64,000 nt of DNA, from contig NZ_LFZW01000001.1 of assembly GCF_001183985.1 (NCBI RefSeq), forward strand, positions 683,620 through 747,619, written 5' to 3'. The notes beneath the pieces were generated by a model that was not told where the DNA came from, did not search any database, and saw nothing but the letters and a program-made list of their open reading frames with translations. Source of the DNA: Peribacillus loiseleuriae. Its GTDB lineage: Bacteria > Bacillota > Bacilli > Bacillales > DSM-1321. Both the position numbers and the translations under genes were made by a program. Below, piece by piece: positions 1-64,000 of the stretch (position 1 is the first letter of the stretch; the number at the start of each line of letters is the position of its first letter).

Positions 1-129
1 AGAAATTTGGAGAAAAAGATATGAACAAAGTATTAGCATGTTGTACATAAAGTAACGGGGGCTATTTGTAAATTTATTTCGCAGAAACGATAAATAGTAG
101 ATTAATATAGATATTAAAAGGAGAGTAGA
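1..129. other. Upstream flank of the MazG-like gene
   Basis: No gene can be supported here. Two short open frames run in from the left edge and stop near 48 and 59, so this may be the tail of a gene lying outside the window. A purine-rich ribosome binding site (AAAAGGAGAG, 117-126) precedes the ATG at 130. Confidence 0.4.
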
Positions 130-453
130 ATGCCAAACTACAATAAGCTAGTCCGTGACAAAATACCACAGTTCATTGTAGGTACCGGTAAGAAGTTTTC
201 GACTAGGATTTTAAATAATGAAGAATACATAACCGAACTAAAAAAGAAATGCTTTGAAGAGTTGGAAGAATATATAGAGGCAAAATCCAAGGAGGATGCT
301 TTTGAAGAACTAGCGGACCTTTTGGAAATTATTTATGCGCTATCTGAATATCATTGATCAAGTATAGAAGAGTTAGAGCAGTTACGTCAGATAAAAGCCG
401 AGGAACGCGGCAGATTTAAGGAAAAAGTATTTTTAATCGAGGTTGAAGATTAA
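130..453 (+). pseudogene. MazG/PRA-PH-like pyrophosphohydrolase, broken by TGA
   Basis: The reading frame starts at an ATG behind a good ribosome binding site and encodes MPNYNKLVRDKIP, typical of the phosphoribosyl-ATP pyrophosphohydrolase-like MazG superfamily. It continues through the acidic helix ELEEYIEAKSKEDAFEELAD, which supplies the metal-binding Glu/Asp residues in this family. A TGA at 355-357 interrupts it. The same frame then carries SSIEELEQLRQIKAEERGRF and ends at TAA 451-453, exactly as the family's C-terminus should. Relatives have HG at the stop position, so a single GGA-to-TGA change is the simplest explanation. The product should be about 107 residues; the stop leaves 75. 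The family hydrolyses nucleoside triphosphates, often for house-cleaning. A sequencing error or readthrough cannot be excluded. Confidence 0.8.
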
Positions 454-511
454 TTAAAGGCAGGGGACGTGTAATTAAGGTATCCTTAATTTAAAAACAG
501 GTGAGCAATAT

Positions 512-1507
512 ATGAGCCATAAGCTACAAGTTGGAGAAATGAAGGAAGTCTATTTAATAGACAAAGATATATGGGGACATTTTAATTATATTTTTTCGAG
601 TAAGTCAAAGAATTCTACGACTTATAAGTTTGTGTTGGTAAAGTCATTATTGGAGAATTTATATAATGTAAATGAAAGACTTGAACTCACATATGATAGT
701 CTATTTAGCAGTTTTGCCAAAATCTATTGGAATTTAGTCATCCATCATAACTTGAACCAGATTAATATGACTGGTAAAAAAGCAGAAGTCCAAAAGATAC
801 TGCATGATATTCAAGCAAAATATCAACTACCCCAGACACTGGTTTTCGATAAGCTTTCACATGAGGTTCAAATAGATGTAATCACTAAAGTGAAGCGAAA
901 GTGTAAGCTCAATGTGATGGGCGCTTTGTATGGAGATACTGGCAGTACGATTTATGACTTTGATAATAAGACTGAAATGATTCGAATTAATCCTGCTTTT
1001 TATTCATTTATGCAGCGGTTTCAAAGGGTATTGAACTATTTAACCAACTATCAACTTGCTCTATTTTTGGAGAAGTTCAATGATCAAGGAGATACGACAA
1101 ATCTACTTTTAAAAGTAGAGAATGTCTCTAAACGAGCGTCTTTGGATCAGTTTTATTATCTTTTAACCTCGTTATATAAGGGGAATTGTTTCTATTGTGG
1201 CAAGTTGATCAAGAAGAAAGAATCGGCTCATGTCGATCATTTTATTCCTTGGAGCTTTGTTCAAGCGGATCAAATCTGGAACCTGGTTATCGCCTGTAAA
1301 TCTTGTAATCTTTCAAAAAACGACAAGTTGGCTGATGACAGGTATTTGTCATCTTTAATTGATCGAAATATGGGAATTTTGGAGACAGATCTTGTTCACA
1401 GGTCTGATATGAAGGTGTATTCTGAGAGGAAACTGACTGACCTTTACAAATATTCGATTGATAATGGATTTACTGACTTTTGGGCACCAAAGAAAATTAT
1501 CATATAA
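512..1507 (+). CDS. HNH endonuclease domain protein
   Basis: This 331-residue protein has no recognisable N-terminal domain but ends in a clear HNH nuclease module at about residues 226-275. The module has a CFYCGK pair, the HVDHFIPW core that supplies the catalytic His and metal ligand, the NLVIACKSCNLSKNDK segment with the second CxxC, and a trailing basic tail. In this family the two CxxC pairs bind structural zinc and the His-Asp-His core cuts DNA. The gene lies between a broken MazG-like gene and a broken Mrr gene, which suggests a small, decaying defence or restriction cluster; that role is inferred. A degraded copy of its 3' segment reappears at 55623-55700. A GTGAGC purine stretch just upstream serves as a weak ribosome binding site. 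Whether it is part of a restriction system or a mobile element cannot be decided here. Confidence 0.8.
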   Translation: MSHKLQVGEMKEVYLIDKDIWGHFNYIFSSKSKNSTTYKFVLVKSLLENLYNVNERLELTYDSLFSSFAKIYWNLVIHHNLNQINMTGKKAEVQKILHDIQAKYQLPQTLVFDKLSHEVQIDVITKVKRKCKLNVMGALYGDTGSTIYDFDNKTEMIRINPAFYSFMQRFQRVLNYLTNYQLALFLEKFNDQGDTTNLLLKVENVSKRASLDQFYYLLTSLYKGNCFYCGKLIKKKESAHVDHFIPWSFVQADQIWNLVIACKSCNLSKNDKLADDRYLSSLIDRNMGILETDLVHRSDMKVYSERKLTDLYKYSIDNGFTDFWAPKKIII

Positions 1508-1689
1508 AATATCTATCTTGCTTTCAGATTATTTCGGGGAGTGACAGGCATCTATCTTCATGCTTTGGTGGAATCGGTAAGATTCATCGTTAAGTAAGTG
1601 TATGTGTGAGCGATGGGTAAGACTGGGGTAGCAATATAATAACTATTTTTTTTAGATTGTTTATAAAAGATAGAATGGGGGAAAAAAGT

Positions 1690-2528
1690 ATGGCTGTTCC
1701 AGGTTATCAAGATTTTATGTATCCATTTCTTAAGCAATTAGAAGATGGTAAAGAATACAGATTACAGGATCTGTATGTGTTACTAGCAAAACATTTTAAT
1801 TTAACAGATGAAGAAATTGCAGAGAAACTCCCAAGTGGTAAGAAGAGCGGTATTTAAAATTACCGAAGAAGGATTAAAAGTAATTAAAAATCCTGCATTG
1901 ACTAGAATTGATAGAAAGTTTTTGACTAAGTACAAGAGCTTTAACGAATTTATAAATAATACTTCAGATGAAAAGAAAATACCTGAAGTACCAGTTGATG
2001 GGGAACAAACTCCACTTGAATTAATTGATTACAACTATAATGTACTGAAAAATGAGCTTCAAGAATTGATATTAGAAAAAATTCTAGAATGTTCCCCATC
2101 CTTTTTTGAACATTTAATTGTCGATTTGATTGTAGCTATGGGCTATGGTGGGTCAAGTAAAGGATGCTGGAAGAGCAATTGGTAAAACAGGCGATGAAGG
2201 AATAGATGGCATCATTAAAGAAGACGTATTAGGTTTAGATATGATTTATTTACAAGCAAAAGGATGGAAAGTTGATTCAACTGTATCAAGACCTGACATT
2301 CAAGGATTTGTAGGTAGTTTAGTTGGTAAGAAAGCTTCGAAAGGAATCTTCATTACGACAGCTAAATTTTCCAAAGAAGCTAGAGTCTATACTGAGACAA
2401 TTGATAAAAGAGTAATTCTAATTGATGCGCAAGAACTAACTAATTTGATGTTTAAGTATAATGTAGGGGTATCTGATGAAGAAGCTTATACTATTAAGAA
2501 GATTGATTTGGACTTCTTTGAAGAGTAA
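1690..2528 (+). pseudogene. mrr: Mrr-type restriction endonuclease, two frameshifts
   Basis: Three overlapping frames together spell one Mrr protein. The first (from ATG 1690) gives the Mrr N-terminal winged-helix domain, MAVPGYQDFMYPFL to LPSGKKS. The second gives VFKITEEGLKVIKNP and continues to VAMGYGGSSK. The third gives DAGRAIGKTGDEGIDGIIKE and the rest of the catalytic domain. At the first junction about 20 family residues (the FDNRVGWARTYL region) are missing, so it is a deletion plus frameshift near 1845. The second frameshift lies near 2150-2165. The PD-(D/E)xK catalytic core is readable (GDEGIDG, then YLQAKGW), but no single frame contains both domains. Mrr enzymes cut modified DNA (type IV restriction). 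Two independent lesions make a sequencing artefact less likely. Confidence 0.88.
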
Positions 2529-2530
2529 AA

Positions 2531-2577
2531 CTTCATTTAAATACGTTACGGTGAACCGTACCATAAGTAAATGAGGT
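2531..2577. repeat. Dispersed palindrome R1, copy 1
   Basis: A 47-bp imperfect inverted repeat: outer arms CTTCATTTA / TAAATGAGG surround an inner ACGGT-GA-ACCGT palindrome. Closely related copies lie at 26551, 27664, 30717, 32054 and 41951, always between genes. Several copies end in a T run and could terminate transcription. Confidence 0.8.
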
Positions 2578-2582
2578 ATATA

Positions 2583-2632
2583 AAAAGACCTTTTATGTTT
2601 CTATCAATTAAACATAAAAGGTCTTAATTTTA
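2583..2632. terminator. Bidirectional terminator between mrr relic and kinase
   Basis: A 16-bp hairpin, arms AAGACCTTTTATGTTT and AAACATAAAAGGTCTT, separated by CTATCAATT and followed by T-rich DNA on both strands. It sits between convergent genes. Confidence 0.85.
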
Positions 2633-2655
2633 TTATTTTCCATGTATTCATTGAC

Positions 2656-5634
2656 CTATTTGTATAGCCATACGTGCATAATAGATAATAATTGTTCCAT
2701 GATTACTGGCTTACTAATATAATCTGAAGCACCTGCATCAATACATTGATCTCGATCATATTTCATTGCCTTAGCTGTAAGTGCAATAATAGGAAGATTA
2801 TTGAATTTAGGAATTTGTCGTATAAATTGAATTGTCTGGAATCCATCCATCTTAGGCATCATAATATCCATGAGAATTAGTTCGATGTCTGGATTACTTT
2901 GTAAAATTGCGATACCTTCCTCTCCATTTTCCGCAAACAATACTTCAACTTGATAACTTTCAAGTGCTGATGATAATGCAAATATATTTCGGATATCATC
3001 ATCAACTAAAAGTATTTTTCTTCCCTCTAACAATTCCCTTCTTTCAAGCAAACGTATCCATGGTTCACCATCTTGTAATCGAGTCACAGATGGGGCCGAT
3101 GTTGCGGAACTGGAATCTTCAAAAAGCCCCGTAGCTATCTCTGCTTCAGCTAGAGATAATCTATTTGTGTTTATATTTTTTTGATTCGGTAAAAATAAAG
3201 AAAAAATACTTCCTTGGCCCACTGTACTTTCAACCTCAATAAAGCCACCTAATAAGTGAGAGATTTCCCGGCTAATGGAAAGTCCTAATCCTGTTCCGCC
3301 ATATTTGCGGCTAATGGTTCCATCAGCTTGTTTAAAAGCGTCAAAAATATTGCCCTGTTTTTCTGCCGGTATGCCAATTCCCGTATCCTTAACTGAAAAT
3401 GCAAGTTCAATATCTAAATGAGTTAACGTCTGCAAGTTTGTAAGTGACTCTTTTTTTACTTTTTCAATGATGAATGAAACAGAACCATGGTCGGTAAATT
3501 TAAAGGCATTCGATAATAAATTCTTCAAAATTTGCTGTAAACGCTGCTTATCGGTATGAATCGATTTGGGCAAATTAGAATCAAGAAGAATGTTGAACTC
3601 TATATTTTTCTTACGTGCAACAGGGGTAAATTGTGCTTCCACAAAATCCTTAACGTCGCTAAGTAATACTTCATTAATATTAATTTCCATTTTCCCAGCT
3701 TCCACTTTTGCTATATCTAAAATGTCATTTATTAAATGTAACAGATCATTTCCTGAAGAAAAAATAGTTTCCGCATAATTGACTTGTTTTGAAGTCAGGT
3801 TTCCATTGGCATTTTCAGCTAGCATTTGGGCTAGAATCAGCAAGCTGTTGAGCGGTGTGCGCAGCTCGTGGGACATATTAGCAAGAAATTCTGATTTATA
3901 TTGAGAACTAATGGCTAACTGTTGTGCCTTTTCTTCAAGAATGCTTTGTACTTTCTCTACCTCTCTTGTCTTCTGTTCAGACTGTTCAATTTGTTCTTCA
4001 AGTTGCTCATTAACTGTTTTTAACTCTTCTTGCTGCAATTGAAGCTCTTCAGAGTGGCTTTGCAGTTCTTCTGTTAAAGCCTGTGACTCTTGGAGCAGCT
4101 TTTTAAACTGCATATTTCTTAGTATACTGTTTATATTGACACCGAGATTGTCCATTAATTCTTTTAGCAGCATTTGTTCTTCAGTATTAAAAGATTTAAA
4201 TGAAGCTAATTCAATAACAGCTAAAACTTCTCCTTCAAATTTTACTGGTATAATCAAAATGGCTGATGGTGATGCTTTACCAACACCAGAAGTAATGTTA
4301 ATATAATTCTCAGGCACTCGGTCTAGCAGAATCATACGATTCTCTAATGCGCACTGTCCTACAAGTCCCTCTCCTAAACGAAAGCTCTCTGCACCAATGT
4401 TCTGTTGATTATAAGCATAAGCAGCTACTTTTTGGAAATGCCTTTCAGTTCCTTCTTCATTTTTTATATAGAAAACCCCATAAGATCCATCAACCATAGG
4501 CGTGACTTTTGATATGAACAGATTGGCTAAAGAGTTTAAATCAGCTATCCCTGAATGCATCGTAGCAATTTCAGCAATTTTTGTTTTTATCCAGCTTTGT
4601 TTCTCTGCAATATTTTTTAGTTCAATCAGTTCGAGTTGGGTCATTTCGAGTTCTTCTGTTCTAATTTTAAGTTGACGAACTAAAGACTCATTTTCAAAAA
4701 TTGTAATGACTTGTCGAATGACAATAAATAAAAGAATAAATGCTCCACCTATTACAAAACTTGAGTAATCTTCTTTTTTGGTCATACCAAGAATGATGAA
4801 AATCAGCAAACTAAAATACGGTAATATATTAAACAGTCTGTAGAACGGTTTTTCATGCTCTTTTTTTTCTTGTGATAGATTATCCTTCATTTTGACAGAA
4901 TAAAAACTTGATATACCTATTAATAATAGACAGAAATTCCATACTGGGTTTAAAGGTGACAAAAGATTAAATGTAGAAGTAATTGAATAGAATAACCAAA
5001 AACAATCTACAATGGTGTAAATAATCATTGCTATACCATTTAAAAATATGACTTTAGGAGAAAAAATCCCTTTATTAAAAAAGAAAAGCAACGCAATACT
5101 AAACATAACCCCTAAAATAGCTACCGGATAAGTTACCGAGATAATGAGTTTAAAAGTGGATATTTCAGAATTATGTAAAAAGGGTTTTAAGAAATAAACC
5201 CACGATATTGTTGTTAACACAGTCATAAATATAAAGGAATTAAAAAAAAGTTGAATTGTTCGATATTGCACTTTTTTCGTAAATATTTTATAAATTACAG
5301 CAATACTGTATATAATGCTAAACATGGCATAAAATAAATTATCCCAACCTGGGAATGGGGTGTACTCGTTTAAAACAAACTGGTGGTATCTCCATATTAA
5401 TTCCCCAATAAATTGACTAAATAATGCGAGGCAGAGGATGAACCAAAATCTTTTCTCTTCTTTTTCCTTTATATGATAACTCGCTATACCTATAAATGTA
5501 ATTGCAATCAATGAACCTAAAATTGCAATTAATCCAATTCCTAATAGGTTTGTTGGCCATAGTATAATCAACAAATAATAAACGAATGTATAGACCAATG
5601 TAATTAATATTGAAGGTTTCTTGAATTTCTCCAA
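2656..5634 (-). CDS. Membrane hybrid histidine kinase with GAF and receiver domains
   Basis: A 992-residue sensor. Residues 1-310 hold about eight hydrophobic membrane helices, followed by a coiled coil (315-345), a GAF domain (about 360-505) and a second long coiled coil rich in Glu and Gln (505-575). Next come a HisKA dimerisation domain with the phospho-acceptor His589 in SHELRTPLN, and a HATPase domain with N boxes (LKNLLSNAFKF), G1 (VKDTGIGIP) and G2 (GGTGLGLSI). A C-terminal receiver has the DDD pocket, phospho-acceptor Asp923 (LMDIMMPK) and the KP lysine. The architecture implies His-to-Asp phosphorelay in response to a membrane or GAF-bound signal. The start is TTG at 5634, chosen because GGAGATGAAACTCA lies just upstream. 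No partner regulator is adjacent. The ligand is unknown. Confidence 0.93.
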   Translation of the reverse strand: MEKFKKPSILITLVYTFVYYLLIILWPTNLLGIGLIAILGSLIAITFIGIASYHIKEKEEKRFWFILCLALFSQFIGELIWRYHQFVLNEYTPFPGWDNLFYAMFSIIYSIAVIYKIFTKKVQYRTIQLFFNSFIFMTVLTTISWVYFLKPFLHNSEISTFKLIISVTYPVAILGVMFSIALLFFFNKGIFSPKVIFLNGIAMIIYTIVDCFWLFYSITSTFNLLSPLNPVWNFCLLLIGISSFYSVKMKDNLSQEKKEHEKPFYRLFNILPYFSLLIFIILGMTKKEDYSSFVIGGAFILLFIVIRQVITIFENESLVRQLKIRTEELEMTQLELIELKNIAEKQSWIKTKIAEIATMHSGIADLNSLANLFISKVTPMVDGSYGVFYIKNEEGTERHFQKVAAYAYNQQNIGAESFRLGEGLVGQCALENRMILLDRVPENYINITSGVGKASPSAILIIPVKFEGEVLAVIELASFKSFNTEEQMLLKELMDNLGVNINSILRNMQFKKLLQESQALTEELQSHSEELQLQQEELKTVNEQLEEQIEQSEQKTREVEKVQSILEEKAQQLAISSQYKSEFLANMSHELRTPLNSLLILAQMLAENANGNLTSKQVNYAETIFSSGNDLLHLINDILDIAKVEAGKMEININEVLLSDVKDFVEAQFTPVARKKNIEFNILLDSNLPKSIHTDKQRLQQILKNLLSNAFKFTDHGSVSFIIEKVKKESLTNLQTLTHLDIELAFSVKDTGIGIPAEKQGNIFDAFKQADGTISRKYGGTGLGLSISREISHLLGGFIEVESTVGQGSIFSLFLPNQKNINTNRLSLAEAEIATGLFEDSSSATSAPSVTRLQDGEPWIRLLERRELLEGRKILLVDDDIRNIFALSSALESYQVEVLFAENGEEGIAILQSNPDIELILMDIMMPKMDGFQTIQFIRQIPKFNNLPIIALTAKAMKYDRDQCIDAGASDYISKPVIMEQLLSIMHVWLYK

Positions 5635-5869
5635 TGAGTTTCATCTCCTTTCATCTTTAGGGGTTTTCCTAAAAGGTCATTATTTTAATAATATAAATTG
5701 TTTGATTATTGAGAATATTTAACGCACATGATCATTGACGGCCCTTGATTCTATAAAGAACTGTACAATTAATGTGTAATACATACGGAATAACGCCTTT
5801 CTTAATTTTACCAAAATACTGCTATTAAAAAAATTAATATTTCATAAATTTCACCCTTAGAGCCTCAAG
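5635..5869. promoter_or_regulatory. Leader of the hybrid kinase
   Basis: A+T-rich intergenic DNA carrying the ribosome binding site of the kinase (reverse complement GAAAGGAGATG, near 5643-5653). I see no clear -35/-10 pair. Confidence 0.4.
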
Positions 5870-6172
5870 GACTCTAAGGAACAAAAAAAGGAGTACCTCC
5901 CCAGAATGTAGAAATAAGTAGTCACCACAACAAACTTATAAGACTGGAGGAAGACTCCTATGAATATTATACGGCAAGGAAGCCTATTTGGACTACAAGG
6001 ATTATTTGATTTAGAACCTACCCACCGTTTTGAAGCTATTTTTTCTAACATCGACATTGATTCGATCTTCGCTGTGGTAACGAAGAAATCGCATTTTGGT
6101 AGACCTGTTGAACTGAACTATGCAGCTATGATTTCCTCACTTGAGATCAAAAAAATCCTGAATTTTATATGA
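5870..6172 (+). pseudogene. Truncated IS transposase relic (copy 1)
   Basis: An ATG at 5960 opens a 70-residue frame, MNIIRQGSLFGLQGLFDLEP to LNYAAMISSL, that matches the N-terminus of an IS1182-like DDE transposase and then loses homology near LEIKKILNF. A stretch beginning AAAAAAAGGAGTACC at 5883 resembles the DNA preceding the second relic at 50985 (AAAAAAGGAGTACTTC), so both carry the same element's left end. Only about 15% of a normal transposase remains, without a catalytic triad. The family assignment rests on remembered similarity and is tentative; relatedness of the two relics is visible directly. Confidence 0.7.
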
Positions 6173-6213
6173 AACTGTTAAGCAATAGCAAAATAAGAAG
6201 AGCGTGTAAGTGG

Positions 6214-6256
6214 GTATTCTGGCTAATGTGTTTTAAGACACATTAGCCAGAATTTT
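6214..6256. terminator. Perfect 15-bp hairpin downstream of the symporter gene
   Basis: Arms ATTCTGGCTAATGTG and CACATTAGCCAGAAT around an 8-nt loop. It lies 220 bp beyond the end of the catabolic operon. The flanking T runs are weak, so termination is probable but not certain. Confidence 0.6.
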
Positions 6257-6474
6257 ACGGTTTCAAAGCTTTATCCTTATAACTACTTTAGTAGTAATTG
6301 ATTTCATATGTATGACGTTTTATGCAGGGGAAAATCTATAAAAGGGGATAACAGTAAGAAGAAGCAGAGAGACATTGCTCTCCACTTTCACACTATACCG
6401 ATTAGTCGGGGACATTCGATTTATATTATTCTTCTTAAATTATGATAGTTTTGCAAAAGAACCCTAAATATGGA

Positions 6475-7821
6475 TCACCTAATGTTTTGAATTGGCACTG
6501 CGCCTGATCGACGGCGTTCAAGTTCTACGTCCATTTCTGCCCGTTTATCATCGAGTTTGTAGGGAATCATGGTAATTGCGATTAGTACACAGATGACAAG
6601 TGGTATCCAGATAAAGCTCATTTCAATATAATTTAAAGCGGTTTCAGTTTGTTTACCATTCGGAATATAACCGCCCATTTTCAAAATAACGCCTACAATT
6701 GCACTTCCAAGGCCTAGGCTTACTTTTACAAAAAATCCTTGGAAAGCGGCAATCATCCCCGCAATACTTCGATTATTTTTGTACTCTGAATAATCAATAA
6801 CATCTGGCTGAATCGCAAAAGTGGTGCCGAAGATGCCATAGATTCCAAGCCCGGTAATTGCTAAACCGGCAATCAGCAAGCCAGGTGATGACTTTCCAAA
6901 ATAAATGACAAAATCTCCAACAATATAAATAACTGTACTTAAAAGCAATACATTTTTCTTCGGCATTTTCTTCTGCAGCCAGGGTAATATTAGCAGTATT
7001 GGCAGACCAGAGAGAATACCGAAAAGTCCTACAAACATCAGCCAATCCGTACGGCCCAAATTGTATGTGAAATAGTAGATAACGGTTGTATTTCTAATGA
7101 CAAAAAGACCAAAATAGAGAAAATTCAAGATAAAGAAAATAACGGCAGGGCCAGTCAATCCTTTAAAATCCTGCTTAAAAGAAGATTTCCCTGGTTGAAC
7201 GGTTGGCGGAACCACCTCTTTCGTATTCATGAAGGTAAACACAAATACGAGCACTGCGACAATGCCATAAATGGTCATCGTAATGAAATAACCTTTTTGG
7301 TTATCTCCTTGACCGAAGAAATTCACCATTGGCGTCGTAATCGACATAACTAAAGCGGTTCCAATTAACGCGCAAATCATACGAGTCGATACTAACCAGT
7401 TTCGCTCGTGGTTATCGGAAGTTAACCTCGGTACAATCGTATTTAATGGGATATTAACCACCGTATAAGCAATATTCAACAAGCAATATGTGATATACGC
7501 CCAGAGAATTTTTCCTGACATACTAAAATCCGGAACCATAAATGTCATGATAGTAAAGACAGCAAACGGAATGGCTCCAATTATGAAGTAGGGTCTTCCT
7601 TGTCCCCATCTAGTCCGAGTTCGGTCAACCAATAATCCCATTCCGGTATCGGCAAAAGCATCAATGATTTTGGTTACTAACATTAAGGTACCAGCAACGG
7701 TTGCGGAGATTCCAAAGACATCTGTATAAAAAAACAACAGGTAAGACGCCATTGTACTAAATACGAGGTTGCAGGCGAAGTCGCCCGCCCCGTATCCAAT
7801 TCTTTTTTTCCATTTATTCAT
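6475..7821 (-). CDS. GPH-family (MFS) sugar/polyol:cation symporter
   Basis: A 448-residue, twelve-helix transporter. The N-terminus has the glycoside-pentoside-hexuronide hallmark: GYGAGDFACNLVF in helix 1, then DAFADTGMGLLVDRTRTRWG at the loop between helices 2 and 3, and RPYFIIGAIPF. The family moves sugars or polyols with Na+ or H+. It is the last gene of a three-gene operon (38 bp after the kinase stop), so its substrate is most likely the polyol or sugar handled by the upstream dehydrogenase and kinase. An alternative GTG three codons upstream (7830) lies too near the AAGGAT ribosome binding site, so ATG at 7821 is preferred. The exact substrate cannot be read from sequence. Confidence 0.88.
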   Translation of the reverse strand: MNKWKKRIGYGAGDFACNLVFSTMASYLLFFYTDVFGISATVAGTLMLVTKIIDAFADTGMGLLVDRTRTRWGQGRPYFIIGAIPFAVFTIMTFMVPDFSMSGKILWAYITYCLLNIAYTVVNIPLNTIVPRLTSDNHERNWLVSTRMICALIGTALVMSITTPMVNFFGQGDNQKGYFITMTIYGIVAVLVFVFTFMNTKEVVPPTVQPGKSSFKQDFKGLTGPAVIFFILNFLYFGLFVIRNTTVIYYFTYNLGRTDWLMFVGLFGILSGLPILLILPWLQKKMPKKNVLLLSTVIYIVGDFVIYFGKSSPGLLIAGLAITGLGIYGIFGTTFAIQPDVIDYSEYKNNRSIAGMIAAFQGFFVKVSLGLGSAIVGVILKMGGYIPNGKQTETALNYIEMSFIWIPLVICVLIAITMIPYKLDDKRAEMDVELERRRSGAVPIQNIR

Positions 7822-7868
7822 TGTTATCACATATCCTTATTTTAAAATTGGTAAAGCATATGCTCAAA

Positions 7869-9398
7869 TTATGTTGCAGAAAGTCTTGTCAACGTTTTCA
7901 TATTAGACTTTAAATTTTGATAGATTGATTTATAAACTTGGTAGTAGTCATTATATTTCTTATGATTCTCTTTATTAGGCATGATTTTCTGATCGAGAAC
8001 CTGCCATTTCTTCACATCTTCATAAGAGAGAAGACCTGTACCAATACCAGCAAGCATGACATCGCCCATATTTGCTTCTACATCATGAATCGGGCAGACC
8101 ACTGGATAGCCTGTGACATCAGCAAAGATTTGTCTCCACAATTTTGATTTTGTTACACCACCGGCAAGTAAGATATATTCGCCTATATTTTCTCCGGTCG
8201 CTTCAATAGCATCTCGCAGAGAGAAGGCGACCGCTTCCAAAAAGGCACGATAAATATGAGCCTTTGTATGTGCCAATGAAAGTCCCACGATGGTACCTTT
8301 TGCATCAGAATCCCAAATAGGACTTCGTTCTCCCATAAAGTAAGGAAGGACAACCAACCCTTCGCTTCCAGCAGGAATGTCTGCGGCCTGTTCATTTAAC
8401 ACATCATAGGCATTTTTTCCGCCCGCTTTTTCTGCTTCCAATTCATATTGACACATCGTCTGACGGAACCATTTTACAATCGCTCCAGCTGTAGCTCCTC
8501 CGGCAAAATAATAGGAAAGTCTTTTCGCATCAAATAAATACGGCCAAACAATCAAATCTTTCCCTTTCACTGGTTGATCAGATATTAAGGCTGCGCACAT
8601 CGAAGTTCCAATGGCCGCTGCATAAATACCAGATTCAAATACGCCTAGGCCGATATTGGCAGCACCGCTGTCAATCCCACTGGCGACCACAGGCATTCCT
8701 TCTGAAAGGCCCAGCTCCGCCGCGGCTTCTTTTGTCAATCCACCGACAGTATCAGTTGATTCCACGATTTTCTCCGGCATCATCGACAGCGGAATTCCCA
8801 TCGCATCCATCATTTCTTTAGACCAGGTTCGGTTATTCATATCAAAAATCCCGCCGATATTTCCTGCAGAGGAATAATCAATGGCGATTTGTCCGGTCAG
8901 TTTATAGATTACATAATCGTTCGGCGGGAGAAAGAGCCTGGTTTTCTGCCAATTTTCCGGTTCGTGATTTTTCATCCATAACATTTTGGTATAGCCGTAA
9001 TAGGGGTCAGCTCCATTATGGGTAACTTCGCGGAGTTTTTCTTCTCCAATATGATCTAAGACCCACTTTGTTTCCGCTTCGGCTCTTCGGTCCATCCAAA
9101 TCATGCACGGCCTAACTGGTTCCATGTTTTCGTCCAATGGAATTCCTGAACCTCCATAAAGCCCGCTAATGGCGATTCCACGGATTTTTTTCGCAGGTAT
9201 TCCTGACTTTTGTACCGTGTTTTTAATCGATGTTTTCGTTGCATCCAGCCATACATCCGGCCACTGCTCTGCCCATAATGGTTTTGGGGTTAGCACATCG
9301 TATTCTTGTAAATCTTGAGCGATTAAATTTCCTTCCGTGTCCATTAGGATTGTTTTGGTACCGGATGTTCCGATATCTGTACCAAGTAAGTAATTCAT
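7869..9398 (-). CDS. FGGY carbohydrate kinase, xylulokinase-like
   Basis: A 509-residue sugar kinase. It starts with the phosphate-1 ATPase motif LGTDIGTSGTKTILMD, has the substrate region WAEQWPDVW and GIAISGLYGG, a central GIDSGAANIGLG, and the adenosine motif LLAGGVTKSKLWRQI near the C-terminus. The family phosphorylates sugars such as D-xylulose with ATP; here the product would enter the pentose phosphate pathway. ATG 9398 is chosen because GGGAGGAAG lies just upstream. The open frame extends 54 codons further, but that extension overlaps the end of the dehydrogenase gene in another frame and has no family resemblance. Spacing to the dehydrogenase stop is 28 bp, consistent with one transcript. 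Xylulokinase is the best guess; L-ribulose or glycerol kinase activity is not excluded. Confidence 0.88.
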   Translation of the reverse strand: MNYLLGTDIGTSGTKTILMDTEGNLIAQDLQEYDVLTPKPLWAEQWPDVWLDATKTSIKNTVQKSGIPAKKIRGIAISGLYGGSGIPLDENMEPVRPCMIWMDRRAEAETKWVLDHIGEEKLREVTHNGADPYYGYTKMLWMKNHEPENWQKTRLFLPPNDYVIYKLTGQIAIDYSSAGNIGGIFDMNNRTWSKEMMDAMGIPLSMMPEKIVESTDTVGGLTKEAAAELGLSEGMPVVASGIDSGAANIGLGVFESGIYAAAIGTSMCAALISDQPVKGKDLIVWPYLFDAKRLSYYFAGGATAGAIVKWFRQTMCQYELEAEKAGGKNAYDVLNEQAADIPAGSEGLVVLPYFMGERSPIWDSDAKGTIVGLSLAHTKAHIYRAFLEAVAFSLRDAIEATGENIGEYILLAGGVTKSKLWRQIFADVTGYPVVCPIHDVEANMGDVMLAGIGTGLLSYEDVKKWQVLDQKIMPNKENHKKYNDYYQVYKSIYQNLKSNMKTLTRLSAT

Positions 9399-9426
9399 AG
9401 ATGCTTCCTCCCGAATTATTAATCTA

Positions 9427-10203
9427 TTAAATGCAAGTGAAAGCTCCATCGATGATAAAGTCAGATCCTGTAGTAAAGCTGCTCGTGTCTCCTGCCAGAT
9501 AAACACAAATGGACTGAAGCTCTTCTGGTCTACCCATTCGGTGAAGCGGTGCCATTTCATTCCACTGTTCGATCAATGGCTGTAAGTTTGGAGAATTTAA
9601 GGTAAGTTCTGTTCCGATATATCCTGGACTGATACAATTTACCCGTACATTTCTTGTTGCCCATTCTACTGCCAGCGATTTGGTTAACTGGATGACACCT
9701 GCTTTAGATGCGTTGTACGAGCACTGTGGTTGCGGCACATTTACAATATGTCCTGACATCGAAGCCGTATTAATAATCGAACCGCCACCTTGTTTTAACA
9801 TGACTTTTCCCGCTGCTTGTGCTGTTAAAAATACACCGGTAAGATTAATATCAATGACTTTTTTCCACTGTTCATAGGTCATTTCCTCTGCTGGGACATT
9901 CATGCAGATTCCAGCATTACAAAAAGCAACATCTAAACGACCAAATGCTTTTAGGATGGTTTCGATCATGGCATCTACATCTGCTGGGTTGGTGACATCT
10001 GTCTTGATGGCAATTGACTTGATCCCATTATTTTTTTCAAGTTCTTGAGCTGTCTTTGTGGCTTCCTCAATATCCAGGTCCACAATCGCTATATCTGCTC
10101 CTGCTTCAGCAAAAGCTGTTGCTACACTTTTCCCAATACCTCTTGCTCCGCCTGTTACAAAAATCTTCTTTCCATCCAATCTCATTTTTTCAATAATCCC
10201 CAT
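9427..10203 (-). CDS. SDR-family polyol dehydrogenase
   Basis: A 258-residue classical short-chain dehydrogenase. It has the NAD(P)-binding motif VTGGARGIGKSVA, a conserved acidic residue ending beta-2 (IAIVDLD, favouring NAD), the NAG motif (CNAGICMN), and the catalytic Ser plus YxxxK in CSYNASKAG. The C-terminal GSDFIIDGAFT is the usual SDR ending. Beside a xylulokinase-like kinase and a GPH symporter, it most likely oxidises a pentitol such as D-arabitol or xylitol to D-xylulose; this is inference from context. ATG 10203 is preferred over TTG 10212 because AGGGAA sits about nine bases ahead of it. First gene of the operon, divergent from the ROK regulator. Confidence 0.87.
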   Translation of the reverse strand: MGIIEKMRLDGKKIFVTGGARGIGKSVATAFAEAGADIAIVDLDIEEATKTAQELEKNNGIKSIAIKTDVTNPADVDAMIETILKAFGRLDVAFCNAGICMNVPAEEMTYEQWKKVIDINLTGVFLTAQAAGKVMLKQGGGSIINTASMSGHIVNVPQPQCSYNASKAGVIQLTKSLAVEWATRNVRVNCISPGYIGTELTLNSPNLQPLIEQWNEMAPLHRMGRPEELQSICVYLAGDTSSFTTGSDFIIDGAFTCI

Positions 10204-10229
10204 TTTTCTCAATTCCCTTTTGTTAATTT

Positions 10230-10410
10230 ATTTTGTAAAATCATTTTATAAAATGTATTTACATAATAAAACGATTTTCTCTGCTAGTCAATATATAGAT
10301 AATTTAAAATTGGCAGATACTTTATGACAAAACTGTGATTGTATCCGTTCTTGTGATATATTTGAAGAGTTAAAGTAAATGTTTTTATAAAATTAGTTTA
10401 TATAATGGGG
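10230..10410. promoter_or_regulatory. Divergent control region with ATTTTATAAAAT sites
   Basis: The DNA between the operon and the ROK gene holds near-palindromic A+T motifs: ATTTTGTAAAAT and ATTTTATAAAAT close together at about 10231-10256, and TTTTTATAAAATT at 10382-10394. A TATAAT (10401-10406) lies next to the latter and would be the -10 box of the repressor gene. These are good candidates for ROK operators, as in xyl regulons where ROK repressors bind A+T palindromes; binding itself is inferred. Confidence 0.5.
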
Positions 10411-10420
10411 TGTTTTTTTC

Positions 10421-11545
10421 ATGGACAATAGCATCACGTTTAAAGATATAAAAAAAAGCAATTATTCATCGATTTACCACCTCATTTTTCAAAATGAGAA
10501 GCTTTCGAAACAAGAAATTGCTAATCAACTTCATTTGAGTTTACCAACGGTCACCCAGAATCTCGTTCGTTTGGAAAAGGAAAAATTGATTGAGAAGTGC
10601 GGGCAGTTTGAATCTTCTGTGGGAAGGCGTGCAACAGCTTATGCCATTTGCCCTCAGGCTCGGATTAGCATTGGGGTAGAGATTCAGAAGAGGACCGTAC
10701 AAATTCTGGCCATTGATTTGCGCGGTCATGCTTTTTTGCAAGAGAGACTAGCGATGGATTATTCCAATGAAGATCGTTATTATAAAGAGTTAAGTCAAGC
10801 TGTACAATCTTTCATCTCGTCACTCGATGTGATAGATGAGCAGGTTCTAGGTATTGGTTTTGCCGTACAAGGATTAACGTCAAATGACGGGAAAAAAATC
10901 ACATATGGAAAAATATTAATCGCTACAGGATTAGATATTGAAGTGTTTTCAAAGTATCTCCCTTATCCATGTATGTTTTTACATGATGCTAAGTGTGCGG
11001 CAACAACAGAGTTGTGGGTAAGAAATGATATTGGCGATGCAGTCTATCTATCGATTGGTCCGCACCTTGGGGGTGCGATTATCATAAATGGTCAAATTTA
11101 TATGGGGAAAGAAGGGAATAGTGGAACGGTCGAACATATGACGATTATTCCTGATGGTCCTACTTGCTACTGCGGAAAAAAAGGATGCATGGAAACGATT
11201 AGCTCTGTTCATGCACTTCTAGATGATGATGAAACATTAGATTTCTTTTTTCTACAAGTCCGTTCCAGAATTCCTGCTTATGTGAAGAGGTGGAATTCCT
11301 TTTTAGATCATTTAGCCATTTCAATCAACAATATCCATCTTGTTCTGAACAGTGAATTTATTCTAGGCGGTTATCTATCTCCTTATTTAACGGAAGATGA
11401 TATCGAAACACTTCATGAAAAAGTAAACGAAAAAACGGCATTTCCTAGCAATGACCCATTTATTTATATCAGCCGTTCACTGGCAAATGGAGTACCCATT
11501 GGTGCCGCTATCCCATTTATTCAATCATTTTTGAATGAAATTTAA
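10421..11545 (+). CDS. ROK-family transcriptional repressor (XylR/NagC type)
   Basis: A 374-residue regulator. The N-terminal winged helix covers about residues 10-75 (LSKQEIANQLHLSLPTVTQN is the recognition region, followed by LEKEKLIEKCG and a GRRA turn). The C-terminal ROK sugar-kinase-like domain has GVEIQKRTVQILAIDLRG, a degenerate DAKCAATTE where active kinases have END.N.AA.AE, GPHLGGAIIINGQ, and the zinc-binding CYCGKKGCMET. The altered kinase motif suggests sugar sensing rather than catalysis. Transcribed away from the pentitol operon, it most likely represses that operon and itself until a sugar or polyol inducer binds. Confidence 0.9.
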   Translation: MDNSITFKDIKKSNYSSIYHLIFQNEKLSKQEIANQLHLSLPTVTQNLVRLEKEKLIEKCGQFESSVGRRATAYAICPQARISIGVEIQKRTVQILAIDLRGHAFLQERLAMDYSNEDRYYKELSQAVQSFISSLDVIDEQVLGIGFAVQGLTSNDGKKITYGKILIATGLDIEVFSKYLPYPCMFLHDAKCAATTELWVRNDIGDAVYLSIGPHLGGAIIINGQIYMGKEGNSGTVEHMTIIPDGPTCYCGKKGCMETISSVHALLDDDETLDFFFLQVRSRIPAYVKRWNSFLDHLAISINNIHLVLNSEFILGGYLSPYLTEDDIETLHEKVNEKTAFPSNDPFIYISRSLANGVPIGAAIPFIQSFLNEI

Positions 11546-11722
11546 TAGATTATTTGGAAGGCATTTATGTATCTTTCTTGAATCAAAATGAAACGAGGGA
11601 ACCGTCTCTAAATAGCAATAGCATGAACTACTGAAGAGTTATTCGAAAAAGCAGAAATCACAGTTTTAAAAGAGTTGGCTATCAGATGCGATCATGCATT
11701 AGATAAGGATACAGGTGATGAC

Positions 11723-12430
11723 ATGATACATACCTACTTAGGTGAAACAATACGTTTTGAAATCAAATACAAAAATCGTACATCTATAGGGATTATAATA
11801 GACAGTTATGGAAATATTGAAGTTCAAGCTCCGAAAGGGACACCTAATGGCAGAGTACTTCAGTTATTAGAGGATAAGTGGGATCTTATTCAGCAAAAAT
11901 TAAAAGAAATGAGGGATAGGCTGCAAGGACCACAGAAAAAGGTCTATGAGTATGGTGAGAGTTTTCTTTATATGGGAAAGACCTATCCAATAGAGATCTT
12001 TCAAGATATAAATATAACGCAAGACCATGTAGTGTTTAAAGAAGAAAAGTTACATATTTATGTAAAGCGGTCTGACACTGAAAAAATAAGACAAGCTTTA
12101 AAACGATTTTATTACCAGCAGTGTAAGGATCTAGTGGAGAAGAGCATATCTTCCTATCAGCGGAATTTCAAAACAAAACCAGGTCCTGTTCGTATTACGG
12201 ATAGTAAAACTACCTGGGGCACCTGTGATTCAAAACGGCAGTTAACGTTTAATTGGAGACTGGCAATGGCACCACGGGAGGTAATCGACTATGTAGTCGT
12301 TCATGAAATGTGCCATATGGTTCATATGAATCACGACCGATCCTTCTGGCGCCTTGTTGGAAAAATGATGCCTGATTATAAGGAAAAGGAAAGCTGGCTG
12401 ACTTTATCAGGATGGAAAATGACCATCTAG
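11723..12430 (+). CDS. YgjP-like (DUF45/WLM) zinc metallopeptidase
   Basis: A 235-residue protein. The C-terminal half has the zinc motif VVHEMCHMVHMNHDRSFW: HExxH with a third His eight residues beyond, the signature of the DUF45/YgjP family in the M48-like gluzincin group. The upstream RITDSKTTWGTCDSKRQLTF and LAMAPREVIDYV are also family hallmarks. ATG 11723 is used because GGTGATGAC precedes it and homology begins at MIHTYLGETIRFEI; the open frame extends 16 codons further without similarity. Related proteins are present in most bacteria; the physiological substrate is poorly known. It is monocistronic here. Confidence 0.85.
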   Translation: MIHTYLGETIRFEIKYKNRTSIGIIIDSYGNIEVQAPKGTPNGRVLQLLEDKWDLIQQKLKEMRDRLQGPQKKVYEYGESFLYMGKTYPIEIFQDINITQDHVVFKEEKLHIYVKRSDTEKIRQALKRFYYQQCKDLVEKSISSYQRNFKTKPGPVRITDSKTTWGTCDSKRQLTFNWRLAMAPREVIDYVVVHEMCHMVHMNHDRSFWRLVGKMMPDYKEKESWLTLSGWKMTI

Positions 12431-12489
12431 TAGTCCATTTAGCTAGTTACAAAATGCAAATGAACAAGTTAATCATGTGGATAGGAATA

Positions 12490-12549
12490 ACTCACCAGCA
12501 TCCCTAGTCCACATACACTCAACACATGTGGAGTGTTGTGTGTTGCTTA
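12490..12549. repeat. Dispersed repeat R2, copy 1
   Basis: Begins ACTCACCAGCATCC, then ACATACACTC and the palindrome-like ACACATGTGGAGTGTTG. Related copies: 12871, 17328, 19167, 33864, 42031 and 51950. Confidence 0.75.
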
Positions 12550-12870
12550 CATCGAATTTGTAATTAACCAATAAACTCACTATGCAGTCACAATAAACAT
12601 TTCTGATTTATCTTTCGAGTGAGAAAAAAGATTTCGTAAAAAAGACAGGGCAACCTACGGGGGATGCCTTTTTGTTTTTTGTAGACTCGGAAAACCTTAT
12701 TCGAATTCAAGAAAAAGCGTGAAAAAAGGTGGGGAAAAAGAGCCGAAGAATGATTCCATTGGGGCAATGTAATGCTTGTGTGATACAAAGGCACAAGGTG
12801 AATCTATTGGGTAATAATTTAACAAAGAGTTATTTTTTTGGCTGTTGTTACTTTCTATTATTAGAACACC

Positions 12871-12910
12871 CACCAACATCCATGTGTTTCCACATACACT
12901 CCGCACCTGT
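12871..12910. repeat. Dispersed repeat R2, copy 2
   Basis: CACCAACATCCATGTG followed by CCACATACACTCCGCAC; the distal ACATGTGGAGTG arm is degraded. Confidence 0.6.
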
Positions 12911-13132
12911 AACTGTAGTAGTACTACGCCCCTGAACTAAGTCTCCAACGTAATGAGGGTTAGGTAAGATTAGTTTAATCGTGGAATCATTCCACTTAAC
13001 ACCGGCAATCAAGTAGTTATTTATAGGGGATTTTCAGAAGTTTCGCGACTTTTTGGAGGCCTTTATTTCAAGGAATCGCAGAGAATAAAACTTCATTTTA
13101 CCTCGAAATAAAATGTGTTGTCAATAAGAAAT

Positions 13133-13160
13133 TTGTAATATTTTCAAAAAATGTTATAAT
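13133..13160 (+). promoter_or_regulatory. Sigma-A-like promoter
   Basis: TTGTAA (13133-13138) and a perfect TATAAT (13155-13160), spaced 16 bp. It would give a leader of about 200 nt before the next gene. Confidence 0.55.
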
Positions 13161-13368
13161 AGTCTTACAATTGTTTTTTCAATCGTATTCCGAATTCCGC
13201 TGTATTTTTTTGCAGATAGAATTATGGATACGTTTTTTTAATCTCCTTTTTTAAACCGAAGAAAAATACAAATAGTTGTGTGAGCTTTAAAGGAAGTTAG
13301 TTGAATAAAATTATCAATTTACTATCTAATAGTAACCGAGTTTTTATTCTACAAGGAGGACTAGAATA

Positions 13369-14223
13369 ATGAATCTAATCAATGAGAAAGTTACACACGA
13401 GCGCTTTGGCATGGGTAGTATAGTTAACCATAATGATTCTAGTATTGAAATACATTTCGCATCGGAAAATAAAAAGTTTGTTTTCCCCGATGTATTTGGA
13501 AAGCACCTAAAACTGCATGATAAAAATGTTGCTAATTCACTCGAAAAAATTATACAAAAAAAGGAAATGGAACGACAGGAGGAAGAATGGAAGAAGGAAG
13601 AGGAAAAAAAACTACAAAGAAAAAACCAGGAACTTCGCTTGGAACATGAAAAACTTATGAAAGATCATAAACTTCATACCGAATCACAAATGGTTTTTTG
13701 GTGTGACACAGAAGAACAGAATAGTTCTTTTTCAGAGTGGAAGGTTTTTTCAGGCGTAATAAAAAGTGGTAATAACAAGGGAAAGCCAAACAAACCCATC
13801 CGCTTGCACCAAAATAGCGCTGTCCTGTTAACAGCAATAGATTCCAGCATGCCTGAAAAGGACAGACGTATCTTAGGTGTCTATATGGTGAATGAAGATT
13901 TTATCGGTAAGCTTTGTGAAGATGGATACATTCCTGCTCATTCAAAATACAGACTCCAACTTACAGAACAGGAATCGGATCAGATGCTTTTCTGGGAATA
14001 TTATGTAAATGAAAAATCCCCCCAAAAAATGACATGGAATACAGGTAAATACCGTTATTTTGATAATTCATGGATGGCTCAAATTTTGCTTGATATAGTT
14101 TCGTTGAAAAGTGACCCAAAGGAACGAGAGCTGGCACAACAATTTTTTGAACATTTTTGTAAAATGAATCAGATAACAGATCAAGAGTTACCAAAGCCTA
14201 ATGGCACATTAATGCGTATTTAG
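13369..14223 (+). CDS. Unknown protein with Tudor-like N-terminus and coiled coil
   Basis: A 284-residue protein behind an excellent ribosome binding site (AAGGAGGACTAGAATA). Residues 1-50 (VTHERFGMGSIVNHNDSSIE, then KFVFPDVFG) resemble the small SH3/Tudor-like module found at the C-terminus of UvrD-type helicases. Residues about 60-105 are a highly charged coiled coil of Lys, Glu and Arg. The C-terminal 180 residues (SQMVFWCDTEEQNSSFSEW onward) contain many aromatic residues, and I do not recognise a family. It stands alone, with a terminator 120 bp downstream. A nucleic-acid-associated role is a guess based only on the N-terminal motif. Confidence 0.75.
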   Translation: MNLINEKVTHERFGMGSIVNHNDSSIEIHFASENKKFVFPDVFGKHLKLHDKNVANSLEKIIQKKEMERQEEEWKKEEEKKLQRKNQELRLEHEKLMKDHKLHTESQMVFWCDTEEQNSSFSEWKVFSGVIKSGNNKGKPNKPIRLHQNSAVLLTAIDSSMPEKDRRILGVYMVNEDFIGKLCEDGYIPAHSKYRLQLTEQESDQMLFWEYYVNEKSPQKMTWNTGKYRYFDNSWMAQILLDIVSLKSDPKERELAQQFFEHFCKMNQITDQELPKPNGTLMRI

Positions 14224-14343
14224 ACGTTAGCCCAAAGATAATAAGAATGACAGGGGACTGACACATTTTCCCCACCCAACACTAATGGCGAACAGTGCCT
14301 GGCTATTGTAAAGCGGTCGCGTGGTTGAAGTTGGTATAATAGA

Positions 14344-14392
14344 AAAGCAGATGATATAGAAAAAATCTATACCATCTGTTTTTTTGTTTATA
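14344..14392 (+). terminator. Rho-independent terminator
   Basis: Hairpin AGATGATATAGA / TCTATACCATCT with an AAAAA loop, followed by GTTTTTTTG. It ends the transcript of the unknown protein at 13369. Confidence 0.85.
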
Positions 14393-14600
14393 AAAATACC
14401 ATTTAGGACCGATTTTCGTTAAAATAAATATTGTCGAATTTCACAATAGTTTTTCACAAATAATAAATGTCCAAATGTACTTGTGTTTGATAATAAGTTA
14501 TTAAGCATGATATAAGTGTAAAAGAAGTGGAACATTTGGCTTTCTATTTTTTGACCGAGAGTTTGAAGTTGTATCCATAGTGAGAGGATTTGAGTTTGAA

Positions 14601-15563
14601 ATGATAGATAATTTTTGGCGTGATTTACCACGACCATTTTTTGTACTTGCACCAATGGAAGATGTGACAGATGTTGTTTTTCGTCACGTAGTAAGTAAAG
14701 CCGGTCGACCGGATGTATTTTTCACAGAGTTTACAAACTCGGATAGCTATTGTCATCCAGAGGGCATGAAAAGTGTGCGTGGCCGTTTGACTTTTACAGA
14801 AGATGAACAGCCAATGGTGGCGCATATTTGGGGGGATAATCCCGAATATTTCCGTCAAATGAGTATTGGCATGGCAGAGCTAGGATTTAAAGGCATCGAT
14901 ATTAATATGGGCTGTCCTGTACCGAATGTGACATCGAGAGGGAAAGGTAGTGGCCTTATTCTGCGTCCAGACGTTGCGGCAGAACTTATTCAAGCAGCAA
15001 AAGCGGGAGGACTGCCTGTCAGCGTGAAAACACGACTTGGCGATAAGGATGTAAATGAGTGGGAGGAGTGGCTAACGCATATTTTAAAACAAGATATTGC
15101 GAACCTTTCTATTCATTTACGTACAAGAAAGGAAATGAGCCAAGTAGATGCGCATTGGGAGCTAATTCCGGAAATCAAAAAATTACGTGACCGTATCGCA
15201 CCAAATACGCTACTAACAATCAATGGAGACATTCCTGACCGTCAAACTGGGCTGCAGCTTGCTGAACAATATGGTATTGATGGCGTTATGATCGGGCGAG
15301 GTATTTTTAAAAATCCTTTTGCTTTTGAAAAAGAGCCAAAAGAGCATAGCAGTAAAGAATATCTTGATCTTTTAAGACTGCAGCTTGATCTTCAAGATCA
15401 ATATGCGGAAGTACTGCCACGTTCAATCACAGGGCTTCATCGCTTTTTCAAAATTTATGTCAAAGGATTCCGTGGAGCTGGTGAATTAAGAAATCAATTG
15501 ATGAACACGAAATCAACAGATGAAGTGCGTGCATTGCTTGATAACTTTGGAAAAGAATGTTGA
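14601..15563 (+). CDS. dus: tRNA-dihydrouridine synthase
   Basis: A 320-residue FMN enzyme of the Dus family, which reduces uridine in tRNA D-loops. It opens with [18 protein letters not shown] (FMN-binding beta-1), then [20 protein letters not shown] with the catalytic cysteine in GCP, the VSVKTRLG segment, IHLRTR, and [14 protein letters not shown] at the C-terminus. NGDIPD and [13 protein letters not shown] complete the phosphate-binding region. ATG 14601 is used because AGAGGAT precedes it and homology begins at IDNFWRDLP; a GTG seven codons upstream (14580) is less likely. Monocistronic, closed by a terminator at 15600. Exact target uridine not assignable. Confidence 0.92.
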
Positions 15564-15598
15564 TGGGACGGGGCATTAAACAGTTCAATTAAAATTGC

Positions 15599-15641
15599 TT
15601 AAACCTAATCAAAATAATCTTATTTGGTTAGGTTTTTTTAA
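15599..15641 (+). terminator. Terminator of dus
   Basis: Hairpin AACCTAATCAAA / TTTGGTTAGGTT followed by TTTTTT. Confidence 0.88.
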
Positions 15642-15665
15642 TCCATTTAAGTTAAGTGCTTTTTG

Positions 15666-15695
15666 TTGAAAATGGGAACGAATGTTTGGTATGGT
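15666..15695 (+). promoter_or_regulatory. tnpB promoter with LexA-like box
   Basis: TTGAAA (15666-15671) and TATGGT (15690-15695), spaced 18 bp. Between them lies GAACGAATGTTTG (15676-15688), which fits the Bacillus SOS consensus GAAC-N4-GTTYG, so LexA would cover the spacer. The motif is seen; regulation by LexA is inferred. A strong ribosome binding site (AAAGGAGGTGAAAGA) follows. Confidence 0.55.
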
Positions 15696-15718
15696 GTTGG
15701 TAGAAAGGAGGTGAAAGA

Positions 15719-17122
15719 ATGATTTACAGTCGAAAAATTAAACTTATGACAAAAAAAGAACAAGAATTACAATTAGATGGTCAATCCAAAATGTGTAATT
15801 GGTTGTATAATCAACTATTTGAATTCGTTGAAGAAGATTATATAAATGGAAACTCTAGAAAATTACTAAATGGAAGAAATTTAAGGAATGAAGTTCCTAA
15901 AATAAAGCAAGAATCGCCCTTTTTGTACAAAGTTCACTCATCCCCTTTGAAGAATGCAGCTATTCGCTTGAAAGATGCATATGATCGGTTTTTTGATAAA
16001 AAATTAGACAACCAAAAACCTCATTATCGGTCATGGAAAAAGAAATGGTTTTCTTTGTATTATGATGAGCCAAATAAAGGTTTCAAATTACTTGAAGATA
16101 GGAAACTATCTATTTCTTTTGGGAAACTGTCAGACGCAGAATATACAGAAATGAAGAAAAAAGACAAGAAGACGAAAAAACAAATTTCTATTGTTGTTTC
16201 TTTATCAGAACCGTTCGTACCTAGAGAAAACGAAGTCATAAAAACTCTACAAATTACAAAGGATATTGGCGGTTATTACGCTGTATTTACCGTTGAAAAT
16301 CGTAAAGAAGAAAGGAAAGTAGATGAACAAAGTTTTATTGTTTTGGACCCAAATCATAAGAATTTGGCTGTTGGAATCGACCACGTGGGTCGTTCTTATG
16401 AACTCAAATCCTTATCATCAAAGTTAAAATATTGGGATAAACGCATTGATCAGATCAAGTCAAAACGGGATAAATGTCAAAAACTTTCTCGATTAATCGT
16501 TACACCGAACACAGAATATTGGAAACCCAGTAAACGTTGGAATGATTTGAATCGAGCATTAGAAAAAGCTGAACTCACTCGACGAGAACAAATGAAGCAA
16601 GAGTTGTACAGCTTTGCTCATTATCTAAGCCATAAATATGACCATATTTTAATTGGTGATTATGTACCGACTCCGGATTTGGCAGAATACGGTTCAATGA
16701 GACGTGCGATGTTGAATCAAACACCGGTTGGTCAGTTCAGAAAAATTCTTGAATGGGTCCAAGAAAAGAATCACAAGTACTATACAAAGGTAGATGAAAC
16801 AAACACAACAAAGGAATGTTGTATTTGTGGTCACATGAAAAAGAAGGAGCCTGATGTTCGCATTTTTATGTGTGAAAAATGCAACACAACGATGTATCGC
16901 GACTTAAACAGTGCGGTGAATATGGCGAAAAAAGAAAGAAAGTTATTGCCTTGCTTGGGCTATGTAGGGGTGGAACACCCTACATATACAGTATGGTGGG
17001 ATTGGAAACGTCAAAAAATTGTACGTGGAAAGTTTCGTCAACTGGCTGGTGTAAATAAGTCACCAGGTCAAAACAAAGAGAATTCTTCGCCACAAGAAGA
17101 GTTCCTCCTAAATCTTATCTAA
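15719..17122 (+). CDS. tnpB: TnpB-family RNA-guided nuclease, solitary
   Basis: A 467-residue IS200/IS605-type TnpB. The RuvC-I Asp is D210 (VLDPNHKN), the RuvC-III Asp is D395 (YRDLNSAVNMA), and a zinc finger is formed by C367-x2-C370 and C385-x2-C388. The RuvC-II segment reads ILIGDYVP (about 310-317), with Gly where the catalytic Glu of the EDL motif normally sits, so the third carboxylate must come from elsewhere (D314 or a rearranged Glu) or activity is lost. The C-terminus is extended past the zinc finger (GYVGVEHPTYTVWWDWKR). TnpB uses a guide RNA from the element's right end to cut DNA at the empty donor site. No tnpA or IS607 recombinase adjoins, so it is a lone copy. The frame is intact. 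Confidence 0.88.
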   Translation: MIYSRKIKLMTKKEQELQLDGQSKMCNWLYNQLFEFVEEDYINGNSRKLLNGRNLRNEVPKIKQESPFLYKVHSSPLKNAAIRLKDAYDRFFDKKLDNQKPHYRSWKKKWFSLYYDEPNKGFKLLEDRKLSISFGKLSDAEYTEMKKKDKKTKKQISIVVSLSEPFVPRENEVIKTLQITKDIGGYYAVFTVENRKEERKVDEQSFIVLDPNHKNLAVGIDHVGRSYELKSLSSKLKYWDKRIDQIKSKRDKCQKLSRLIVTPNTEYWKPSKRWNDLNRALEKAELTRREQMKQELYSFAHYLSHKYDHILIGDYVPTPDLAEYGSMRRAMLNQTPVGQFRKILEWVQEKNHKYYTKVDETNTTKECCICGHMKKKEPDVRIFMCEKCNTTMYRDLNSAVNMAKKERKLLPCLGYVGVEHPTYTVWWDWKRQKIVRGKFRQLAGVNKSPGQNKENSSPQEEFLLNLI

Positions 17123-17571
17123 GGTTGAATAACTTTGGGTAATTTTAATTAATTTAGGGAAAGCGGACAGTGAAATGATGTAACTCTCAAAAAGTTAGAG
17201 AAAAAATGAATCATATCAACTTATGTGTACTTATTTTATTCAGTTTCAAGTTCCTTTGCGACCGGCAACTTTTGTTTTGATAAAGTCTGTTTTCTGAAAG
17301 AAAAAGGTCTTAAGAATGTAATAAACCCACCAGCATCCTTGTGTATCTCGCAGCTCATTTTAAAAGAAGGCAACTAACCCTTGTGGGTGTTGCCTATTAA
17401 CGTTTCCTGCAACGTATGAACACTTCCATTTGACTGACCCGAGTATAAACTGTAGCGTTACAACTCAGGGGCTAAGGCACCATTTTTTCGTTATTGATAA
17501 AGTAAAATTGACAGTTTAGATACTTTACCCGTAAAGTTGCTTATTATGCAGATTGAAACGGAGGAGAACAG
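17123..17571. other. Region after tnpB: possible guide-RNA end plus repeat
   Basis: The first 100 bp or so after the tnpB stop would hold the element's right end and the 3' part of its guide RNA, if functional; I cannot define the end. The rest contains repeat R2 copy 3. A GGAGGAGAACAG site precedes the channel gene. Confidence 0.4.
17328..17412. repeat. Dispersed repeat R2, copy 3, with hairpin tail
   Basis: CCACCAGCATCC is followed by CAGCTCATTTTAAAAGAAGG, then a hairpin GGCAACTAACCC...GGGTGTTGCC and CCTGCAACG. The same order occurs at 19167-19284, so the two share a longer element. Confidence 0.7.
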
Positions 17572-18840
17572 ATGCAATTCATTAATAATCTACTTCTGGA
17601 TATGGAACTAGATCCTAGATTAGTAGAATATCTTTCGATTATAATCAAGATTTTGCTAATAGGGCTTATCTGTATCGTAGCGAATTTTATTTCAAAGAAA
17701 ATAGTGATCAGGATTATTACTCGTATCGTTACAAACTCCAAAGTCAAGTGGGGTAAAATCATTTTGGAAAGACAAGTTTTTCGAAAGTTATCCCACATTG
17801 TTCCTGCGATCATTATTTATTCGTTTTCTTCAATCTTTCCAACCTATCAATCAATTATCGGAAAATTGGCCATTACCTATATCATTATTGTAGGGTTAGT
17901 GTTTATTCAAAGCTTACTTAATGCACTTAATGATATTTATCAAACCTTTGAAATATCCAAGGTTAAGCCTATTAAAGGATATATTCAGGTGGTTAACATT
18001 ATTATCATGACTCTTGGGTTCATCTTAGTCATCTCGAACCTAATAGGGGAGAGTCCTCTTATCCTATTAAGTGGTATTGGTGCTCTCTCGGCAGTTTTGA
18101 TGTTAGTATTTAAAGATTCGTTATTAGGTCTAGTGGCAGGAATTCAGTTAACGACCAATGATATGGTTCGGGTTGGTGACTGGATTGAAGTGCCAAAGTA
18201 TGGAGCAGATGGTGACATTATTGATATTTCTTTAAATACCGTACAGGTTCAAAATTTTGACAAAACGATTACGATGATACCAAGTTATGCCCTTATTTCC
18301 GATTCTTTTATAAACTGGAGAGGGATGCAAAGCTCAGGCGGCCGACGAATCAAGCGCCCTTTGTATATAGATACCAGCAGTATCACGTTTTGCACCGAGG
18401 AAATGATTGAGAAATTTATAAAAGTTCATTACCTTTCAGACTTCATTATTCAAAAGGAAAAGGAAATTACTGAGTACAATGCCAAAAATGAAATAGATCG
18501 GAACAATCGTGTGAATGGTAGGGCCCTTACCAATATCGGTGTTTTTAGGGTGTATATCAGCAATTACCTCAAGAATCACCATGGAATCAATCAGAATATG
18601 TCCTTAATGGTTAGACAGCTGGGACATAGTGAACATGGGTTGCCTATAGAAATTTATGCATTTACCAATGACGTAAAGTGGGCAGTGTATGAATCTGTGC
18701 AATCTGATATCTTTGACCATCTATTTGCAGTTGCACCAGAGTTTGGACTTAGAGTATTCCAGAATCCATCAGGGGCTGATTTAAGAAACATGGTAGAAGA
18801 ATCGAGCAACAAAGCCTTGATTGGCGAAAGAAGCTATTGA
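17572..18840 (+). CDS. MscS-family mechanosensitive channel (YbdG-like)
   Basis: A 422-residue membrane protein with about five hydrophobic helices in residues 1-170. The pore-lining TM3 and beta domain follow: LILLSGIGALSAVLMLVFKD, SLLGLVAGIQLTTNDMVRVGDWIEV, GDIIDISLNTVQVQNFDKT and TMIPSYALISDSFINWRGM are hallmark MscS/YbdG sequences. The long C-terminal region after about 265 is typical of the larger YbdG/MscM subfamily. The protein would open under membrane tension to release solutes on hypo-osmotic shock. The start has a strong upstream GGAGGAG. Monocistronic, with a terminator 20 bp downstream. Confidence 0.92.
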   Translation: MQFINNLLLDMELDPRLVEYLSIIIKILLIGLICIVANFISKKIVIRIITRIVTNSKVKWGKIILERQVFRKLSHIVPAIIIYSFSSIFPTYQSIIGKLAITYIIIVGLVFIQSLLNALNDIYQTFEISKVKPIKGYIQVVNIIIMTLGFILVISNLIGESPLILLSGIGALSAVLMLVFKDSLLGLVAGIQLTTNDMVRVGDWIEVPKYGADGDIIDISLNTVQVQNFDKTITMIPSYALISDSFINWRGMQSSGGRRIKRPLYIDTSSITFCTEEMIEKFIKVHYLSDFIIQKEKEITEYNAKNEIDRNNRVNGRALTNIGVFRVYISNYLKNHHGINQNMSLMVRQLGHSEHGLPIEIYAFTNDVKWAVYESVQSDIFDHLFAVAPEFGLRVFQNPSGADLRNMVEESSNKALIGERSY

Positions 18841-18858
18841 AATAATCAATCACCGAAA

Positions 18859-18897
18859 CAAAACCGACTGTTTTAAATAACACAGTCGGTTTATTCT
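18859..18897 (+). terminator. Terminator of the MscS-type gene
   Basis: Hairpin CCGACTGT...ACAGTCGG followed by TTTATTC. Confidence 0.85.
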
Positions 18898-18908
18898 AAT
18901 TCAAGAGA

Positions 18909-19031
18909 CTACTTTGGTAATCCTTTATACCTTGCCGTTGTCAAGTTTTGTATGTATTCCTCAAGCTCAGGCATTTCCGCTTCTCTGGCAATTCTTATGG
19001 ACAATTTAATATCATAATGATATAAATTCAT
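18909..19031 (-). CDS. Short ORF, 40 residues, possibly a relic
   Basis: MNLYHYDIKLSIRIAREAEM onward to KGLPK. The composition is protein-like, but I see no ribosome binding site before the ATG and do not recognise a family. It may be the tail of a lost gene. The surrounding 18898-19596 stretch otherwise holds only repeat R2 copy 4 and A+T-rich DNA. Confidence 0.3.
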   Translation of the reverse strand: MNLYHYDIKLSIRIAREAEMPELEEYIQNLTTARYKGLPK

Positions 19032-19166
19032 GCAATCGTATATTCTAGATTAAAATATAAAATAAAGATTTATTTTATATTTTTAACAAAAATGACCGTT
19101 GTTAACTATAAAAAGCTAAAATATACCCACTTATTATGACAGCATTAATTATAGCTCACAAAAGAC

Positions 19167-19284
19167 TCACCAACATCCCATGTGTTGCCACTTACACTCG
19201 CGACATGTGAAGTGAATCTCACAACTCATTTTAAAGAAAGGCAACTAACCTATTGGGTTGTTGCCTTTTAGTTTTCTTGCAACG
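19167..19284. repeat. Dispersed repeat R2, copy 4, with hairpin tail
   Basis: CTCACCAACATCCCATGTG, then CGACATGTGAAGTG, CAACTCATTTTAAAG, hairpin GGCAACTAACC...GGTTGTTGCC, then T4 and CTTGCAACGG. This is the most complete copy of the long form. Confidence 0.75.
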
Positions 19285-19596
19285 GATTAACAAAGGTATA
19301 TAAATTAATAGGTGCAAGTGTGAAACAAGACAATCAAATATATTGATTGAATCGGTCTGTCGAGAAAGTCTTGATAGATTTTATTATTTTATGAATATTT
19401 AAACAATTAACTGCTTTAATTTACTATAATATGAGTAATTAAACTAATAATGCGTGGTGAATAAAAAAGTGTTAAAAACAAAAGAATCCTCACAAAACGA
19501 ATGTGAATTTGTGAAAGGTATTCCCCCTGTCATAGTTGGCTAGACTTGTAGCGAACTGAAAGAAGAATAGTAGATAAAATCAGAAAGGATGACAAA

Positions 19597-21876
19597 ATGC
19601 CAGAAATAAAAGATGAAATCATTTTAAGAGGGCTTAAAGAACATAATTTAAAAAATATAGATCTAAACATACCAAAAGAAAAAATCATCGTATTTACTGG
19701 TCTTTCAGGCTCAGGAAAGAGCTCAGTTGTATTTGATACATTAGCAACAGAAAGTAGAAGACAAATGACTTTGAACTATCCTCTCTATGTTAGAAATCAA
19801 ATGCCAAGGTACGAAAGACCCCACGCCGATTTTATGCAAAACTTAAGCCCGGTTATAGTAGTAGAGCAAAGACCGATAGGAGGCAATCCCCGCTCAACAG
19901 TAGGCACCTATATGGATATAAATCCATTAATTAGACTTTTGTTCTCGAGAATAGGAAATCCATCAATAGGTTCTGCCAACGATTTTTCGAGTCAAAGTTC
20001 CTTTGGTAGATGTCCAGAATGTGGTGGATATGGGGAGGTTATTGCGCCAGACCTAAATAAGATGATCGATTACGATAAGTCACTTCGAGATTATGCAGTG
20101 AAATTTAAGCCATTATCGCCTTCAGGTTGGCAAGGTAATTGGATGATGACCTGCGGATTATTCGATCCAGATAAACCCATAAAGGACTATTCAGAAGAAA
20201 AATTCCACCTACTAGTATATGGTCCCCTGGAAGGTGAAAGAGCCTATGCACCGTTTCACACAAAACATGGACCTCAAAACGCAGAGTGGGATGGGTTATT
20301 GCCTCGATTTACGCGCCTTTATATAAATAGAGACATCACAAAACTACAACAAGTATCCCAAGATGACGTCTTAGCAGTGTCAACTCGATTCTTATGCCCA
20401 ACCTGCCAAGGTTTAGGCCTAAACCCAAAGGTATTAGAATGTAGAATAAATGGCCTGAATATCGCAGAATACGATCAATTAGAGCTTCCAGAAATACTAG
20501 AAGAACTAAAGAACATAAAAGATCCTATGGGAGAATCTATAGCACAACAAGCAATCCCACATGTAAAACAACTAGTCGACATGGGACTAGGATATTTGAG
20601 TCTATCAAGAAAAATGGGGACCCTGTCCAGTGGCGAAGCTCAAAGGGTAAAAATCGCTCGTCATTTAGGGAGCAGTCTAAACAATATCACATACATTTTT
20701 GACGAACCAAGTGCAGGACTCCATCCAGAAGAAGTGGATATGTTAATACAAATGCTAAAAAGGATAAAAGACCAACATAATACTGTCATCGTAATCGAAC
20801 ACAATCTATCAGTAATAAAAGTAGCGGATGAAATCATAGAAATGGGACCAGGAGCAGGTGTAAATGGAGGAAAAGTTGTCTATCAAGGAAAATTAGAAGG
20901 ACTAAAAAACTCTCCCACCGCCACAGCCCTAAACCACAAGCTAAAAATAAATAAAAATCCAAGGGATATAAAAAATTATTTTACAATAAACAGAGCAAGT
21001 AACAATAATTTAAAAAATATAAGCGTAAATATTCCTAAAAATGTCTTAGTCTCTATATGTGGAGTATCAGGTTCAGGTAAAAGCTCCTTAATATTGGAAG
21101 CGTTCACAGAAAGATATCCAGAAACCATCATGGTAGGACAAGGCGGCATCGGAATCTCCAACCGTTCGACTCTAGCTACATATATGGGAATAATGGACGA
21201 TATTCGCGCAATATTTGCAAAAGAAACAGGACAACCAGCAGGTTTATTCAGCTTTAACTCCTCAGGAGCATGTCCTATCTGCAAAGGAAAAGGAATCCTA
21301 ACGCCAGAAGTAGCATTTGCAGATCCGGTGACAATCCCTTGTGAAGCATGTGGTGGTATGAGATATTCAGACGAAGCGCTTGTCTATCGATATCAAGATA
21401 AAAATATAGTAGAGATTTTAGAATTAACAATAGACGAGGCTATTCATTATTTTAAAATACCTAAGATCATAAAAAGAGTGCATACGCTAAAAGACGTAGG
21501 ATTAGGGTATCTGACCTTAGGACAGACGACAAGTTCTCTAAGCGGAGGAGAAATCCAACGTCTAAAACTCGCAAGCCATTTACAAAAAGAAGGACAAATC
21601 TACCTATTAGACGAGCCGTCCTTAGGACTACACACAGAAGATAATGAAAAACTCTTAGACGTATTTCAAAATTTCGTAAACAGAGGTAATTCTGTCATCA
21701 TAATCGAACACAATCTAAACTTTATAGCGGCGAGCGACTGGGTAATAGAATTGGGTCCAGGAGGAGGCAAACAAGGTGGACAAATTATATTAGAAGGTCC
21801 ACCAGAAGAAATGTTACATGCAGAGACATTGACAGCGAAATGGTTAAAGGATGGAGTTAGAAAACATTTCACTTAA
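19597..21876 (+). CDS. UvrA-like excinuclease ATPase paralogue
   Basis: A 759-residue UvrA-superfamily ATPase, shorter than canonical UvrA (about 940). It has two ABC modules: Walker A GLSGSGKSS (about 35-43) and GVSGSGKSS (about 490-498), signatures LSSGEAQRVKIAR and LSGGEIQRLKLA, and Walker B segments YIFDEPSAGLHP and YLLDEPSLGLH. Zinc-finger pairs CPECGG, CPTCQG, CPICKG and CEACGG are all present. The short length suggests loss of much of the UvrB-binding insertion, as in UvrA2-type paralogues of antibiotic producers and their relatives, which are linked to tolerance of DNA-binding drugs or damage. That role is inference. Start behind AAAGGATGACAAA. No uvrB or uvrC adjoins. The next gene lies 112 bp downstream. 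Confidence 0.9.
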   Translation: MPEIKDEIILRGLKEHNLKNIDLNIPKEKIIVFTGLSGSGKSSVVFDTLATESRRQMTLNYPLYVRNQMPRYERPHADFMQNLSPVIVVEQRPIGGNPRSTVGTYMDINPLIRLLFSRIGNPSIGSANDFSSQSSFGRCPECGGYGEVIAPDLNKMIDYDKSLRDYAVKFKPLSPSGWQGNWMMTCGLFDPDKPIKDYSEEKFHLLVYGPLEGERAYAPFHTKHGPQNAEWDGLLPRFTRLYINRDITKLQQVSQDDVLAVSTRFLCPTCQGLGLNPKVLECRINGLNIAEYDQLELPEILEELKNIKDPMGESIAQQAIPHVKQLVDMGLGYLSLSRKMGTLSSGEAQRVKIARHLGSSLNNITYIFDEPSAGLHPEEVDMLIQMLKRIKDQHNTVIVIEHNLSVIKVADEIIEMGPGAGVNGGKVVYQGKLEGLKNSPTATALNHKLKINKNPRDIKNYFTINRASNNNLKNISVNIPKNVLVSICGVSGSGKSSLILEAFTERYPETIMVGQGGIGISNRSTLATYMGIMDDIRAIFAKETGQPAGLFSFNSSGACPICKGKGILTPEVAFADPVTIPCEACGGMRYSDEALVYRYQDKNIVEILELTIDEAIHYFKIPKIIKRVHTLKDVGLGYLTLGQTTSSLSGGEIQRLKLASHLQKEGQIYLLDEPSLGLHTEDNEKLLDVFQNFVNRGNSVIIIEHNLNFIAASDWVIELGPGGGKQGGQIILEGPPEEMLHAETLTAKWLKDGVRKHFT

Positions 21877-21988
21877 AATGTGGAATAATATAAACTAAAT
21901 TCACACAGCTATTTAACCGACTATTATAAAACAAATATTTACATATACTTAAACTATTATGAGTAAAAACAATAGGGGGAAAACTGAC

Positions 21989-22570
<582 letters not shown>

Positions 22571-22678
22571 ATTTTGTACAAACAGCCACATTGGAAAAGA
22601 GAACGAATCACCTAGGGAAAGGCTTTAATTTTATTTTCTAAATATCGGACACTTTTCTTTAGTGTCCAAAATCATAAA

Positions 22679-22735
22679 AAAGCTGAAAATATGTAAGTGT
22701 TTATCATTTCTTTCATATTTTCAGCTTCTTTCTAT
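22679..22735. terminator. Bidirectional terminator
   Basis: Hairpin AAGCTGAAAATATG / CATATTTTCAGCTT with T/A runs on both sides. Confidence 0.85.
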
Positions 22736-22841
22736 TCAAAAAAAGATATCTCATGATCCAACGTGGACATATATATAACCTTAATGAAGAAACATTTAAT
22801 TCACTACTACAATACTTGGAATAAATAGTTCGCCTGTAATT

Positions 22842-23015
22842 GCACTATATACAGGAAATCGTGATTCCGAATCTACTGAAATGATATATAAATTATTGAG
22901 AGATATAAATTGAAAGTTCAGTACGACTTTTGTAGTAATAACTCATGATAAAAGAATAGCTGAGAAGGATGATAGAATAGTAGAAATTAAAGTACGTATT
23001 CAAACAGAAGTATAG
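22842..23015 (+). pseudogene. C-terminal relic of an ABC transporter ATPase
   Basis: One frame reads TGNRDSESTEMIYKLLRDIN, a TGA, then KFSTTFVVITHDKRIAEKDD and RIVEIK before a stop. This is the D-loop to H-loop end of a LolD/MacB-type ABC ATPase (normally PTGNLDS...VVTHD). Walker A, signature and Walker B are all gone, so it is a dead fragment. It lies just upstream of the T-box promoter. Confidence 0.8.
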
Positions 23016-23053
23016 ACAAAATAGTTTATGTTATCTAAATATAAAGAATATTA

Positions 23054-23082
23054 TTGACAATAGAAAACTATGGTGCTAACAT
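23054..23082 (+). promoter_or_regulatory. Sigma-A promoter of the T-box transcript
   Basis: Perfect TTGACA (23054-23059), 17-bp spacer, extended -10 TGCTAACAT ending at 23082. Transcription would begin near 23089, just ahead of stem I of the T-box. Confidence 0.8.
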
Positions 23083-23094
23083 TTTTATAAACCG

Positions 23095-23362
23095 TAGACG
23101 AGGGAGTTAAACTGTTAAACGATCTTTCAGCGAATCCGGGATGGTGTAAGCCGGACAGATGCCGTAACAGCAAGTGGGGCCTCAGAGGGCGAAGTGAAAG
23201 AATTTTTTTAGTAGCTTAGACGCATAGCCAGCGTTATAGGGCTAAGGGTGTGTGTATGTGAGCACTCTGTAGAGTGGGTATGTATGATACATATCAAACA
23301 AGGTGGTACCGCAAGTTAACACTTGTCCTTGAATTATTATTTAAGGACAAGTGTTTTTTATT
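23095..23362 (+). promoter_or_regulatory. T-box leader (tRNA-sensing riboswitch)
   Basis: Stem I has the AGCGAA bulge and a distal loop (CCGG-GATGGTGTAAG-CCGG, 23140-23158). CTGTT / AACAG and GAGG / CCTC pairings form the lower part. The canonical T-box AAGGTGGTACCGCAAG is at 23300-23315. A terminator follows: AACACTTGTCCTT / AAGGACAAGTGTT plus T6 (23317-23360). The T-box sequence would compete with this terminator to form the antiterminator when uncharged tRNA binds. The specifier loop falls in CAAGTGGGG; GTG, AGT or TGG could be the codon and I cannot choose. It controls the three genes at 23454-26361. Confidence 0.92.
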
Positions 23363-23453
23363 ATTTTATGGGCTCAAACAACTGTAAGTAAGCAGGATAT
23401 AGTTGTTGCAGCAGCTCTATTATTCATTGCAAGTGTTGAGAGGAGTAGGTGTC

Positions 23454-23798
23454 ATGGATGATCAATTTACGCTATATAACTTAAAAGTAGAAGTAGTAGG
23501 TACAGATAAACCAATGGTTTGCAAGCATCAGGAAGGTGACTACTTCTTAGTTATAGGGGAAGACCTTATTTTCCCAGAAAATAACTCGTTTTCAATGTAT
23601 GCCTTAAGCGCTATTTTGCCATTACTGCCTGCAAAACAACGAGTTTTACACACTAATGACTGGATGTTGTCTGATAGTGTAATTGCCTGCCCAGATCCAA
23701 ACTGTGGTGCTAGATTTAAAATAACTCGTATCGGGACTCAAGAATTTAGTCATGCTGAATGTACGACAGAACCTATATATAAAGGAGATAAAAAATAA
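23454..23798 (+). CDS. TIGR04076-like small protein
   Basis: A 114-residue protein, the first gene behind the T-box. It begins MDDQFTLYNLKVEVVG, has a central GDYFLVIGEDLIFPENNSFS and MYALSAILPLLPAKQR, and ends with CPDPNCGARFKITRIG. That order resembles the TIGR04076 family of small proteins of unknown role. ATG 23454 is chosen for the AGAGGAGTAGGTGTC ahead of it; homology does not extend upstream. Its stop overlaps the start of the reductase gene (TAATG), so translation is probably coupled. Function unknown; T-box control suggests a link to one amino acid. Confidence 0.75.
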   Translation: MDDQFTLYNLKVEVVGTDKPMVCKHQEGDYFLVIGEDLIFPENNSFSMYALSAILPLLPAKQRVLHTNDWMLSDSVIACPDPNCGARFKITRIGTQEFSHAECTTEPIYKGDKK

Positions 23799-24844
23799 TG
23801 GTAGAACGATTCGAACTAGCAAAAGATTATACGATCAGTAGAGTTATCAACGGGTGTTGGCAACTATCGGAAGGTCATAGCTTAGAAACTAATTTAGACA
23901 AGCAAGATATACTGAAGGCCTTCCATATGCTTGTCGAAAAAGGATTTACGACATTTGATTGTGCTGATATATATACAGGTACTGAAGAGCTCCTCGGTGA
24001 ATTCTCAAAGCAACTTCAGCACGGAAGCACCATTTCACCCAATGATATCCAAATTCATACCAAGTATGTACCTGATATCAATCTACTCAGTGATGTCGAT
24101 TTTACATACACTGAACAAATAATTGACAGAAGCCTTAAACGGCAAAATCGAGATGTATTAGATCTAGTGCAGTTTCATTGGTGGGATTACAATGTGCCCG
24201 GCTATATCGAGACAGCAGGGGATCTGTATAGACTAAAAGAAAAAGGGAAAATACGTAATATCGCCGTTACAAACTTTGATATGAAGCATTTGAGCGAAAT
24301 CGTTGATGCTGGGATACCTATTGTGTCTTGCCAGAACCAATACTCGGTTTTTGATAGGCGTCCAGAAAAAGAATTATTAGATTATTGTAAAAGTAAAGGG
24401 ATTTCCCTGCTGTGCTATGGTACATTATCAGGTGGTTTATTAGCAGAAAAATGGATCGGCAAACCATCTATACAGCCCGAAACACGCTCACATGTTAAAT
24501 ATCTTCAGGTGATTGAAGAGACTTTGGGTTGGGATAGCTATCAGGAATTGTTGTTATTGCTACAAAGAATCGCTAAAAAGCATTCTGTTAGCGTCGCTCA
24601 TGTTGCTACAAAATATATCTTAAGTCAACAAGGTGTTGGGGCCACAATTATTGGAGTTAGAAATAGCAGCCATGTTGAGTCAAATGCACACATATTTACT
24701 TTCGAACTCGATCGTTCTGATATTAAAGAACTAAATCAATTCTTAGATAATTATCCAATACTAGATGGTGAACCTTTTGAGTTAGAGCGTACGGCTGATT
24801 CAAAATTCCGAAATATTATGAAGATGAATTTGAATGAAGAATAA
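23798..24844 (+). CDS. Aldo/keto reductase family oxidoreductase
   Basis: A 348-residue TIM-barrel oxidoreductase. The catalytic tetrad can be traced: Asp and Tyr in TFDCADIYTGTEELLGEF, Lys in IQIHTKYVPD and His in LVQFHWWDY. RNIAVTNFDMKHL and the C-terminal GATIIGVRNSSHVESN form the NADP(H)-binding region. The start overlaps the preceding stop (TAATG), so it is translated with the small TIGR04076-like protein. The two genes plus the downstream antiporter are under one T-box, so the substrate is plausibly an amino-acid-derived aldehyde or ketone; this is inference. Confidence 0.88.
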   Translation: MVERFELAKDYTISRVINGCWQLSEGHSLETNLDKQDILKAFHMLVEKGFTTFDCADIYTGTEELLGEFSKQLQHGSTISPNDIQIHTKYVPDINLLSDVDFTYTEQIIDRSLKRQNRDVLDLVQFHWWDYNVPGYIETAGDLYRLKEKGKIRNIAVTNFDMKHLSEIVDAGIPIVSCQNQYSVFDRRPEKELLDYCKSKGISLLCYGTLSGGLLAEKWIGKPSIQPETRSHVKYLQVIEETLGWDSYQELLLLLQRIAKKHSVSVAHVATKYILSQQGVGATIIGVRNSSHVESNAHIFTFELDRSDIKELNQFLDNYPILDGEPFELERTADSKFRNIMKMNLNEE

Positions 24845-24930
24845 TTATACTAAACGATCTTAACGCAGTTTTTGGGTGTTGCGACGATTAAACAAGAGTA
24901 CACGTTTAATACATAAGAGGGAGTTTCTAT

Positions 24931-26361
24931 ATGGATAAAAAACTTGAATTTAGAGGTGGCTGGGGAGTCGCGTTTATTCCAGTCGTTATTTTTCTGTTTT
25001 TCTGCATATTGTATTTTATCGTTTTTAAAGCGTTTGAAATGTATGCACTCGCAATGGGTGCTTTCGTCGCACTGATGGTGGGTGCAATTTTTGTGAAAAA
25101 GGGTAACTACGATCGTTTTTGGGATTCTGTCTATGATGGCGTAAAGGAAGCTGTCCCAATTACAATCCTTCTGTTCGCCATCGGGATGTTCTCGGAATTG
25201 ATCAAAGCTACTAATATTTCGGCAGGTTTCGTATGGCTTGCCGATTCGTTAGGTGTGGATGGAGGATTATTCACTGCGTTCACATTTATAGCAATTTGTA
25301 TCATATCTACGGCTACTGGATCATCCATCGGAACAATGTTTACCTGCTTCCCTATTTTCTACCCGGCAGGAGTATTGTTGGGATGCGATCCTGCTGTTCT
25401 TGCGGGGGCAATCGTCAGTGCTTCTATTTTTGGAGATAACTTAGCACCAATATCAGATACTACGATTATCTCGGCAGGAACTCAAGAATACACAAAAAAA
25501 GATGGTTTTGCTGAAGTGAGCGGCTGTGTTGCCACTCGACTGAAGTATTCCTTGGTCGCAGGGACGATCTCCTTTTTTCTGTTCTGGATCTTTGGCGGTG
25601 GTGGCACGGTAGGTGTGGGCGCTTCAGATATTCTTGCTAAGAACATGAATCCAATCACCCTAGTCATGCTAGTTCCGGTAGTCGTCATGTTAATCGTCGC
25701 AATCAAAACTCGCAATATTTATAAAGCTATTACGATAGGTATTGTTTTAGGGATAATAACAGGTCTAGCGTTTAATCTCTTAACTTTCGATAATATTATT
25801 TCAGTTAAGGATGGTACTCCGGTAGGATTCCTAACGGACGGCATTAACAGCATGATGGCAATCGTTACGCTCGTTATTTCAGTCTACGGTATAATGGGTG
25901 TGCTTAACGGTGCGGGAGTGCTTGAAAAAGTGACAAATGGCATACTTAACAGCAAAATGGGCAAGACGGCTCGCGGTGCTGAAATCGCTATGATGTTAGG
26001 TATTTCGTTTACAACTTTGATCTTCGGTGGTGTAACTAGTGCATCGATGACGACATTTGGAAAAGTACAGAATGAGATTGGCAAACGTGTTGGTTTGCAT
26101 CCATACCGTCGTGCTAATCTACTTGATGGTTTTGCTAATTCTATCGTACTAGTAATCCCTTTTTTAAGTGTTTTTGTATTCCTCGGCGCTTTGCTGACAC
26201 AAGGTTATGATTTTGTTGCACCGCTTTTACTAACACAAATCAGCAGCGGTATGATTTATTGCATGGTACTGTTCTTGGTTCTATTGTTCTCGGTTATAAC
26301 GGGATGGGGCCGCAAATATGAAGGCTTGGAAGGGAAAGCAGTTAGCAATCCTCAAGATTAG
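24931..26361 (+). CDS. NhaC-family antiporter, probable amino-acid-linked transporter
   Basis: A 476-residue protein with about twelve hydrophobic helices. NhaC hallmarks include TATGSSIGTMFTCFP, ASIFGDNLAPISDTTIISA (the Asp-rich ion-binding segment) and GGVTSASMTTFGKVQNEIG. The family exchanges Na+ or protons, and several members behind T-boxes in Firmicutes are known or predicted amino acid transporters. Position as last gene of the T-box operon (86 bp after the reductase) makes uptake or exchange of the sensed amino acid likely here. GAGGGAGTTTC precedes ATG 24931. A clear terminator follows at 26381. Confidence 0.87.
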   Translation: MDKKLEFRGGWGVAFIPVVIFLFFCILYFIVFKAFEMYALAMGAFVALMVGAIFVKKGNYDRFWDSVYDGVKEAVPITILLFAIGMFSELIKATNISAGFVWLADSLGVDGGLFTAFTFIAICIISTATGSSIGTMFTCFPIFYPAGVLLGCDPAVLAGAIVSASIFGDNLAPISDTTIISAGTQEYTKKDGFAEVSGCVATRLKYSLVAGTISFFLFWIFGGGGTVGVGASDILAKNMNPITLVMLVPVVVMLIVAIKTRNIYKAITIGIVLGIITGLAFNLLTFDNIISVKDGTPVGFLTDGINSMMAIVTLVISVYGIMGVLNGAGVLEKVTNGILNSKMGKTARGAEIAMMLGISFTTLIFGGVTSASMTTFGKVQNEIGKRVGLHPYRRANLLDGFANSIVLVIPFLSVFVFLGALLTQGYDFVAPLLLTQISSGMIYCMVLFLVLLFSVITGWGRKYEGLEGKAVSNPQD

Positions 26362-26380
26362 TAAACAAGATACTAAGTCA

Positions 26381-26412
26381 GGCTCTCATAATATGGTGAG
26401 AGCCTTTTTTTA
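26381..26412 (+). terminator. Terminator of the T-box operon
   Basis: GGCTCTCA-TAATATGG-TGAGAGCC followed by TTTTTTT. Confidence 0.92.
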
Positions 26413-26516
26413 GATAGTGCTAACACTGAATCCCTTTCTGGAAAAACGGTGAATTATAATATATGAATTAAGCCATGTGGAGGTCGTTACGGAGCTTAAG
26501 TCGTAATAATAGTACT

Positions 26517-26546
26517 GAAACCTTGCCGTATGGCAGGTTTTTTTAG
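26517..26546 (+). terminator. Second terminator-like hairpin
   Basis: AAACCTTGCC-GTAT-GGCAGGTTT followed by T-rich DNA. No gene is visible between it and the preceding terminator; GGAGGTCGTTACGGAGC upstream may be a relic of a lost element. Confidence 0.65.
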
Positions 26547-26550
26547 GATT

Positions 26551-26582
26551 AATGGTGGTGAACCGCATCATAAGTAAATGAG
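26551..26582. repeat. Dispersed palindrome R1, copy 2 (partial)
   Basis: Right half only: GGTGAACCGCATCATAAG then TAAATGAG. The left arm is missing. Confidence 0.65.
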
Positions 26583-26730
26583 TTCCTTTTCTTAAAACTA
26601 AATAAGTTGATTTAATGTTTTCCCCCTTCGATTGGGTAAAATCTATTCAAGAGCCAAACTTAGATATATTCTTCTTATTGATGATTTTTTAGATAACCAT
26701 AACAAATGGAGGAATTTTTTTATCTTCAAA

Positions 26731-26774
26731 AAAAAGCTGACGTGGCTATATGATATTGCCTTCGTCAGCTTTTC
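26731..26774. terminator. Bidirectional hairpin terminator
   Basis: AAAAGCTGACG / CGTCAGCTTTT with a 20-nt spacer. It separates the repeat region from the next gene. Confidence 0.8.
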
Positions 26775-26929
26775 CATTGTTAAAACGAATAAGAACCCAT
26801 AATTCTCCTTTAATAAGAAAATTGAAGATACGCTTATTTTGTTATATTTCAGAAAATATAGATTATAAATTCTGTCCAAATTTAATGTTATATTAATAAA
26901 AAAATAGGATATAAGATAGAGGAGAGATT

Positions 26930-27565
26930 ATGAAAAATGAATGGATTTTACGCTGGTCTTTCTTTATTTTTGGATTAATGGTGTTAGCATTTGGCATATC
27001 GTTAACAATTGAAGGAAAGCATTTAGGGATTGGACCATGGGATGTTCTTCATTATGGTCTATTTACTAAATTTGGCTTTACTATTGGAACTTGGTCGATA
27101 ATAATTGGATTTTTACTCTTGTTGATCAGTTCAATTTTCAATAAGGCATGGCCAAAAATAGGGGCTTTTCTGAATATGTTGTTTCTAGGATTATTTATTG
27201 ATCTTTTTAATTGGATGTTACCTAGCATTGATAGTTTAGCAGGAGCAACAATTTCCTTTATCATAGGTGTCGTTTTAATTGGGTATGGTATTGGATTATA
27301 TGTTTCTGCTGATTTTGGAGCAGGTCCTAGAGACAGCTTTATGTTATTAATTGTTGAAAGAACGGGTTGGAGTATCCCGTTGGTTAGAAGTGGAATTGAA
27401 GTACTCGTTTTTCTTCTTGGTTGGATGTTAGGGGGGCCTATTGGAATTGGAACAGTGTTTATTGCGTTTGGATTAGGTCCAATTTTAGGATTTTCTATTC
27501 CTCAATGTAAGAAACTGATGGCATATTTCCTTGACCAAAAGGATCGCCTGTTAACGCATATGTAG
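26930..27565 (+). CDS. YczE/YyaS/YitT-type membrane protein
   Basis: A 211-residue protein with five to six hydrophobic helices. Family hallmarks: FGLMVLAFGISLTIEGKHLG then IGPWDVLHYGL in the N-terminal half, and GYGIGLYVSADFGAGPRDS in the middle, which repeats the G.GPWD.L pattern as GAGPRDSFML, showing an internal duplication. The C-terminus GPIGIGTVFIAFGLGPILG is also conserved. YczE-type proteins are widespread in Bacillus and mostly uncharacterised. AGAGGAGAGATT is the ribosome binding site. Monocistronic. Confidence 0.85.
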   Translation: MKNEWILRWSFFIFGLMVLAFGISLTIEGKHLGIGPWDVLHYGLFTKFGFTIGTWSIIIGFLLLLISSIFNKAWPKIGAFLNMLFLGLFIDLFNWMLPSIDSLAGATISFIIGVVLIGYGIGLYVSADFGAGPRDSFMLLIVERTGWSIPLVRSGIEVLVFLLGWMLGGPIGIGTVFIAFGLGPILGFSIPQCKKLMAYFLDQKDRLLTHM

Positions 27566-27663
27566 ACAATTAAAAATAAATAAACACGATGTAGGAGTAT
27601 CCCTTCATGGGGGGAGCCTCTTTCATTTCAAAAGTATTTGCCAGTCCCCGCTTTTTTGAGAAA

Positions 27664-27715
27664 CCTCATTTAGAAATGCTATGGATAACCGTATCATAAG
27701 TAAATGAGGTTTTTT
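27664..27715. repeat. Dispersed palindrome R1, copy 3 (terminator-like)
   Basis: CCTCATTTAGAAATGC...GATAACCGTATCATAAG then TAAATGAGG and T6. Arms CCTCATTTA / TAAATGAGG pair exactly. It may terminate the yczE-like transcript. Confidence 0.8.
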
Positions 27716-27802
27716 GCTGGTCGTTCTGAAATACAAAAATTAGGGGATTTAAGCACGCATGCAACATGTCAAAAGCAACATTCCTTTAGAAAGCAGTGTA
27801 TG

Positions 27803-27851
27803 AAAAAAGGCAATTCATCCCACACTACCTGATGGTATGGGATGAATCGCC
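27803..27851 (-). terminator. Terminator of the amidohydrolase operon
   Basis: On the minus strand GGCGATTCATCCCA...TGGGATGAATTGCC is followed by TTTTTTC. It starts 11 bp after the amidohydrolase stop. Confidence 0.9.
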
Positions 27852-27861
27852 CTTAGTTAAT

Positions 27862-29019
27862 TCACGCATTCAAAGCCAATTGAATCATTAGTTCAATGGC
27901 AGAGGGAATGGCTTCCTCATCAATGTCAAATTTCGGATGATGGTGAGGATACTGGCTTTTTTCGCTTTGCATCCCAACGTTAATGAATACACCTACTTTT
28001 TCTTTTAAATAGTAGGAATAATCTTCAGCCCCTAGTACAGGCTCAAATGGTAAGAACACATCATCACCGAAGGTCTTTTGGATGATTTCTTTCGCAAATT
28101 CGCACGCTTCTGGATGATTGTATAATGGAGGGGTTCCTTCTATCAAATGAAAATGTCCTTTTGCCCCAAAGCTTGTGCAAATTGATTCAGTTAGCTGAGC
28201 TGTTTGTTTGTGCATTAATTCAGCTCCTTCATACGTTAATGCTCTAATAGTACCTTGAAGGTTTACTTTATCAGGAATGACGTTGTATGAATTTCCTCCC
28301 TGAATACCTCCAAATGAAATCACTCCTGAATGTAAGGGATTTAAATTTCTGCTGACAATCGATTGGAACGCTTGTATAAGATGGGTTGCGATGTAAATTG
28401 GGTCCACTGTTTCGTGTGGATTGCCCGCGTGTCCACCTTTCCCTTCAATTATAATGTCAAAGTCATCGCAGGATGCCATAGCAGGGCCTGTTGCAAAACC
28501 AATTTTACCTAAAGGCATATTAGACATATAATGGATTCCATATATTACATCGACTTCATCTAATATACCTTCTTCTACAAGTTGTTTAGCCCCGCTTGGT
28601 GATGCTTCTTCAGAGCTTTGAAAGATAAATACAATATTATTTTTTACTAAATGTGGGTGAGTGCTCATCCAATTAGCTACCGCGAGTAAAGTCGCGGTAT
28701 GACCATCGTGACCACAACCATGCATGACGCCAGGAACTGTTGAAATGTAAGGCTTGTCTCCTTCTTCATGAAGCGGGAGAGCATCCATATCGGCTCTGAG
28801 CGCAACGGTTTTTTTCCCTTCTGTTCCTTTAAAATAGGCGACAACATTTGGTGCAGAATAATTATTTTTGATAGCGATGCCGAATTCAGTTAATTTCTCT
28901 TTCACATAAGCAGCTGTTTCATATTCTTGTCCGGATAGCTCAGGATGCATATGGAAATGTCTGCGCTGTTCAATTGTCCAAGCTATTAATTCTGTATCTA
29001 CAAGTTTTGTTTGTAACAT
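27862..29019 (-). CDS. M20-family amidohydrolase (N-acyl amino acid/hippurate type)
   Basis: A 385-residue zinc-dependent hydrolase. It opens with RRHFHMHPELSGQEYETAAY and has the metal-binding ALRADMDALPL, MHGCGHDGHTATLL and FIFQSSEEASPSGAKQLVEE (the EE pair contains the catalytic Glu). GKGGHAGNPHETVDP marks the dimerisation domain and GAEDYSYYL the C-terminal ligand region. Family members remove acyl groups from N-acyl amino acids, hippurate or auxin conjugates, or act as aminobenzoyl-glutamate hydrolases. It follows the YfcC-type transporter by 22 bp, so the pair likely imports a conjugated amino acid or peptide and hydrolyses it. ATG start behind GGAGGTTTATT. Confidence 0.92.
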   Translation of the reverse strand: MLQTKLVDTELIAWTIEQRRHFHMHPELSGQEYETAAYVKEKLTEFGIAIKNNYSAPNVVAYFKGTEGKKTVALRADMDALPLHEEGDKPYISTVPGVMHGCGHDGHTATLLAVANWMSTHPHLVKNNIVFIFQSSEEASPSGAKQLVEEGILDEVDVIYGIHYMSNMPLGKIGFATGPAMASCDDFDIIIEGKGGHAGNPHETVDPIYIATHLIQAFQSIVSRNLNPLHSGVISFGGIQGGNSYNVIPDKVNLQGTIRALTYEGAELMHKQTAQLTESICTSFGAKGHFHLIEGTPPLYNHPEACEFAKEIIQKTFGDDVFLPFEPVLGAEDYSYYLKEKVGVFINVGMQSEKSQYPHHHPKFDIDEEAIPSAIELMIQLALNA

Positions 29020-29041
29020 AATAAACCTCCGTTAATTCTTC

Positions 29042-30463
29042 TTAAAATGGTCCGTACTGAATCACTTGTGCAATGATTAGGAAAATAATACTGATGACTA
29101 TTTGAATGAATATAAAAGGTAGAATCCATTTTATCCATTTTGTAAAAGGAATCCCTGCAACTGCAAGTCCAGCAAGCAACACACCTGATGTAGGGAAAAG
29201 GGAGTTGGAAATGCCGTCCCCAAGCTGAAATGCTAGTACCGCAGTCTGCCTTGTCACTCCAACAAGGTCAGATAAAGGTGCCAGGATTGGCATTGTGAGA
29301 GCTGCTTGACCACTCCCTGAAGGTACAAGAAAGTTGAGTGAAAGCTGTAAAAAAAACATTCCTATAGCGTTCAGAATCGGCGATAGTTGACTTAGAAAGG
29401 TAGAGGCAAAATACAAAACAGAGTCTATTAATTTTCCATCCTGGATCACAACGAGAATGGCCTGTGCGAAACCAATGATTAAAGCACCACCAATTAGGTC
29501 TTTTGCTCCATCGATGAAGCTGTCCGCAATATTGTTCGGATTTAATTTTCCAACAATCCCGATTAGGACTCCAAATAGTAAGAACAAACCAGCAATTTCA
29601 GTTATATACCAACCAAATTTTATAACTCCGAAAATCAATACTACAAAGTTGAGTAAAAAAATGGTTAGAATCCATTTGTGACGAATGGTTAGTCTTAAAT
29701 TTGTATTGACTTCCATTTGATTTCCTTCTTGATATTTTCCTAAATACCTTAGTTCAGGATTGGACTTGACTTTTTTCGCGTAGCGGTAAACGTAAAGGAC
29801 TCCAGCAATGTATAATGTAGCGAATAATACTAGTCTGAGACCAATACCTGAGAATGTAGGCAATTCTGCTATACTTTGTGCTACTCCGATATTAAATGGA
29901 TTCAGGACAGCACTCATGAATCCGATATTGGCCCCCAGTGAAACAATTGCAAAACCGACCATCGCATCTAACTTTAAGGCAATAGCTACTGGAGTGATAA
30001 TAGCAATATATACAATGGTTTCTTCAGCCATTCCCATCAATGTGCCACCAACTGAAAAAAACAGCATGAGAACGGGGATGAGCAATAATTCCCTATTTGC
30101 TAGTTTTCTTGTTATATTCACAATTAATGCATCAAGGGCGCCTGTTGCCTTTAAAATGCCAAAAGCACCGCCAATGATCAAAACGAAGAAGATAATTCCA
30201 GCACCATCGATCATGCCTGAATGAATACTAGTAAAGATATTAAAGAATCCGACTGGAGACGACTCTGTCAGAGTAAAAGAATCAGGAACTACAAGCGTAC
30301 GACCATCTTTTTCTACTCGGTCAAATTCACCAGCTGGCACAATGTATGTCAAAATAGCGGAAATGACGATCACAAAGAAAAGTAAGACAAATGCATTAAT
30401 GTTGAGTGCCTTCTTGCCTGTGCTTTTATTTTGAGATTGATTTTGTATGATGTTCTTCTGCAT
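29042..30463 (-). CDS. YfcC-family membrane transporter
   Basis: A 473-residue protein with about twelve helices. YfcC/ArcD-like hallmarks: an N-terminal LTYIVPAGEFDRVEKDGR, GMAEETIVYIAIITPVAIAL, LGANIGFMSAVLNPFNIGVA and, near the end, LNFLVPSGSGQAALTMPIL and SGVLLAGLAVAGIPFTKWIKW. The family is annotated as C4-dicarboxylate, arginine/ornithine or peptide carriers, and the substrate is uncertain. Being the first gene of a two-gene operon with an M20 amidohydrolase points to amino-acid conjugates or small peptides. AAAAGGGAGTTTACTAG precedes ATG 30463. Confidence 0.88.
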   Translation of the reverse strand: MQKNIIQNQSQNKSTGKKALNINAFVLLFFVIVISAILTYIVPAGEFDRVEKDGRTLVVPDSFTLTESSPVGFFNIFTSIHSGMIDGAGIIFFVLIIGGAFGILKATGALDALIVNITRKLANRELLLIPVLMLFFSVGGTLMGMAEETIVYIAIITPVAIALKLDAMVGFAIVSLGANIGFMSAVLNPFNIGVAQSIAELPTFSGIGLRLVLFATLYIAGVLYVYRYAKKVKSNPELRYLGKYQEGNQMEVNTNLRLTIRHKWILTIFLLNFVVLIFGVIKFGWYITEIAGLFLLFGVLIGIVGKLNPNNIADSFIDGAKDLIGGALIIGFAQAILVVIQDGKLIDSVLYFASTFLSQLSPILNAIGMFFLQLSLNFLVPSGSGQAALTMPILAPLSDLVGVTRQTAVLAFQLGDGISNSLFPTSGVLLAGLAVAGIPFTKWIKWILPFIFIQIVISIIFLIIAQVIQYGPF

Positions 30464-31121
30464 CTAGTAAACTCCCTTTTAATATTTCGTAGTGTGAAAG
30501 TTAATGAATTTTTATTCAATTGATTGTAAATTATATTCAAATATAATGCAAGGGGGAGGATTAATATTTCTATGGAATATAATAATCGTAGACTAGATGA
30601 TTTCTTGTTGGGAATAGTCGTTAGGATTGCTGTTTGTTTAGCATCGGAGTTTGCCCTAATACCCAAGACTAGCACCTAAGATCTGAGTGTTAGGATTTTG
30701 AAATTTATGTAAAAATATTATTTAGATACATCATGGAGAACCGTATCATAAGTAAATGAGGTTTTTAAGTAAGGGTGTCTCCTAGACTACATAAAATGGA
30801 ATACATTATATAGTGGAACACTTTTGGTTAAAATTTTGACAATATGTTAGTTGCCTAATCGTTCGCTAACATGTGAAGACCATTGGAGAAAATTCTCTGA
30901 TGGTTTTCTACTATTATGTAAACAGTACAAGTGAATGAATTCCTGTGTAGATAGTAGTAGGATAAATAATAGGTAAAACACAAGTGTATTCCGTTAACCG
31001 AAAAATGGTAATGGTAGTTTCCTTGAATAAGCATGTATCCAATGATGAACAAATATGCTGTAATAGTGATAGAACAATCGTTCAACCTGTTCTAAGTAGT
31101 CAAAGAAGTGAGGAATTGATC
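30464..31121. other. Intergenic region between YfcC and radical SAM genes
   Basis: About 650 bp between divergent genes. It holds the YfcC leader, repeat R1 copy 4 at 30717-30766 and a loose hairpin CATGTGAAGACCATTGG...CTGATGGTTTTC around 30869-30908. Upstream in-frame codons of the radical SAM gene reach back to 30984 but have no family resemblance or good ribosome binding site. Confidence 0.55.
30717..30766. repeat. Dispersed palindrome R1, copy 4
   Basis: ATTATTTAGATACATC...GAACCGTATCATAAG then TAAATGAGG and T5. The left arm is slightly degraded. Confidence 0.75.
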
Positions 31122-32000
31122 GTGAAAAAATTTAAGAAGTTTTACTTAGAGATTACAAGTGTATGTAATCTTGCATGCAGCTTTTGTCCGCCAACAGAAC
31201 GGCAGAAGCAATTCATTTCTGTGGAGGATTTTTCTAAGAGATTAGATCAAATTAAACCGCACACAGACTACATTTATTTACATGTAAAAGGTGAGCCGCT
31301 GCTCCATCCTAAAATAGGCCAATTGTTAGACGTAAGTCATGAAAAAGGGTTTAAAGTTAATATCACAACCAATGGAACATTAATTAATAAAAAGAGGGAA
31401 AAATTATTAAATAAGCCTGCGCTAAGACAAATGAATTTCTCACTCCATAGCTTTGATGGCCATGTTGGTTCTAAAGATAAGGAAGGGTATGTGAGAAGTA
31501 TCCTTTCTTTTATTAAAGAAGCAACGAGTCAATCAGAAATGATTGTTTCCCTGAGATTATGGAACCTTACACAAGACAATACGACGAATATTGAAAGAGA
31601 ACGAAACAGAGAATTACTAGAAATGATTGAGAAAGAATTTGATTTAGACTACAAAATTGAAGAGAAGGTCGTACCAGGAAGCGGCGTGAAAATTGCGGAC
31701 CGCATCTTCATTAATCAAGATTACGAGTTTCAGTGGCCTGCGTTACATGAAGAAGAAGATGATGGGAAGGGCTTCTGCTATGGCATGCGAAATCAAGCAG
31801 GTATTTTAGCAAACGGAACTGTTATTCCTTGCTGCCTAGATGGTGAGGGAGTTATCAACCTTGGAAATATTAATGATCATTCATTTTCTGATATTATCGA
31901 GATGGATCGAGCAAAAGACCTGGTAGATGGTTTTTCACGAAGAGTGGCAGTGGAGGAACTATGTAGAAAATGCGGATATCGTAAAAGGTTTGGAAAATAG
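31122..32000 (+). CDS. Radical SAM/SPASM-like protein
   Basis: A 292-residue enzyme. Its N-terminus YLEITSVCNLACSFCPP carries the CxxxCxxC site for the radical-SAM 4Fe-4S cluster. HVKGEPLLHP and VNITTNGTLI match the SAM-binding GGE-like and beta-4 motifs (here KGE replaces GGE). The C-terminal part has cysteines in GFCYGMRNQ, VIPCCLDGEGVINLGNI and ELCRKCGYRK, a shortened SPASM-type region for an auxiliary cluster. SPASM enzymes often modify peptides, but no short precursor gene is visible beside it, so the substrate is unknown. GTG 31122 is chosen because TGAGGAATTGATC precedes it and the cluster motif starts shortly after. Confidence 0.85.
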   Translation: MKKFKKFYLEITSVCNLACSFCPPTERQKQFISVEDFSKRLDQIKPHTDYIYLHVKGEPLLHPKIGQLLDVSHEKGFKVNITTNGTLINKKREKLLNKPALRQMNFSLHSFDGHVGSKDKEGYVRSILSFIKEATSQSEMIVSLRLWNLTQDNTTNIERERNRELLEMIEKEFDLDYKIEEKVVPGSGVKIADRIFINQDYEFQWPALHEEEDDGKGFCYGMRNQAGILANGTVIPCCLDGEGVINLGNINDHSFSDIIEMDRAKDLVDGFSRRVAVEELCRKCGYRKRFGK

Positions 32001-32053
32001 ATAGGTAAATGGCTAAGATTTAGCAAGTTAGGTAGAGTCAATCCAACTCATTC

Positions 32054-32097
32054 CCTCATTTAGATATAACGCGGTGAACGGTACTATAAGTAATGGT
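32054..32097. repeat. Dispersed palindrome R1, copy 5
   Basis: CCTCATTTAGATATAACGCG then GTGAACGGTACTATAAG and TAATGG. Right arm degraded. Confidence 0.7.
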
Positions 32098-32180
32098 AAA
32101 CAAGGAAGTAGAGCATACAATAATGATAAATAATTTAAAGCTGAGTATTTTAAAGGTTTCATGGGGAAAGGTCTAAATAA

Positions 32181-32341
32181 AAGTGACTAATAGTGTGTGA
32201 TAAGGTGAAATTTATTAGATACAGAATTAGGAAGATACTTTGGTATCTCTTTTTTTTATGATAAGCAGAAGAATAAAACGGAATATACTTACAACAAAAA
32301 AGAACTCAAACTAGGTGGGCTATAAATGAAAGATATTATGC
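32181..32341 (+). repeat. Direct repeat D1 (left copy) flanking gerQ-cwlJ
   Basis: AGTGTGTGATAAGGTGAAAT, GAATTAGGAAGATACTTTGG and the downstream ACTAGGTGGGCTATAAATGA closely match 33582-33741 in the same order and orientation. The two copies enclose the gerQ and cwlJ genes. Each ends at the start codon of a short gene, suggesting a duplicated promoter-plus-leader unit. Confidence 0.8.
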
Positions 32342-32459
32342 AAAAAATTATTGAGTTCAGAGATGGGTCCCTTATCACAATGAAAAGGATTTAGCTATTT
32401 CTATATCATTAGAAGCGAATGAACTATTAGAAAATTTTCAATGGGGAAATAGTGAATAA
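32326..32459 (+). pseudogene. MazG-like nucleotide pyrophosphohydrolase, frameshifted and truncated
   Basis: ATG 32326 opens MKDIMQKIIEFRDGSL; a frameshift near 32372 is needed to continue YHNEKDLAISISLEANELLENFQWGNSE to TAA 32457. This is the start of a YpjD-type MazG protein (normally RDWxQFHNPKDLAISLSLEA.ELLE.FQW), ending after the first two metal-binding helices. About half the normal protein is absent. AGGTGGGCTATAA serves as its ribosome binding site. Not functional. Confidence 0.8.
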
Positions 32460-32503
32460 GAAAAACCCGCTCTTTTTCCAAAAAAGAAGTAAGCGGGTTT
32501 TAA
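32459..32503 (-). terminator. Terminator of cwlJ-gerQ
   Basis: Minus-strand hairpin AAAACCCGCTTACTTC...GAGCGGGTTTTTC with a T run. It lies 14 bp past the gerQ stop. Confidence 0.88.
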
Positions 32504-32516
32504 GCGTTCTACAAAC

Positions 32517-32981
32517 TCACTCCGTTGTTGTCAGGGACGCCTGGACATCCGGACTAATTGCCGATTGAGGATAGTTAATTTGTTCTCCGAATTCTACCCA
32601 GTCGAGATTTGCCATCATCAACAGATAGCGTTTACCGGTGGAAGGGTCGCTGATGATGAGGTGGTCACGACCAGCCGTTTCTATGCGCCCGTGGTAAACC
32701 ATTGCATTCCATTTATTGTTACCTTGATAAGTAAAGTAGAATGTACCTATTTTACCTTTGTTGAAGCGTAGGATATTTTCGATAAATGATTCTTCCATCG
32801 TGCCTCCCGCAAATTGCTTCCCAGTCCCGATAGGAACCACTGGGACACCGTACGAGGGTCCAGATGGCATATTCGCTGGGAATCCGGCAGGTTGTTGTGC
32901 GCCATTAACTCGCATCATGGAAGCTGGATCAAAACCAGAATAATAATTCATTGGATTATAACTAGAGTCTCCACAAGTCAT
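32517..32981 (-). CDS. gerQ: Spore coat protein GerQ
   Basis: A 154-residue spore protein. The N-terminal third is Pro/Gly/Ser/Gln-rich and low-complexity (NPMNYYSGFDPASMM, then PANMPSGPSYGVPVVP). The conserved GerQ core begins at EESFIENILRFNKGKIGTFY and includes GRIETAGRDHLIISDPSTGK and RYLLMMANLDWVEFGEQI. In Bacillus GerQ is cross-linked in the coat by transglutaminase and is needed for CwlJ to act in Ca-dipicolinate germination. Here it follows cwlJ directly (23 bp), the standard arrangement. Ribosome binding site AAAGGAGCTG. Confidence 0.95.
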   Translation of the reverse strand: MTCGDSSYNPMNYYSGFDPASMMRVNGAQQPAGFPANMPSGPSYGVPVVPIGTGKQFAGGTMEESFIENILRFNKGKIGTFYFTYQGNNKWNAMVYHGRIETAGRDHLIISDPSTGKRYLLMMANLDWVEFGEQINYPQSAISPDVQASLTTTE

Positions 32982-33004
32982 GAGAAGATCAGCTCCTTTT
33001 TAAT

Positions 33005-33481
33005 TTATCTATAAAACTCTGGGCAATAGCCCGGTACCGCAACATAGAAGCAATGATTCTTGTGCGAAAAATCGAACTTCGTCATGGGGGATCTTGGCAT
33101 CGTTTCGGTACAAGGAGCTCGGTACTTTTTCCCCGGACTGGGGTTAAAAAACCACAAATTCGTTCTTGAACGAGGCTCCCTATCACCCTGTAACAGATTC
33201 CTAGCCCTTTGGAGGTCAGCTTCATTGGGACGTTGTGTATATAATGATCCATTTAAGACAGGCTCGAAGTGAGGAATGCCAGTTCCAGGTATGGTTTGGT
33301 AGATCGCATCTTTGATATTGCGCAACCCTTTGAAGTCAGGAGAACAGTCAGCTTCGACTCGATTGGCCACAACCGTTCCCACCATGTTCATCCCTTGAAC
33401 GCCTTCACCACTCGCTTCCGCCAGCATGAGCCTCGCTAACTCCTCTACGTCACGTGAAGTATGTTTTATTCGTCTACCCAT
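33005..33481 (-). CDS. cwlJ: Spore cortex-lytic hydrolase CwlJ
   Basis: A 158-residue SleB/CwlJ-family hydrolase. It shows the catalytic ELARLMLAEASGEGVQGM (the Glu in MLAEA), VGTVVANRVEADC and the C-terminal NLWFFNPSPGKKYRAPC and NHCFYVAVPGYCPEFYR typical of CwlJ. It lacks the signal peptide and peptidoglycan-binding domain of SleB, as expected for CwlJ, which works in the coat with GerQ. CwlJ degrades spore cortex muramic-lactam peptidoglycan during germination. AAAGGAGTGAGAAA precedes the ATG. A sporulation-specific promoter is expected but I could not identify one. Confidence 0.95.
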   Translation of the reverse strand: MGRRIKHTSRDVEELARLMLAEASGEGVQGMNMVGTVVANRVEADCSPDFKGLRNIKDAIYQTIPGTGIPHFEPVLNGSLYTQRPNEADLQRARNLLQGDREPRSRTNLWFFNPSPGKKYRAPCTETMPRSPMTKFDFSHKNHCFYVAVPGYCPEFYR

Positions 33482-33581
33482 TTTCTCACTCCTTTGGCTT
33501 ATACAGATAACTTATTACCTGAAGCTGGTTTTGGTAACTTGCCTATCAGCCCAAATCCTTCGATTTCATCCGATGTTTATA

Positions 33582-33741
33582 AAGTAACGAATAGTGTGTG
33601 ATAAGGTGAAATTTATAAGATATCGAATTAGGGAGATACGTTGGTATCTCTTTTTTTATGATAAGCATAAAACAAATGATAAAATAGAATATATTCACAA
33701 AAAAAGAATGTAAACTAGGGGGACTATAAATGAAAGAATCC
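33582..33741 (+). repeat. Direct repeat D1 (right copy)
   Basis: AGTGTGTGATAAGGTGAAAT, GAATTAGGGAGATACGTTGG and ACTAGGGGGACTATAAATGA match 32181-32341. It leads into a 27-residue frame (33730-33813, MKESLQKSAGYRQAVDEIF), perhaps another degraded short gene. Confidence 0.8.
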
Positions 33742-33863
33742 TTGCAAAAATCAGCTGGATATCGGCAGGCTGTTGATGAGATTTTTGAATTTAAAAGACA
33801 ATATCACATCTAAACGAACATTGTAGAAAGCCCCCCACGACTTTAATGTAACGGGCGATAATG

Positions 33864-33902
33864 TTCACCAGCACCTCATGTATTGTCAAATACACTCTAC
33901 AC
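33864..33902. repeat. Dispersed repeat R2, copy 5
   Basis: TTCACCAGCACCTCATGT then AAATACACTCTACAC. The truncated permease frame begins inside it. Confidence 0.6.
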
Positions 33903-34485
33903 AAGAAATAAAGTGAAATACAATTTTGAAGTTGTATCTAAAGAAATTTTTATTCTGCAGTTAATTTTTGTATCGGCCATTATTGGGTATATTTCATGGA
34001 TTTTAGCTAGTTACAACGGATTATCTTGGACAGTTATCATTATGCTTTTTGTTGTAATGGTTTATCATTTTATTACAACGAAGACAGTGGTAGGACGACA
34101 TATTTATGCGGTAGGTAGTAACCCGGAGGCAGCACATCTTAGTGGGATTAATGTGAGTAAAATTACTTTTCTCGTATTTGGCTCTATGGGGATGCTATCC
34201 GCATTATCTGGTATTTTGTTTACCTCCCGTTTACAATCTGCAACAACCACTGCAGGTACTTTATTTGAACTTGATGCCATTGCAGCAGCATTCGTTGGTG
34301 GTGTTTCCGCTGCAGGTGGAGTTGGTAAAGTAACAGGAGCTGTGATTGGTGCACTCGTTATGGCAACGTTAACAAATGGGATGAACTTGATGGGAGTAGG
34401 AATTGCACCTCAATATATCATCCGTGGTGGTGTGTTGGCTCTAGCAGTTATTTTTGACGTGTTCACTCGTAAACAAAGAGCTTAA
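33903..34485 (+). pseudogene. 5'-truncated sugar ABC permease (XylH/GguB type)
   Basis: Homology starts near VSKEIFILQLIFVSAIIGYI and runs to the natural C-terminus (LALAVIFDVFTRK). The segment carries the permease signature GRHIYAVGSNPEAAHLSGIN, SGILFTSRLQSATTTAGT, FELDAIAAAFVGGVSAAGG and NGMNLMGVG. A full permease has about 380-400 residues with eight to ten helices; only about half remains. The open frame can begin at TTG 33883, but that codon lies in repeat R2 and has no ribosome binding site. No ATPase or binding-protein gene adjoins. Most likely a deletion whose left boundary is at the repeat. Confidence 0.85.
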
Positions 34486-34979
34486 AATCATGTATCAATA
34501 ATGAGAGAAATGGGCCAGCTATATGTAGTAGCTGGCATTTTCATTATCAACATGTTGGAAAAAATGTGAAGAATATCCACGGTTACAGGATGTTTATATA
34601 CTTTTGGTTTGGACGATGAGAATGGATCACAGGTAGTTTGTTAGCCATCTTGGCAGGTCAACGGCAAAGACTGAGGCAAGTGAATTTTAATACACATGGA
34701 AATAGGAGGGGGCATATGCTAAGCAAAATGAAGTAGAATCATATCAAAATAGGGTAAATTAACGAACCGTTAGCGTTATTTAATTACTCTATTTAAGGAT
34801 CATTTTATGGAATATCAACTTTAAAGATAATTGGAGATTCATGTTATAAAACTGAACAGCTAGATAACATTGATTTTAAAAATGTAATTTTAAAATTCTG
34901 TAAGTTTTTTAAATCGCAATTATGAAATTAATTCATATATGTGATAATCTTAAAATATTTAGGAAGGGAGTGGTTAGTT
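34486..34979. other. Intergenic region with terminator
   Basis: Hairpin GCCAGCTA-TATGTAG-TAGCTGGC plus T-rich tail at 34512-34545 would terminate the permease relic. The rest is A+T-rich; ribosome binding site GGAAGGGAG lies before the next gene. No other gene seen. Confidence 0.6.
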
Positions 34980-35822
34980 ATGAATAAATCAATTCCAGAG
35001 ATCACACTTAATGATGGGGTTACTTTACCAGTCATAGGTTTCGGTACATATCCACTTAAGGGGAATGATGGTGTTAATGCTATACAAAGTGCAATTGATG
35101 TAGGTTATCGACTAATTGATTCTGCTTATAATTATGAAAACGAAGGAACTGTAGGTGAAGCCGTTAGACGCAGCTCTGTTCCAAGATCCGAATTAAGAAT
35201 TACTTCTAAATTACCAGGCCGTTATCAAGAGTATAATAAAGCGGTAGCAACCATTCAAGAATCTTTATATCGCGCCAATTTAGACTATTATGATTTATAC
35301 CTAATTCACTGGCCTAATCCTAGTCAGGATAAATATGTGGAAGCTTGGCAGGCATTAATTGACGCTAAAAAATGGGGCCTTATCCGTTCTATTGGGGTTT
35401 GTAATTTTTTGCCTAAACATCTTGAACGTTTAGAAAAAGAAACGGGTGTAAAGCCAAGCATTAACCAAATTGAATTACATCCTTTCTTCAATCAAGCAGA
35501 TCAAAGAAAATATCATGAAGAGAATAATATTGCGACAGAGTCATGGAGTCCATTTACTCGAGGATTTAAAGACCTGCAAATTGATACGCTTCTAACGATT
35601 GCCGAAAGTCATAACAAAACGATCCCACAAATTGTTTTGCGTTGGCATTATCAGCTAGGAGCCATTTCTATTCCGAAGTCAGCATCTCCTGTGCGTCAGC
35701 TTGAAAATATATCAATTTTTGATTTTTCATTAGATGATACAGAAATGAGCATGATTTCCAAATTAACTCGGCTTGATGGCAGAATTAAAAATCAGGATCC
35801 TGCTGTATATGAAGAGTTTTAA
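34980..35822 (+). CDS. Aldo/keto reductase (AKR5-like)
   Basis: A 280-residue TIM-barrel reductase. It shows the family opening LNDGVTLPVIGFGTYPL, the catalytic Asp/Tyr in RLIDSAYNYENEGTVGEA, Lys in LRITSKLPG, His in LYLIHWPNPSQDKYVEAW, then IGVCNFLPKHLERL and the C-terminal cofactor motif SIPKSASPVRQLENISIFDF. These enzymes reduce aldehydes and ketones such as methylglyoxal or 2,5-diketogluconate with NADPH. It differs clearly from the reductase at 23798. ATG 34980 is chosen for the ribosome binding site; thirteen in-frame codons upstream lack similarity. Monocistronic. Confidence 0.92.
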   Translation: MNKSIPEITLNDGVTLPVIGFGTYPLKGNDGVNAIQSAIDVGYRLIDSAYNYENEGTVGEAVRRSSVPRSELRITSKLPGRYQEYNKAVATIQESLYRANLDYYDLYLIHWPNPSQDKYVEAWQALIDAKKWGLIRSIGVCNFLPKHLERLEKETGVKPSINQIELHPFFNQADQRKYHEENNIATESWSPFTRGFKDLQIDTLLTIAESHNKTIPQIVLRWHYQLGAISIPKSASPVRQLENISIFDFSLDDTEMSMISKLTRLDGRIKNQDPAVYEEF

Positions 35823-35841
35823 TAATGACAGATAGTATAAA

Positions 35842-35960
35842 GGGGATGTCCCATAACGGAAGGGTCAGGCCCCGCAACGACTGTATACAGATTATAGTTA
35901 GTATTTTACTACTATATACTGTGCATAGAGTGCGAGGTCAGACCCTTTTGGGACAACCCC
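35842..35960. repeat. 119-bp long imperfect inverted repeat
   Basis: Outer arms GGGGATGTCCCA / TGGGACAACCCC, inner arms AAGGGTCAGGCC / GGTCAGACCCTT and ACTGTATACAG / CTATATACTGT. It folds almost end to end. Such long hairpins are common between genes in Bacillus-like genomes. It has no strong T run, so it looks more like a mobile palindrome than a simple terminator. Confidence 0.75.
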
Positions 35961-36225
35961 ATTCTGTGTTATAAATAAACAAACTGCAATAAAACATCCA
36001 ATATTTCATGAATTGATTTTTTTCAACGCAATCTATCAATCTTCGGGTCATTCCAGGGCTCAGATTCTGAAAGAATGTTTTATTTACTATTTGAATTAAT
36101 AATCTTGTAGTAAGAGCTTACTGTTATAAAATAATAAATCATATATAACGGTATATGCGCCTACGGTTAGGATAATAGGTAATGTTAAGTTAGCTCTAAG
36201 GAGTCTTGATAGAAGCGTTGAAGCA

Positions 36226-36694
36226 TCAGGCTGTGCATGATCTCAAAAACAAGTGGCAGCCACTTAGTATGGAAATGGTTGCCAAGGTATAGGCACTTGC
36301 TTTTATTCTGTATAACAACTGGGAAGTTCCTATCATATTTATGCCTTTATAATATCTTCTCTTATTTTTCCTCGAAAGTTTAATGATTAAAAGGATTAAT
36401 GAAGAAAAAAGCATAAAGGTTCCGATTACCGTGAGAGCCAACGTTATAATTACGGCAAAGAAGGTAAAGCTTGATATACTCTTTGGATAGATCCAGTAGC
36501 CTCCGCCAATCAATAAAACAGAGACGATTGAAAGAATTACGGAAGTCTTTGGGTGCTCGTTCACCTTGTCTTTCTGCTTTAAAAAGCTCGATAAGCTTAA
36601 ATCGATAGATAAGCCTGTAACCGTGAATGGATGTAATCAAGAATAATATGATAAATACGACAGCAGTATTTAAAACGGCCTTTGAAGGAATCAT
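36226..36694 (-). pseudogene. FtsX-type permease (BceB-like) fragment, frameshifted
   Basis: Two overlapping frames join into one protein. The first reads VLNTAVVFIILFLITSIHGY, then RFKLIELFKAERQGERAPK; the second continues KTSVILSIVSVLLIGGGYWI and RRYYKGINMIGTSQLLYRI. This is the middle of a BceB/YxdM-type bacitracin-efflux permease. The frameshift lies near 36555. Both ends are missing; the left end degenerates after TLATISILSG. Only about a quarter of the roughly 650-residue protein survives, with no ATPase partner. Confidence 0.8.
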
Positions 36695-36764
36695 AAATTA
36701 AATATTGGATGAAAATTCTATAAGCCTGATCAAAATCATGATAAAAAGTTTTGAAGCGATTCTA

Positions 36765-36802
36765 ATAAAAAACCATTTGCGGATTTATACGCAAATGGTC
36801 TA
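36765..36802 (-). terminator. Terminator of the MCP gene
   Basis: Minus-strand hairpin ACCATTTGCG-TATAAATC-CGCAAATGGT followed by TTTTTTAT. It lies about 110 bp past the MCP stop. Confidence 0.85.
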
Positions 36803-36909
36803 GTTCTGTTTTCATAAAAAAGGTAGAATTTCCCCCATACATTGACTATCTTAGATTTTTATTCTCGCTTTTTGGCGAACTACTCTCTATCAATGTCTTT
36901 ATCATGCAT

Positions 36910-38601
36910 TTAAAGCTTAAATTGATGAACTAATCCATTAAGTTTTTCAGCTAATTTCGCAAGGTCATTAGAACTATTGGCTACTTCTTCCATTGAGCTG
37001 CTTATTTGTTGAGACGAGGCAGAGGTTTGTTCTACGCCTGCAGCTGACTCTTCAGAAATAGCTGCAATTTCTGAGATAGATCCATTCATTTTTTCACTGT
37101 TTGATGCAATGCTTGATAGGTTCTCAGATACTGTTTTAATACTGTTCGCCATTTCTGTTACTGCTGAGTTTATTCCAGCAAAGGTTTCTCGAGTTGTCTC
37201 TATTTGGATTGTTCCTTGTTTAACTTCCTTATATCCATCTTGTAATGATTCTGTTACTAAACTGGATTCATCTTGTATACTAGCGACAATGTCAGTAATA
37301 TCTGTTACAGATGTAGACACTTGTTCAGCGAGCTTTCTGACTTCATCTGCAACTACGGCAAAACCTCTGCCATGTTCGCCTGCTCTTGCAGCTTCAATTG
37401 CAGCATTTAGAGCTAGGAGATTCGTCTGGTCAGCGATTTCCTGAATAACAGAGACCAATTTCGATATTTCATGTGACTTAACGTCTAAACCTTGCACTTT
37501 TTGAACGGACTCTTGCACGATTTGGTCAATCTTCACCATTTGCTTATTAGATGATTCCATTAAACGACTGCCTTCACTAGTCATTTGGAAAACTTCATTT
37601 GAGGCCTTTTGGATGCTCTCTCCAATTGCATTAGCTTCTTGAACGGAAGTTGAAAATAATCCCATAAGGGAGGCCAGTTCACTGGCAGTTCTGGCTTCTG
37701 ATTCTGTACCAGCGACCAAATCTTGCATAGTAGTTGCAATTTGTTGAGAACCAGCGTTCACTTCATTTGTTGATTGAGTTAACTCTTCACTTTGGCCTGC
37801 AATGGATCCAGAGACGACGTTTATTTCACTTAGTAATTCACGAATAGTATGATTCATTTCGTTTGTTGCAACAACAAGCTGACCTACCTCGTCTTGTGAT
37901 TTTGTTGCTAATGGTTTATTGCTTAGATCACCATTTGCAATTAACTTCATGCGCTCCATCACTTTTATTATTGGTTTTGCAATAATATTGGAAGTAATCA
38001 GTGCGGCAGCTATACTAACTACAATAGCCAAAATAGTTACTATCGTGGCTATAAATAGTGTTTTTTTTCCATTTTCAATAATTTTTCTTTCTGTTTCATT
38101 AATCGAATCTTGACTTTTACTAGCCAGCTCTTCATATCCGGCCATTAATTCACGTACAACCTGGTCTTTTTCAGCTAGATTGTGTCGGGCCAATTCTTTA
38201 TTTCCTTTGTCATACTCTTCGAATACTTCTTTTGCAACAAACGTTCGCCACTCTACAGTTTTGTTGATAAGATTGTCAAATTCCTCGGAAGCTCCTATCT
38301 CTCTAACAATGGCTTCATTACGTTTACCCTCTTCAGTATACTCGTTAAATAGGTCTTTATAGTCGCCGCCATATAACACATAACCACGGGCTGTTGAGAT
38401 TCGATTAGCCATTGTTTTAGCCATTTGCTCATTAGCAATTAAAAGTGGAAGCTCTTTCTCTACAATATTTTTAGCTTCCTCATTACTCTTATTGATTACC
38501 GAATAATTATAAATCCCAAATAAAACGATAAGAAAAATTACTAATGAAAACCCAAATAACATTTTCGTTTTTATACTTCTAAAATTAAATTGTTTCTTCA
38601 C
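36910..38601 (-). CDS. Methyl-accepting chemotaxis protein
   Basis: A 563-residue chemoreceptor. It has an N-terminal membrane helix (about 12-32), an extracellular four-helix-bundle sensor (35-180), a second membrane helix (about 180-205), a HAMP linker ([20 protein letters not shown], about 205-258) and a long cytoplasmic coiled coil with adaptation helices. The conserved hairpin tip for CheA/CheW contact is [20 protein letters not shown] then [16 protein letters not shown]. The short all-alpha sensor resembles 4HB_MCP receptors of small ligands; the ligand cannot be read. No chemotaxis kinase lies nearby; flagellin and csrA are 8-12 kb away, and the organism is evidently motile. Confidence 0.95.
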
Positions 38602-39609
38602 TTCTTACACCCAATTTCTTATAATTTACATTCTAAAGTTGCTCAAAATTGACTGATTTACCAGTTTTAATTTATTTCTCCCTTTAAAGTTTTACCTTAC
38701 CTTTTATACAATAAATCAGCTGAAAAAATGGAAATGCTTTCTACTCTAATTAAACATTTTATGGACAAAAATTTCTAACCTCCATCTTCAGTATTTAATA
38801 ATTTTTTACATAAAAAAAGGGAACCTAAAGAAACTAGGTTCACTTTTGGCTAGAGTTATTCGTGGGCTAGCTATCATAGCAGAAATGCGTTAGATTCGTA
38901 GCTTAGCGACCTAATTTTTCACCAATTTTGTTTGCCTTTATCGAGAAACTATTGTAATAGGGATATTATAACAAGTTTCGACAAAATAACAATGTATTCA
39001 ACAAAAATAGACAATTTTCATATATCTTTTTTCCTGCATCTTCAGTATTAACTTGATTTATCAATGCTGTTCTGGAAGTAAAACAAAGATTTAAACTCCA
39101 CCTGTATCACTAAAGAAGGAAGCGGTGGGCTTCGAGTGAAAATGAGTCAAGGGGACAATTGTCCCTGGTTAATGAATCAAAATAAGAAGAGGTTTTCAAG
39201 AATTGGCTAAGGATGCGGTCATCAATGATGAAAAATGCATGCGAAATTATATATAATATCTGTCAAATATGACCATAGTCAACTACCGACATCACATGGG
39301 AATTTACCTATTAACTCTATAAATGTTGGACAAGAAATAAATCAAAGATAGGAAAAAAGAATGGATTGTACAAACTCATTACTGAGAATCAAAAAATGAT
39401 AGTATGCGTCAGATTGCAATTCGCTTTGATTCACCTCTACAAGAAAGTGAACATGTTTATTTACACGGGCTCAATATGACAGTTACCCTTTTCAGTATGA
39501 TGCAACTCATGATGTATGGTTTCAACCGACGTTCTTTACGAGAAAAAAAGTGTGTGGCTATTATCAATATGACATTAATCAAACGGTCGTAGGCTTAACA
39601 AACGCCGGG
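38602..39609. other. Gene-poor, decayed region
   Basis: No intact gene. A hairpin GAACCTAAAG..CTAGGTTC (38820-38841) carries its T run on the minus strand, so it once ended a leftward transcript. A plus-strand frame near 39472-39605 reads YDSYPFQYDATHDVWFQPTF then TRKKVCGYYQYDINQTVVGL, protein-like but lacking a start; I do not recognise it. GGGACAATTGTCCC at 39152-39165 is a perfect palindrome. Confidence 0.5.
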
Positions 39610-39890
39610 ATCCGTTTACTAGTTTTATTAGATTCCTGTTCATAAAGCCAAGCATATAGACCGAACTTATCTTGGTCGTTATTAAGGGTATCCACCACAC
39701 CATCTAAAGTTTTCAGGTGGATTCTGCACTTAGTTAAAATCTCTTTTAGTTTATAAGCGAATGGTACATTCCTTGCTAACCGAGAAAGTTCTTTTGCTAA
39801 GATTAAATCAAATTTTTGATCTTTGGCATCTTGAATTAACTGATTAAGCCCTTTTCTAATATTCTTCGTACCACTTTCAATTTCTTGTAA
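39610..39890 (-). pseudogene. Serine recombinase (resolvase) N-terminal relic
   Basis: The minus strand reads LQEIESGTKNIRKGLNQLIQ, FDLILAKELSRLARNVPFAY then LKTLDGVVDTLNNDQDKFGL. The ELSRLARN segment and LDG.VDT are hallmarks of the catalytic domain of large serine recombinases. The N-terminal Ser-nucleophile region and everything after about residue 130 are missing, and no start codon is available. It marks a decayed integrative element. Confidence 0.8.
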
Positions 39891-40586
39891 ATATCATATA
39901 ATTGTTCCGTTATGAGGATGCCCGCTCAGTAGTTTATGTGGAAGCTATTGTTGGATCTCACCTTCACAGAACTTGACAAAAAAAGTCGAAACATGTAAAG
40001 TATTGTAGTTGCTTTTGGGATTCTACTTTAAATCCATCCTCTTTCAATCGTTGATTGCTCTTATTCACTTATTCTTTATTTCCTAGATGAATCCAATATG
40101 GATAATTTTTAGATAATGGACTCCTTTACCATCCATTTAAGTTACACAAAACCATCGTCGGTAAGCATTACCGCAAAAACATTTCCTCGGTTGTTTTTAT
40201 ACATCCTACCAATATAAGTTTCTAAAAATTTGAGAAGCTAGGGATATCCGTAATCGTTAATTTAAGGTGTTTGACCTTCAATTTTCTACCCTTTCTTCAT
40301 TTGGATTATTTAAAAAATCTTTTTCTCCGTCTTAGATTAATGTTGGTAAGACGCGACGATTCAATGTCAGGAAAAAAGAATTTGAGCAGAATAAACTCTA
40401 TTCTTGATAGACCAATTAAATATATTGCCAGCCGGCATGGAAAAGGAATAAGCAATGGAACGTGTGAACGCGCCATTTTATTTTTTCTAGCAGGTGCGTG
40501 GCAAAGGGACATTCTCATTGCTTTTCCTAGCTTCACCATTCAATGAATAGTATGGTGAAATGATTTTTGGAAAAGAGGTTGGGTTA
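39891..40586. other. Decayed stretch before the EamA gene
   Basis: Minus-strand scraps are protein-like but full of stops (for example YIGRMYKNNRGNVFAVMLTD near 40160-40215). Overlapping frames at 40271-40546 on both strands have no ribosome binding site or family match. I support no gene here. Confidence 0.45.
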
Positions 40587-41588
40587 ATGAATATAAAAAA
40601 TATTAATAAAGCTAGAATGGGTATAGGCCTAGGGGCTACTTCAGCTATTGCTTGGGGAGTAGATACAGTAATCATTGGCATTATAATAGCAAGTACACCT
40701 TTTAAAGAGGCTGTTGTGCTTGCTCCAATTATAGCCGCTTTCTTGCATGACTTTTTCTCTGCCCTATGGGTATCTTTATTTATGATTGTAAAAGGTGAAT
40801 TTATAAATGTATTAAAGCTGTTGAAAACTAAGAGCGGTGTGATTTTAGTTTTAGGAGCAGTGTCGGGTGGACCATTGGCCATGACCTTTTATTTTCTTGG
40901 TATTCAATATGTAGGAGCAACTTATGCTGCAAGTATTGCTTCCATATTCCCTGGGATCGGTGCTGTGCTTGCTTTCACTTTTTTGAAGGAAAAAATGAAC
41001 GGAAAAACTTGGTTCGGCGTTGTTTTAAGTATCACAGGAGTGACTATATTAGCCTATATGCCATCCAATTTTGACGTCAATAGTCATTTTTTCATCGGAA
41101 TATTGTTCTCATTAGGTGCAGCCATATTTTGGGGACTTGAAGGTGTGATTGGTGCTTGGGGAATGAGAGGAAAAGAAGTCGTTCCTTTATATGCAATTAA
41201 TATAAGACAGTTGACCTCTGCACTTTGTTATGGAATATTAATTGTACCATTTATGCATGGATTTCCTTTAGCATTCCAAGCGGTGTCATCTAATATAGTA
41301 TGGCTGATTATCATAGCAGGTTTATTAGGATTTGCCAACTATTCTTTATACTACATGTCAATGAATTTAATCGGTGCTGCTAGGGGTCAATCACTTAATA
41401 ATACTTATGTTTTTTGGGCAATAGTAACTGAAATAATATTTATAGGTACCCCTATTAGCTTACAATTTGTTATAGGAGCGGTAATCGTACTTTTAGGTTC
41501 TATCCTTGTTTCAGGGAACGTAAAAGAGTCAAAAAAATTGACGAAAGTACCTGATAAAGAAACGTTAGGGACAACACCCCGGAATTAG
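40587..41588 (+). CDS. EamA/DMT-family transporter
   Basis: A 333-residue protein with ten hydrophobic helices in two repeats of five, the drug/metabolite transporter fold. The first EamA repeat includes GLGATSAIAWGVDTVIIGII, LGAVSGGPLAMTFYFLGIQY and VGATYAASIASIFPGIGAVL; the second begins FFIGILFSLGAAIFWGLEGV. Members export amino acids, nucleosides or drugs, or import metabolites; the substrate is unknown. ATG 40587 follows AGAGGTTGGG; an earlier in-frame ATG at 40560 has none. The C-terminal 20 residues are hydrophilic. Monocistronic. Confidence 0.88.
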   Translation: MNIKNINKARMGIGLGATSAIAWGVDTVIIGIIIASTPFKEAVVLAPIIAAFLHDFFSALWVSLFMIVKGEFINVLKLLKTKSGVILVLGAVSGGPLAMTFYFLGIQYVGATYAASIASIFPGIGAVLAFTFLKEKMNGKTWFGVVLSITGVTILAYMPSNFDVNSHFFIGILFSLGAAIFWGLEGVIGAWGMRGKEVVPLYAINIRQLTSALCYGILIVPFMHGFPLAFQAVSSNIVWLIIIAGLLGFANYSLYYMSMNLIGAARGQSLNNTYVFWAIVTEIIFIGTPISLQFVIGAVIVLLGSILVSGNVKESKKLTKVPDKETLGTTPRN

Positions 41589-41950
41589 GAAAAAGAGATA
41601 GGATAAATAGAATTTTTCTTTAAGATCTTAGAGCAGTATCAGAAGTTTGATTTCAAACATATGGGTTTAAACGAGCATTCGACAATGGTAAAGGGGTAAT
41701 GGATTTAATAGTTTCCCTACTTCAGTCAACTATTCAAAACAATTAAGGTTATTAGATCTTATGTTATTGTGTAGTTTGAAAGCATATGTTACGTGTATGG
41801 AGTATTGCAAAAGTAATTTATAAATGATTTGGTTCATTTTATAATTTGGAATCAGTTTTAATACGATAAAATAATCCCCTTTAAATAGATCTTTCGTATC
41901 TTGTCTTCGTGATTCAGGCTATCTTGATTGCCACTTCCTATTAGTTCAAG

Positions 41951-41985
41951 TAGTTACGGTGAACCGTAACATATAAAATTTAAAT
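41951..41985. repeat. Dispersed palindrome R1, copy 6 (partial)
   Basis: GTTACGGTGAACCGTAAC is a perfect inner palindrome; the outer TAAATGAGG arm is lost. Confidence 0.6.
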
Positions 41986-42030
41986 AACATACACCACTAC
42001 ATCTCACTCATTTATCTATAATGACTATTG

Positions 42031-42068
42031 TCAGCACACTACACATGTGGAGTGCTGTGTGTCGCTCG
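42031..42068. repeat. Dispersed repeat R2, copy 6
   Basis: CAGCACACTACACATGTGG then AGTGCTGTGTGTCGC. It matches the distal palindrome of the 12490 copy. Confidence 0.7.
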
Positions 42069-42108
42069 TAAGGGATTAGTAGTTAAGATCCACATTTACC
42101 TGTAGATT

Positions 42109-42146
42109 GAAGCCCGAATATATTTAGTATTCGGGCTTCTGTGTTT
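42109..42146. terminator. Hairpin terminator
   Basis: GAAGCCCGAATA / TATTCGGGCTTC followed by TGTGTTTG. Confidence 0.75.
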
Positions 42147-42345
42147 GTGGTGGCCAAACGGGTAGAACGAAAGAAGTGGAGGCTAGGGGGCCCCCCGCAA
42201 AATCTTGGGAAATATCTTCGAAGCAAGACGCCACATTGTGGTGTAAGAAAACGGCGTCTGAATCTACCGCTGAATCTGCAACGGCGAATCTGCTTCATTA
42301 CCCGTTCCCTTCTTCTTGTTTAGAACTTGGGTTTGCACGTTAATG

Positions 42346-42371
42346 AACCGTCCGGGGGTGGACGGTTTTTC
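42346..42371 (+). terminator. Hairpin terminator
   Basis: AACCGTCC-GGGGGT-GGACGGTT plus T-rich tail; probably ended a lost gene in the imported segment. Confidence 0.7.
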
Positions 42372-42516
42372 TTACGTTCAAAAAAGGACCTCATCGTGAT
42401 GCATGTGTTGTTCAACGCCTCGCAGATATTTGCAGGGTACATATTCCTTTAATAATGATATTATTTAGATAATTAGCGTACTTATTGCGCTCTTGTAGAT
42501 TGGGGTTGGGTTCATA

Positions 42517-44661
42517 ATGAGGGGTATTCACCGAATCGGTTCGCGTACGATCTTGCTTCAAATAGCTGCTGCCGTTGTTATTGGTTTGGTTGCAAGCTAT
42601 GCCGTCATCTCTGCACCGGCACCCTCTGAGTTCCAAAGTGAAGAAGGCATTCTGGATTTAACGCAGGTTCATGTCAGTGAGAATCCGATAAAGTTAAAAG
42701 GGGAGTGGGCGTTCTACTGGCAAGAGCTGCTGTCGCCTGAGGACATACAGATTCGTTCTACAAGGGACGGAAATAATGACCGTTGGATCAGCATCCCGGG
42801 CTCCTGGCTAGGCTATCGGTTAGATGGTCAGCAGCTGAACGGTACAGGCTTTGCAACCTTTCGGGTGGTCATCCAACTTAGCGAGAAGGATAGGAATGAG
42901 CGGCTTGCTCTGCGGCTGCCTACCATTTTTCATGCGTATAAATTATGGGTTAATGGCGAGCTGCTAGCAGAAGTCGGTGTGGTTGGTCAGGACAAGGGCA
43001 GCGTGACCCCGCATCTGGCAACGAAGCTGGTGTTCTTCCAGCCCGAGAATGACAGGGTGGAGCTGGTTATGCAAGTAGCTAACTTCCATCATAAGCGAGG
43101 TGGCATCACCAAGTATATAGAGCTGGGCGGCAGTGATGTGTTAACGGTCAGGACAAATTTGAAAATCGCTGCTGAAATGTTCATCACCGCAAGCCTGCTG
43201 GTGATTGGTATGTATCACCTGCTGTTGTTTGTGCTGCGACGCAAAGACAGGGCTCCATTGTATTTTGGTCTGTTCACCGCGTTGTCCGGTATCCGATCCT
43301 TGCTGGTCGGCGAGCTCTTGCTCACACAATTGTGGCCAGCATTTCCATGGGGATTGCAGTTCAAGATCGAGTACCTGATTCTTTGCAGCATTGGTTATAT
43401 CATCACGATGTACTTTGATAGCATTTTTCCGAATTATGTGTCGCGTTGGTTTCATCTTGGCACGCGGATCGTTACCGGCGCATTCTGTATCGTTGTTGTG
43501 GTGACCCCTGCACTTCTATATACCAAAATGTTACTGATGATCGGTGTGATGGTTGTTCTGCATATGGTTTATCTGATGGTTGGGCTGGTCAAAGCGGCTC
43601 TGTGGCGTATGGAGGGAGCGCTAATCTTCCTGTTGGTGTCGGTGGTTGGTTTAGTTACTGTCGTCAACGATTTTTTATATTACAATGGATGGTCACGAAT
43701 CGAAAATACATCTCCGCTTGGTCTGTTGGTGTTTACGATCGCACAGATGATTCTGCTTTCTTCAAGATTTACGAGGGCGGCATCGAACGAAGAGAGAATT
43801 GCACTTGAGCTGCAGGACGCTAACAACAAGCTGACTGAAATGAATATGAGTTTGGAACGGACCGTGCAGGAACGCACACAGGCCTTATCCGCAGCTCATG
43901 ATGATCTCCGCACTTCGTATGACCGATTGCTTCACTCCGAGCAAGGGAGAAAAAAGCTTCTTGCCTATATTACGCATGATCTGCGTATGCCGCTGTCCAG
44001 CATGCTTGGTTATGTAGAAGCTGTGCAGGACAGGGTCAAGCCGGAACGTAATGAACAGTATCTGAAGTATATCCGGGATAACACGATAAGGATTAACCGC
44101 ATGATCGAGGAGTTGTCCTTCTTGTCGCATTTGGAGACAGGACAAGTCTCGTACCGAATGGAGCCGGTTCATGTGATTCACTTCTTGCGTGGTTTTTTTG
44201 AACAATATGAGCTGGTTGTGCGTGACGCAGGGTTAGATTTCATGCTGGATATCGGAGATGCGGAAGATCAACGACCTAACTTGCCTGTTGTCGAGATGGA
44301 TGCGCAAAGATTAGAGCAGGCTTTGTTTAATTTAGTGTCGAACGCGATGAAGTTCACCTCTAGGGGTGGGCTGGTGCGTATTGCGCTAGCTGTGGACGAG
44401 GTGAATCATACCCGCTATGCAATCATTAGCGTACAAGATTCTGGCACGGGTATTCCTCCAGATCAGCTCAAGCAAATCTTCGATCGCAATTACAAGTATG
44501 ATCGACCGGGCGTGGAGAAGGGAGTAGAGGGCAGCGGGCTCGGGCTGGCGATTTGCAGGGAAATCGTACAAGCGCATGGAGGGACGGTTCGAGCGGAGAG
44601 CGACGGCAAGACGGGGTCGATATTCCATGTATCGCTTCCTTGTATTGTAGAAGGAAGGTGA
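42517..44661 (+). CDS. 7TMR-DISM sensor histidine kinase
   Basis: A 714-residue kinase. A signal-anchor helix (about 12-32) leads to an extracellular beta-sandwich (about 45-195: IKLKGEWAFYWQELL, WISIPGSWLGY, GTGFATFRVVIQL, YKLWVNGELLAEVG) of the 7TMR-DISM type. Seven membrane helices follow (about 215-410), then a coiled coil (420-480), HisKA with phospho-acceptor His in YITHDLRMPLSSMLGYV, and HATPase boxes LEQALFNLVSNAMKF, VQDSGTGIPPDQL and GSGLGLAICREIV. Coding is much GC-richer than the flanks, so it was probably acquired from a Paenibacillus-like donor. The response-regulator gene begins 7 bp after its stop. The extracellular domain suggests a carbohydrate-like or small-molecule ligand, not identified. 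Confidence 0.93.
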   Translation: MRGIHRIGSRTILLQIAAAVVIGLVASYAVISAPAPSEFQSEEGILDLTQVHVSENPIKLKGEWAFYWQELLSPEDIQIRSTRDGNNDRWISIPGSWLGYRLDGQQLNGTGFATFRVVIQLSEKDRNERLALRLPTIFHAYKLWVNGELLAEVGVVGQDKGSVTPHLATKLVFFQPENDRVELVMQVANFHHKRGGITKYIELGGSDVLTVRTNLKIAAEMFITASLLVIGMYHLLLFVLRRKDRAPLYFGLFTALSGIRSLLVGELLLTQLWPAFPWGLQFKIEYLILCSIGYIITMYFDSIFPNYVSRWFHLGTRIVTGAFCIVVVVTPALLYTKMLLMIGVMVVLHMVYLMVGLVKAALWRMEGALIFLLVSVVGLVTVVNDFLYYNGWSRIENTSPLGLLVFTIAQMILLSSRFTRAASNEERIALELQDANNKLTEMNMSLERTVQERTQALSAAHDDLRTSYDRLLHSEQGRKKLLAYITHDLRMPLSSMLGYVEAVQDRVKPERNEQYLKYIRDNTIRINRMIEELSFLSHLETGQVSYRMEPVHVIHFLRGFFEQYELVVRDAGLDFMLDIGDAEDQRPNLPVVEMDAQRLEQALFNLVSNAMKFTSRGGLVRIALAVDEVNHTRYAIISVQDSGTGIPPDQLKQIFDRNYKYDRPGVEKGVEGSGLGLAICREIVQAHGGTVRAESDGKTGSIFHVSLPCIVEGR

Positions 44662-44668
44662 AGGTGTA

Positions 44669-45373
44669 ATGGAAACGCACAAAATTATGATTGTCGATGA
44701 TGATCCCCATATATGCGAAATTGTTCAGGTGTATTGCGAGAGGGAGGGTTTCATATCCTCCTACAGTCATAGCGGGACAGAAGCCATGGAGCTGCTTGCG
44801 TCTTTCGAGCCGGATTTGATTGTACTGGATGTACTGCTGGCTAATGAAAATGGCATTGATTGGTGCATGAACGCACGTAGCTACACGAATGCGCCGATTG
44901 TGTTTCTGAGCAGCTGTGAGGAAGACGAGGTGAAAATCAGCGCATTATCCTATGGCGGCGACGATTATGTGACCAAGCCGTTCAGTCCTGGAGTACTCAT
45001 GGCCAAGATCAAGGCTCACCTTCGCAGAGTGTCGACGGGCAGAAGGGAACAACTGCTGGAGTTACCGGGTTTGACGCTAGATTTCTACGCACAGTCCGTC
45101 AACATGGGTAGTGAAACCATCTTTTTATCGAAAAAAGAGTTCAGTCTACTGTCCTATATGGCACAAAACGTTAATCGTGTCGTAAGTGTCGATACGTTGT
45201 TTCAGCTCATCTGGGGAATGGAGAGTCTGGAGGATACGAGAACGGTTGCTGTACACATCAGTAATTTACGCAAAAAAATCGAGGCTGACCCTGCCAATCC
45301 TGAGAGAATCATTACGATTCGGGGGGCCGGATATATGCTGGTTGCCAGAAGTTCGTTTAAAGCGCGAACATAG
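44669..45373 (+). CDS. OmpR/PhoB-family response regulator
   Basis: A 234-residue regulator. The receiver domain (1-120) has the acidic pocket IMIVDDDPHI, phospho-acceptor Asp in DLIVLDVLLANENGIDWC, switch Ser in PIVFLSSCEEDE and Lys in YVTKPFSPG. The C-terminal winged helix (about 135-230) shows LSKKEFSLLSYMAQN, RTVAVHISNLRKKIE and ITIRGAGYMLV. AAGGTGAAGGTGTA is the ribosome binding site. It forms an operon with the upstream kinase and shares its high GC. Target genes are unknown; no efflux or transport gene adjoins. Confidence 0.95.
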   Translation: METHKIMIVDDDPHICEIVQVYCEREGFISSYSHSGTEAMELLASFEPDLIVLDVLLANENGIDWCMNARSYTNAPIVFLSSCEEDEVKISALSYGGDDYVTKPFSPGVLMAKIKAHLRRVSTGRREQLLELPGLTLDFYAQSVNMGSETIFLSKKEFSLLSYMAQNVNRVVSVDTLFQLIWGMESLEDTRTVAVHISNLRKKIEADPANPERIITIRGAGYMLVARSSFKART

Positions 45374-45538
45374 CGTTAAGGTTGGTAATGTGACAACGAC
45401 TGCCGCTAACACACTACACCATTATTGTGGGTTCATTTAATCTACGATATGATGAGACTCTGACCTTAAGTCAAATGGAAATGGACTTTGGTCTAAAAGC
45501 AACGATACTATTTGAACAGGTTTATCGAGCGTATCGCA
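45374..45538. other. Junction between imported operon and IS3 element
   Basis: A weak echo of repeat R2 (ACACACTACACCATTATTGT, 45401-45420) is followed by a plus frame reading FNLRYDETLTLSQMEMDFGL then LFEQVYRAYRMN, closed by a TGA inside the IS end. It looks like the C-terminal relic of a gene interrupted near the IS; family unknown. Confidence 0.4.
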
Positions 45539-45569
45539 TGAACTGACCCAATAAAGTTAGACAAATATT

Positions 45570-46379
45570 TTAAGCAGCCTCTAAGATCTGAGTTCGGTAT
45601 TCTACCGGGCTCAGGTCTTCTAGTTTTGCCTTCATGCGCTTATGGTGGTAATACTCGATATATTCTTCTAATTCCTTTTCAAAGTGCGCCATGCTTTCAA
45701 ACTCTTGTAAATAAAGCAGTTCAGACTTTAATAAGCCAAAGAAATTTTCGATGACTGCATTATCCAAGCAGTTGCCCTTACGGGACATACTTTGCGTTAT
45801 CTGGTGCTCTTGTAATGTTTTTTGATATTTTCTCATCTGATAATGCCAGCCTTGATCAGAATGAAGAATGACTTCATCTCCTGGTTGAAGGCGCTGCACA
45901 GCTTCGTCTAACATATCACCTACAAGTTGATAGACCGGGCGATTCATGACTTTATATGCGAGGATTTCACTATTACACAAATCAAGAACAGGTGACAAAT
46001 AACGTTTTTCTCCAAAGAGATGGAATTCAGTTACGTCTGTTACCCATTTTTGATTCATTTTATCTGCCTTAAAATCACGTTGTAATACATTAGGAGCGAT
46101 ATTTCCGATGTTTCCTTTATAAGAACGATACTTCTTCATACGGACCATACATTTTAAGCCGATTTCATTCATCAAGCGATTAATGGTCTTTGGATCATGC
46201 GTAAAACCGCATTTCTTTAGTTCTTTTGTGATGCGACGGTAACCATATCGACCCTTATGTTCGTGAAAAATCTGCTTGATCGCTTCTTTAACCGATTCAT
46301 ATTTATCGATTGGATCCAATCGGTTTTCCCAGTAGTAATATGTGCTGCGTGGAATGCCCGCGACTTTAACTAAATCCAC
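45570..46379 (-). CDS. IS3-family transposase OrfB (DDE integrase domain)
   Basis: The integrase half of an IS3 transposase: [13 protein letters not shown], then [20 protein letters not shown] and [15 protein letters not shown]. The DDE triad can be read as D in [18 protein letters not shown] in [12 protein letters not shown] and E in [19 protein letters not shown]. It is translated by -1 frameshift from orfA: the minus-strand frame continues upstream in phase ([20 protein letters not shown]) past the orfA stop, without a good start of its own. GTG 46379 is only the first in-frame start codon, not a supported start. The slip site is probably the A-rich stretch GAAAAATTAC near 46435-46445. Confidence 0.92.
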
Positions 46380-46408
46380 GATCTCGTATTGTTCCTTTAG
46401 TTCAAAAA

Positions 46409-46933
46409 TTACTTGCGCTTTGATTTTATTTGTAATTTTTCTTGTAACTGAACTAAAGTGTTTAACTTTTTTAAATAAGCATTTTCCATTTCCAGATGCT
46501 TGATTTTCGCTTGTAAGGCTTCTACCGAGACTTCAGCTTGGATTGGTTTTTGTGATTCAATGTTCTTCGTTTCTTTTTTCATGGATGGACGCCCCTTTTT
46601 CTTCGGTTCTAGTGCGTCCAATCCTCCTGTCTTAAGCAACTGCTCCCACTGATAAACGGTACTAGGGGAAGTAATATTAAATGTGCTTGCCGTTTCTCGA
46701 GGAGACGCACCTGTTTCGTTCATAAAATTGAGTACGTCTAGTTTAAACTCAGATGAGTAGCTTGTATAGCCTTTCTTAAAACCTTTTTCTCCTTGTGCTT
46801 CAAATAATTTCACCCAAGTAATGACCAGAGATTTAGCTGCGCCAATACTTTCTGCAATGGTTTTATAGCTTTCTTTTCCAGATAAATAGCGTTCCACCGC
46901 TTGTAATTTAACTTCTACTGTATATTTAGACAT
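46409..46933 (-). CDS. IS3-family transposase OrfA (HTH protein)
   Basis: 174 residues. Two helix-turn-helix regions are visible: [20 protein letters not shown] with [20 protein letters not shown], and [20 protein letters not shown] with [20 protein letters not shown]-terminal leucine-rich coiled coil ([20 protein letters not shown]) mediates multimerisation. OrfA binds the inverted repeats and is the N-terminal half of the OrfAB fusion made by frameshifting. ATG 46933 follows GCGGGGTG; the alternative start five codons upstream has none. Confidence 0.9.
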
Positions 46934-47014
46934 AAAAACACCCCGCAAATGTTAGTTGGTGTCTAACATTTGCGGGTCAGTTCAAAACTAGGGTCTCTTC
47001 CAAATAATCTAATA

Positions 47015-50000
47015 TTAACGAAGAAGTTGTAGAACTCCCTGAGGCTGCTGGTTTGCTTGAGCCAACATTGCTTGTGCTGCTTGTGAAAGGATTGAGTTCT
47101 TAGTTTGTTCCATCATTTCTTTCGCCATCGTGCGAAACATTTACTTTCATAAATGACTAGACTATATCTTCACCCTCTAATTTCTTAGTAGGGGTCGGGA
47201 ACTTCGGATTCACAATGCTGATGTACATTGCTTCACCTACGGATTTCATCACCATAGCATTCGCCTTAGATGGTCTATCCTAGTCGTTGAACCTTCTCCA
47301 CTCTTTCGAGACAGGAGCTTGGCTGCTGATTGCCCAATCTCGCTTCTTTTCAACCATTCACGCTTGCCGTTTCCAGCTACGTTGTAGGGAAGTGAGTTTT
47401 AGAGGTTTCCAGCAATTCACCCGATTATAATCCAAGCCGTTACCAGCCAGGACGACTGTGCTTATTCCTGCAATTAAGCAGCTTCAGCATAATCTACGTC
47501 ACGGATACGAGATTCCGCAGCAGTTAGGTTTTCAGAAGATGCATTTAGATTGTTGATCGTATGATCTAAACGGTTTTGGAATGCACCTAATTTAGAACGC
47601 TCAGTAGATACTTTTTCAATTGCATTATTAATTACCTTGATTGCTGCAGTAGCATTTTCATTTGTACTTATATCTAATGCAGCTTCTCCGACTGTTCCAT
47701 CTGTTACATCACTTGTAGACGTAAATTTCGCTGTATAATCAGTCCCATTATCGTTTACCGTAATTGAACCATTAACACCACCAACAATATCTAATGCCGA
47801 TGAGCGCATATCGTTGATACCTAAACTCATTTTTTGATTTGTGTTGGCTCCAATTTGTAAATTAGCAGTAAAGCCTGTTGACTCAATAGTACTAAAATCT
47901 GCAGTAAGAGGTGCTTCACCATTTGCAGCTACTTTTTGTTCTAATTTTAATGTATCACCAGTAACTGTTACATTATAATTTGCTTTTAAAGCTTGTAATG
48001 CTGCTGAACTGTTAGAATCTGCATTTATAATTTGATTTTTCAATTCTTCAGCAACCTGTTTTGCTGTACCATTTTGACCAGCTAATGTAATTTCAGCATT
48101 ACCAATTTTCACTTTTGACCCTACATCAAGTGCTTCTGCTTTAATTTCATAAGATTGTGGGACTGCAGCACCATTTAATCGATTATCTGCATTTTTACCA
48201 ATTTTAATATCAGCAGTTGTAAGGTTCGTTCCACTTGCTGTTCTTTCTGTAAATTGCAGCGTGTCGCCAGTTACTTCAACAGCGTATTTTGCTTGTAAGT
48301 CCCGTAAATTTTGTGAGCTAGTACTAGTTGCATTAGTGATGGCATCTGCGATATTTTGAGCAGTAGCACTTTCCGTTGCTCCTACTACAAAATCACCAGT
48401 TAATCCAGCTGATGCATTTGCACCGCCTGCCAACAATAACGTGTCACCAATTTTTAACACATCACCATTAGCAAGGTTATCTGTAATTTTAAATTCACTT
48501 ACGCCTTTAACATCACCAACATTAGCAGCAGTAACTGTTGGAGCAGTAGTTGATCCACTAGCCGCTTTTTCTGTCAATACAACACGATTGTCACTAAAGA
48601 ATTGTGAATCTGCTTTAGTTGCAGTATATTTACTATTCACATCTGCATTAATTGCAGCATTTAAAGCGTCGATTGAAGCGGATGTATCCGCACCAATTAC
48701 AAATTCATTAGCCCCTGCTGCGCCGAGAGCACCAGAACCTTTACCTGTTTCGATTGCTGTGTACTTTGTTCCACCAATATCTACAGAGTCGCCTACAGAG
48801 AAGTTTTTATTGACATCAAAGTTATATTCACCCTTAACTGCAGCTTGATTAGCTACATCAATACCAACTACATCTGCCATTGTATCTCCACTAGCTGTTT
48901 TTTCTTGAAGTACAATCGTATCTAAATCTGTTGCTAAACCAGTTCCTGCAATACCGGCTCCACCAACATTTTGGTTTACTGCATCAAATTTACCACTCAA
49001 ATCAGTATTAGCATTAATAGCTGCTAATAAGTTGTCAGCTGTCTCATTGATATCTGCACCCACTACAAATCCAGTACCATCAGTCGTTCCACCTGCAGCT
49101 CTTACTTCAAAATCTTGTCCTGCAATTGTTATCTTTTGCCCTACTTCAAAATTATTTGCAATCTCAAATTTATATTGACCTACCTGAGGTAGAGCTTTAT
49201 CTACAACGACACCTGTAGTGTAATCAGCTTTATTAACATCAATTGAAGCTACATTTTGTGTAATTGTGATACTATTTGTATCTGCCCCCCATGCTGGACT
49301 ACCTACAGTTGCAGTATAATCAGCACTTACAGTTGCATTAGCGTTAAGTGCTGACATTAAGTTATTTACAGTTCCTTCGATATCTGCACCGATATTAAAC
49401 TCAGTACCACTAGCAGCACCTGAAGTTTTTGCTGTAAACGTCTGACCACCTATTGTAATTGTATCTCCATCAGTAAACTGACTTTTCACTTCAAAAGTGT
49501 ATACTGCTTTTTCTGTACCAGTACCTGCAGTTGCTTCATGAGCAGCATTAATAGCCCCTGTACCACCTGCATTACTTACTTTCACTTCAGTTAAATCTGA
49601 TCCGATTGCTCCAGCAGTTGCTGCTAATTTACTATCAGTTGTTGTATTTACCGTTCCTAAGCTCAATGAACCTGCTTTTACGCTTGTTTTAGTTTCTGAT
49701 ACATTACTGAGTGCACCTGTTCCAGCTCCAGCACTAATATCCAACGTATCTGTTCCAGTTTTACCTGTTGATGCAAAAGGAGTTGTAGTAACTGCTAAGT
49801 TACCAGTACTTGTTGTTTTTGATCCACCATCAAGTAGTTTTTGCGTGTTAAACTCCGTTGTATTACCAATACGGTTAATTTCAGAAGTTAACTGGTTCAT
49901 TTCTTTTTGAATTTCATCACGGTCACCCGTTGTATTCGTATCGTTCGCTGATTGAGTAGCTAATTCACGCATACGTTGAAGGATGCTGTGTGTTTCACTT

Positions 50001-50239
50001 AATGCTCCTTCTGCTGTTTGAATCAGAGAGATACCATCTTGAGCATTTTTACTAGCTTGACCCAACCCGCGAATCTGTCCACGCATTTTCTCAGAAATTG
50101 CAAGACCAGCTGCATCGTCCCCAGCTTTGTTAATACGAAGACCTGAAGCCAATTTCTCCATTGATTTTGATTGATTCGTAGTTGCACTGTTCAACTGACG
50201 GTGTGTGTTAAGTGCTGCAATGTTGTGGTTAATTCTCAT
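47015..50239 (-). CDS. hag: Giant flagellin, split by a group I intron
   Basis: Exon 1 (50239-47477, 921 codons) and exon 2 (47137-47015, 40 codons plus stop) encode a 961-residue flagellin. The conserved D0/D1 N-terminus is [20 protein letters not shown] to residue 135; the C-terminal D1 is [20 protein letters not shown] and [13 protein letters not shown]. Exon 2 supplies the missing D0 end, [20 protein letters not shown] then [18 protein letters not shown]. Common Bacillus flagellins have 270-400 residues, so this middle is much enlarged. It contains about five degenerate modules starting near residues 246, 355, 471, 581 and 696, each with G-D-x-I-x-IGG, a (V/I)GAD-x-x-x-T-x-x-N-L segment and EKxASG. 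Without splicing, a TAA at the intron start truncates the protein. GGAGGTAATGAGAA precedes the ATG. Confidence 0.93.
47138..47476 (-). ncRNA. Group I self-splicing intron in the flagellin gene
   Basis: The 339-nt insertion separates AEAA from FRTMAKEMM of an otherwise continuous flagellin. On the minus strand it has the four core elements in order: P, AATTGCTGGAAACC (47417-47404); Q, AATCAGCAGCC (47331-47321); R, GTTCAACGACTAGGATA (47292-47276); S, AAGATATAGTC (47170-47160). P pairs with Q (TGCTG/CAGCA) and R with S (GACTA/TAGTC) as P4 and P7 require. The exon ends in U and the intron in G, as expected. No homing endonuclease is encoded. Group I introns are known in flagellin genes of thermophilic Bacillus relatives. 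Splice-site placement is by protein continuity. Confidence 0.93.
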
Positions 50240-50244
50240 TTCTC

Positions 50245-50291
50245 ATTACCTCCATGTGGTGTGTTTTAGGATGCCTATCCGTTTGCATCCT
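50245..50291 (-). promoter_or_regulatory. CsrA-binding leader of the flagellin mRNA
   Basis: On the minus strand a hairpin AGGATGC-AAACGGATAG-GCATCCT (50291-50268) exposes ACGGAT in its loop, the ideal GGA presentation for CsrA. A second GGA sits in the Shine-Dalgarno (ATGGAGGTAAT, 50255-50245). B. subtilis hag has the same two-site arrangement, by which CsrA blocks translation until FliW removes it. Binding is inferred. Confidence 0.7.
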
Positions 50292-50424
50292 TTGTAGCGC
50301 ATACCCTGTACTCACAAATCATTGATGGATTGCGCGCTAATCCAAAACAAGGATTTGTAAGTCAAATTGTTATCTTCCTTGACTTCACCACTCGTCCTTA
50401 AGTGGCGGGGGCCTAGACCTGGAC

Positions 50425-50610
50425 CTAGACCTTTTTTGTCATTTCTAAGGCCATATTGTTTTCTTCCCATAACTCTCCACGAACAATAGAAATATGCTTC
50501 GGTGCTTCAATCGCTAAGCGTAAATGGCCTTCATCGCTTCTAATGACCTTTACGATAATGTTGTTGTCAATCATTATATATTCCCCAGGTCTTCTCCCTA
50601 ACACGAGCAT
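50425..50610 (-). CDS. csrA: Carbon storage regulator CsrA (copy 1)
   Basis: A 61-residue RNA-binding dimer: MLVLGRRPGEYIMIDNNIIV, then VIRSDEGHLRLAIEAPKHIS and IVRGELWEE. The RNA-contact residues L4, R6, and R44-equivalent in VRGE are present. CsrA represses flagellin translation in Bacillus by binding GGA sites of the hag leader. Here it is directly upstream of the flagellin gene on the same strand (about 185 bp), the usual arrangement, although the fliW antagonist gene is not in the window. AAGGGGATGAGCC is the ribosome binding site. A GC-rich palindromic stretch of repeated CTAGACC/CTAGGTC units (50412-50430) overlaps its 3' end. Confidence 0.95.
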   Translation of the reverse strand: MLVLGRRPGEYIMIDNNIIVKVIRSDEGHLRLAIEAPKHISIVRGELWEENNMALEMTKKV

Positions 50611-50645
50611 TGGCTCATCCCCTTATCCGGTTTATTAAATGTACA

Positions 50646-50714
50646 TAAAAAAATGAGCAAACAGGTCGCTGCCCTTCTTCCTCCTGAAGAATGACGGCGA
50701 CTTATTTGCTCATC
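50646..50714 (-). terminator. Long hairpin terminator upstream of csrA
   Basis: Minus strand: GATGAGCAAATAAGTCGCCG ... GCGACCTGTTTGCTCAT followed by TTTTTTTAT. It stops any transcript coming from the upstream csrA2 unit. Confidence 0.85.
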
Positions 50715-50974
50715 CTAAGTCTCATAATTATTTTATAAATTATCCAATTGTTAAAAAAATACAATTAAACAGTAAAAAAGACGAATAAATAGACATCAGT
50801 TTCAAGTATTCCTCCTTGAAACTACATGCGTATTTACTCGTCCATGAGTAATCAGATATGTGATTAATTTATGTATCGACAATTTACTTGAAGTGTTTAG
50901 CCTTTTGGAGAAATCTTTTTTTTGAAGTTGAGGGAGTTTCATAATTCGAGAGCCTTACTAGGTTTGAGTTTTTT

Positions 50975-51430
50975 ACGCATGAAAAAAGGAGTACTTCTCC
51001 AAATCTCGAAGTGTTAAGTACACCTAATACACACCTGAGAAAAGATAGGAAGGACTCCAGATATAGTAGTATTCAACAGGAAAGCCTGTTTTCCTTGGAA
51101 AATTTATTAGAGATGCCGCTTAGGGAGGCCCAAGGTTACCTGTTCGAAATATTAGGGAGTACTCCATTCTTACGAATTGTATCGAGGAAGGCATTTCTAG
51201 GGCACCGATACAACTCAATTACGCAGTTATGCTACAATCGCTATTCATTCGAATTGTGGAGCGCATTTCAACGATTAAGGGTCTCTGGAATCGATTGAAG
51301 AGAAGTGTAGAATCCAGCTTGGATTGTGGCTTTACTGGTTCTAATCGAATTCCAAGTGGAGCATCTTATACTCGGCTCATTCAAAAAATACAGGAATCCA
51401 AGGTGTTCCGAAACGAAAGCTTGCATTAAA
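50975..51430 (+). pseudogene. Truncated IS transposase relic (copy 2)
   Basis: A degenerate frame set: QQESLFSLENLLEMPLREAQ, PFLRIVSRKAFLGHRYN, then a shift into QSLFIRIVERISTIKGLWN and SLDCGFTGSNRIPSGASYTR. It aligns along its first part with the 5960-6172 relic (SLFxLxxLxxxxP, then LNYAAMxxSL), so both derive from one IS1182-like family. At least one frameshift near 51225 and a 3' truncation make it non-functional. The leading AAAAAAGGAGTACTTC also matches the left end of copy 1. It lies between the two csrA genes. Confidence 0.8.
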
Positions 51431-51447
51431 AACCGAGATACATGTGC

Positions 51448-51603
51448 TTATTCTTGATTAAGCAATTCTCCGCGAACGATAGAGATATCTTTTGGCGCTT
51501 CAATAGCCAAACGTAAGTGCCCCTCTTCACTTTTAATTACCTTTATGATAATTTTATCGTTGATCACTATGTATTGTCCGGGTTTTCTTCCAACGACTAG
51601 CAT
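51448..51603 (-). CDS. csrA: Carbon storage regulator CsrA (copy 2)
   Basis: A 51-residue CsrA: MLVVGRKPGQYIVINDKIII, then KVIKSEEGHLRLAIEAPKDI and SIVRGELLNQE. It is about 70% identical to copy 1 by eye but lacks the last ten residues. All RNA-contact positions of the beta strands (LVVGRK and VRGE) are present, so it should bind RNA. AAAGGAGTGAGTCTG precedes ATG 51603. It lies on the same strand, separated from copy 1 by an IS relic and a terminator. The length is short for the family, but the core is complete. Confidence 0.9.
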   Translation of the reverse strand: MLVVGRKPGQYIVINDKIIIKVIKSEEGHLRLAIEAPKDISIVRGELLNQE

Positions 51604-51632
51604 CAGACTCACTCCTTTACTGTGAAGGATCT

Positions 51633-51758
51633 TTATGTGATTTGAACATCTTTTACGAGAATTGAACCCTTTGCAGATCCATCCAACAGCTGTTTCTCCG
51701 CAGAGAGGGTCCAGCTCAGTAGCAACGCTAATAACAAGCTAACCCTTCACCTTTTCAT
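51633..51758 (-). pseudogene. Small putative secreted protein broken by TGA
   Basis: Behind an excellent ribosome binding site (AAGGAGGAAGAACGCT), ATG 51758 reads MKR, TGA, then RVSLLLALLLSWTLSAEKQL and LDGSAKGSILVKDVQIT before TAA 51633. A Trp codon at the TGA would give a 41-residue product with a typical signal peptide and a short polar mature part. It ends 29 bp before csrA2 and probably shares its transcript. I do not recognise a family. It may be a pseudogene, or a product made by TGA readthrough. Confidence 0.45.
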
Positions 51759-51990
51759 AGCGTTCTTCCTCCTTGTATATTATCATGGTAGATTAGCCCA
51801 TTAATGAAACTTAAAGAAAACTTTAAGTTCGCGCTCGAGATAAAGTATGCCAAAGAAACAGATTACAAAGATAATTGGCTGTAAGAACGTTGATTCGATG
51901 CGATATTAAGCGACTGTAACAGATGCCGCGGCAAAACGGTAGCTTCCCGCACTCCACACATGTGGAGTGTGTATCACAACGATTGAAGTA
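51759..51990. other. Intergenic region with R2 copy 7
   Basis: No gene seen. CACTCCACACATGTGGAGTG at 51951-51970, a near-perfect palindrome, is the core of repeat R2. Ribosome binding site of the small secreted relic lies at 51760-51775. Confidence 0.6.
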
Positions 51991-52127
51991 AATAATTATT
52001 TTATAAGGCCCAGTTTAACTACTGGCCTTTTTGGTCGTTTAAATAAAACCATAAATTTACAACTACAAAGGATTCTACTATCTGGATCTATCGAAGAAAT
52101 CTACTAAACTTCGGGGAGTGACAGGCA
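51991..52127. repeat. Direct repeat R3, copy 1
   Basis: AATAATTATTTTATAAGGCC, the hairpin CAGTTTAACTACTGG plus CCTTTTTGG, AAATAAAACCATAAATTTAC, AGGATTCTACTATCTGGATC and CTTCGGGGAGTGACAGGCA. It matches 55472-55606 nearly base for base. The last 18 bases also occur at 1533-1550. Confidence 0.88.
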
Positions 52128-52277
52128 CTTATTTTAATTTTCAGTGAGAAATATTCATATCATTTACTAGAATTTATACTCTTATCCGCAGCAAATCTCG
52201 TAAAGATTTGCGATAAAAGTTCTTTATTTAACATTTGTTCCGCCTCATCCTCCTGATTTTTATAAAAAGTTTTAACT

Positions 52278-52746
52278 TTAAGACGGAAAGTACTCCATAG
52301 GCTCTGTGCAATGGCTATATCCATTTTTCTTATATTAATTAACACTTTCATCACTCGGTCACACAATGATAAATTCATACTGCTCTTTTTTGGTCCATTC
52401 ATTTATAGTAGTTAGTAACTGAATGCCAATCTCCTTGTTTCTAAAACCTCTAACAGTATAAACATTAGTTATAAATGCAAACGGACTTGTCATTCTTCCA
52501 GGACGGGGCACTTTTTGTATTATTTCAATATAGATGTGAGAAACAATTCTTCGTTCTTCCTCTACAACCCAAATAAACCAATGCTCACTTTTGATTGCAT
52601 TTTCTAAAAAGCTTTGGAACTTCAATCGAAAGTTTTTTGCGATCGCTTTCGTTAAACCTTTTGGAAGTATGATGTTTTATTGTAAAATCCCATCTCATTC
52701 TGACTAATTGAGCAATATCTTTTGATTCAGCTAATCTAATCATCAT
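52278..52746 (-). pseudogene. GNAT acetyltransferase, broken
   Basis: ATG 52746 (behind AAAGGAG) reads MMIRLAESKDIAQLVRMRWD FTIKHH as a GNAT opening. A frameshift near 52640 is required to continue FRLKFQSFLENAIKSEHWFI. The frame then carries IVSHIYIEIIQKVPRPGR, AFITNVYTVRGFRNKEIGIQ (the acetyl-CoA motif R-G-x-G-x-x, here RNKEIG) and EFIIV, followed by a TGA and a TAA within PSDESVN*YKKNGY. Three lesions show it is dead. The R3 repeat lies about 150 bp beyond its 3' end. Confidence 0.82.
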
Positions 52747-52944
52747 TTTATTCTCCTTTAAACAAGTATGGAGAATAATTTCAATACATACTTCTATTTA
52801 TCCATTTAAAAACATAATTGATATAGTTCTATTACATTAATTTCTATATTATTAGTAATTATGGTAGGAAATTCTAATTTTTATACTACAATTATACATA
52901 AATGGTATATAATTAGCATGATTGTAAATATTAGGAGGGGTATT

Positions 52945-55173
52945 TTGAAGAACTTAAGGAAACTAGGAATCTTAACCTTGTCTACTGGTCTAGCAATTGG
53001 AGTACTGGCACCAAATGTTAGTGCAGCATCATTAGGAAATGAACAGCAGAATAACGTAAAAATTCAAATCTCTCAGGTTGATAGTGTTGTAACAAAAAGC
53101 CAGCTTATTAAGAAATTTAAGGAATTTTTCCCAAATCAGTTTAATTTCTTAAATGACAGTGATTTCAATATGGGCAGCGGACATCACTTTCCAGATGATG
53201 ATACGATTCGTTTTGACCTAAGCTTTCATAAAAACGTAAATGGTAAGCAAGTCTATGGGAGTGTTAGCTTTGTAGGGGATAAATTAGAAATTGGGAATTT
53301 TTATTATCAACCAGCTAACGCAGTGGATGCATTATTTCCAGCAAAATTAACGAAAGAAAAAGCGAAGGAGGCAGCTCTTGCATTTCTGAAAAAATTTCCG
53401 GAAAGCAGCGAATACAAGTTAGATACGGATTTCTACGACTACTATTCAAGTAATCAATTGCTTACAGAACCTATCCGCTATCCATTTTCTTTTATTCGTA
53501 CAAAAAATAGCATCCCTATTCAAGACCAACGGATTCAAATCACTGTGCTTGGAAATGGAGAAGTAAGTGATTTTAATCGTGATTTAAGCGGCAGCGGGTC
53601 TCTATCATATGATGATGTGACGAAGGTTTTACCTAAAAACGAGATGATTTCAAAGGTTAAAGAGAATCTATCAGTTGATTTACATTACATAATAGACTTT
53701 GATTATCGCACTGGTGATAAAAATGTGAAGCTCGTTTATCAACCAACTAGCAATGTAAATGGTGTACATGCCCTTTCTGGTGAGTGGCAAACGATGAATG
53801 GGTTTACTGCTAAGTATCCAGAACAAAATGAAATGGTGAAAGTTTCAGCTCAGCCAATCGAGCCGAAGCAAACCAATTTTTCTTTAGCAGATGCGAAGAC
53901 TTTTGCCGAAAAATTACTCGCGATTGATTCAAAAGACATAAAGCTAAGAATTGAATCCGTTGATGAGCGGAAAAATTACAACGGACAAGATGTGATAAGT
54001 ATTCAATACATGTATGAATACCGCAATGGCGGAACTGGGACAAACTTGGAGCTAGACAAACATACCGGGGAAATCATTCAGTATAACGATATTAAAAATG
54101 ATTTACGAATCGATATCGGTGAAAGTAAAAAAACGGCTCATACGATTTCTAGTGAAGAAGCTCTTAATCAAGCGGTGAAGTATTTGAAACAGTATTCCCC
54201 TTCTTATCTTCACAACTATGTGATGCCAACTGGAGAAACATATTATGATGAAGAAAGAGGTGTCTATCTTTTCAGCTTTCCAAGAGTCGTAAATAATATT
54301 CTCGTAAGTGGAGACCAAATTTCTGTTAGTGTATCGGCTGATGGCTCTTTACTTGGTCTGAATGTGAATAATATAGATATTGAAAACTGGCCGTCAATTG
54401 AAAAGGTGATTTCAAAGGAAAAAGCGAAAGCTATATATTTGAATCAACTAAACTTAGATCTTCAATATGTAAAAGAAGGGTTCGGCAAAAAGAGTGATCA
54501 GTACCATCTTGTGTATACACCAATATTCAACGAGAATCCGTTTAACTACCTAGATGCGAACACAGGTGAATGGACTAGTAGGATTGAGAATAATCGTAAA
54601 GTGATTTCACACCCTTGGGCAGAGAAGGAGCTTAATTATCTTATCCAAGCTGGAATTTTAAATGTAAAGGATGTAAAGACATTTGATGCGAATGCAAAGG
54701 TGACAAAAAGTGCAGCCCTTGAAGTGATCATGAAGTCAATCTCATATATCGATGCCGATTACTACTATGATCAAAGAAATAAAAGTCAATCGTTTGAAAA
54801 TATTAAACCTGATCACCCATTATATCAAGTGGTTGAACGAGCGGTTTCACAAGGTGTTCTAGGAAAAGAAGCAGCTACCTTAAATTTGGATGAGCGCCTA
54901 ACAAGAGAAGAACTAGCGGTTTGGTATGTACGTACATTAGGACTCGAGCAAGCAGCAAAAAGTCAAGGAATTTATCAGCTTAAATTTGCAGATGCCAAAG
55001 ATGTAAAGGCTGAAAATATTGGTTATGTCGCACTGGCACACTCATTAGGTTTATTAACGACGAGTAATAATAAATTTAACCCTAAACAAGAAGTGGCATA
55101 TGCAGATTTATCCATCTCGGCTGTCCGCTTAGCACATGAAGTGTATAAAAAAGGGATACAAATACAGTATTAA
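52945..55173 (+). CDS. Secreted YcdB/YcdC-repeat protein with SLH domains
   Basis: 742 residues. A signal peptide (about 1-30, ILTLSTGLAIGVLAPNVSAA) directs export. Two or more YcdB/YcdC modules (PepSY-like fold) follow: VDALFPAKLTKEKAKEAALA, LDTDFYDYYSS, then SLADAKTFAEKLLAIDS and SEEALNQAVKYLKQYSP. The C-terminal third has S-layer-homology-type repeats (HPWAEKELNYLIQAGIL, YQVVERAVSQGVLG, RLTREELAVWYVRTLGL, GYVALAHSLGLLT) that would bind secondary cell-wall polymer. Function of such proteins is unknown; cell-envelope location is likely. TTG 52945 is chosen as start because AGGAGGGG precedes it and the signal peptide begins there. A terminator follows at 55190. Confidence 0.87.
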   Translation: MKNLRKLGILTLSTGLAIGVLAPNVSAASLGNEQQNNVKIQISQVDSVVTKSQLIKKFKEFFPNQFNFLNDSDFNMGSGHHFPDDDTIRFDLSFHKNVNGKQVYGSVSFVGDKLEIGNFYYQPANAVDALFPAKLTKEKAKEAALAFLKKFPESSEYKLDTDFYDYYSSNQLLTEPIRYPFSFIRTKNSIPIQDQRIQITVLGNGEVSDFNRDLSGSGSLSYDDVTKVLPKNEMISKVKENLSVDLHYIIDFDYRTGDKNVKLVYQPTSNVNGVHALSGEWQTMNGFTAKYPEQNEMVKVSAQPIEPKQTNFSLADAKTFAEKLLAIDSKDIKLRIESVDERKNYNGQDVISIQYMYEYRNGGTGTNLELDKHTGEIIQYNDIKNDLRIDIGESKKTAHTISSEEALNQAVKYLKQYSPSYLHNYVMPTGETYYDEERGVYLFSFPRVVNNILVSGDQISVSVSADGSLLGLNVNNIDIENWPSIEKVISKEKAKAIYLNQLNLDLQYVKEGFGKKSDQYHLVYTPIFNENPFNYLDANTGEWTSRIENNRKVISHPWAEKELNYLIQAGILNVKDVKTFDANAKVTKSAALEVIMKSISYIDADYYYDQRNKSQSFENIKPDHPLYQVVERAVSQGVLGKEAATLNLDERLTREELAVWYVRTLGLEQAAKSQGIYQLKFADAKDVKAENIGYVALAHSLGLLTTSNNKFNPKQEVAYADLSISAVRLAHEVYKKGIQIQY

Positions 55174-55189
55174 AAAAACAAGGACCCAA

Positions 55190-55229
55190 AAGCGGATCTG
55201 TCTCCATTGGGCAGGTCCGCTCTTATTTT
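55190..55229 (+). terminator. Terminator of the YcdB-SLH gene
   Basis: AGCGGATCTGTC / GCAGGTCCGCT hairpin followed by CTTATTTT. Confidence 0.8.
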
Positions 55230-55471
55230 GTCATCCGATAAAATTTTCTTATAAAAGAAGCAAGCAACTAATCCAAAAAAAGTCCTTGAAACGCGACAAA
55301 GAAACCAAATAAAGCAGTAGCAATACTTAAATAACCATACCTATTTTTCCCACTTTTTATAGTTCGGGCTTACAGAATAATATTTTAAATGGAGTAAATT
55401 GGTTAACTCGAGAATGCGGGTTTGATCATTTTTTGTTCTATTACTATATTTTTACTCAACAAACAAAAATA
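55230..55471. other. Intergenic region with a minus-strand relic
   Basis: Minus strand reads KNRYGYLSIATALFGFFVAF then QGLFLD and a stop, a membrane-like fragment without start; I cannot assign it. Confidence 0.35.
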
Positions 55472-55606
55472 AACAATTATTTTATAAGGTTCCGTTTAAC
55501 TACTGAGCCTTTTTGTGCGTTTAAATAAAACCATAAATTTACAATCATCTAGGATTCTACTATCTGAATCTGTCGACAAAATCTACTAAACTTCGGGGAG
55601 TGACAG
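55472..55606. repeat. Direct repeat R3, copy 2
   Basis: ACAATTATTTTATAAGGTTC, GTTTAACTACTGAGCC, AAATAAAACCATAAATTTAC and CTTCGGGGAGTGACAG; about 85-90% identical by eye to 51991-52127. Confidence 0.85.
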
Positions 55607-55622
55607 TGGACTCATCTTAGTT

Positions 55623-55700
55623 GGCTAGTGACAGGTATTTGTCGTCTTTAATTGATCGAAATGAGGAAATGTTGAAGACAGATCTTGTTCACAGGTCAAT
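55623..55700 (+). pseudogene. Relic of the HNH nuclease 3' segment
   Basis: GACAGGTATTTGTCGTCTTT, AATTGATCGAAAT and ACAGATCTTGTTCACAGGTC match 1341-1410 of the HNH gene almost base for base. It carries no HNH core and is not translatable as a unit. It follows immediately after repeat R3. Confidence 0.85.
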
Positions 55701-55703
55701 CAG

Positions 55704-55805
55704 TTACTTACAGTATTTCTTGAAATCCCAAGTTTTTTTTGTAATTTGCCTCTGTGATAATCCTTCTACCACTTTTAAAAATTTGGTATTATGATATTGA
55801 GCCAT
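55704..55805 (-). pseudogene. IS21-like transposase N-terminal relic
   Basis: ATG 55805 behind AAAAGGAGGATCAAA reads MAQYHNTKFLKVVEGLSQRQ ITKK, then a frameshift at an A8 run turns LGISRNTVSK into TWDFKKYCK and a stop. EGLSQRQIAKKLGISRNTV is the classic HTH opening of IstA-type transposases. Only about 35 residues remain. Confidence 0.75.
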
Positions 55806-56009
55806 TTTGATCCTCCTTTTGTCCTCTTCTCATGTAGATTGTTTTGTCACTATCTATCATAAGAGAGGGATATGAAATTGGAAATCGTGTGGCTCATTTT
55901 TTATGTGATTAAATCATTGAAAAATGGCTCAAATCTAAATTATCAAAGGCAATTGGAGTAAAATGATCGGTGATAGTTTGCGGGACTATATTTTTTATGG
56001 GAGGGTTAA

Positions 56010-56624
56010 ATGATGACAAAGGCAGAAATGATGGATAAATATTTTGATTCTTATGGAAAAAGAATTAGTAGTGCTGAGATTTGTAAAGCTGTAGATTCAA
56101 TCTTCAAAATTAATTTAGACGAGATACCTATTTTATCTAAAGAGATGGAGGGGGCAGTTGGGGTTTCTTTCTCAACAGGAAATGTACTTGCATCTAGAGA
56201 GGCAATGGATGTACGTTTAAATCAATATGACAAGGAAATAACAGGAGCAGAAATTCGCAAGGTGATAAATGAAATTCTTGGTGTTAATTTAGATGCGATA
56301 TCTTCATTAGAAGGAGCCAGAATTTCTTTATATTCAAAAGGTCAGTGGGTTGTTCAACATGAAAAGGACTTATTTGTGGTAGATACTGGAGCTGGAGACG
56401 TCGATGTGAAGGTCTATCCTACAAACTATTTCACTGAACAAACTGGGTTAGTAAAATTACCAACTGACTTACAACATTCACTAACGAGCATAGGGTATTC
56501 CTATGATGAGAAAATTGGTAGTTACTATTTCTCAAACCCCACGGGTGAAGCTGTCCCAGATGCCTTCAAAGGAAAAACAATAGGAGCAATCCTTAAAGTC
56601 ATTCAATATTCATTCTCAAATTAA
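56010..56624 (+). CDS. Unknown protein with internal duplication
   Basis: 204 residues; the opening block MDKYFDSYGKRISSAEICKA followed by VDSIFKINLDEI recurs as VRLNQYDKEITGAEIRKVIN EILGVNLDAI (residues about 9-40 and 70-100). Thus the first half contains two copies of a 32-residue helical unit. The rest (LYSKGQWVVQHEKDLFVVDT onward) is not familiar. No signal peptide or membrane segment. GGGAGGGTTAAATG provides its ribosome binding site. It stands alone with a terminator downstream. I do not recognise it. Confidence 0.75.
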   Translation: MMTKAEMMDKYFDSYGKRISSAEICKAVDSIFKINLDEIPILSKEMEGAVGVSFSTGNVLASREAMDVRLNQYDKEITGAEIRKVINEILGVNLDAISSLEGARISLYSKGQWVVQHEKDLFVVDTGAGDVDVKVYPTNYFTEQTGLVKLPTDLQHSLTSIGYSYDEKIGSYYFSNPTGEAVPDAFKGKTIGAILKVIQYSFSN

Positions 56625-56727
56625 TAAAGAGGCTGGTAGATAGGTACGTTAGTAGTTGGGGATCGAGCTGTAATGAACAGGGAAGTTTACAGTGTCAAAG
56701 GAAATTTCCATTTCCATATTAGATAAA

Positions 56728-56772
56728 AGAGTCATATAAGGCGAGGATGATTCCCGCTTTATATGACTTATC
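56728..56772. terminator. Bidirectional terminator between convergent genes
   Basis: Hairpin AGTCATATAAGGCG / CGCTTTATATGACT, with T-rich DNA on either side. Confidence 0.8.
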
Positions 56773-56799
56773 ATCTTTACTTATGAAAACTCAAGGTTC

Positions 56800-58443
56800 T
56801 TATTTTCCAAAAGAAGATAAGAATTTAACCCGGTCTCCCATAGGAGGAGTATTATGATCAGTTAAAGCTACTTCTAGGACTGCTGGCCCATTTAAATTCA
56901 GTAAGTTATTAATCATGTCTTGGTTAATATCTAGCAGTTCAGTTACTCGAAAACTTGGTATATCCATAGCTGCAGCCAACGCACTAATATTAATTGAATT
57001 TTGCTCAAAAGATGGGTGAGTACGGTGGAATTGTAATGCATGCCCATGGTATACCATACCTAAACGAGCATTATTCATAACAATAAACAAAATTGGTAAA
57101 TTATATTCCTTTGCTGTTAATATTTCCATTCCATGCATGAAGAAGCAACCATCACCTGTGATACAGACAACAGGGCGTTCAGGTTCAGCTAACTTTGAGC
57201 CTATGGCAGACCCAATCCCACTTCCCATTGCGCCGAAATGGACATTAATATTATAGGTATCATAATCTAAAACCTTCATGTGATGAATGACATAGGCCAT
57301 AAATTCACCAATATCAATGGCATACCTAGTGGAGGAAGGTAAATACCTTTGAATATTTAATAGGACGTTTTTCGTGTTATACTCCCCTATATCCTCAATA
57401 AACTCTTTCTTTACTTTAACCTCAAGTTTATCCCTTTTTCTTGTTATCCCTTTAGTTCTTAATTCTTCTATAAGAAATAATAAACTTAAATTTATATCAC
57501 CTAGCACAGGCACATCAACCTCATATTTCCGGTTGAACACCGATTGATCAAAGTCCATTTGTATAGAAAAACGATTTTTCGTAAGACTTAAGTTGTAGTT
57601 ATTTGTTGCTGTTTCTCCCAAGCTTGAACCCACGATTAATAATACTTGTCCATCTCCTTCAGCTATCAATGCTGAGGCAGCCTCGTGGCCAGCAAAACCG
57701 AAAACGCCTACTAGAAGCGGATGATCCTCTGGGATGTACCCCTTTGCTTGCGGTGTTGTGATAATCGGCCAATTCAGCATTTCTGCTAACTCTATTAATT
57801 GTTCAACTGAATTCCTTACTCCTTGTCCTACAAAGATGTATCCCTTTTCTCTTTTTACTAGCTCATTGGCTACATTTTTTATGGTGTCGAGATTAGGAAC
57901 CATTTTTTTTCTTTTAGATGGAGCTGGTATTTCAATGTTTTGAACCATTTCATGTTGAACATCAATTGGTATAGCAATATGCACTGGACCAGGTACTCCA
58001 GATATAGCGATTTCTGCGGCTTTTACTACTTCTTTGAGTAAATCCTTAGATTCTTTAACCGTTACACTATATTTGGTAACTGGTCGAAAGATCGGTTCGG
58101 CATCCAATTCTTGAGAAGCATTTAAACCGATTGTATTAACCGGAACAGCACCGGTTAAAAATAAAACCGGTAAATGCTCCCGCATGGCATTTGCAGCACC
58201 TGTTACTAGGTTTGTTCCACCAGGTCCACTACAGCCAATACATACACTCATCTGGTCTGTGTATTTTGCGTAAGCTGCAGCCATGTATGATGCTGCTCCT
58301 TCATGTTTTGTTACAATCGGTGTTAATTCACTCATATCATTAAGCTCATCAAAAAATGCATTGACAGAACCTGCTGGAATACCAAAAATATGTTGAACGC
58401 CGTTACCTTTTAAATATTCTAAGACCATACGAGCTGCTTTCAT
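56800..58443 (-). CDS. Acetolactate synthase-like thiamine-diphosphate enzyme
   Basis: 547 residues, three ThDP-enzyme domains. The Pyr domain opens KGNGVQHIFGIPAGSVNAFF and has the catalytic Glu in VTKHEGAASYMAAAYAKYTD, followed by GCSGPGGTNLVTGAANAM. The middle domain (about 190-330) is PVHIAIPIDVQ to VPVLGDINLSL. The PP domain has the Mg-ThDP motif CITGDGCFFMHGMEILTAKE with IVMNNARLGM. These features match acetolactate synthase, pyruvate oxidase and related enzymes; the short C-terminus and NARLGMVYHGH favour a catabolic acetolactate synthase (AlsS-like), though without certainty. ATG 58443 follows AAAAGGAGAATCATT. The open frame continues 48 codons upstream only because it runs through a MITE. 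No decarboxylase gene adjoins. Confidence 0.88.
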   Translation of the reverse strand: MKAARMVLEYLKGNGVQHIFGIPAGSVNAFFDELNDMSELTPIVTKHEGAASYMAAAYAKYTDQMSVCIGCSGPGGTNLVTGAANAMREHLPVLFLTGAVPVNTIGLNASQELDAEPIFRPVTKYSVTVKESKDLLKEVVKAAEIAISGVPGPVHIAIPIDVQHEMVQNIEIPAPSKRKKMVPNLDTIKNVANELVKREKGYIFVGQGVRNSVEQLIELAEMLNWPIITTPQAKGYIPEDHPLLVGVFGFAGHEAASALIAEGDGQVLLIVGSSLGETATNNYNLSLTKNRFSIQMDFDQSVFNRKYEVDVPVLGDINLSLLFLIEELRTKGITRKRDKLEVKVKKEFIEDIGEYNTKNVLLNIQRYLPSSTRYAIDIGEFMAYVIHHMKVLDYDTYNINVHFGAMGSGIGSAIGSKLAEPERPVVCITGDGCFFMHGMEILTAKEYNLPILFIVMNNARLGMVYHGHALQFHRTHPSFEQNSINISALAAAMDIPSFRVTELLDINQDMINNLLNLNGPAVLEVALTDHNTPPMGDRVKFLSSFGK

Positions 58444-58464
58444 AATGATTCTCCTTTTATTTAT

Positions 58465-58604
58465 GGCTGTGTTATATGATGCTGTTGATTTTTGGCTCAT
58501 TTTAGCTCTACCTCCATGAAACGATGGGAGAAAGCGAGCTTTCTCTCTCGTTTCACACGAATGAGCCAAAACTCTTTTTAATAACAATGTTATTTAACAC
58601 AGCC
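58465..58604. mobile_element. 140-bp MITE with exact 8-bp target duplication
   Basis: Ends GGCTGTGTTA (58465) and TAACACAGCC (58604) are exact inverted repeats. Internal arms TTGGCTCATT / AATGAGCCAA and GAAACGA / TCGTTTC continue the palindrome. The direct duplication TTATTTAT flanks it on both sides (58457-58464 and 58605-58612). No protein is encoded. It lies 21 bp upstream of the AlsS-like start, within its leader. Confidence 0.92.
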
Positions 58605-58650
58605 TTATTTATAAGATAAGAAAGTATAAGTTTTTGTACTTAGTTTTGAT

Positions 58651-58774
58651 GTCTGGCGTAAGCAGCTTAGCCCCTCGGGATCATAAGCCACACATGAATT
58701 GAAGGCAAAGAACTCCTTCTATTCATCTGCGTTCTTATGCCTGCCTTAGGTTGAACAAGGCGCTTACGCTTTTC
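58651..58774. repeat. Large Bacillus-type intergenic hairpin
   Basis: GGCGTAAGC...CATAAGCC at the left and CTTATGCC...GGCGCTTACGC plus TTTTC at the right fold into a long imperfect hairpin. Similar hairpins with GGCATAAGCC and GGCGCTT arms are frequent in Bacillus genomes. Confidence 0.7.
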
Positions 58775-58789
58775 TAATAAAATAGAACT

Positions 58790-61576
58790 CTATTGGAAAT
58801 ATTCCTTCATAATATCTTCAGCCTTCATTGGCTTACTAAAAAAATACCCTTGCATGAAATGGCAATTTTGTGCCGATAAAAATTCTGCCTGTTCTTTTGT
58901 TTCAACCCCTTCAGCAATTACTTCAAGGTTTAAATTTTGAGCGAGAGTGATGATGGTTTTTGTAATGGCTGCTGCATCATCACTGAGCATTTCTTGTACA
59001 AAGGATTTATCAATTTTTAATGTGGAAATCGGCAAATTTTTCAAATAACCTAAAGATGAATATCCGGTACCAAAATCATCAATAGCTAAGTTTATCCCCA
59101 GTCCATTTAATTGCGTCATCGTTTTTAAAGTTAACTCTGTATTTTTAACAATCAAATTTTCTGTAAGTTCTAGTTGTAAATACTCAGGTGACAGATCTGT
59201 TTCTTTTAGGATATTTTTTACAATGGAAAATAAGTTATTCTGTTCGAACTGATGGACGGATAAATTTACGGACATATTAATTAAAGGGTATCCTTGATTA
59301 TGCCATTCCTTTAATTGTTTGCAAGCTTCTTTAAGAACCCACTCACCTATAGGGACGATCAAACCTGTTTCTTCAGCAATTGGAATAAACTTCTCTGGGG
59401 ATATCATGCCTTGTTTTCGATGATTCCATCTCAGTAAAGCTTCTACGCCCTTAATCCTATTTGTTTTATAGTTTATTTGTGGCTGATAGAAGATAATAAG
59501 TTCATCTTCCTCTAAAGCCTTATATAAAGCATTTTCAAGCTTGATACTTTCAAAAGTTCTTGTATCCATCCCTTCGCTAAAAAAATGGTATATATTACCC
59601 GGTGTTTCTTTCGATTTGTACATAGCTGTATCTGCATTTTTGATTAATGTTTCTGTAGTATCGCCGTTATCAGGAAACAGGCTTATACCAATACTTGTTT
59701 TAATATATATTTCATTGTCTATTAGGTTAAAGGGTTTAGAAAAAGAAGCATTTATACAATTAATAACCTTTAAAATTTCATTTTTACTTTTAATATTAGG
59801 TAGGTAGATAGTAAATTCATCCCCTCCTTGCCGTGATAAGGTTGCACATTTCGGAACGCAAGCACTTAAACGTTTGGCAACATCTTGGAGCAATAGATCC
59901 CCAAAGCTATGACCTAGAGAATCGTTTACTAACTTAAAACGGTCTAAATCCAAATATAGAACTGCTAATTTTTCTCCATTCGCTCTTGCATAATTCAGTC
60001 CTTGAGTTAGCCTGTCTAGTAAAAGAATCCTGTTAGGTAAACCTGTTAAACTATCAAAATAAGCATGGTATTTAATCTTTTCTTCCAGTTGCTTTCTTTG
60101 AGTTATATCTTTAAATGTGACAACTTCTCCTATAACCTCGTCGCCTTCTTTTATTAAGGAGATGACATATTCGACTGGAAAGTTGGAGTTGTCCTTTCTA
60201 AAAAATAACCTACTTTTAAAGAAGCTATCATAATTTGTATTTAAAAAAGATGAAATAATCTTTTCTTCCCCTGTATCACTTCCATTCATAATAATATCGA
60301 CTGATTTTTCAATTAATTCTCCTTCTGTTTCATAACCCAACATGTGTGCACCTGCTGGATTGCAGAATGTAATGTTTCGATCAAGATCTAATCCAAAGAT
60401 TCCTTCACCTGCAGAATTGAGAATTAACTCTTTTTCACGGCTAAGCTGCTGTAACTCTGCTACAACTCTTTCAAGTTCTTTATTTTTTACGATAATTTCC
60501 GAGGTTCTCTCCTCGATAATAATCTCTTGCTTTTCCATATATAACAGGTTTGATAATGTAGAGGCTGTGGTGTCAATAATTGATTGGGCTAGCTGTAATT
60601 GAGGTTCTGAATAGAAAAGTGCTTTTTCTTCAAGATTAACAATAGAGATTTGCCCTAAAATTTCACCCATTGAAATCAAAGGAAACATAACTAGACCCTT
60701 TATGCCAAAATTGCGACAAACATCATGATTAGGTCTTTCATCCTCAAATACATCTGGAATAAGAATGGCTTTTTTTGTTTCGAAAACCTCCTGCATCAGA
60801 GCATCATTGCTTTGGTCAATTTTTATTTTGTTATGTGTTTTTATCCAATTTTCTTCTGTCCAATCACTATCTTTACTCAACTTAGCCGGCTTAATTCTTT
60901 TTTCGGCTAAAGGGTCTAATAAGTGAACACCTATATTGTAATTATCTAAAACCTTTGCTAAGGAGAAAAAGCATGTATCAAGGCTCTCTTGTAGTGAGGA
61001 GCACATTGATAAGTCACGTGTAACATCAAGCAACAACTGCTTTTCTTTAATGAGGTGTTCTTTATGAGCTAAGTTGTTTGCGTTTTGAAGAGCAACAGCA
61101 GCCATATTTACATAGGCCTCAACCGTTTGAATTTCCTCGTCTGTTAAGTTCATTGGAATTCCATAATCAAATAAAAAGACAAGACCAAATAACTCTTGTT
61201 CAAAAGAGATAGGAAGAGCTAATAAAGATTTAATATGAAACCCCTCAACAGCTCTGGGATCAGGTCGATTATCCTTTGAGGTATCAGGAATATAGATGGT
61301 TTTCTTTGTTTCAATCACTTCTTTTGCCAGTAAATCTATTTCAGTTTCAATTACATGCATATCCAACGTCCAGCCATTAATAACTTCTGGTTTTCCTACA
61401 TAACCTCTGAATGTTCCATCCTTTTGCGGCAAATAAATGCCCACAGAATCACATTGGACGATTTCTTCAGATATTGCTAATGTTACCTGCTCCAACACTT
61501 CACGTAAATCTAGCTTCATATTTATCATTTTCGTTATATTGGCAAGCCGAGAATACCTCGTTTGTTCCCTAAACAT
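58790..61576 (-). CDS. GAF-GAF-PAS-GGDEF-EAL signalling protein
   Basis: 928 residues, soluble. GAF domains at about 20-165 and 175-345, a short coiled coil, a PAS domain (about 375-490, [20 protein letters not shown]), a GGDEF domain (about 500-655) with the active-site [14 protein letters not shown], and an EAL domain (about 670-925) with [42 protein letters not shown] and EGVETKEQ. Both c-di-GMP synthesis and hydrolysis motifs look intact, so it could be bifunctional, with one activity controlled by the sensory domains. In Bacillus c-di-GMP governs motility and biofilm. The ligands are unknown. Start ATG 61576 is preceded by a weak GGGG. Confidence 0.93.
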
Positions 61577-61948
61577 TTAAACGAACCCCAATCTTTTATC
61601 ATTATCGATTTTATTATCGTGTTGTATGAACCCTTGTTAAATATTTGCTTCATTAGCGTCGAATGAACGATCTATTAAATTCTTCATACTAAGTTTAGGT
61701 CATATCTCATGTTTTTTATTTTACATTAGTAATAAACAGATTAGTGAAAAAATATAAAAATATAAAAATCAGTAAAAAACAATAGGTATGCTTTTTTTAG
61801 TAGGTGGATTAGAGATAAGTTAAACTACTTAACCATTTGATCACGCGTGTTGATTATCTAGTTTATTCCAATAAAATATAAACAAAAAGAGAGACTCCTC
61901 TAGTAAAATGTAAGTGCGAACAAACATTTACGAAACGAGGAATCTCTC
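61577..61948. other. A+T-rich region before the transposase relic
   Basis: No gene is visible. The left end of the broken transposable element (AAGAGAGACTCCTCTAGTAA and GAGGAATCTCTC, 61888-61948) occupies the last 60 bp. Confidence 0.5.
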
Positions 61949-62166
61949 ATGAACAAGCATACCACGTTCCAAAATATGATTCAAAATTTTCTTTCAAAAA
62001 ACGAGCTACAAGCGATTTTAAAGGAGTTAGACTATGCAGATACAGCGCGCAAATGCACCGTTTCTACACTCCTTTTGTAACTTGTCACAGCTGCAGCGAA
62101 TGAATGGAAAAGTTTGCGCCATTCGGCTGATGTAGGACCAAGTGCTGGGCTTATTTCCGTTGACCA
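61949..62166 (+). pseudogene. Transposase N-terminal half (IS4-type), broken
   Basis: MNKHTTFQNMIQNFLSKNEL, QAILKELDYADTARKCTVST then a TAA, followed in frame by WKSLRHSADVGPSAGLISVD. This matches the N-terminus of a family of DDE transposases whose C-terminus is found at 63200-63733. It ends abruptly where the polyprenyl-synthetase relic begins. Confidence 0.8.
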
Positions 62167-63177
62167 TTCATTGACGATCTTCTCGATGCCAAAGTCTTAT
62201 CTGAAAAAGAGAAAAGGCAATATTCCGATTTAATACGTACTACACTTATCACAGGATCTGTTCCGGAATTGGGAGAGTGGATTGGAAAAAATTCAGAACT
62301 AATCCGCTATATTTATACGGGACTCCGAGATGCCTTTGAGTATATGAAGGCCTATCAGCGACCAGAGACAAGAAAAAATTTCTTCGAGCAGTCCTATGTG
62401 TTTTTTCATTCCCAAGAAGTGGACCGTGTAAAAGATCTATCCAATGCAAATTACACCAATGAAGAGCTTTATATCCCGATTATTTTAAAATCCTCTTCTT
62501 CACGTTTGATTGTCCGTTCAGTAATCAGTGCCTCTTTGGACGAGGGTTTTGACAACCGAACATTCTTTTATGGAATTTACAACCAGCTGGCTGATGATTT
62601 TGCAGATATGTTTGATGATATGAAGGACAGTGTGGTAACGCCCTATACTTATTAGATGAAATATCATGATAAACGTCCTGATCTTATCAATCTCTTTGAA
62701 TTATACTGGACGGTCATCTCCCATTTGATCCATAATATGTATCATTCAGATACTAAGACCTGTGAAGTGATTTTGGATCGTGCGATAAATGGCCTGAAAC
62801 GATTTAAAGAACGAATGGGCATAAAGAAATACAACGAGGTTATGGCGTTATTTGCTCCTAAAAATCCAAACTTCAATCGTGTAATCAAAAAAACGGTTCA
62901 AAAAGCAGATGATGTGGATCTCTTTGATAAATTGCTTCGGGACCATATGATTACCATCCTGAAAAATGAGCGGAAAGAGCAGGAAGAATTTTTAGATACG
63001 ATACAAAGCGTACGCAATCAGATCAACAACATCTTACATATTTCTAAAACCGATCATGTTTCTTTGATGGAAGAGCCAATCATTGATGCTGCAAATTACA
63101 GTTTGGAAGGCGATGGCAAGCGATTGAGGCCAATCGTGACTTGGGTCAAGGGCGTTATAGAAGTTTCACTTTATTAA
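62167..63177 (+). pseudogene. Polyprenyl synthetase family relic, two lesions
   Basis: The frame begins mid-gene at FIDDLLDAKVLSEKEKRQYS and runs LIRTTLITGSVPELGEWIGK, YIYTGLRDAFEYMKAYQRPE to TPYTY, then TAG 62653, and continues in the same frame MKYHDKRPDLINLFELYWTV to YSLEGDGKRLRPIVTWV. GDGKRLRP is the first conserved motif of trans-prenyltransferases, preceded in this subfamily by a long N-terminal region. Homology stops after TWV, before the DDxxD motifs, so the catalytic part is gone. Both ends are cut; the flanks are halves of a transposase. Confidence 0.82.
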
Positions 63178-63199
63178 AAGAGGTCCATGAGTGTGTTCA

Positions 63200-63733
63200 A
63201 CTTTAGGCAATACGTCACAAAACGCTGGGTGCAAGATATGATTTCGAGCTGATTTATATACAGACTCACCGAATGGGTCAACAATCAGTGATTGCTTAGA
63301 ATAAGCCTGAGCCAGAAGGTTTTGATATGCATTTCGCACCAATTTGTTTTCGTGAACACTCGTATCGCTATGATAGTTTTGATCTGAAATACGAAACACT
63401 CGAGTACATGCGGCCCAAAGAATGTCATGACTGTCCTTTAGCCAATGAAGGTCCTTGCAAAAATGTATATAAGGCGAGAAATACCTCTGGCCTTAGAAAA
63501 AATGCTGCACCAGTCCGCGGCTCAAAAGCTTGGAAACTGATTTGTAAATGCCATACGGCTGTGGAATTTGTTAATACTTATCTCAAACTATACTTTAAGC
63601 TCAACAATGTTCGTTATCGTGCTGGACCCGTGACAAAGTTTATTTTGATCTAGTAACCTTGGTTTATAATGCTTCAAAATTAGCTGCCGACCGTATGAAT
63701 GTAGCTTTAAACATTCAAAAGCAGGCTGCTTAA
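63200..63733 (+). pseudogene. Transposase C-terminal half (IS4-type), frameshifted
   Basis: One frame reads HFAPICFREHSYRYDSFDLK, ECHDCPLANEGPCKNVYKAR, RKNAAPVRGSKAWKLICKCH then TAVEFVNTYLKLYFKLNNVR; a frameshift near 63640 leads to VYFDLVTLVYNASKLAADRM and NVALNIQKQAA. The Cys-rich stretch and YLK-L.NVR-L.YNA-KLAA signature are typical of a transposase DDE-domain C-terminus. It likely belongs with the N-terminal half at 61949. Confidence 0.78.
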
Positions 63734-64000
63734 AGTTAAAATTTTTAATAGAACTAAATTTTAAGGTCTGTATTTCTTTAAAATAATGAATTATGAAATT
63801 GACTTAAGCATCAATAATTTTGCTAAGATTTCCGATTATATCGGTGATGACGAATCCCAACATAAAAAAAATTAATAACTCTTAAAATAAATATTGAAAA
63901 ATCTAAAAATTTAATTTATAATCCAGATGTAAACGTTTTTACAAACTGTTTAATTTCCATAATCAAATAGTTGTAAATACAATATCTATCTTGTAAAAAC
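63734..64000. other. A+T-rich end of window
   Basis: No gene can be supported. The window ends here. Confidence 0.5.

Follow-up and report, generated by a model that had tools for sequence, protein, structure and literature searches.

The element at 47129-47491 (-) of the window, as we call the 64,000-nucleotide stretch of Peribacillus loiseleuriae DNA analysed here, is by all the signs in its sequence a catalytic group I intron inserted in a flagellin gene; it probably joins the exons as RDVD|MAKEMM, with an unspliced product that would carry an ssrA-like tail and probably be degraded by ClpXP. In the mechanism that we propose, the 5′ end of the intron doubles as coding sequence, since P1 and its loop would supply a five-residue tail followed by a stop codon (Table 1). 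Removal of the intron would yield the full flagellin, with a predicted length of 953 residues. When the intron is retained, the ribosome would read YAEAA and stop, giving a product without the C-terminal D0 helix and with Ala-Ala at its end, and this truncated flagellin would be degraded by ClpXP before it could jam export or assembly. The Rfam match gave us the family of the intron, and comparison with relatives its boundaries, the conservation of the tail and its likeness to tmRNA tags, and from these we infer splicing, translation of the unspliced message and degron activity.

Table 1 Features of the flagellin gene and its intron (positions are those of the window)
Feature	Position	Strand	Remarks
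Exon 1 of the flagellin gene	47492..50239	(-)	916 codons, end ..RIRDVD; 5′ splice site after U47492
Exon 2 of the flagellin gene	47015..47128	(-)	37 residues and stop; C-terminal D0 part
Group I intron, corrected boundaries	47129..47491	(-)	363 nt; from Rfam, comparison of P1 and P9.0, and empty-site relatives
In-frame tail Y A E A A and TAA stop	47474..47491	(-)	In P1 and its loop; ssrA-like C-terminus
Small hairpin CUGC/GCAG within the P1 loop	47468..47481	(-)	Over tail codons 4-5
P1 3′ strand with internal guide GUC (AAGCACAGUC)	47454..47463	(-)	G47456 pairs with the splice-site U47492
P element (GAAUUGCUGGAAAC)	47405..47418	(-)	Rfam alignment
Q element (AAUCAGCAGCCAAG)	47318..47331	(-)	Rfam alignment
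R element (GUUCAACGACUA)	47281..47292	(-)	Contained in the core pattern used for finding relatives
S element (AAGAUAUAGUC)	47160..47170	(-)	Rfam alignment
P9 hairpin (CAUUUAUGAAAGUAAAUG)	47138..47155	(-)	End point of the Rfam model and of the first-pass annotation
P9.0 3′ strand AC and terminal G47129	47129..47131	(-)	AC pairs with GU at 47156-47157

The Rfam group I intron family RF00028 was found to match the window at 47486-47138 (-) with 86.1 bits (E-value 1.6e-20; gathering score 50) over the full model (1-253), and no other Rfam model reached its gathering score within the 64 kb. The host open reading frame is a flagellin by Pfam (Flagellin_N 4.5e-49, Flagellin_C 1.5e-16). A first-pass annotation of this DNA had called a group I intron in the 3′-terminal part of a large flagellin gene, with the P, Q, R and S elements in order, no encoded endonuclease and a covariance-model search as a check; that search gave the match above the gathering score, its alignment located all four elements, and the intron contains no ORF of at least 80 aa, so that these calls stand.

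Introns were found at two positions in flagellin genes: site 1, which is that of the window, and site 2, which lies closer to the stop codon and harbours an intron in the other flagellin gene of the host and in many relatives. Our script found 81 distinct site-1 introns among the loci, window included, and because all of these share descent the counts drawn from them are not independent. The first-pass annotation had the unspliced message stop at the first intron codon. The frame in fact continues for five codons before the stop (six in 8 of the 81), which in the window adds YAEAA. The tails read YALAA in 45 introns, YAEAA in 6, YTEAA in 4, YAFAA, YDLAAA and YVLSAA in 3 each, with other sequences in the rest. 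Ala-Ala forms the end in 77 of the 81, including all eight six-codon tails, the exceptions being YALAS, YALTA, YALVA and YAFVA; LAA is the end in 50, the window having Glu in place of Leu. A later search returned 15 site-1 tails from 30 loci, five already in the set and ten new, and eight of these ten end in Ala-Ala (exceptions YALVA and YASVA).

These tails were compared with the tags encoded by tmRNA genes, which were detected in all 61 genomes of the order examined. Tags were predicted on 30 loci of these genomes, one prediction (L209) looking wrong, and each of the 29 tags read ends in Ala-Ala. Nine of the 29 end in YALAA, the tail of the 45 introns just mentioned, and Leu, Phe or Val stands third from the end in 28, the remaining tag ending in YSLAAA. 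The tag of the host itself is GKQNNNFAFAA, with the end FAFAA. An intron tail differs from an ssrA tag in that it is encoded in the mRNA itself, the ssrA tag being added in trans by tmRNA. As a control, we read those group I introns of the genus outside flagellin genes for which the locus was available: none of these nine has an Ala-Ala tail, the set being small, with approximate 5′ ends and with two members lacking a long upstream frame. According to the available excerpt of PMC7652416, E. coli ClpXP robustly degrades GFP-YALAA and does not so degrade GFP-LAA, and Ala-Ala at the terminus contributes most, with Leu and Tyr having a modest effect. This order of importance, as the excerpt gives it, is mirrored by the order of conservation in the introns. 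Because the tails match the tmRNA tags of the order and GFP-YALAA is a known ClpXP substrate, the P1 loop probably encodes a degron, and it seems to us fairly likely, from these sequence comparisons, that the putative degron serves to destroy flagellin lacking its D0 part.

The main confounder of this reading is the small hairpin that covers the Ala codons and could by itself hold the sequence GCN GCN. To separate constraint on protein from constraint on RNA, we counted changes on a tree built from the core of the intron, leaving out P1. Positions 1, 2 and 3 of the last tail codon changed 1, 0 and 35 times (81 rows), and those of the penultimate codon 1, 2 and 9 times (81 tails). Among the 73 five-codon rows, codon 2 gave 6, 4 and 9 changes and codon 3 gave 6, 7 and 4, amino-acid changes being among them at both; codon 2, which lies within P1, varies in residue (A, T, D, V, S) with its pair mostly kept.

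An alternative with the same intron and the same splice sites leaves the tail without any fate: the stop codon would clear ribosomes from the catalytic core, and Ala-Ala would be a by-product of the hairpin. The part of PMC3984707 that we drew on views in-frame stops in bacterial group I introns in this way, as stalling the ribosome and letting the intron fold. In keeping with it, a generous scan found all four CUGC/GCAG pairs in 63 of the 81 introns, of which 60 keep Ala-Ala. Leu at tail position 3 is always written TTA (53 of 53 five-codon tails, no synonymous variant), which looks more like a constraint on nucleotides than on protein, and the penultimate codon shows no asymmetry between the hairpin arms (second position 2 changes vs 1, silent third 6 vs 6). 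Against it, of the 18 introns whose hairpin is incomplete, 17 retain Ala-Ala. Where the linker measures 15 nt (50 introns), no change fell on the first two positions of the last codon, both of which are paired, as against 2 and 5 changes at their partners; where it measures 17 nt (12 introns), the asymmetry is nearly absent (0 and 0 vs 0 and 1). A tail without fate would also have to coincide with the end of the tmRNA tag encoded by many genomes in the same order. We consider this alternative unlikely, and retain the degron as the preferred reading of the tail.

The distribution of the introns bears on another interpretation, in which the intron acts mainly as a thermosensor, warmth raising splicing and so switching motility, with the tail secondary. 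The exact 21-nt core pattern was found at 116 loci at least, every one of these 116 being no further than 450 nt from flagellin coding sequence; the 80 named matches listed comprise many Bacillales genera and a few Clostridia. A 19-nt core with at most one mismatch was present in 133 of 397 genomes of the order, a count that includes introns of other genes, since 24 of the 30 loci fetched from this search were flagellin by rule. Many carriers among the matches listed belong to genera that are not known as thermophiles, and the host genus is presumably mesophilic. Flagellin group I introns of thermophilic Bacillus and Geobacillus were described by Hayakawa and Ishizuka (2009, 2012), whose work we cite through passages of PMC3984707 and PMC4853749. 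The latter (2016), in the passage at hand, terms the flagellin intron of thermophiles IA2, with an activity that depends on temperature and may regulate flagellin. The first-pass annotation was right that such introns are known, but its phrase "in thermophilic Bacillus relatives" is too narrow for at least 116 loci, of which the 80 listed by name span many Bacillales genera. A temperature-dependent ribozyme is compatible with the degron reading of the tail, and we regard temperature sensing as the main function of the intron as distinctly improbable.

The window gene is not the only flagellin gene of the host. A second one (L004 8491-10329 (-) for exon 1; G000 C1 about 4703700-4706300) sits in a flagellar cluster, with FliW, FlgL and FlgK recognised by eye, and bears introns at both sites, its site-1 tail being YALAA, the commonest. 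The window gene is distant from this cluster. It encodes (window 47474-50239) a flagellin of unusual size, with a long, repetitive-looking middle flanked by conserved ends. Directly upstream lies a csrA-like ORF (MLVLGRRPGEYIMI.., 50425-50610 (-), by eye). Beyond the limits of the gene on the other side, transposase-like ORFs at 45570-46948 belong to an IS element, of IS3 type by eye, at 45539-46984, and transcription of the flagellin gene would read into these transposase genes, which share its strand. The right end of the IS abuts half of an apparent flagellin terminator (AAACTAGGGTCTCTTCC). An IStron was rejected here, the IS lying outside the gene and the intron holding no transposase.

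It could thus be asked whether the window copy is a decaying spare, a silent flagellin gene with an inactive intron. The IS against an apparent half-terminator, the distance from the flagellar cluster with the paralogue and the E for L in the tail would all fit such decay. Both exons are nonetheless open, the core elements, P1, P9.0 and the terminal G are intact, and the csrA-like ORF is in place upstream; in view of these features we judge decay to be rather improbable.

The boundaries of the intron were set by comparison with flagellin genes in which site 1 is empty. Within the genus, flagellin matches comprised 48 rows in 34 of 36 genomes, which represent the two host genes and 45 others. 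By rule, 28 of the 45 are intronless, 10 have an intron at site 2, 2 at site 1 and 3 at both, and 2 were left unclassified (one of them being locus L201); the host adds the window gene, with site 1 occupied, and one gene with both sites occupied. The empty site reads RD[VTA]D and then directly M in 24 intronless genes of the genus, the other 4 of the 28 falling outside the output of the script used for this listing, and genes with only a site-2 intron read RDVDMAKEMM or RDTDMAKTMM across site 1. Because both kinds of gene read through without YAEAAFRT, the joint is RDVD|MAKEMM, with splice sites GAU|UAUGC at the 5′ and CACG|AUGGCG at the 3′ end of the window intron. What the first-pass annotation had said of the C-terminal D0 part, namely that it depends on splicing, is supported.

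P1 of site-1 introns is formed by a guide with the end GUC, to which the GAU of the exon and the opening bases of the intron pair. The three exon pairs of P1, including the U.G at the 5′ splice site, are formed in 81 of 81 introns. On the intron side, pairs 4-6 covary, their variation being compensated: among 27 distinct rows, pair 4 is formed in 25 (shuffle mean 22.3; 13 of 2000 shuffles reach this), pair 5 in 26 (mean 18.5; 0 of 2000) and pair 6 in 26 (mean 21.1; 1 of 2000). Pair 7 gives little signal (20 of 27 rows vs a shuffle mean of 19.0). The pair at the second intron base (window 47490 vs 47458) is a near-invariant mismatch, A.C in 78 of the 81, A.G in 2 and A-U in 1. The minimum-energy fold of the window RNA recovers the same P1 and loop hairpin unprompted, the fold of the whole window RNA not being unusually stable (z -1.52).

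The 3′ end was placed by P9.0, both pairs of which are present in 137 of 148 introns when sites 1 and 2 are pooled. At site 2 alone they are present in 66 of 76, compared with 46.7 on average and 53 at most in shuffles; eight of the ten misses are GC/CC rows, which pair if the register is shifted by one, an adjustment made after the fact. The last intron base at site 2 is G in 76 of 76, this G not having been required by the search. At site 1, where the search did require a terminal G, the 3′ site was found in 72 of the 81 introns, and no P10 was apparent there by eye. The lengths of these 72 introns, taken modulo 3 (0/1/2), are spread 20/30/22, so divisibility by 3 is no property of the family. 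The splice sites given in the first-pass annotation, 47138-47476, which remove exactly 339 nt (the corrected intron being 363 nt) and join AEAA to FRTMAKEMM, do keep the reading frame and share the end of the Rfam match at 47138, but they are very improbable and were rejected, because the joint would keep YAEAAFRT, which the empty-site flagellins lack, the base ahead of the 5′ site, said to be U, is U in no more than 34 of 73 five-codon-tail introns (C 14, G 13, A 12), the P1 that Rfam draws there has four non-standard pairs, and P9.0 with the terminal G lies 9 nt beyond.

Introns at site 2 also begin with coding sequence. Their start, GCU|CA[AG], is found in 71 of the 71 introns with a usable upstream exon (of 76 rows, 4 lacked a readable exon 2 and 1 was misread). 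The first 14 intron codons and a stop encode a flagellin C-terminus, with one sequence in 25 introns, another in 8 and others in the remainder, and exon 3, after the intron, encodes a C-terminus of equal length, one sequence accounting for 52 of 76 rows. A 5′ site following CCU (P|QG), or one following the internal stop, was rejected because U is unconserved there (CCG, CCC, ACT); GCU|CA[AG] was preferred since it is conserved in 71 of 71 and makes the internal and exon-3 tails equal in length. P1 at site 2 was judged by eye alone, with three exon pairs formed by GCU with GGC or GGU. Counted on the tree of the core, codon changes in the internal tail number 213 silent vs 68 amino-acid (94/37/231 by codon position) and those in the exon-3 tail 154 vs 22 (61/18/153); within VLQLL the internal tail shows one amino-acid change and the exon-3 tail none. 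These patterns suggest that both ends are translated and under selection at the protein level, and therefore that the spliced and the unspliced message may both be needed. Within one gene the two tails agree, on average, at 29.0 of 42 nucleotides yet at 11.8 of 14 residues, so that gene conversion alone is unlikely to have produced the twin C-termini.

The introns of the two sites belong to lineages that are largely distinct, with 4 label changes on the tree vs about 50 in shuffles, and both sites are occupied in 28 loci of the set. Their spread may involve an endonuclease encoded outside the intron. Beside the second host flagellin, and opposite to it in direction, a free-standing LAGLIDADG_2 gene was identified (8.7e-17; L004 6095-6946 (+)); no LAGLIDADG match is found beside the window flagellin, where the IS element lies instead. 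Relatives of this gene recur across genera just downstream of 32 of 82 site-2 flagellins and 13 of 51 site-1-only flagellins, and all 51 LAGLIDADG matches are antiparallel to the flagellin. The remaining 6 of these 51 lie at loci classed as without intron (6 of 38), which we take as misread because all were fetched through the intron core pattern. The matches beside site-1-only genes are distant (21-35% identity), and Pfam gave LAGLIDADG beside the two that were checked (3.8e-27, 5.1e-32). Among genes with no less than 850 nt of DNA downstream, and with the six misread loci left out, a LAGLIDADG neighbour was present at 39 of 118 that bear introns and at none of 25 that lack them (Fisher p 2.9e-4), a link that is an association only, since the intronless side consists of genus genes and the two sides thus differ in taxonomy. 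Within the genus it stands beside 7 of 18 intron-bearing rows, at any downstream length. A phage source was also considered: the intron matched 178 phage records, but in none did the match cover more than 80% of the intron. Taken together, the comparisons incline us, somewhat tentatively, to the general reading that the 5′ ends of Bacillales flagellin introns are coding cassettes, a degron at site 1 and, at site 2, a complete spare C-terminus through which spliced and unspliced messages would yield two full isoforms of flagellin, and that a free-standing endonuclease nearby aided the spread of the introns.

Self-splicing introns are usually regarded as neutral passengers, with an endonuclease as their only coding cargo. 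Group I introns in flagellin genes are already known; for such coding tails at their 5′ ends we found no report in the open-licence PMC literature searched. The present introns resemble those of Hayakawa and Ishizuka, as summarised in the passages cited above, in being group I (IA2) introns of flagellin genes, splicing having been proposed there to govern flagellin; they differ from them, as so described, in that two sites are defined here and that the 5′ ends encode protein tails. In yeast HAC1, as presented in the excerpt of PMC5114014, protein made from unspliced message ends in a short degron encoded by the 5′ end of the intron. The site-1 tail is alike in its place and in ending an unspliced product, with a degron that is here putative. 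The yeast case, in that source's account, combines Ire1-dependent splicing with a proteasome-type pathway in a eukaryote, and here a ribozyme and an ssrA-like tag would operate in a bacterium. Similarly, the surface-layer gene intron C.te.I1 of Clostridium tetani, in the text seen of PMC3919590, is self-splicing and gives isoforms of a surface protein, one of them from unspliced message; it is a group II intron with four alternative reactions, whereas at site 2 of flagellin the intron itself contains the coding sequence of one alternative end. IStrons (CdISt1 and kin), as far as the descriptions consulted go, share with the window a group I intron near an IS; unlike in them, the transposase is here in a separate element outside the gene and not in the intron.

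If the tails work as proposed, introns carry peptides that act upon splicing failure, the site-1 tail marking a broken host protein for destruction and the site-2 tail completing the host protein. Ribozyme splicing would then be linked to bacterial protein quality control, and introns that police or diversify the protein of their host would offer a bacterial counterpart to the HAC1 degron. This would also explain how introns persist in a gene expressed as strongly as flagellin, and it makes testable the old question of whether intron retention in bacteria can yield useful protein.

One further intron position was observed in the genus, within the first 500 nt of locus L201 (genome G002), where a third flagellin site near the N-terminus is preceded by AQDG. 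The unspliced tail of this N-terminal intron, RLEMPL, is not tag-like, and L201 also carries a site-1 intron.
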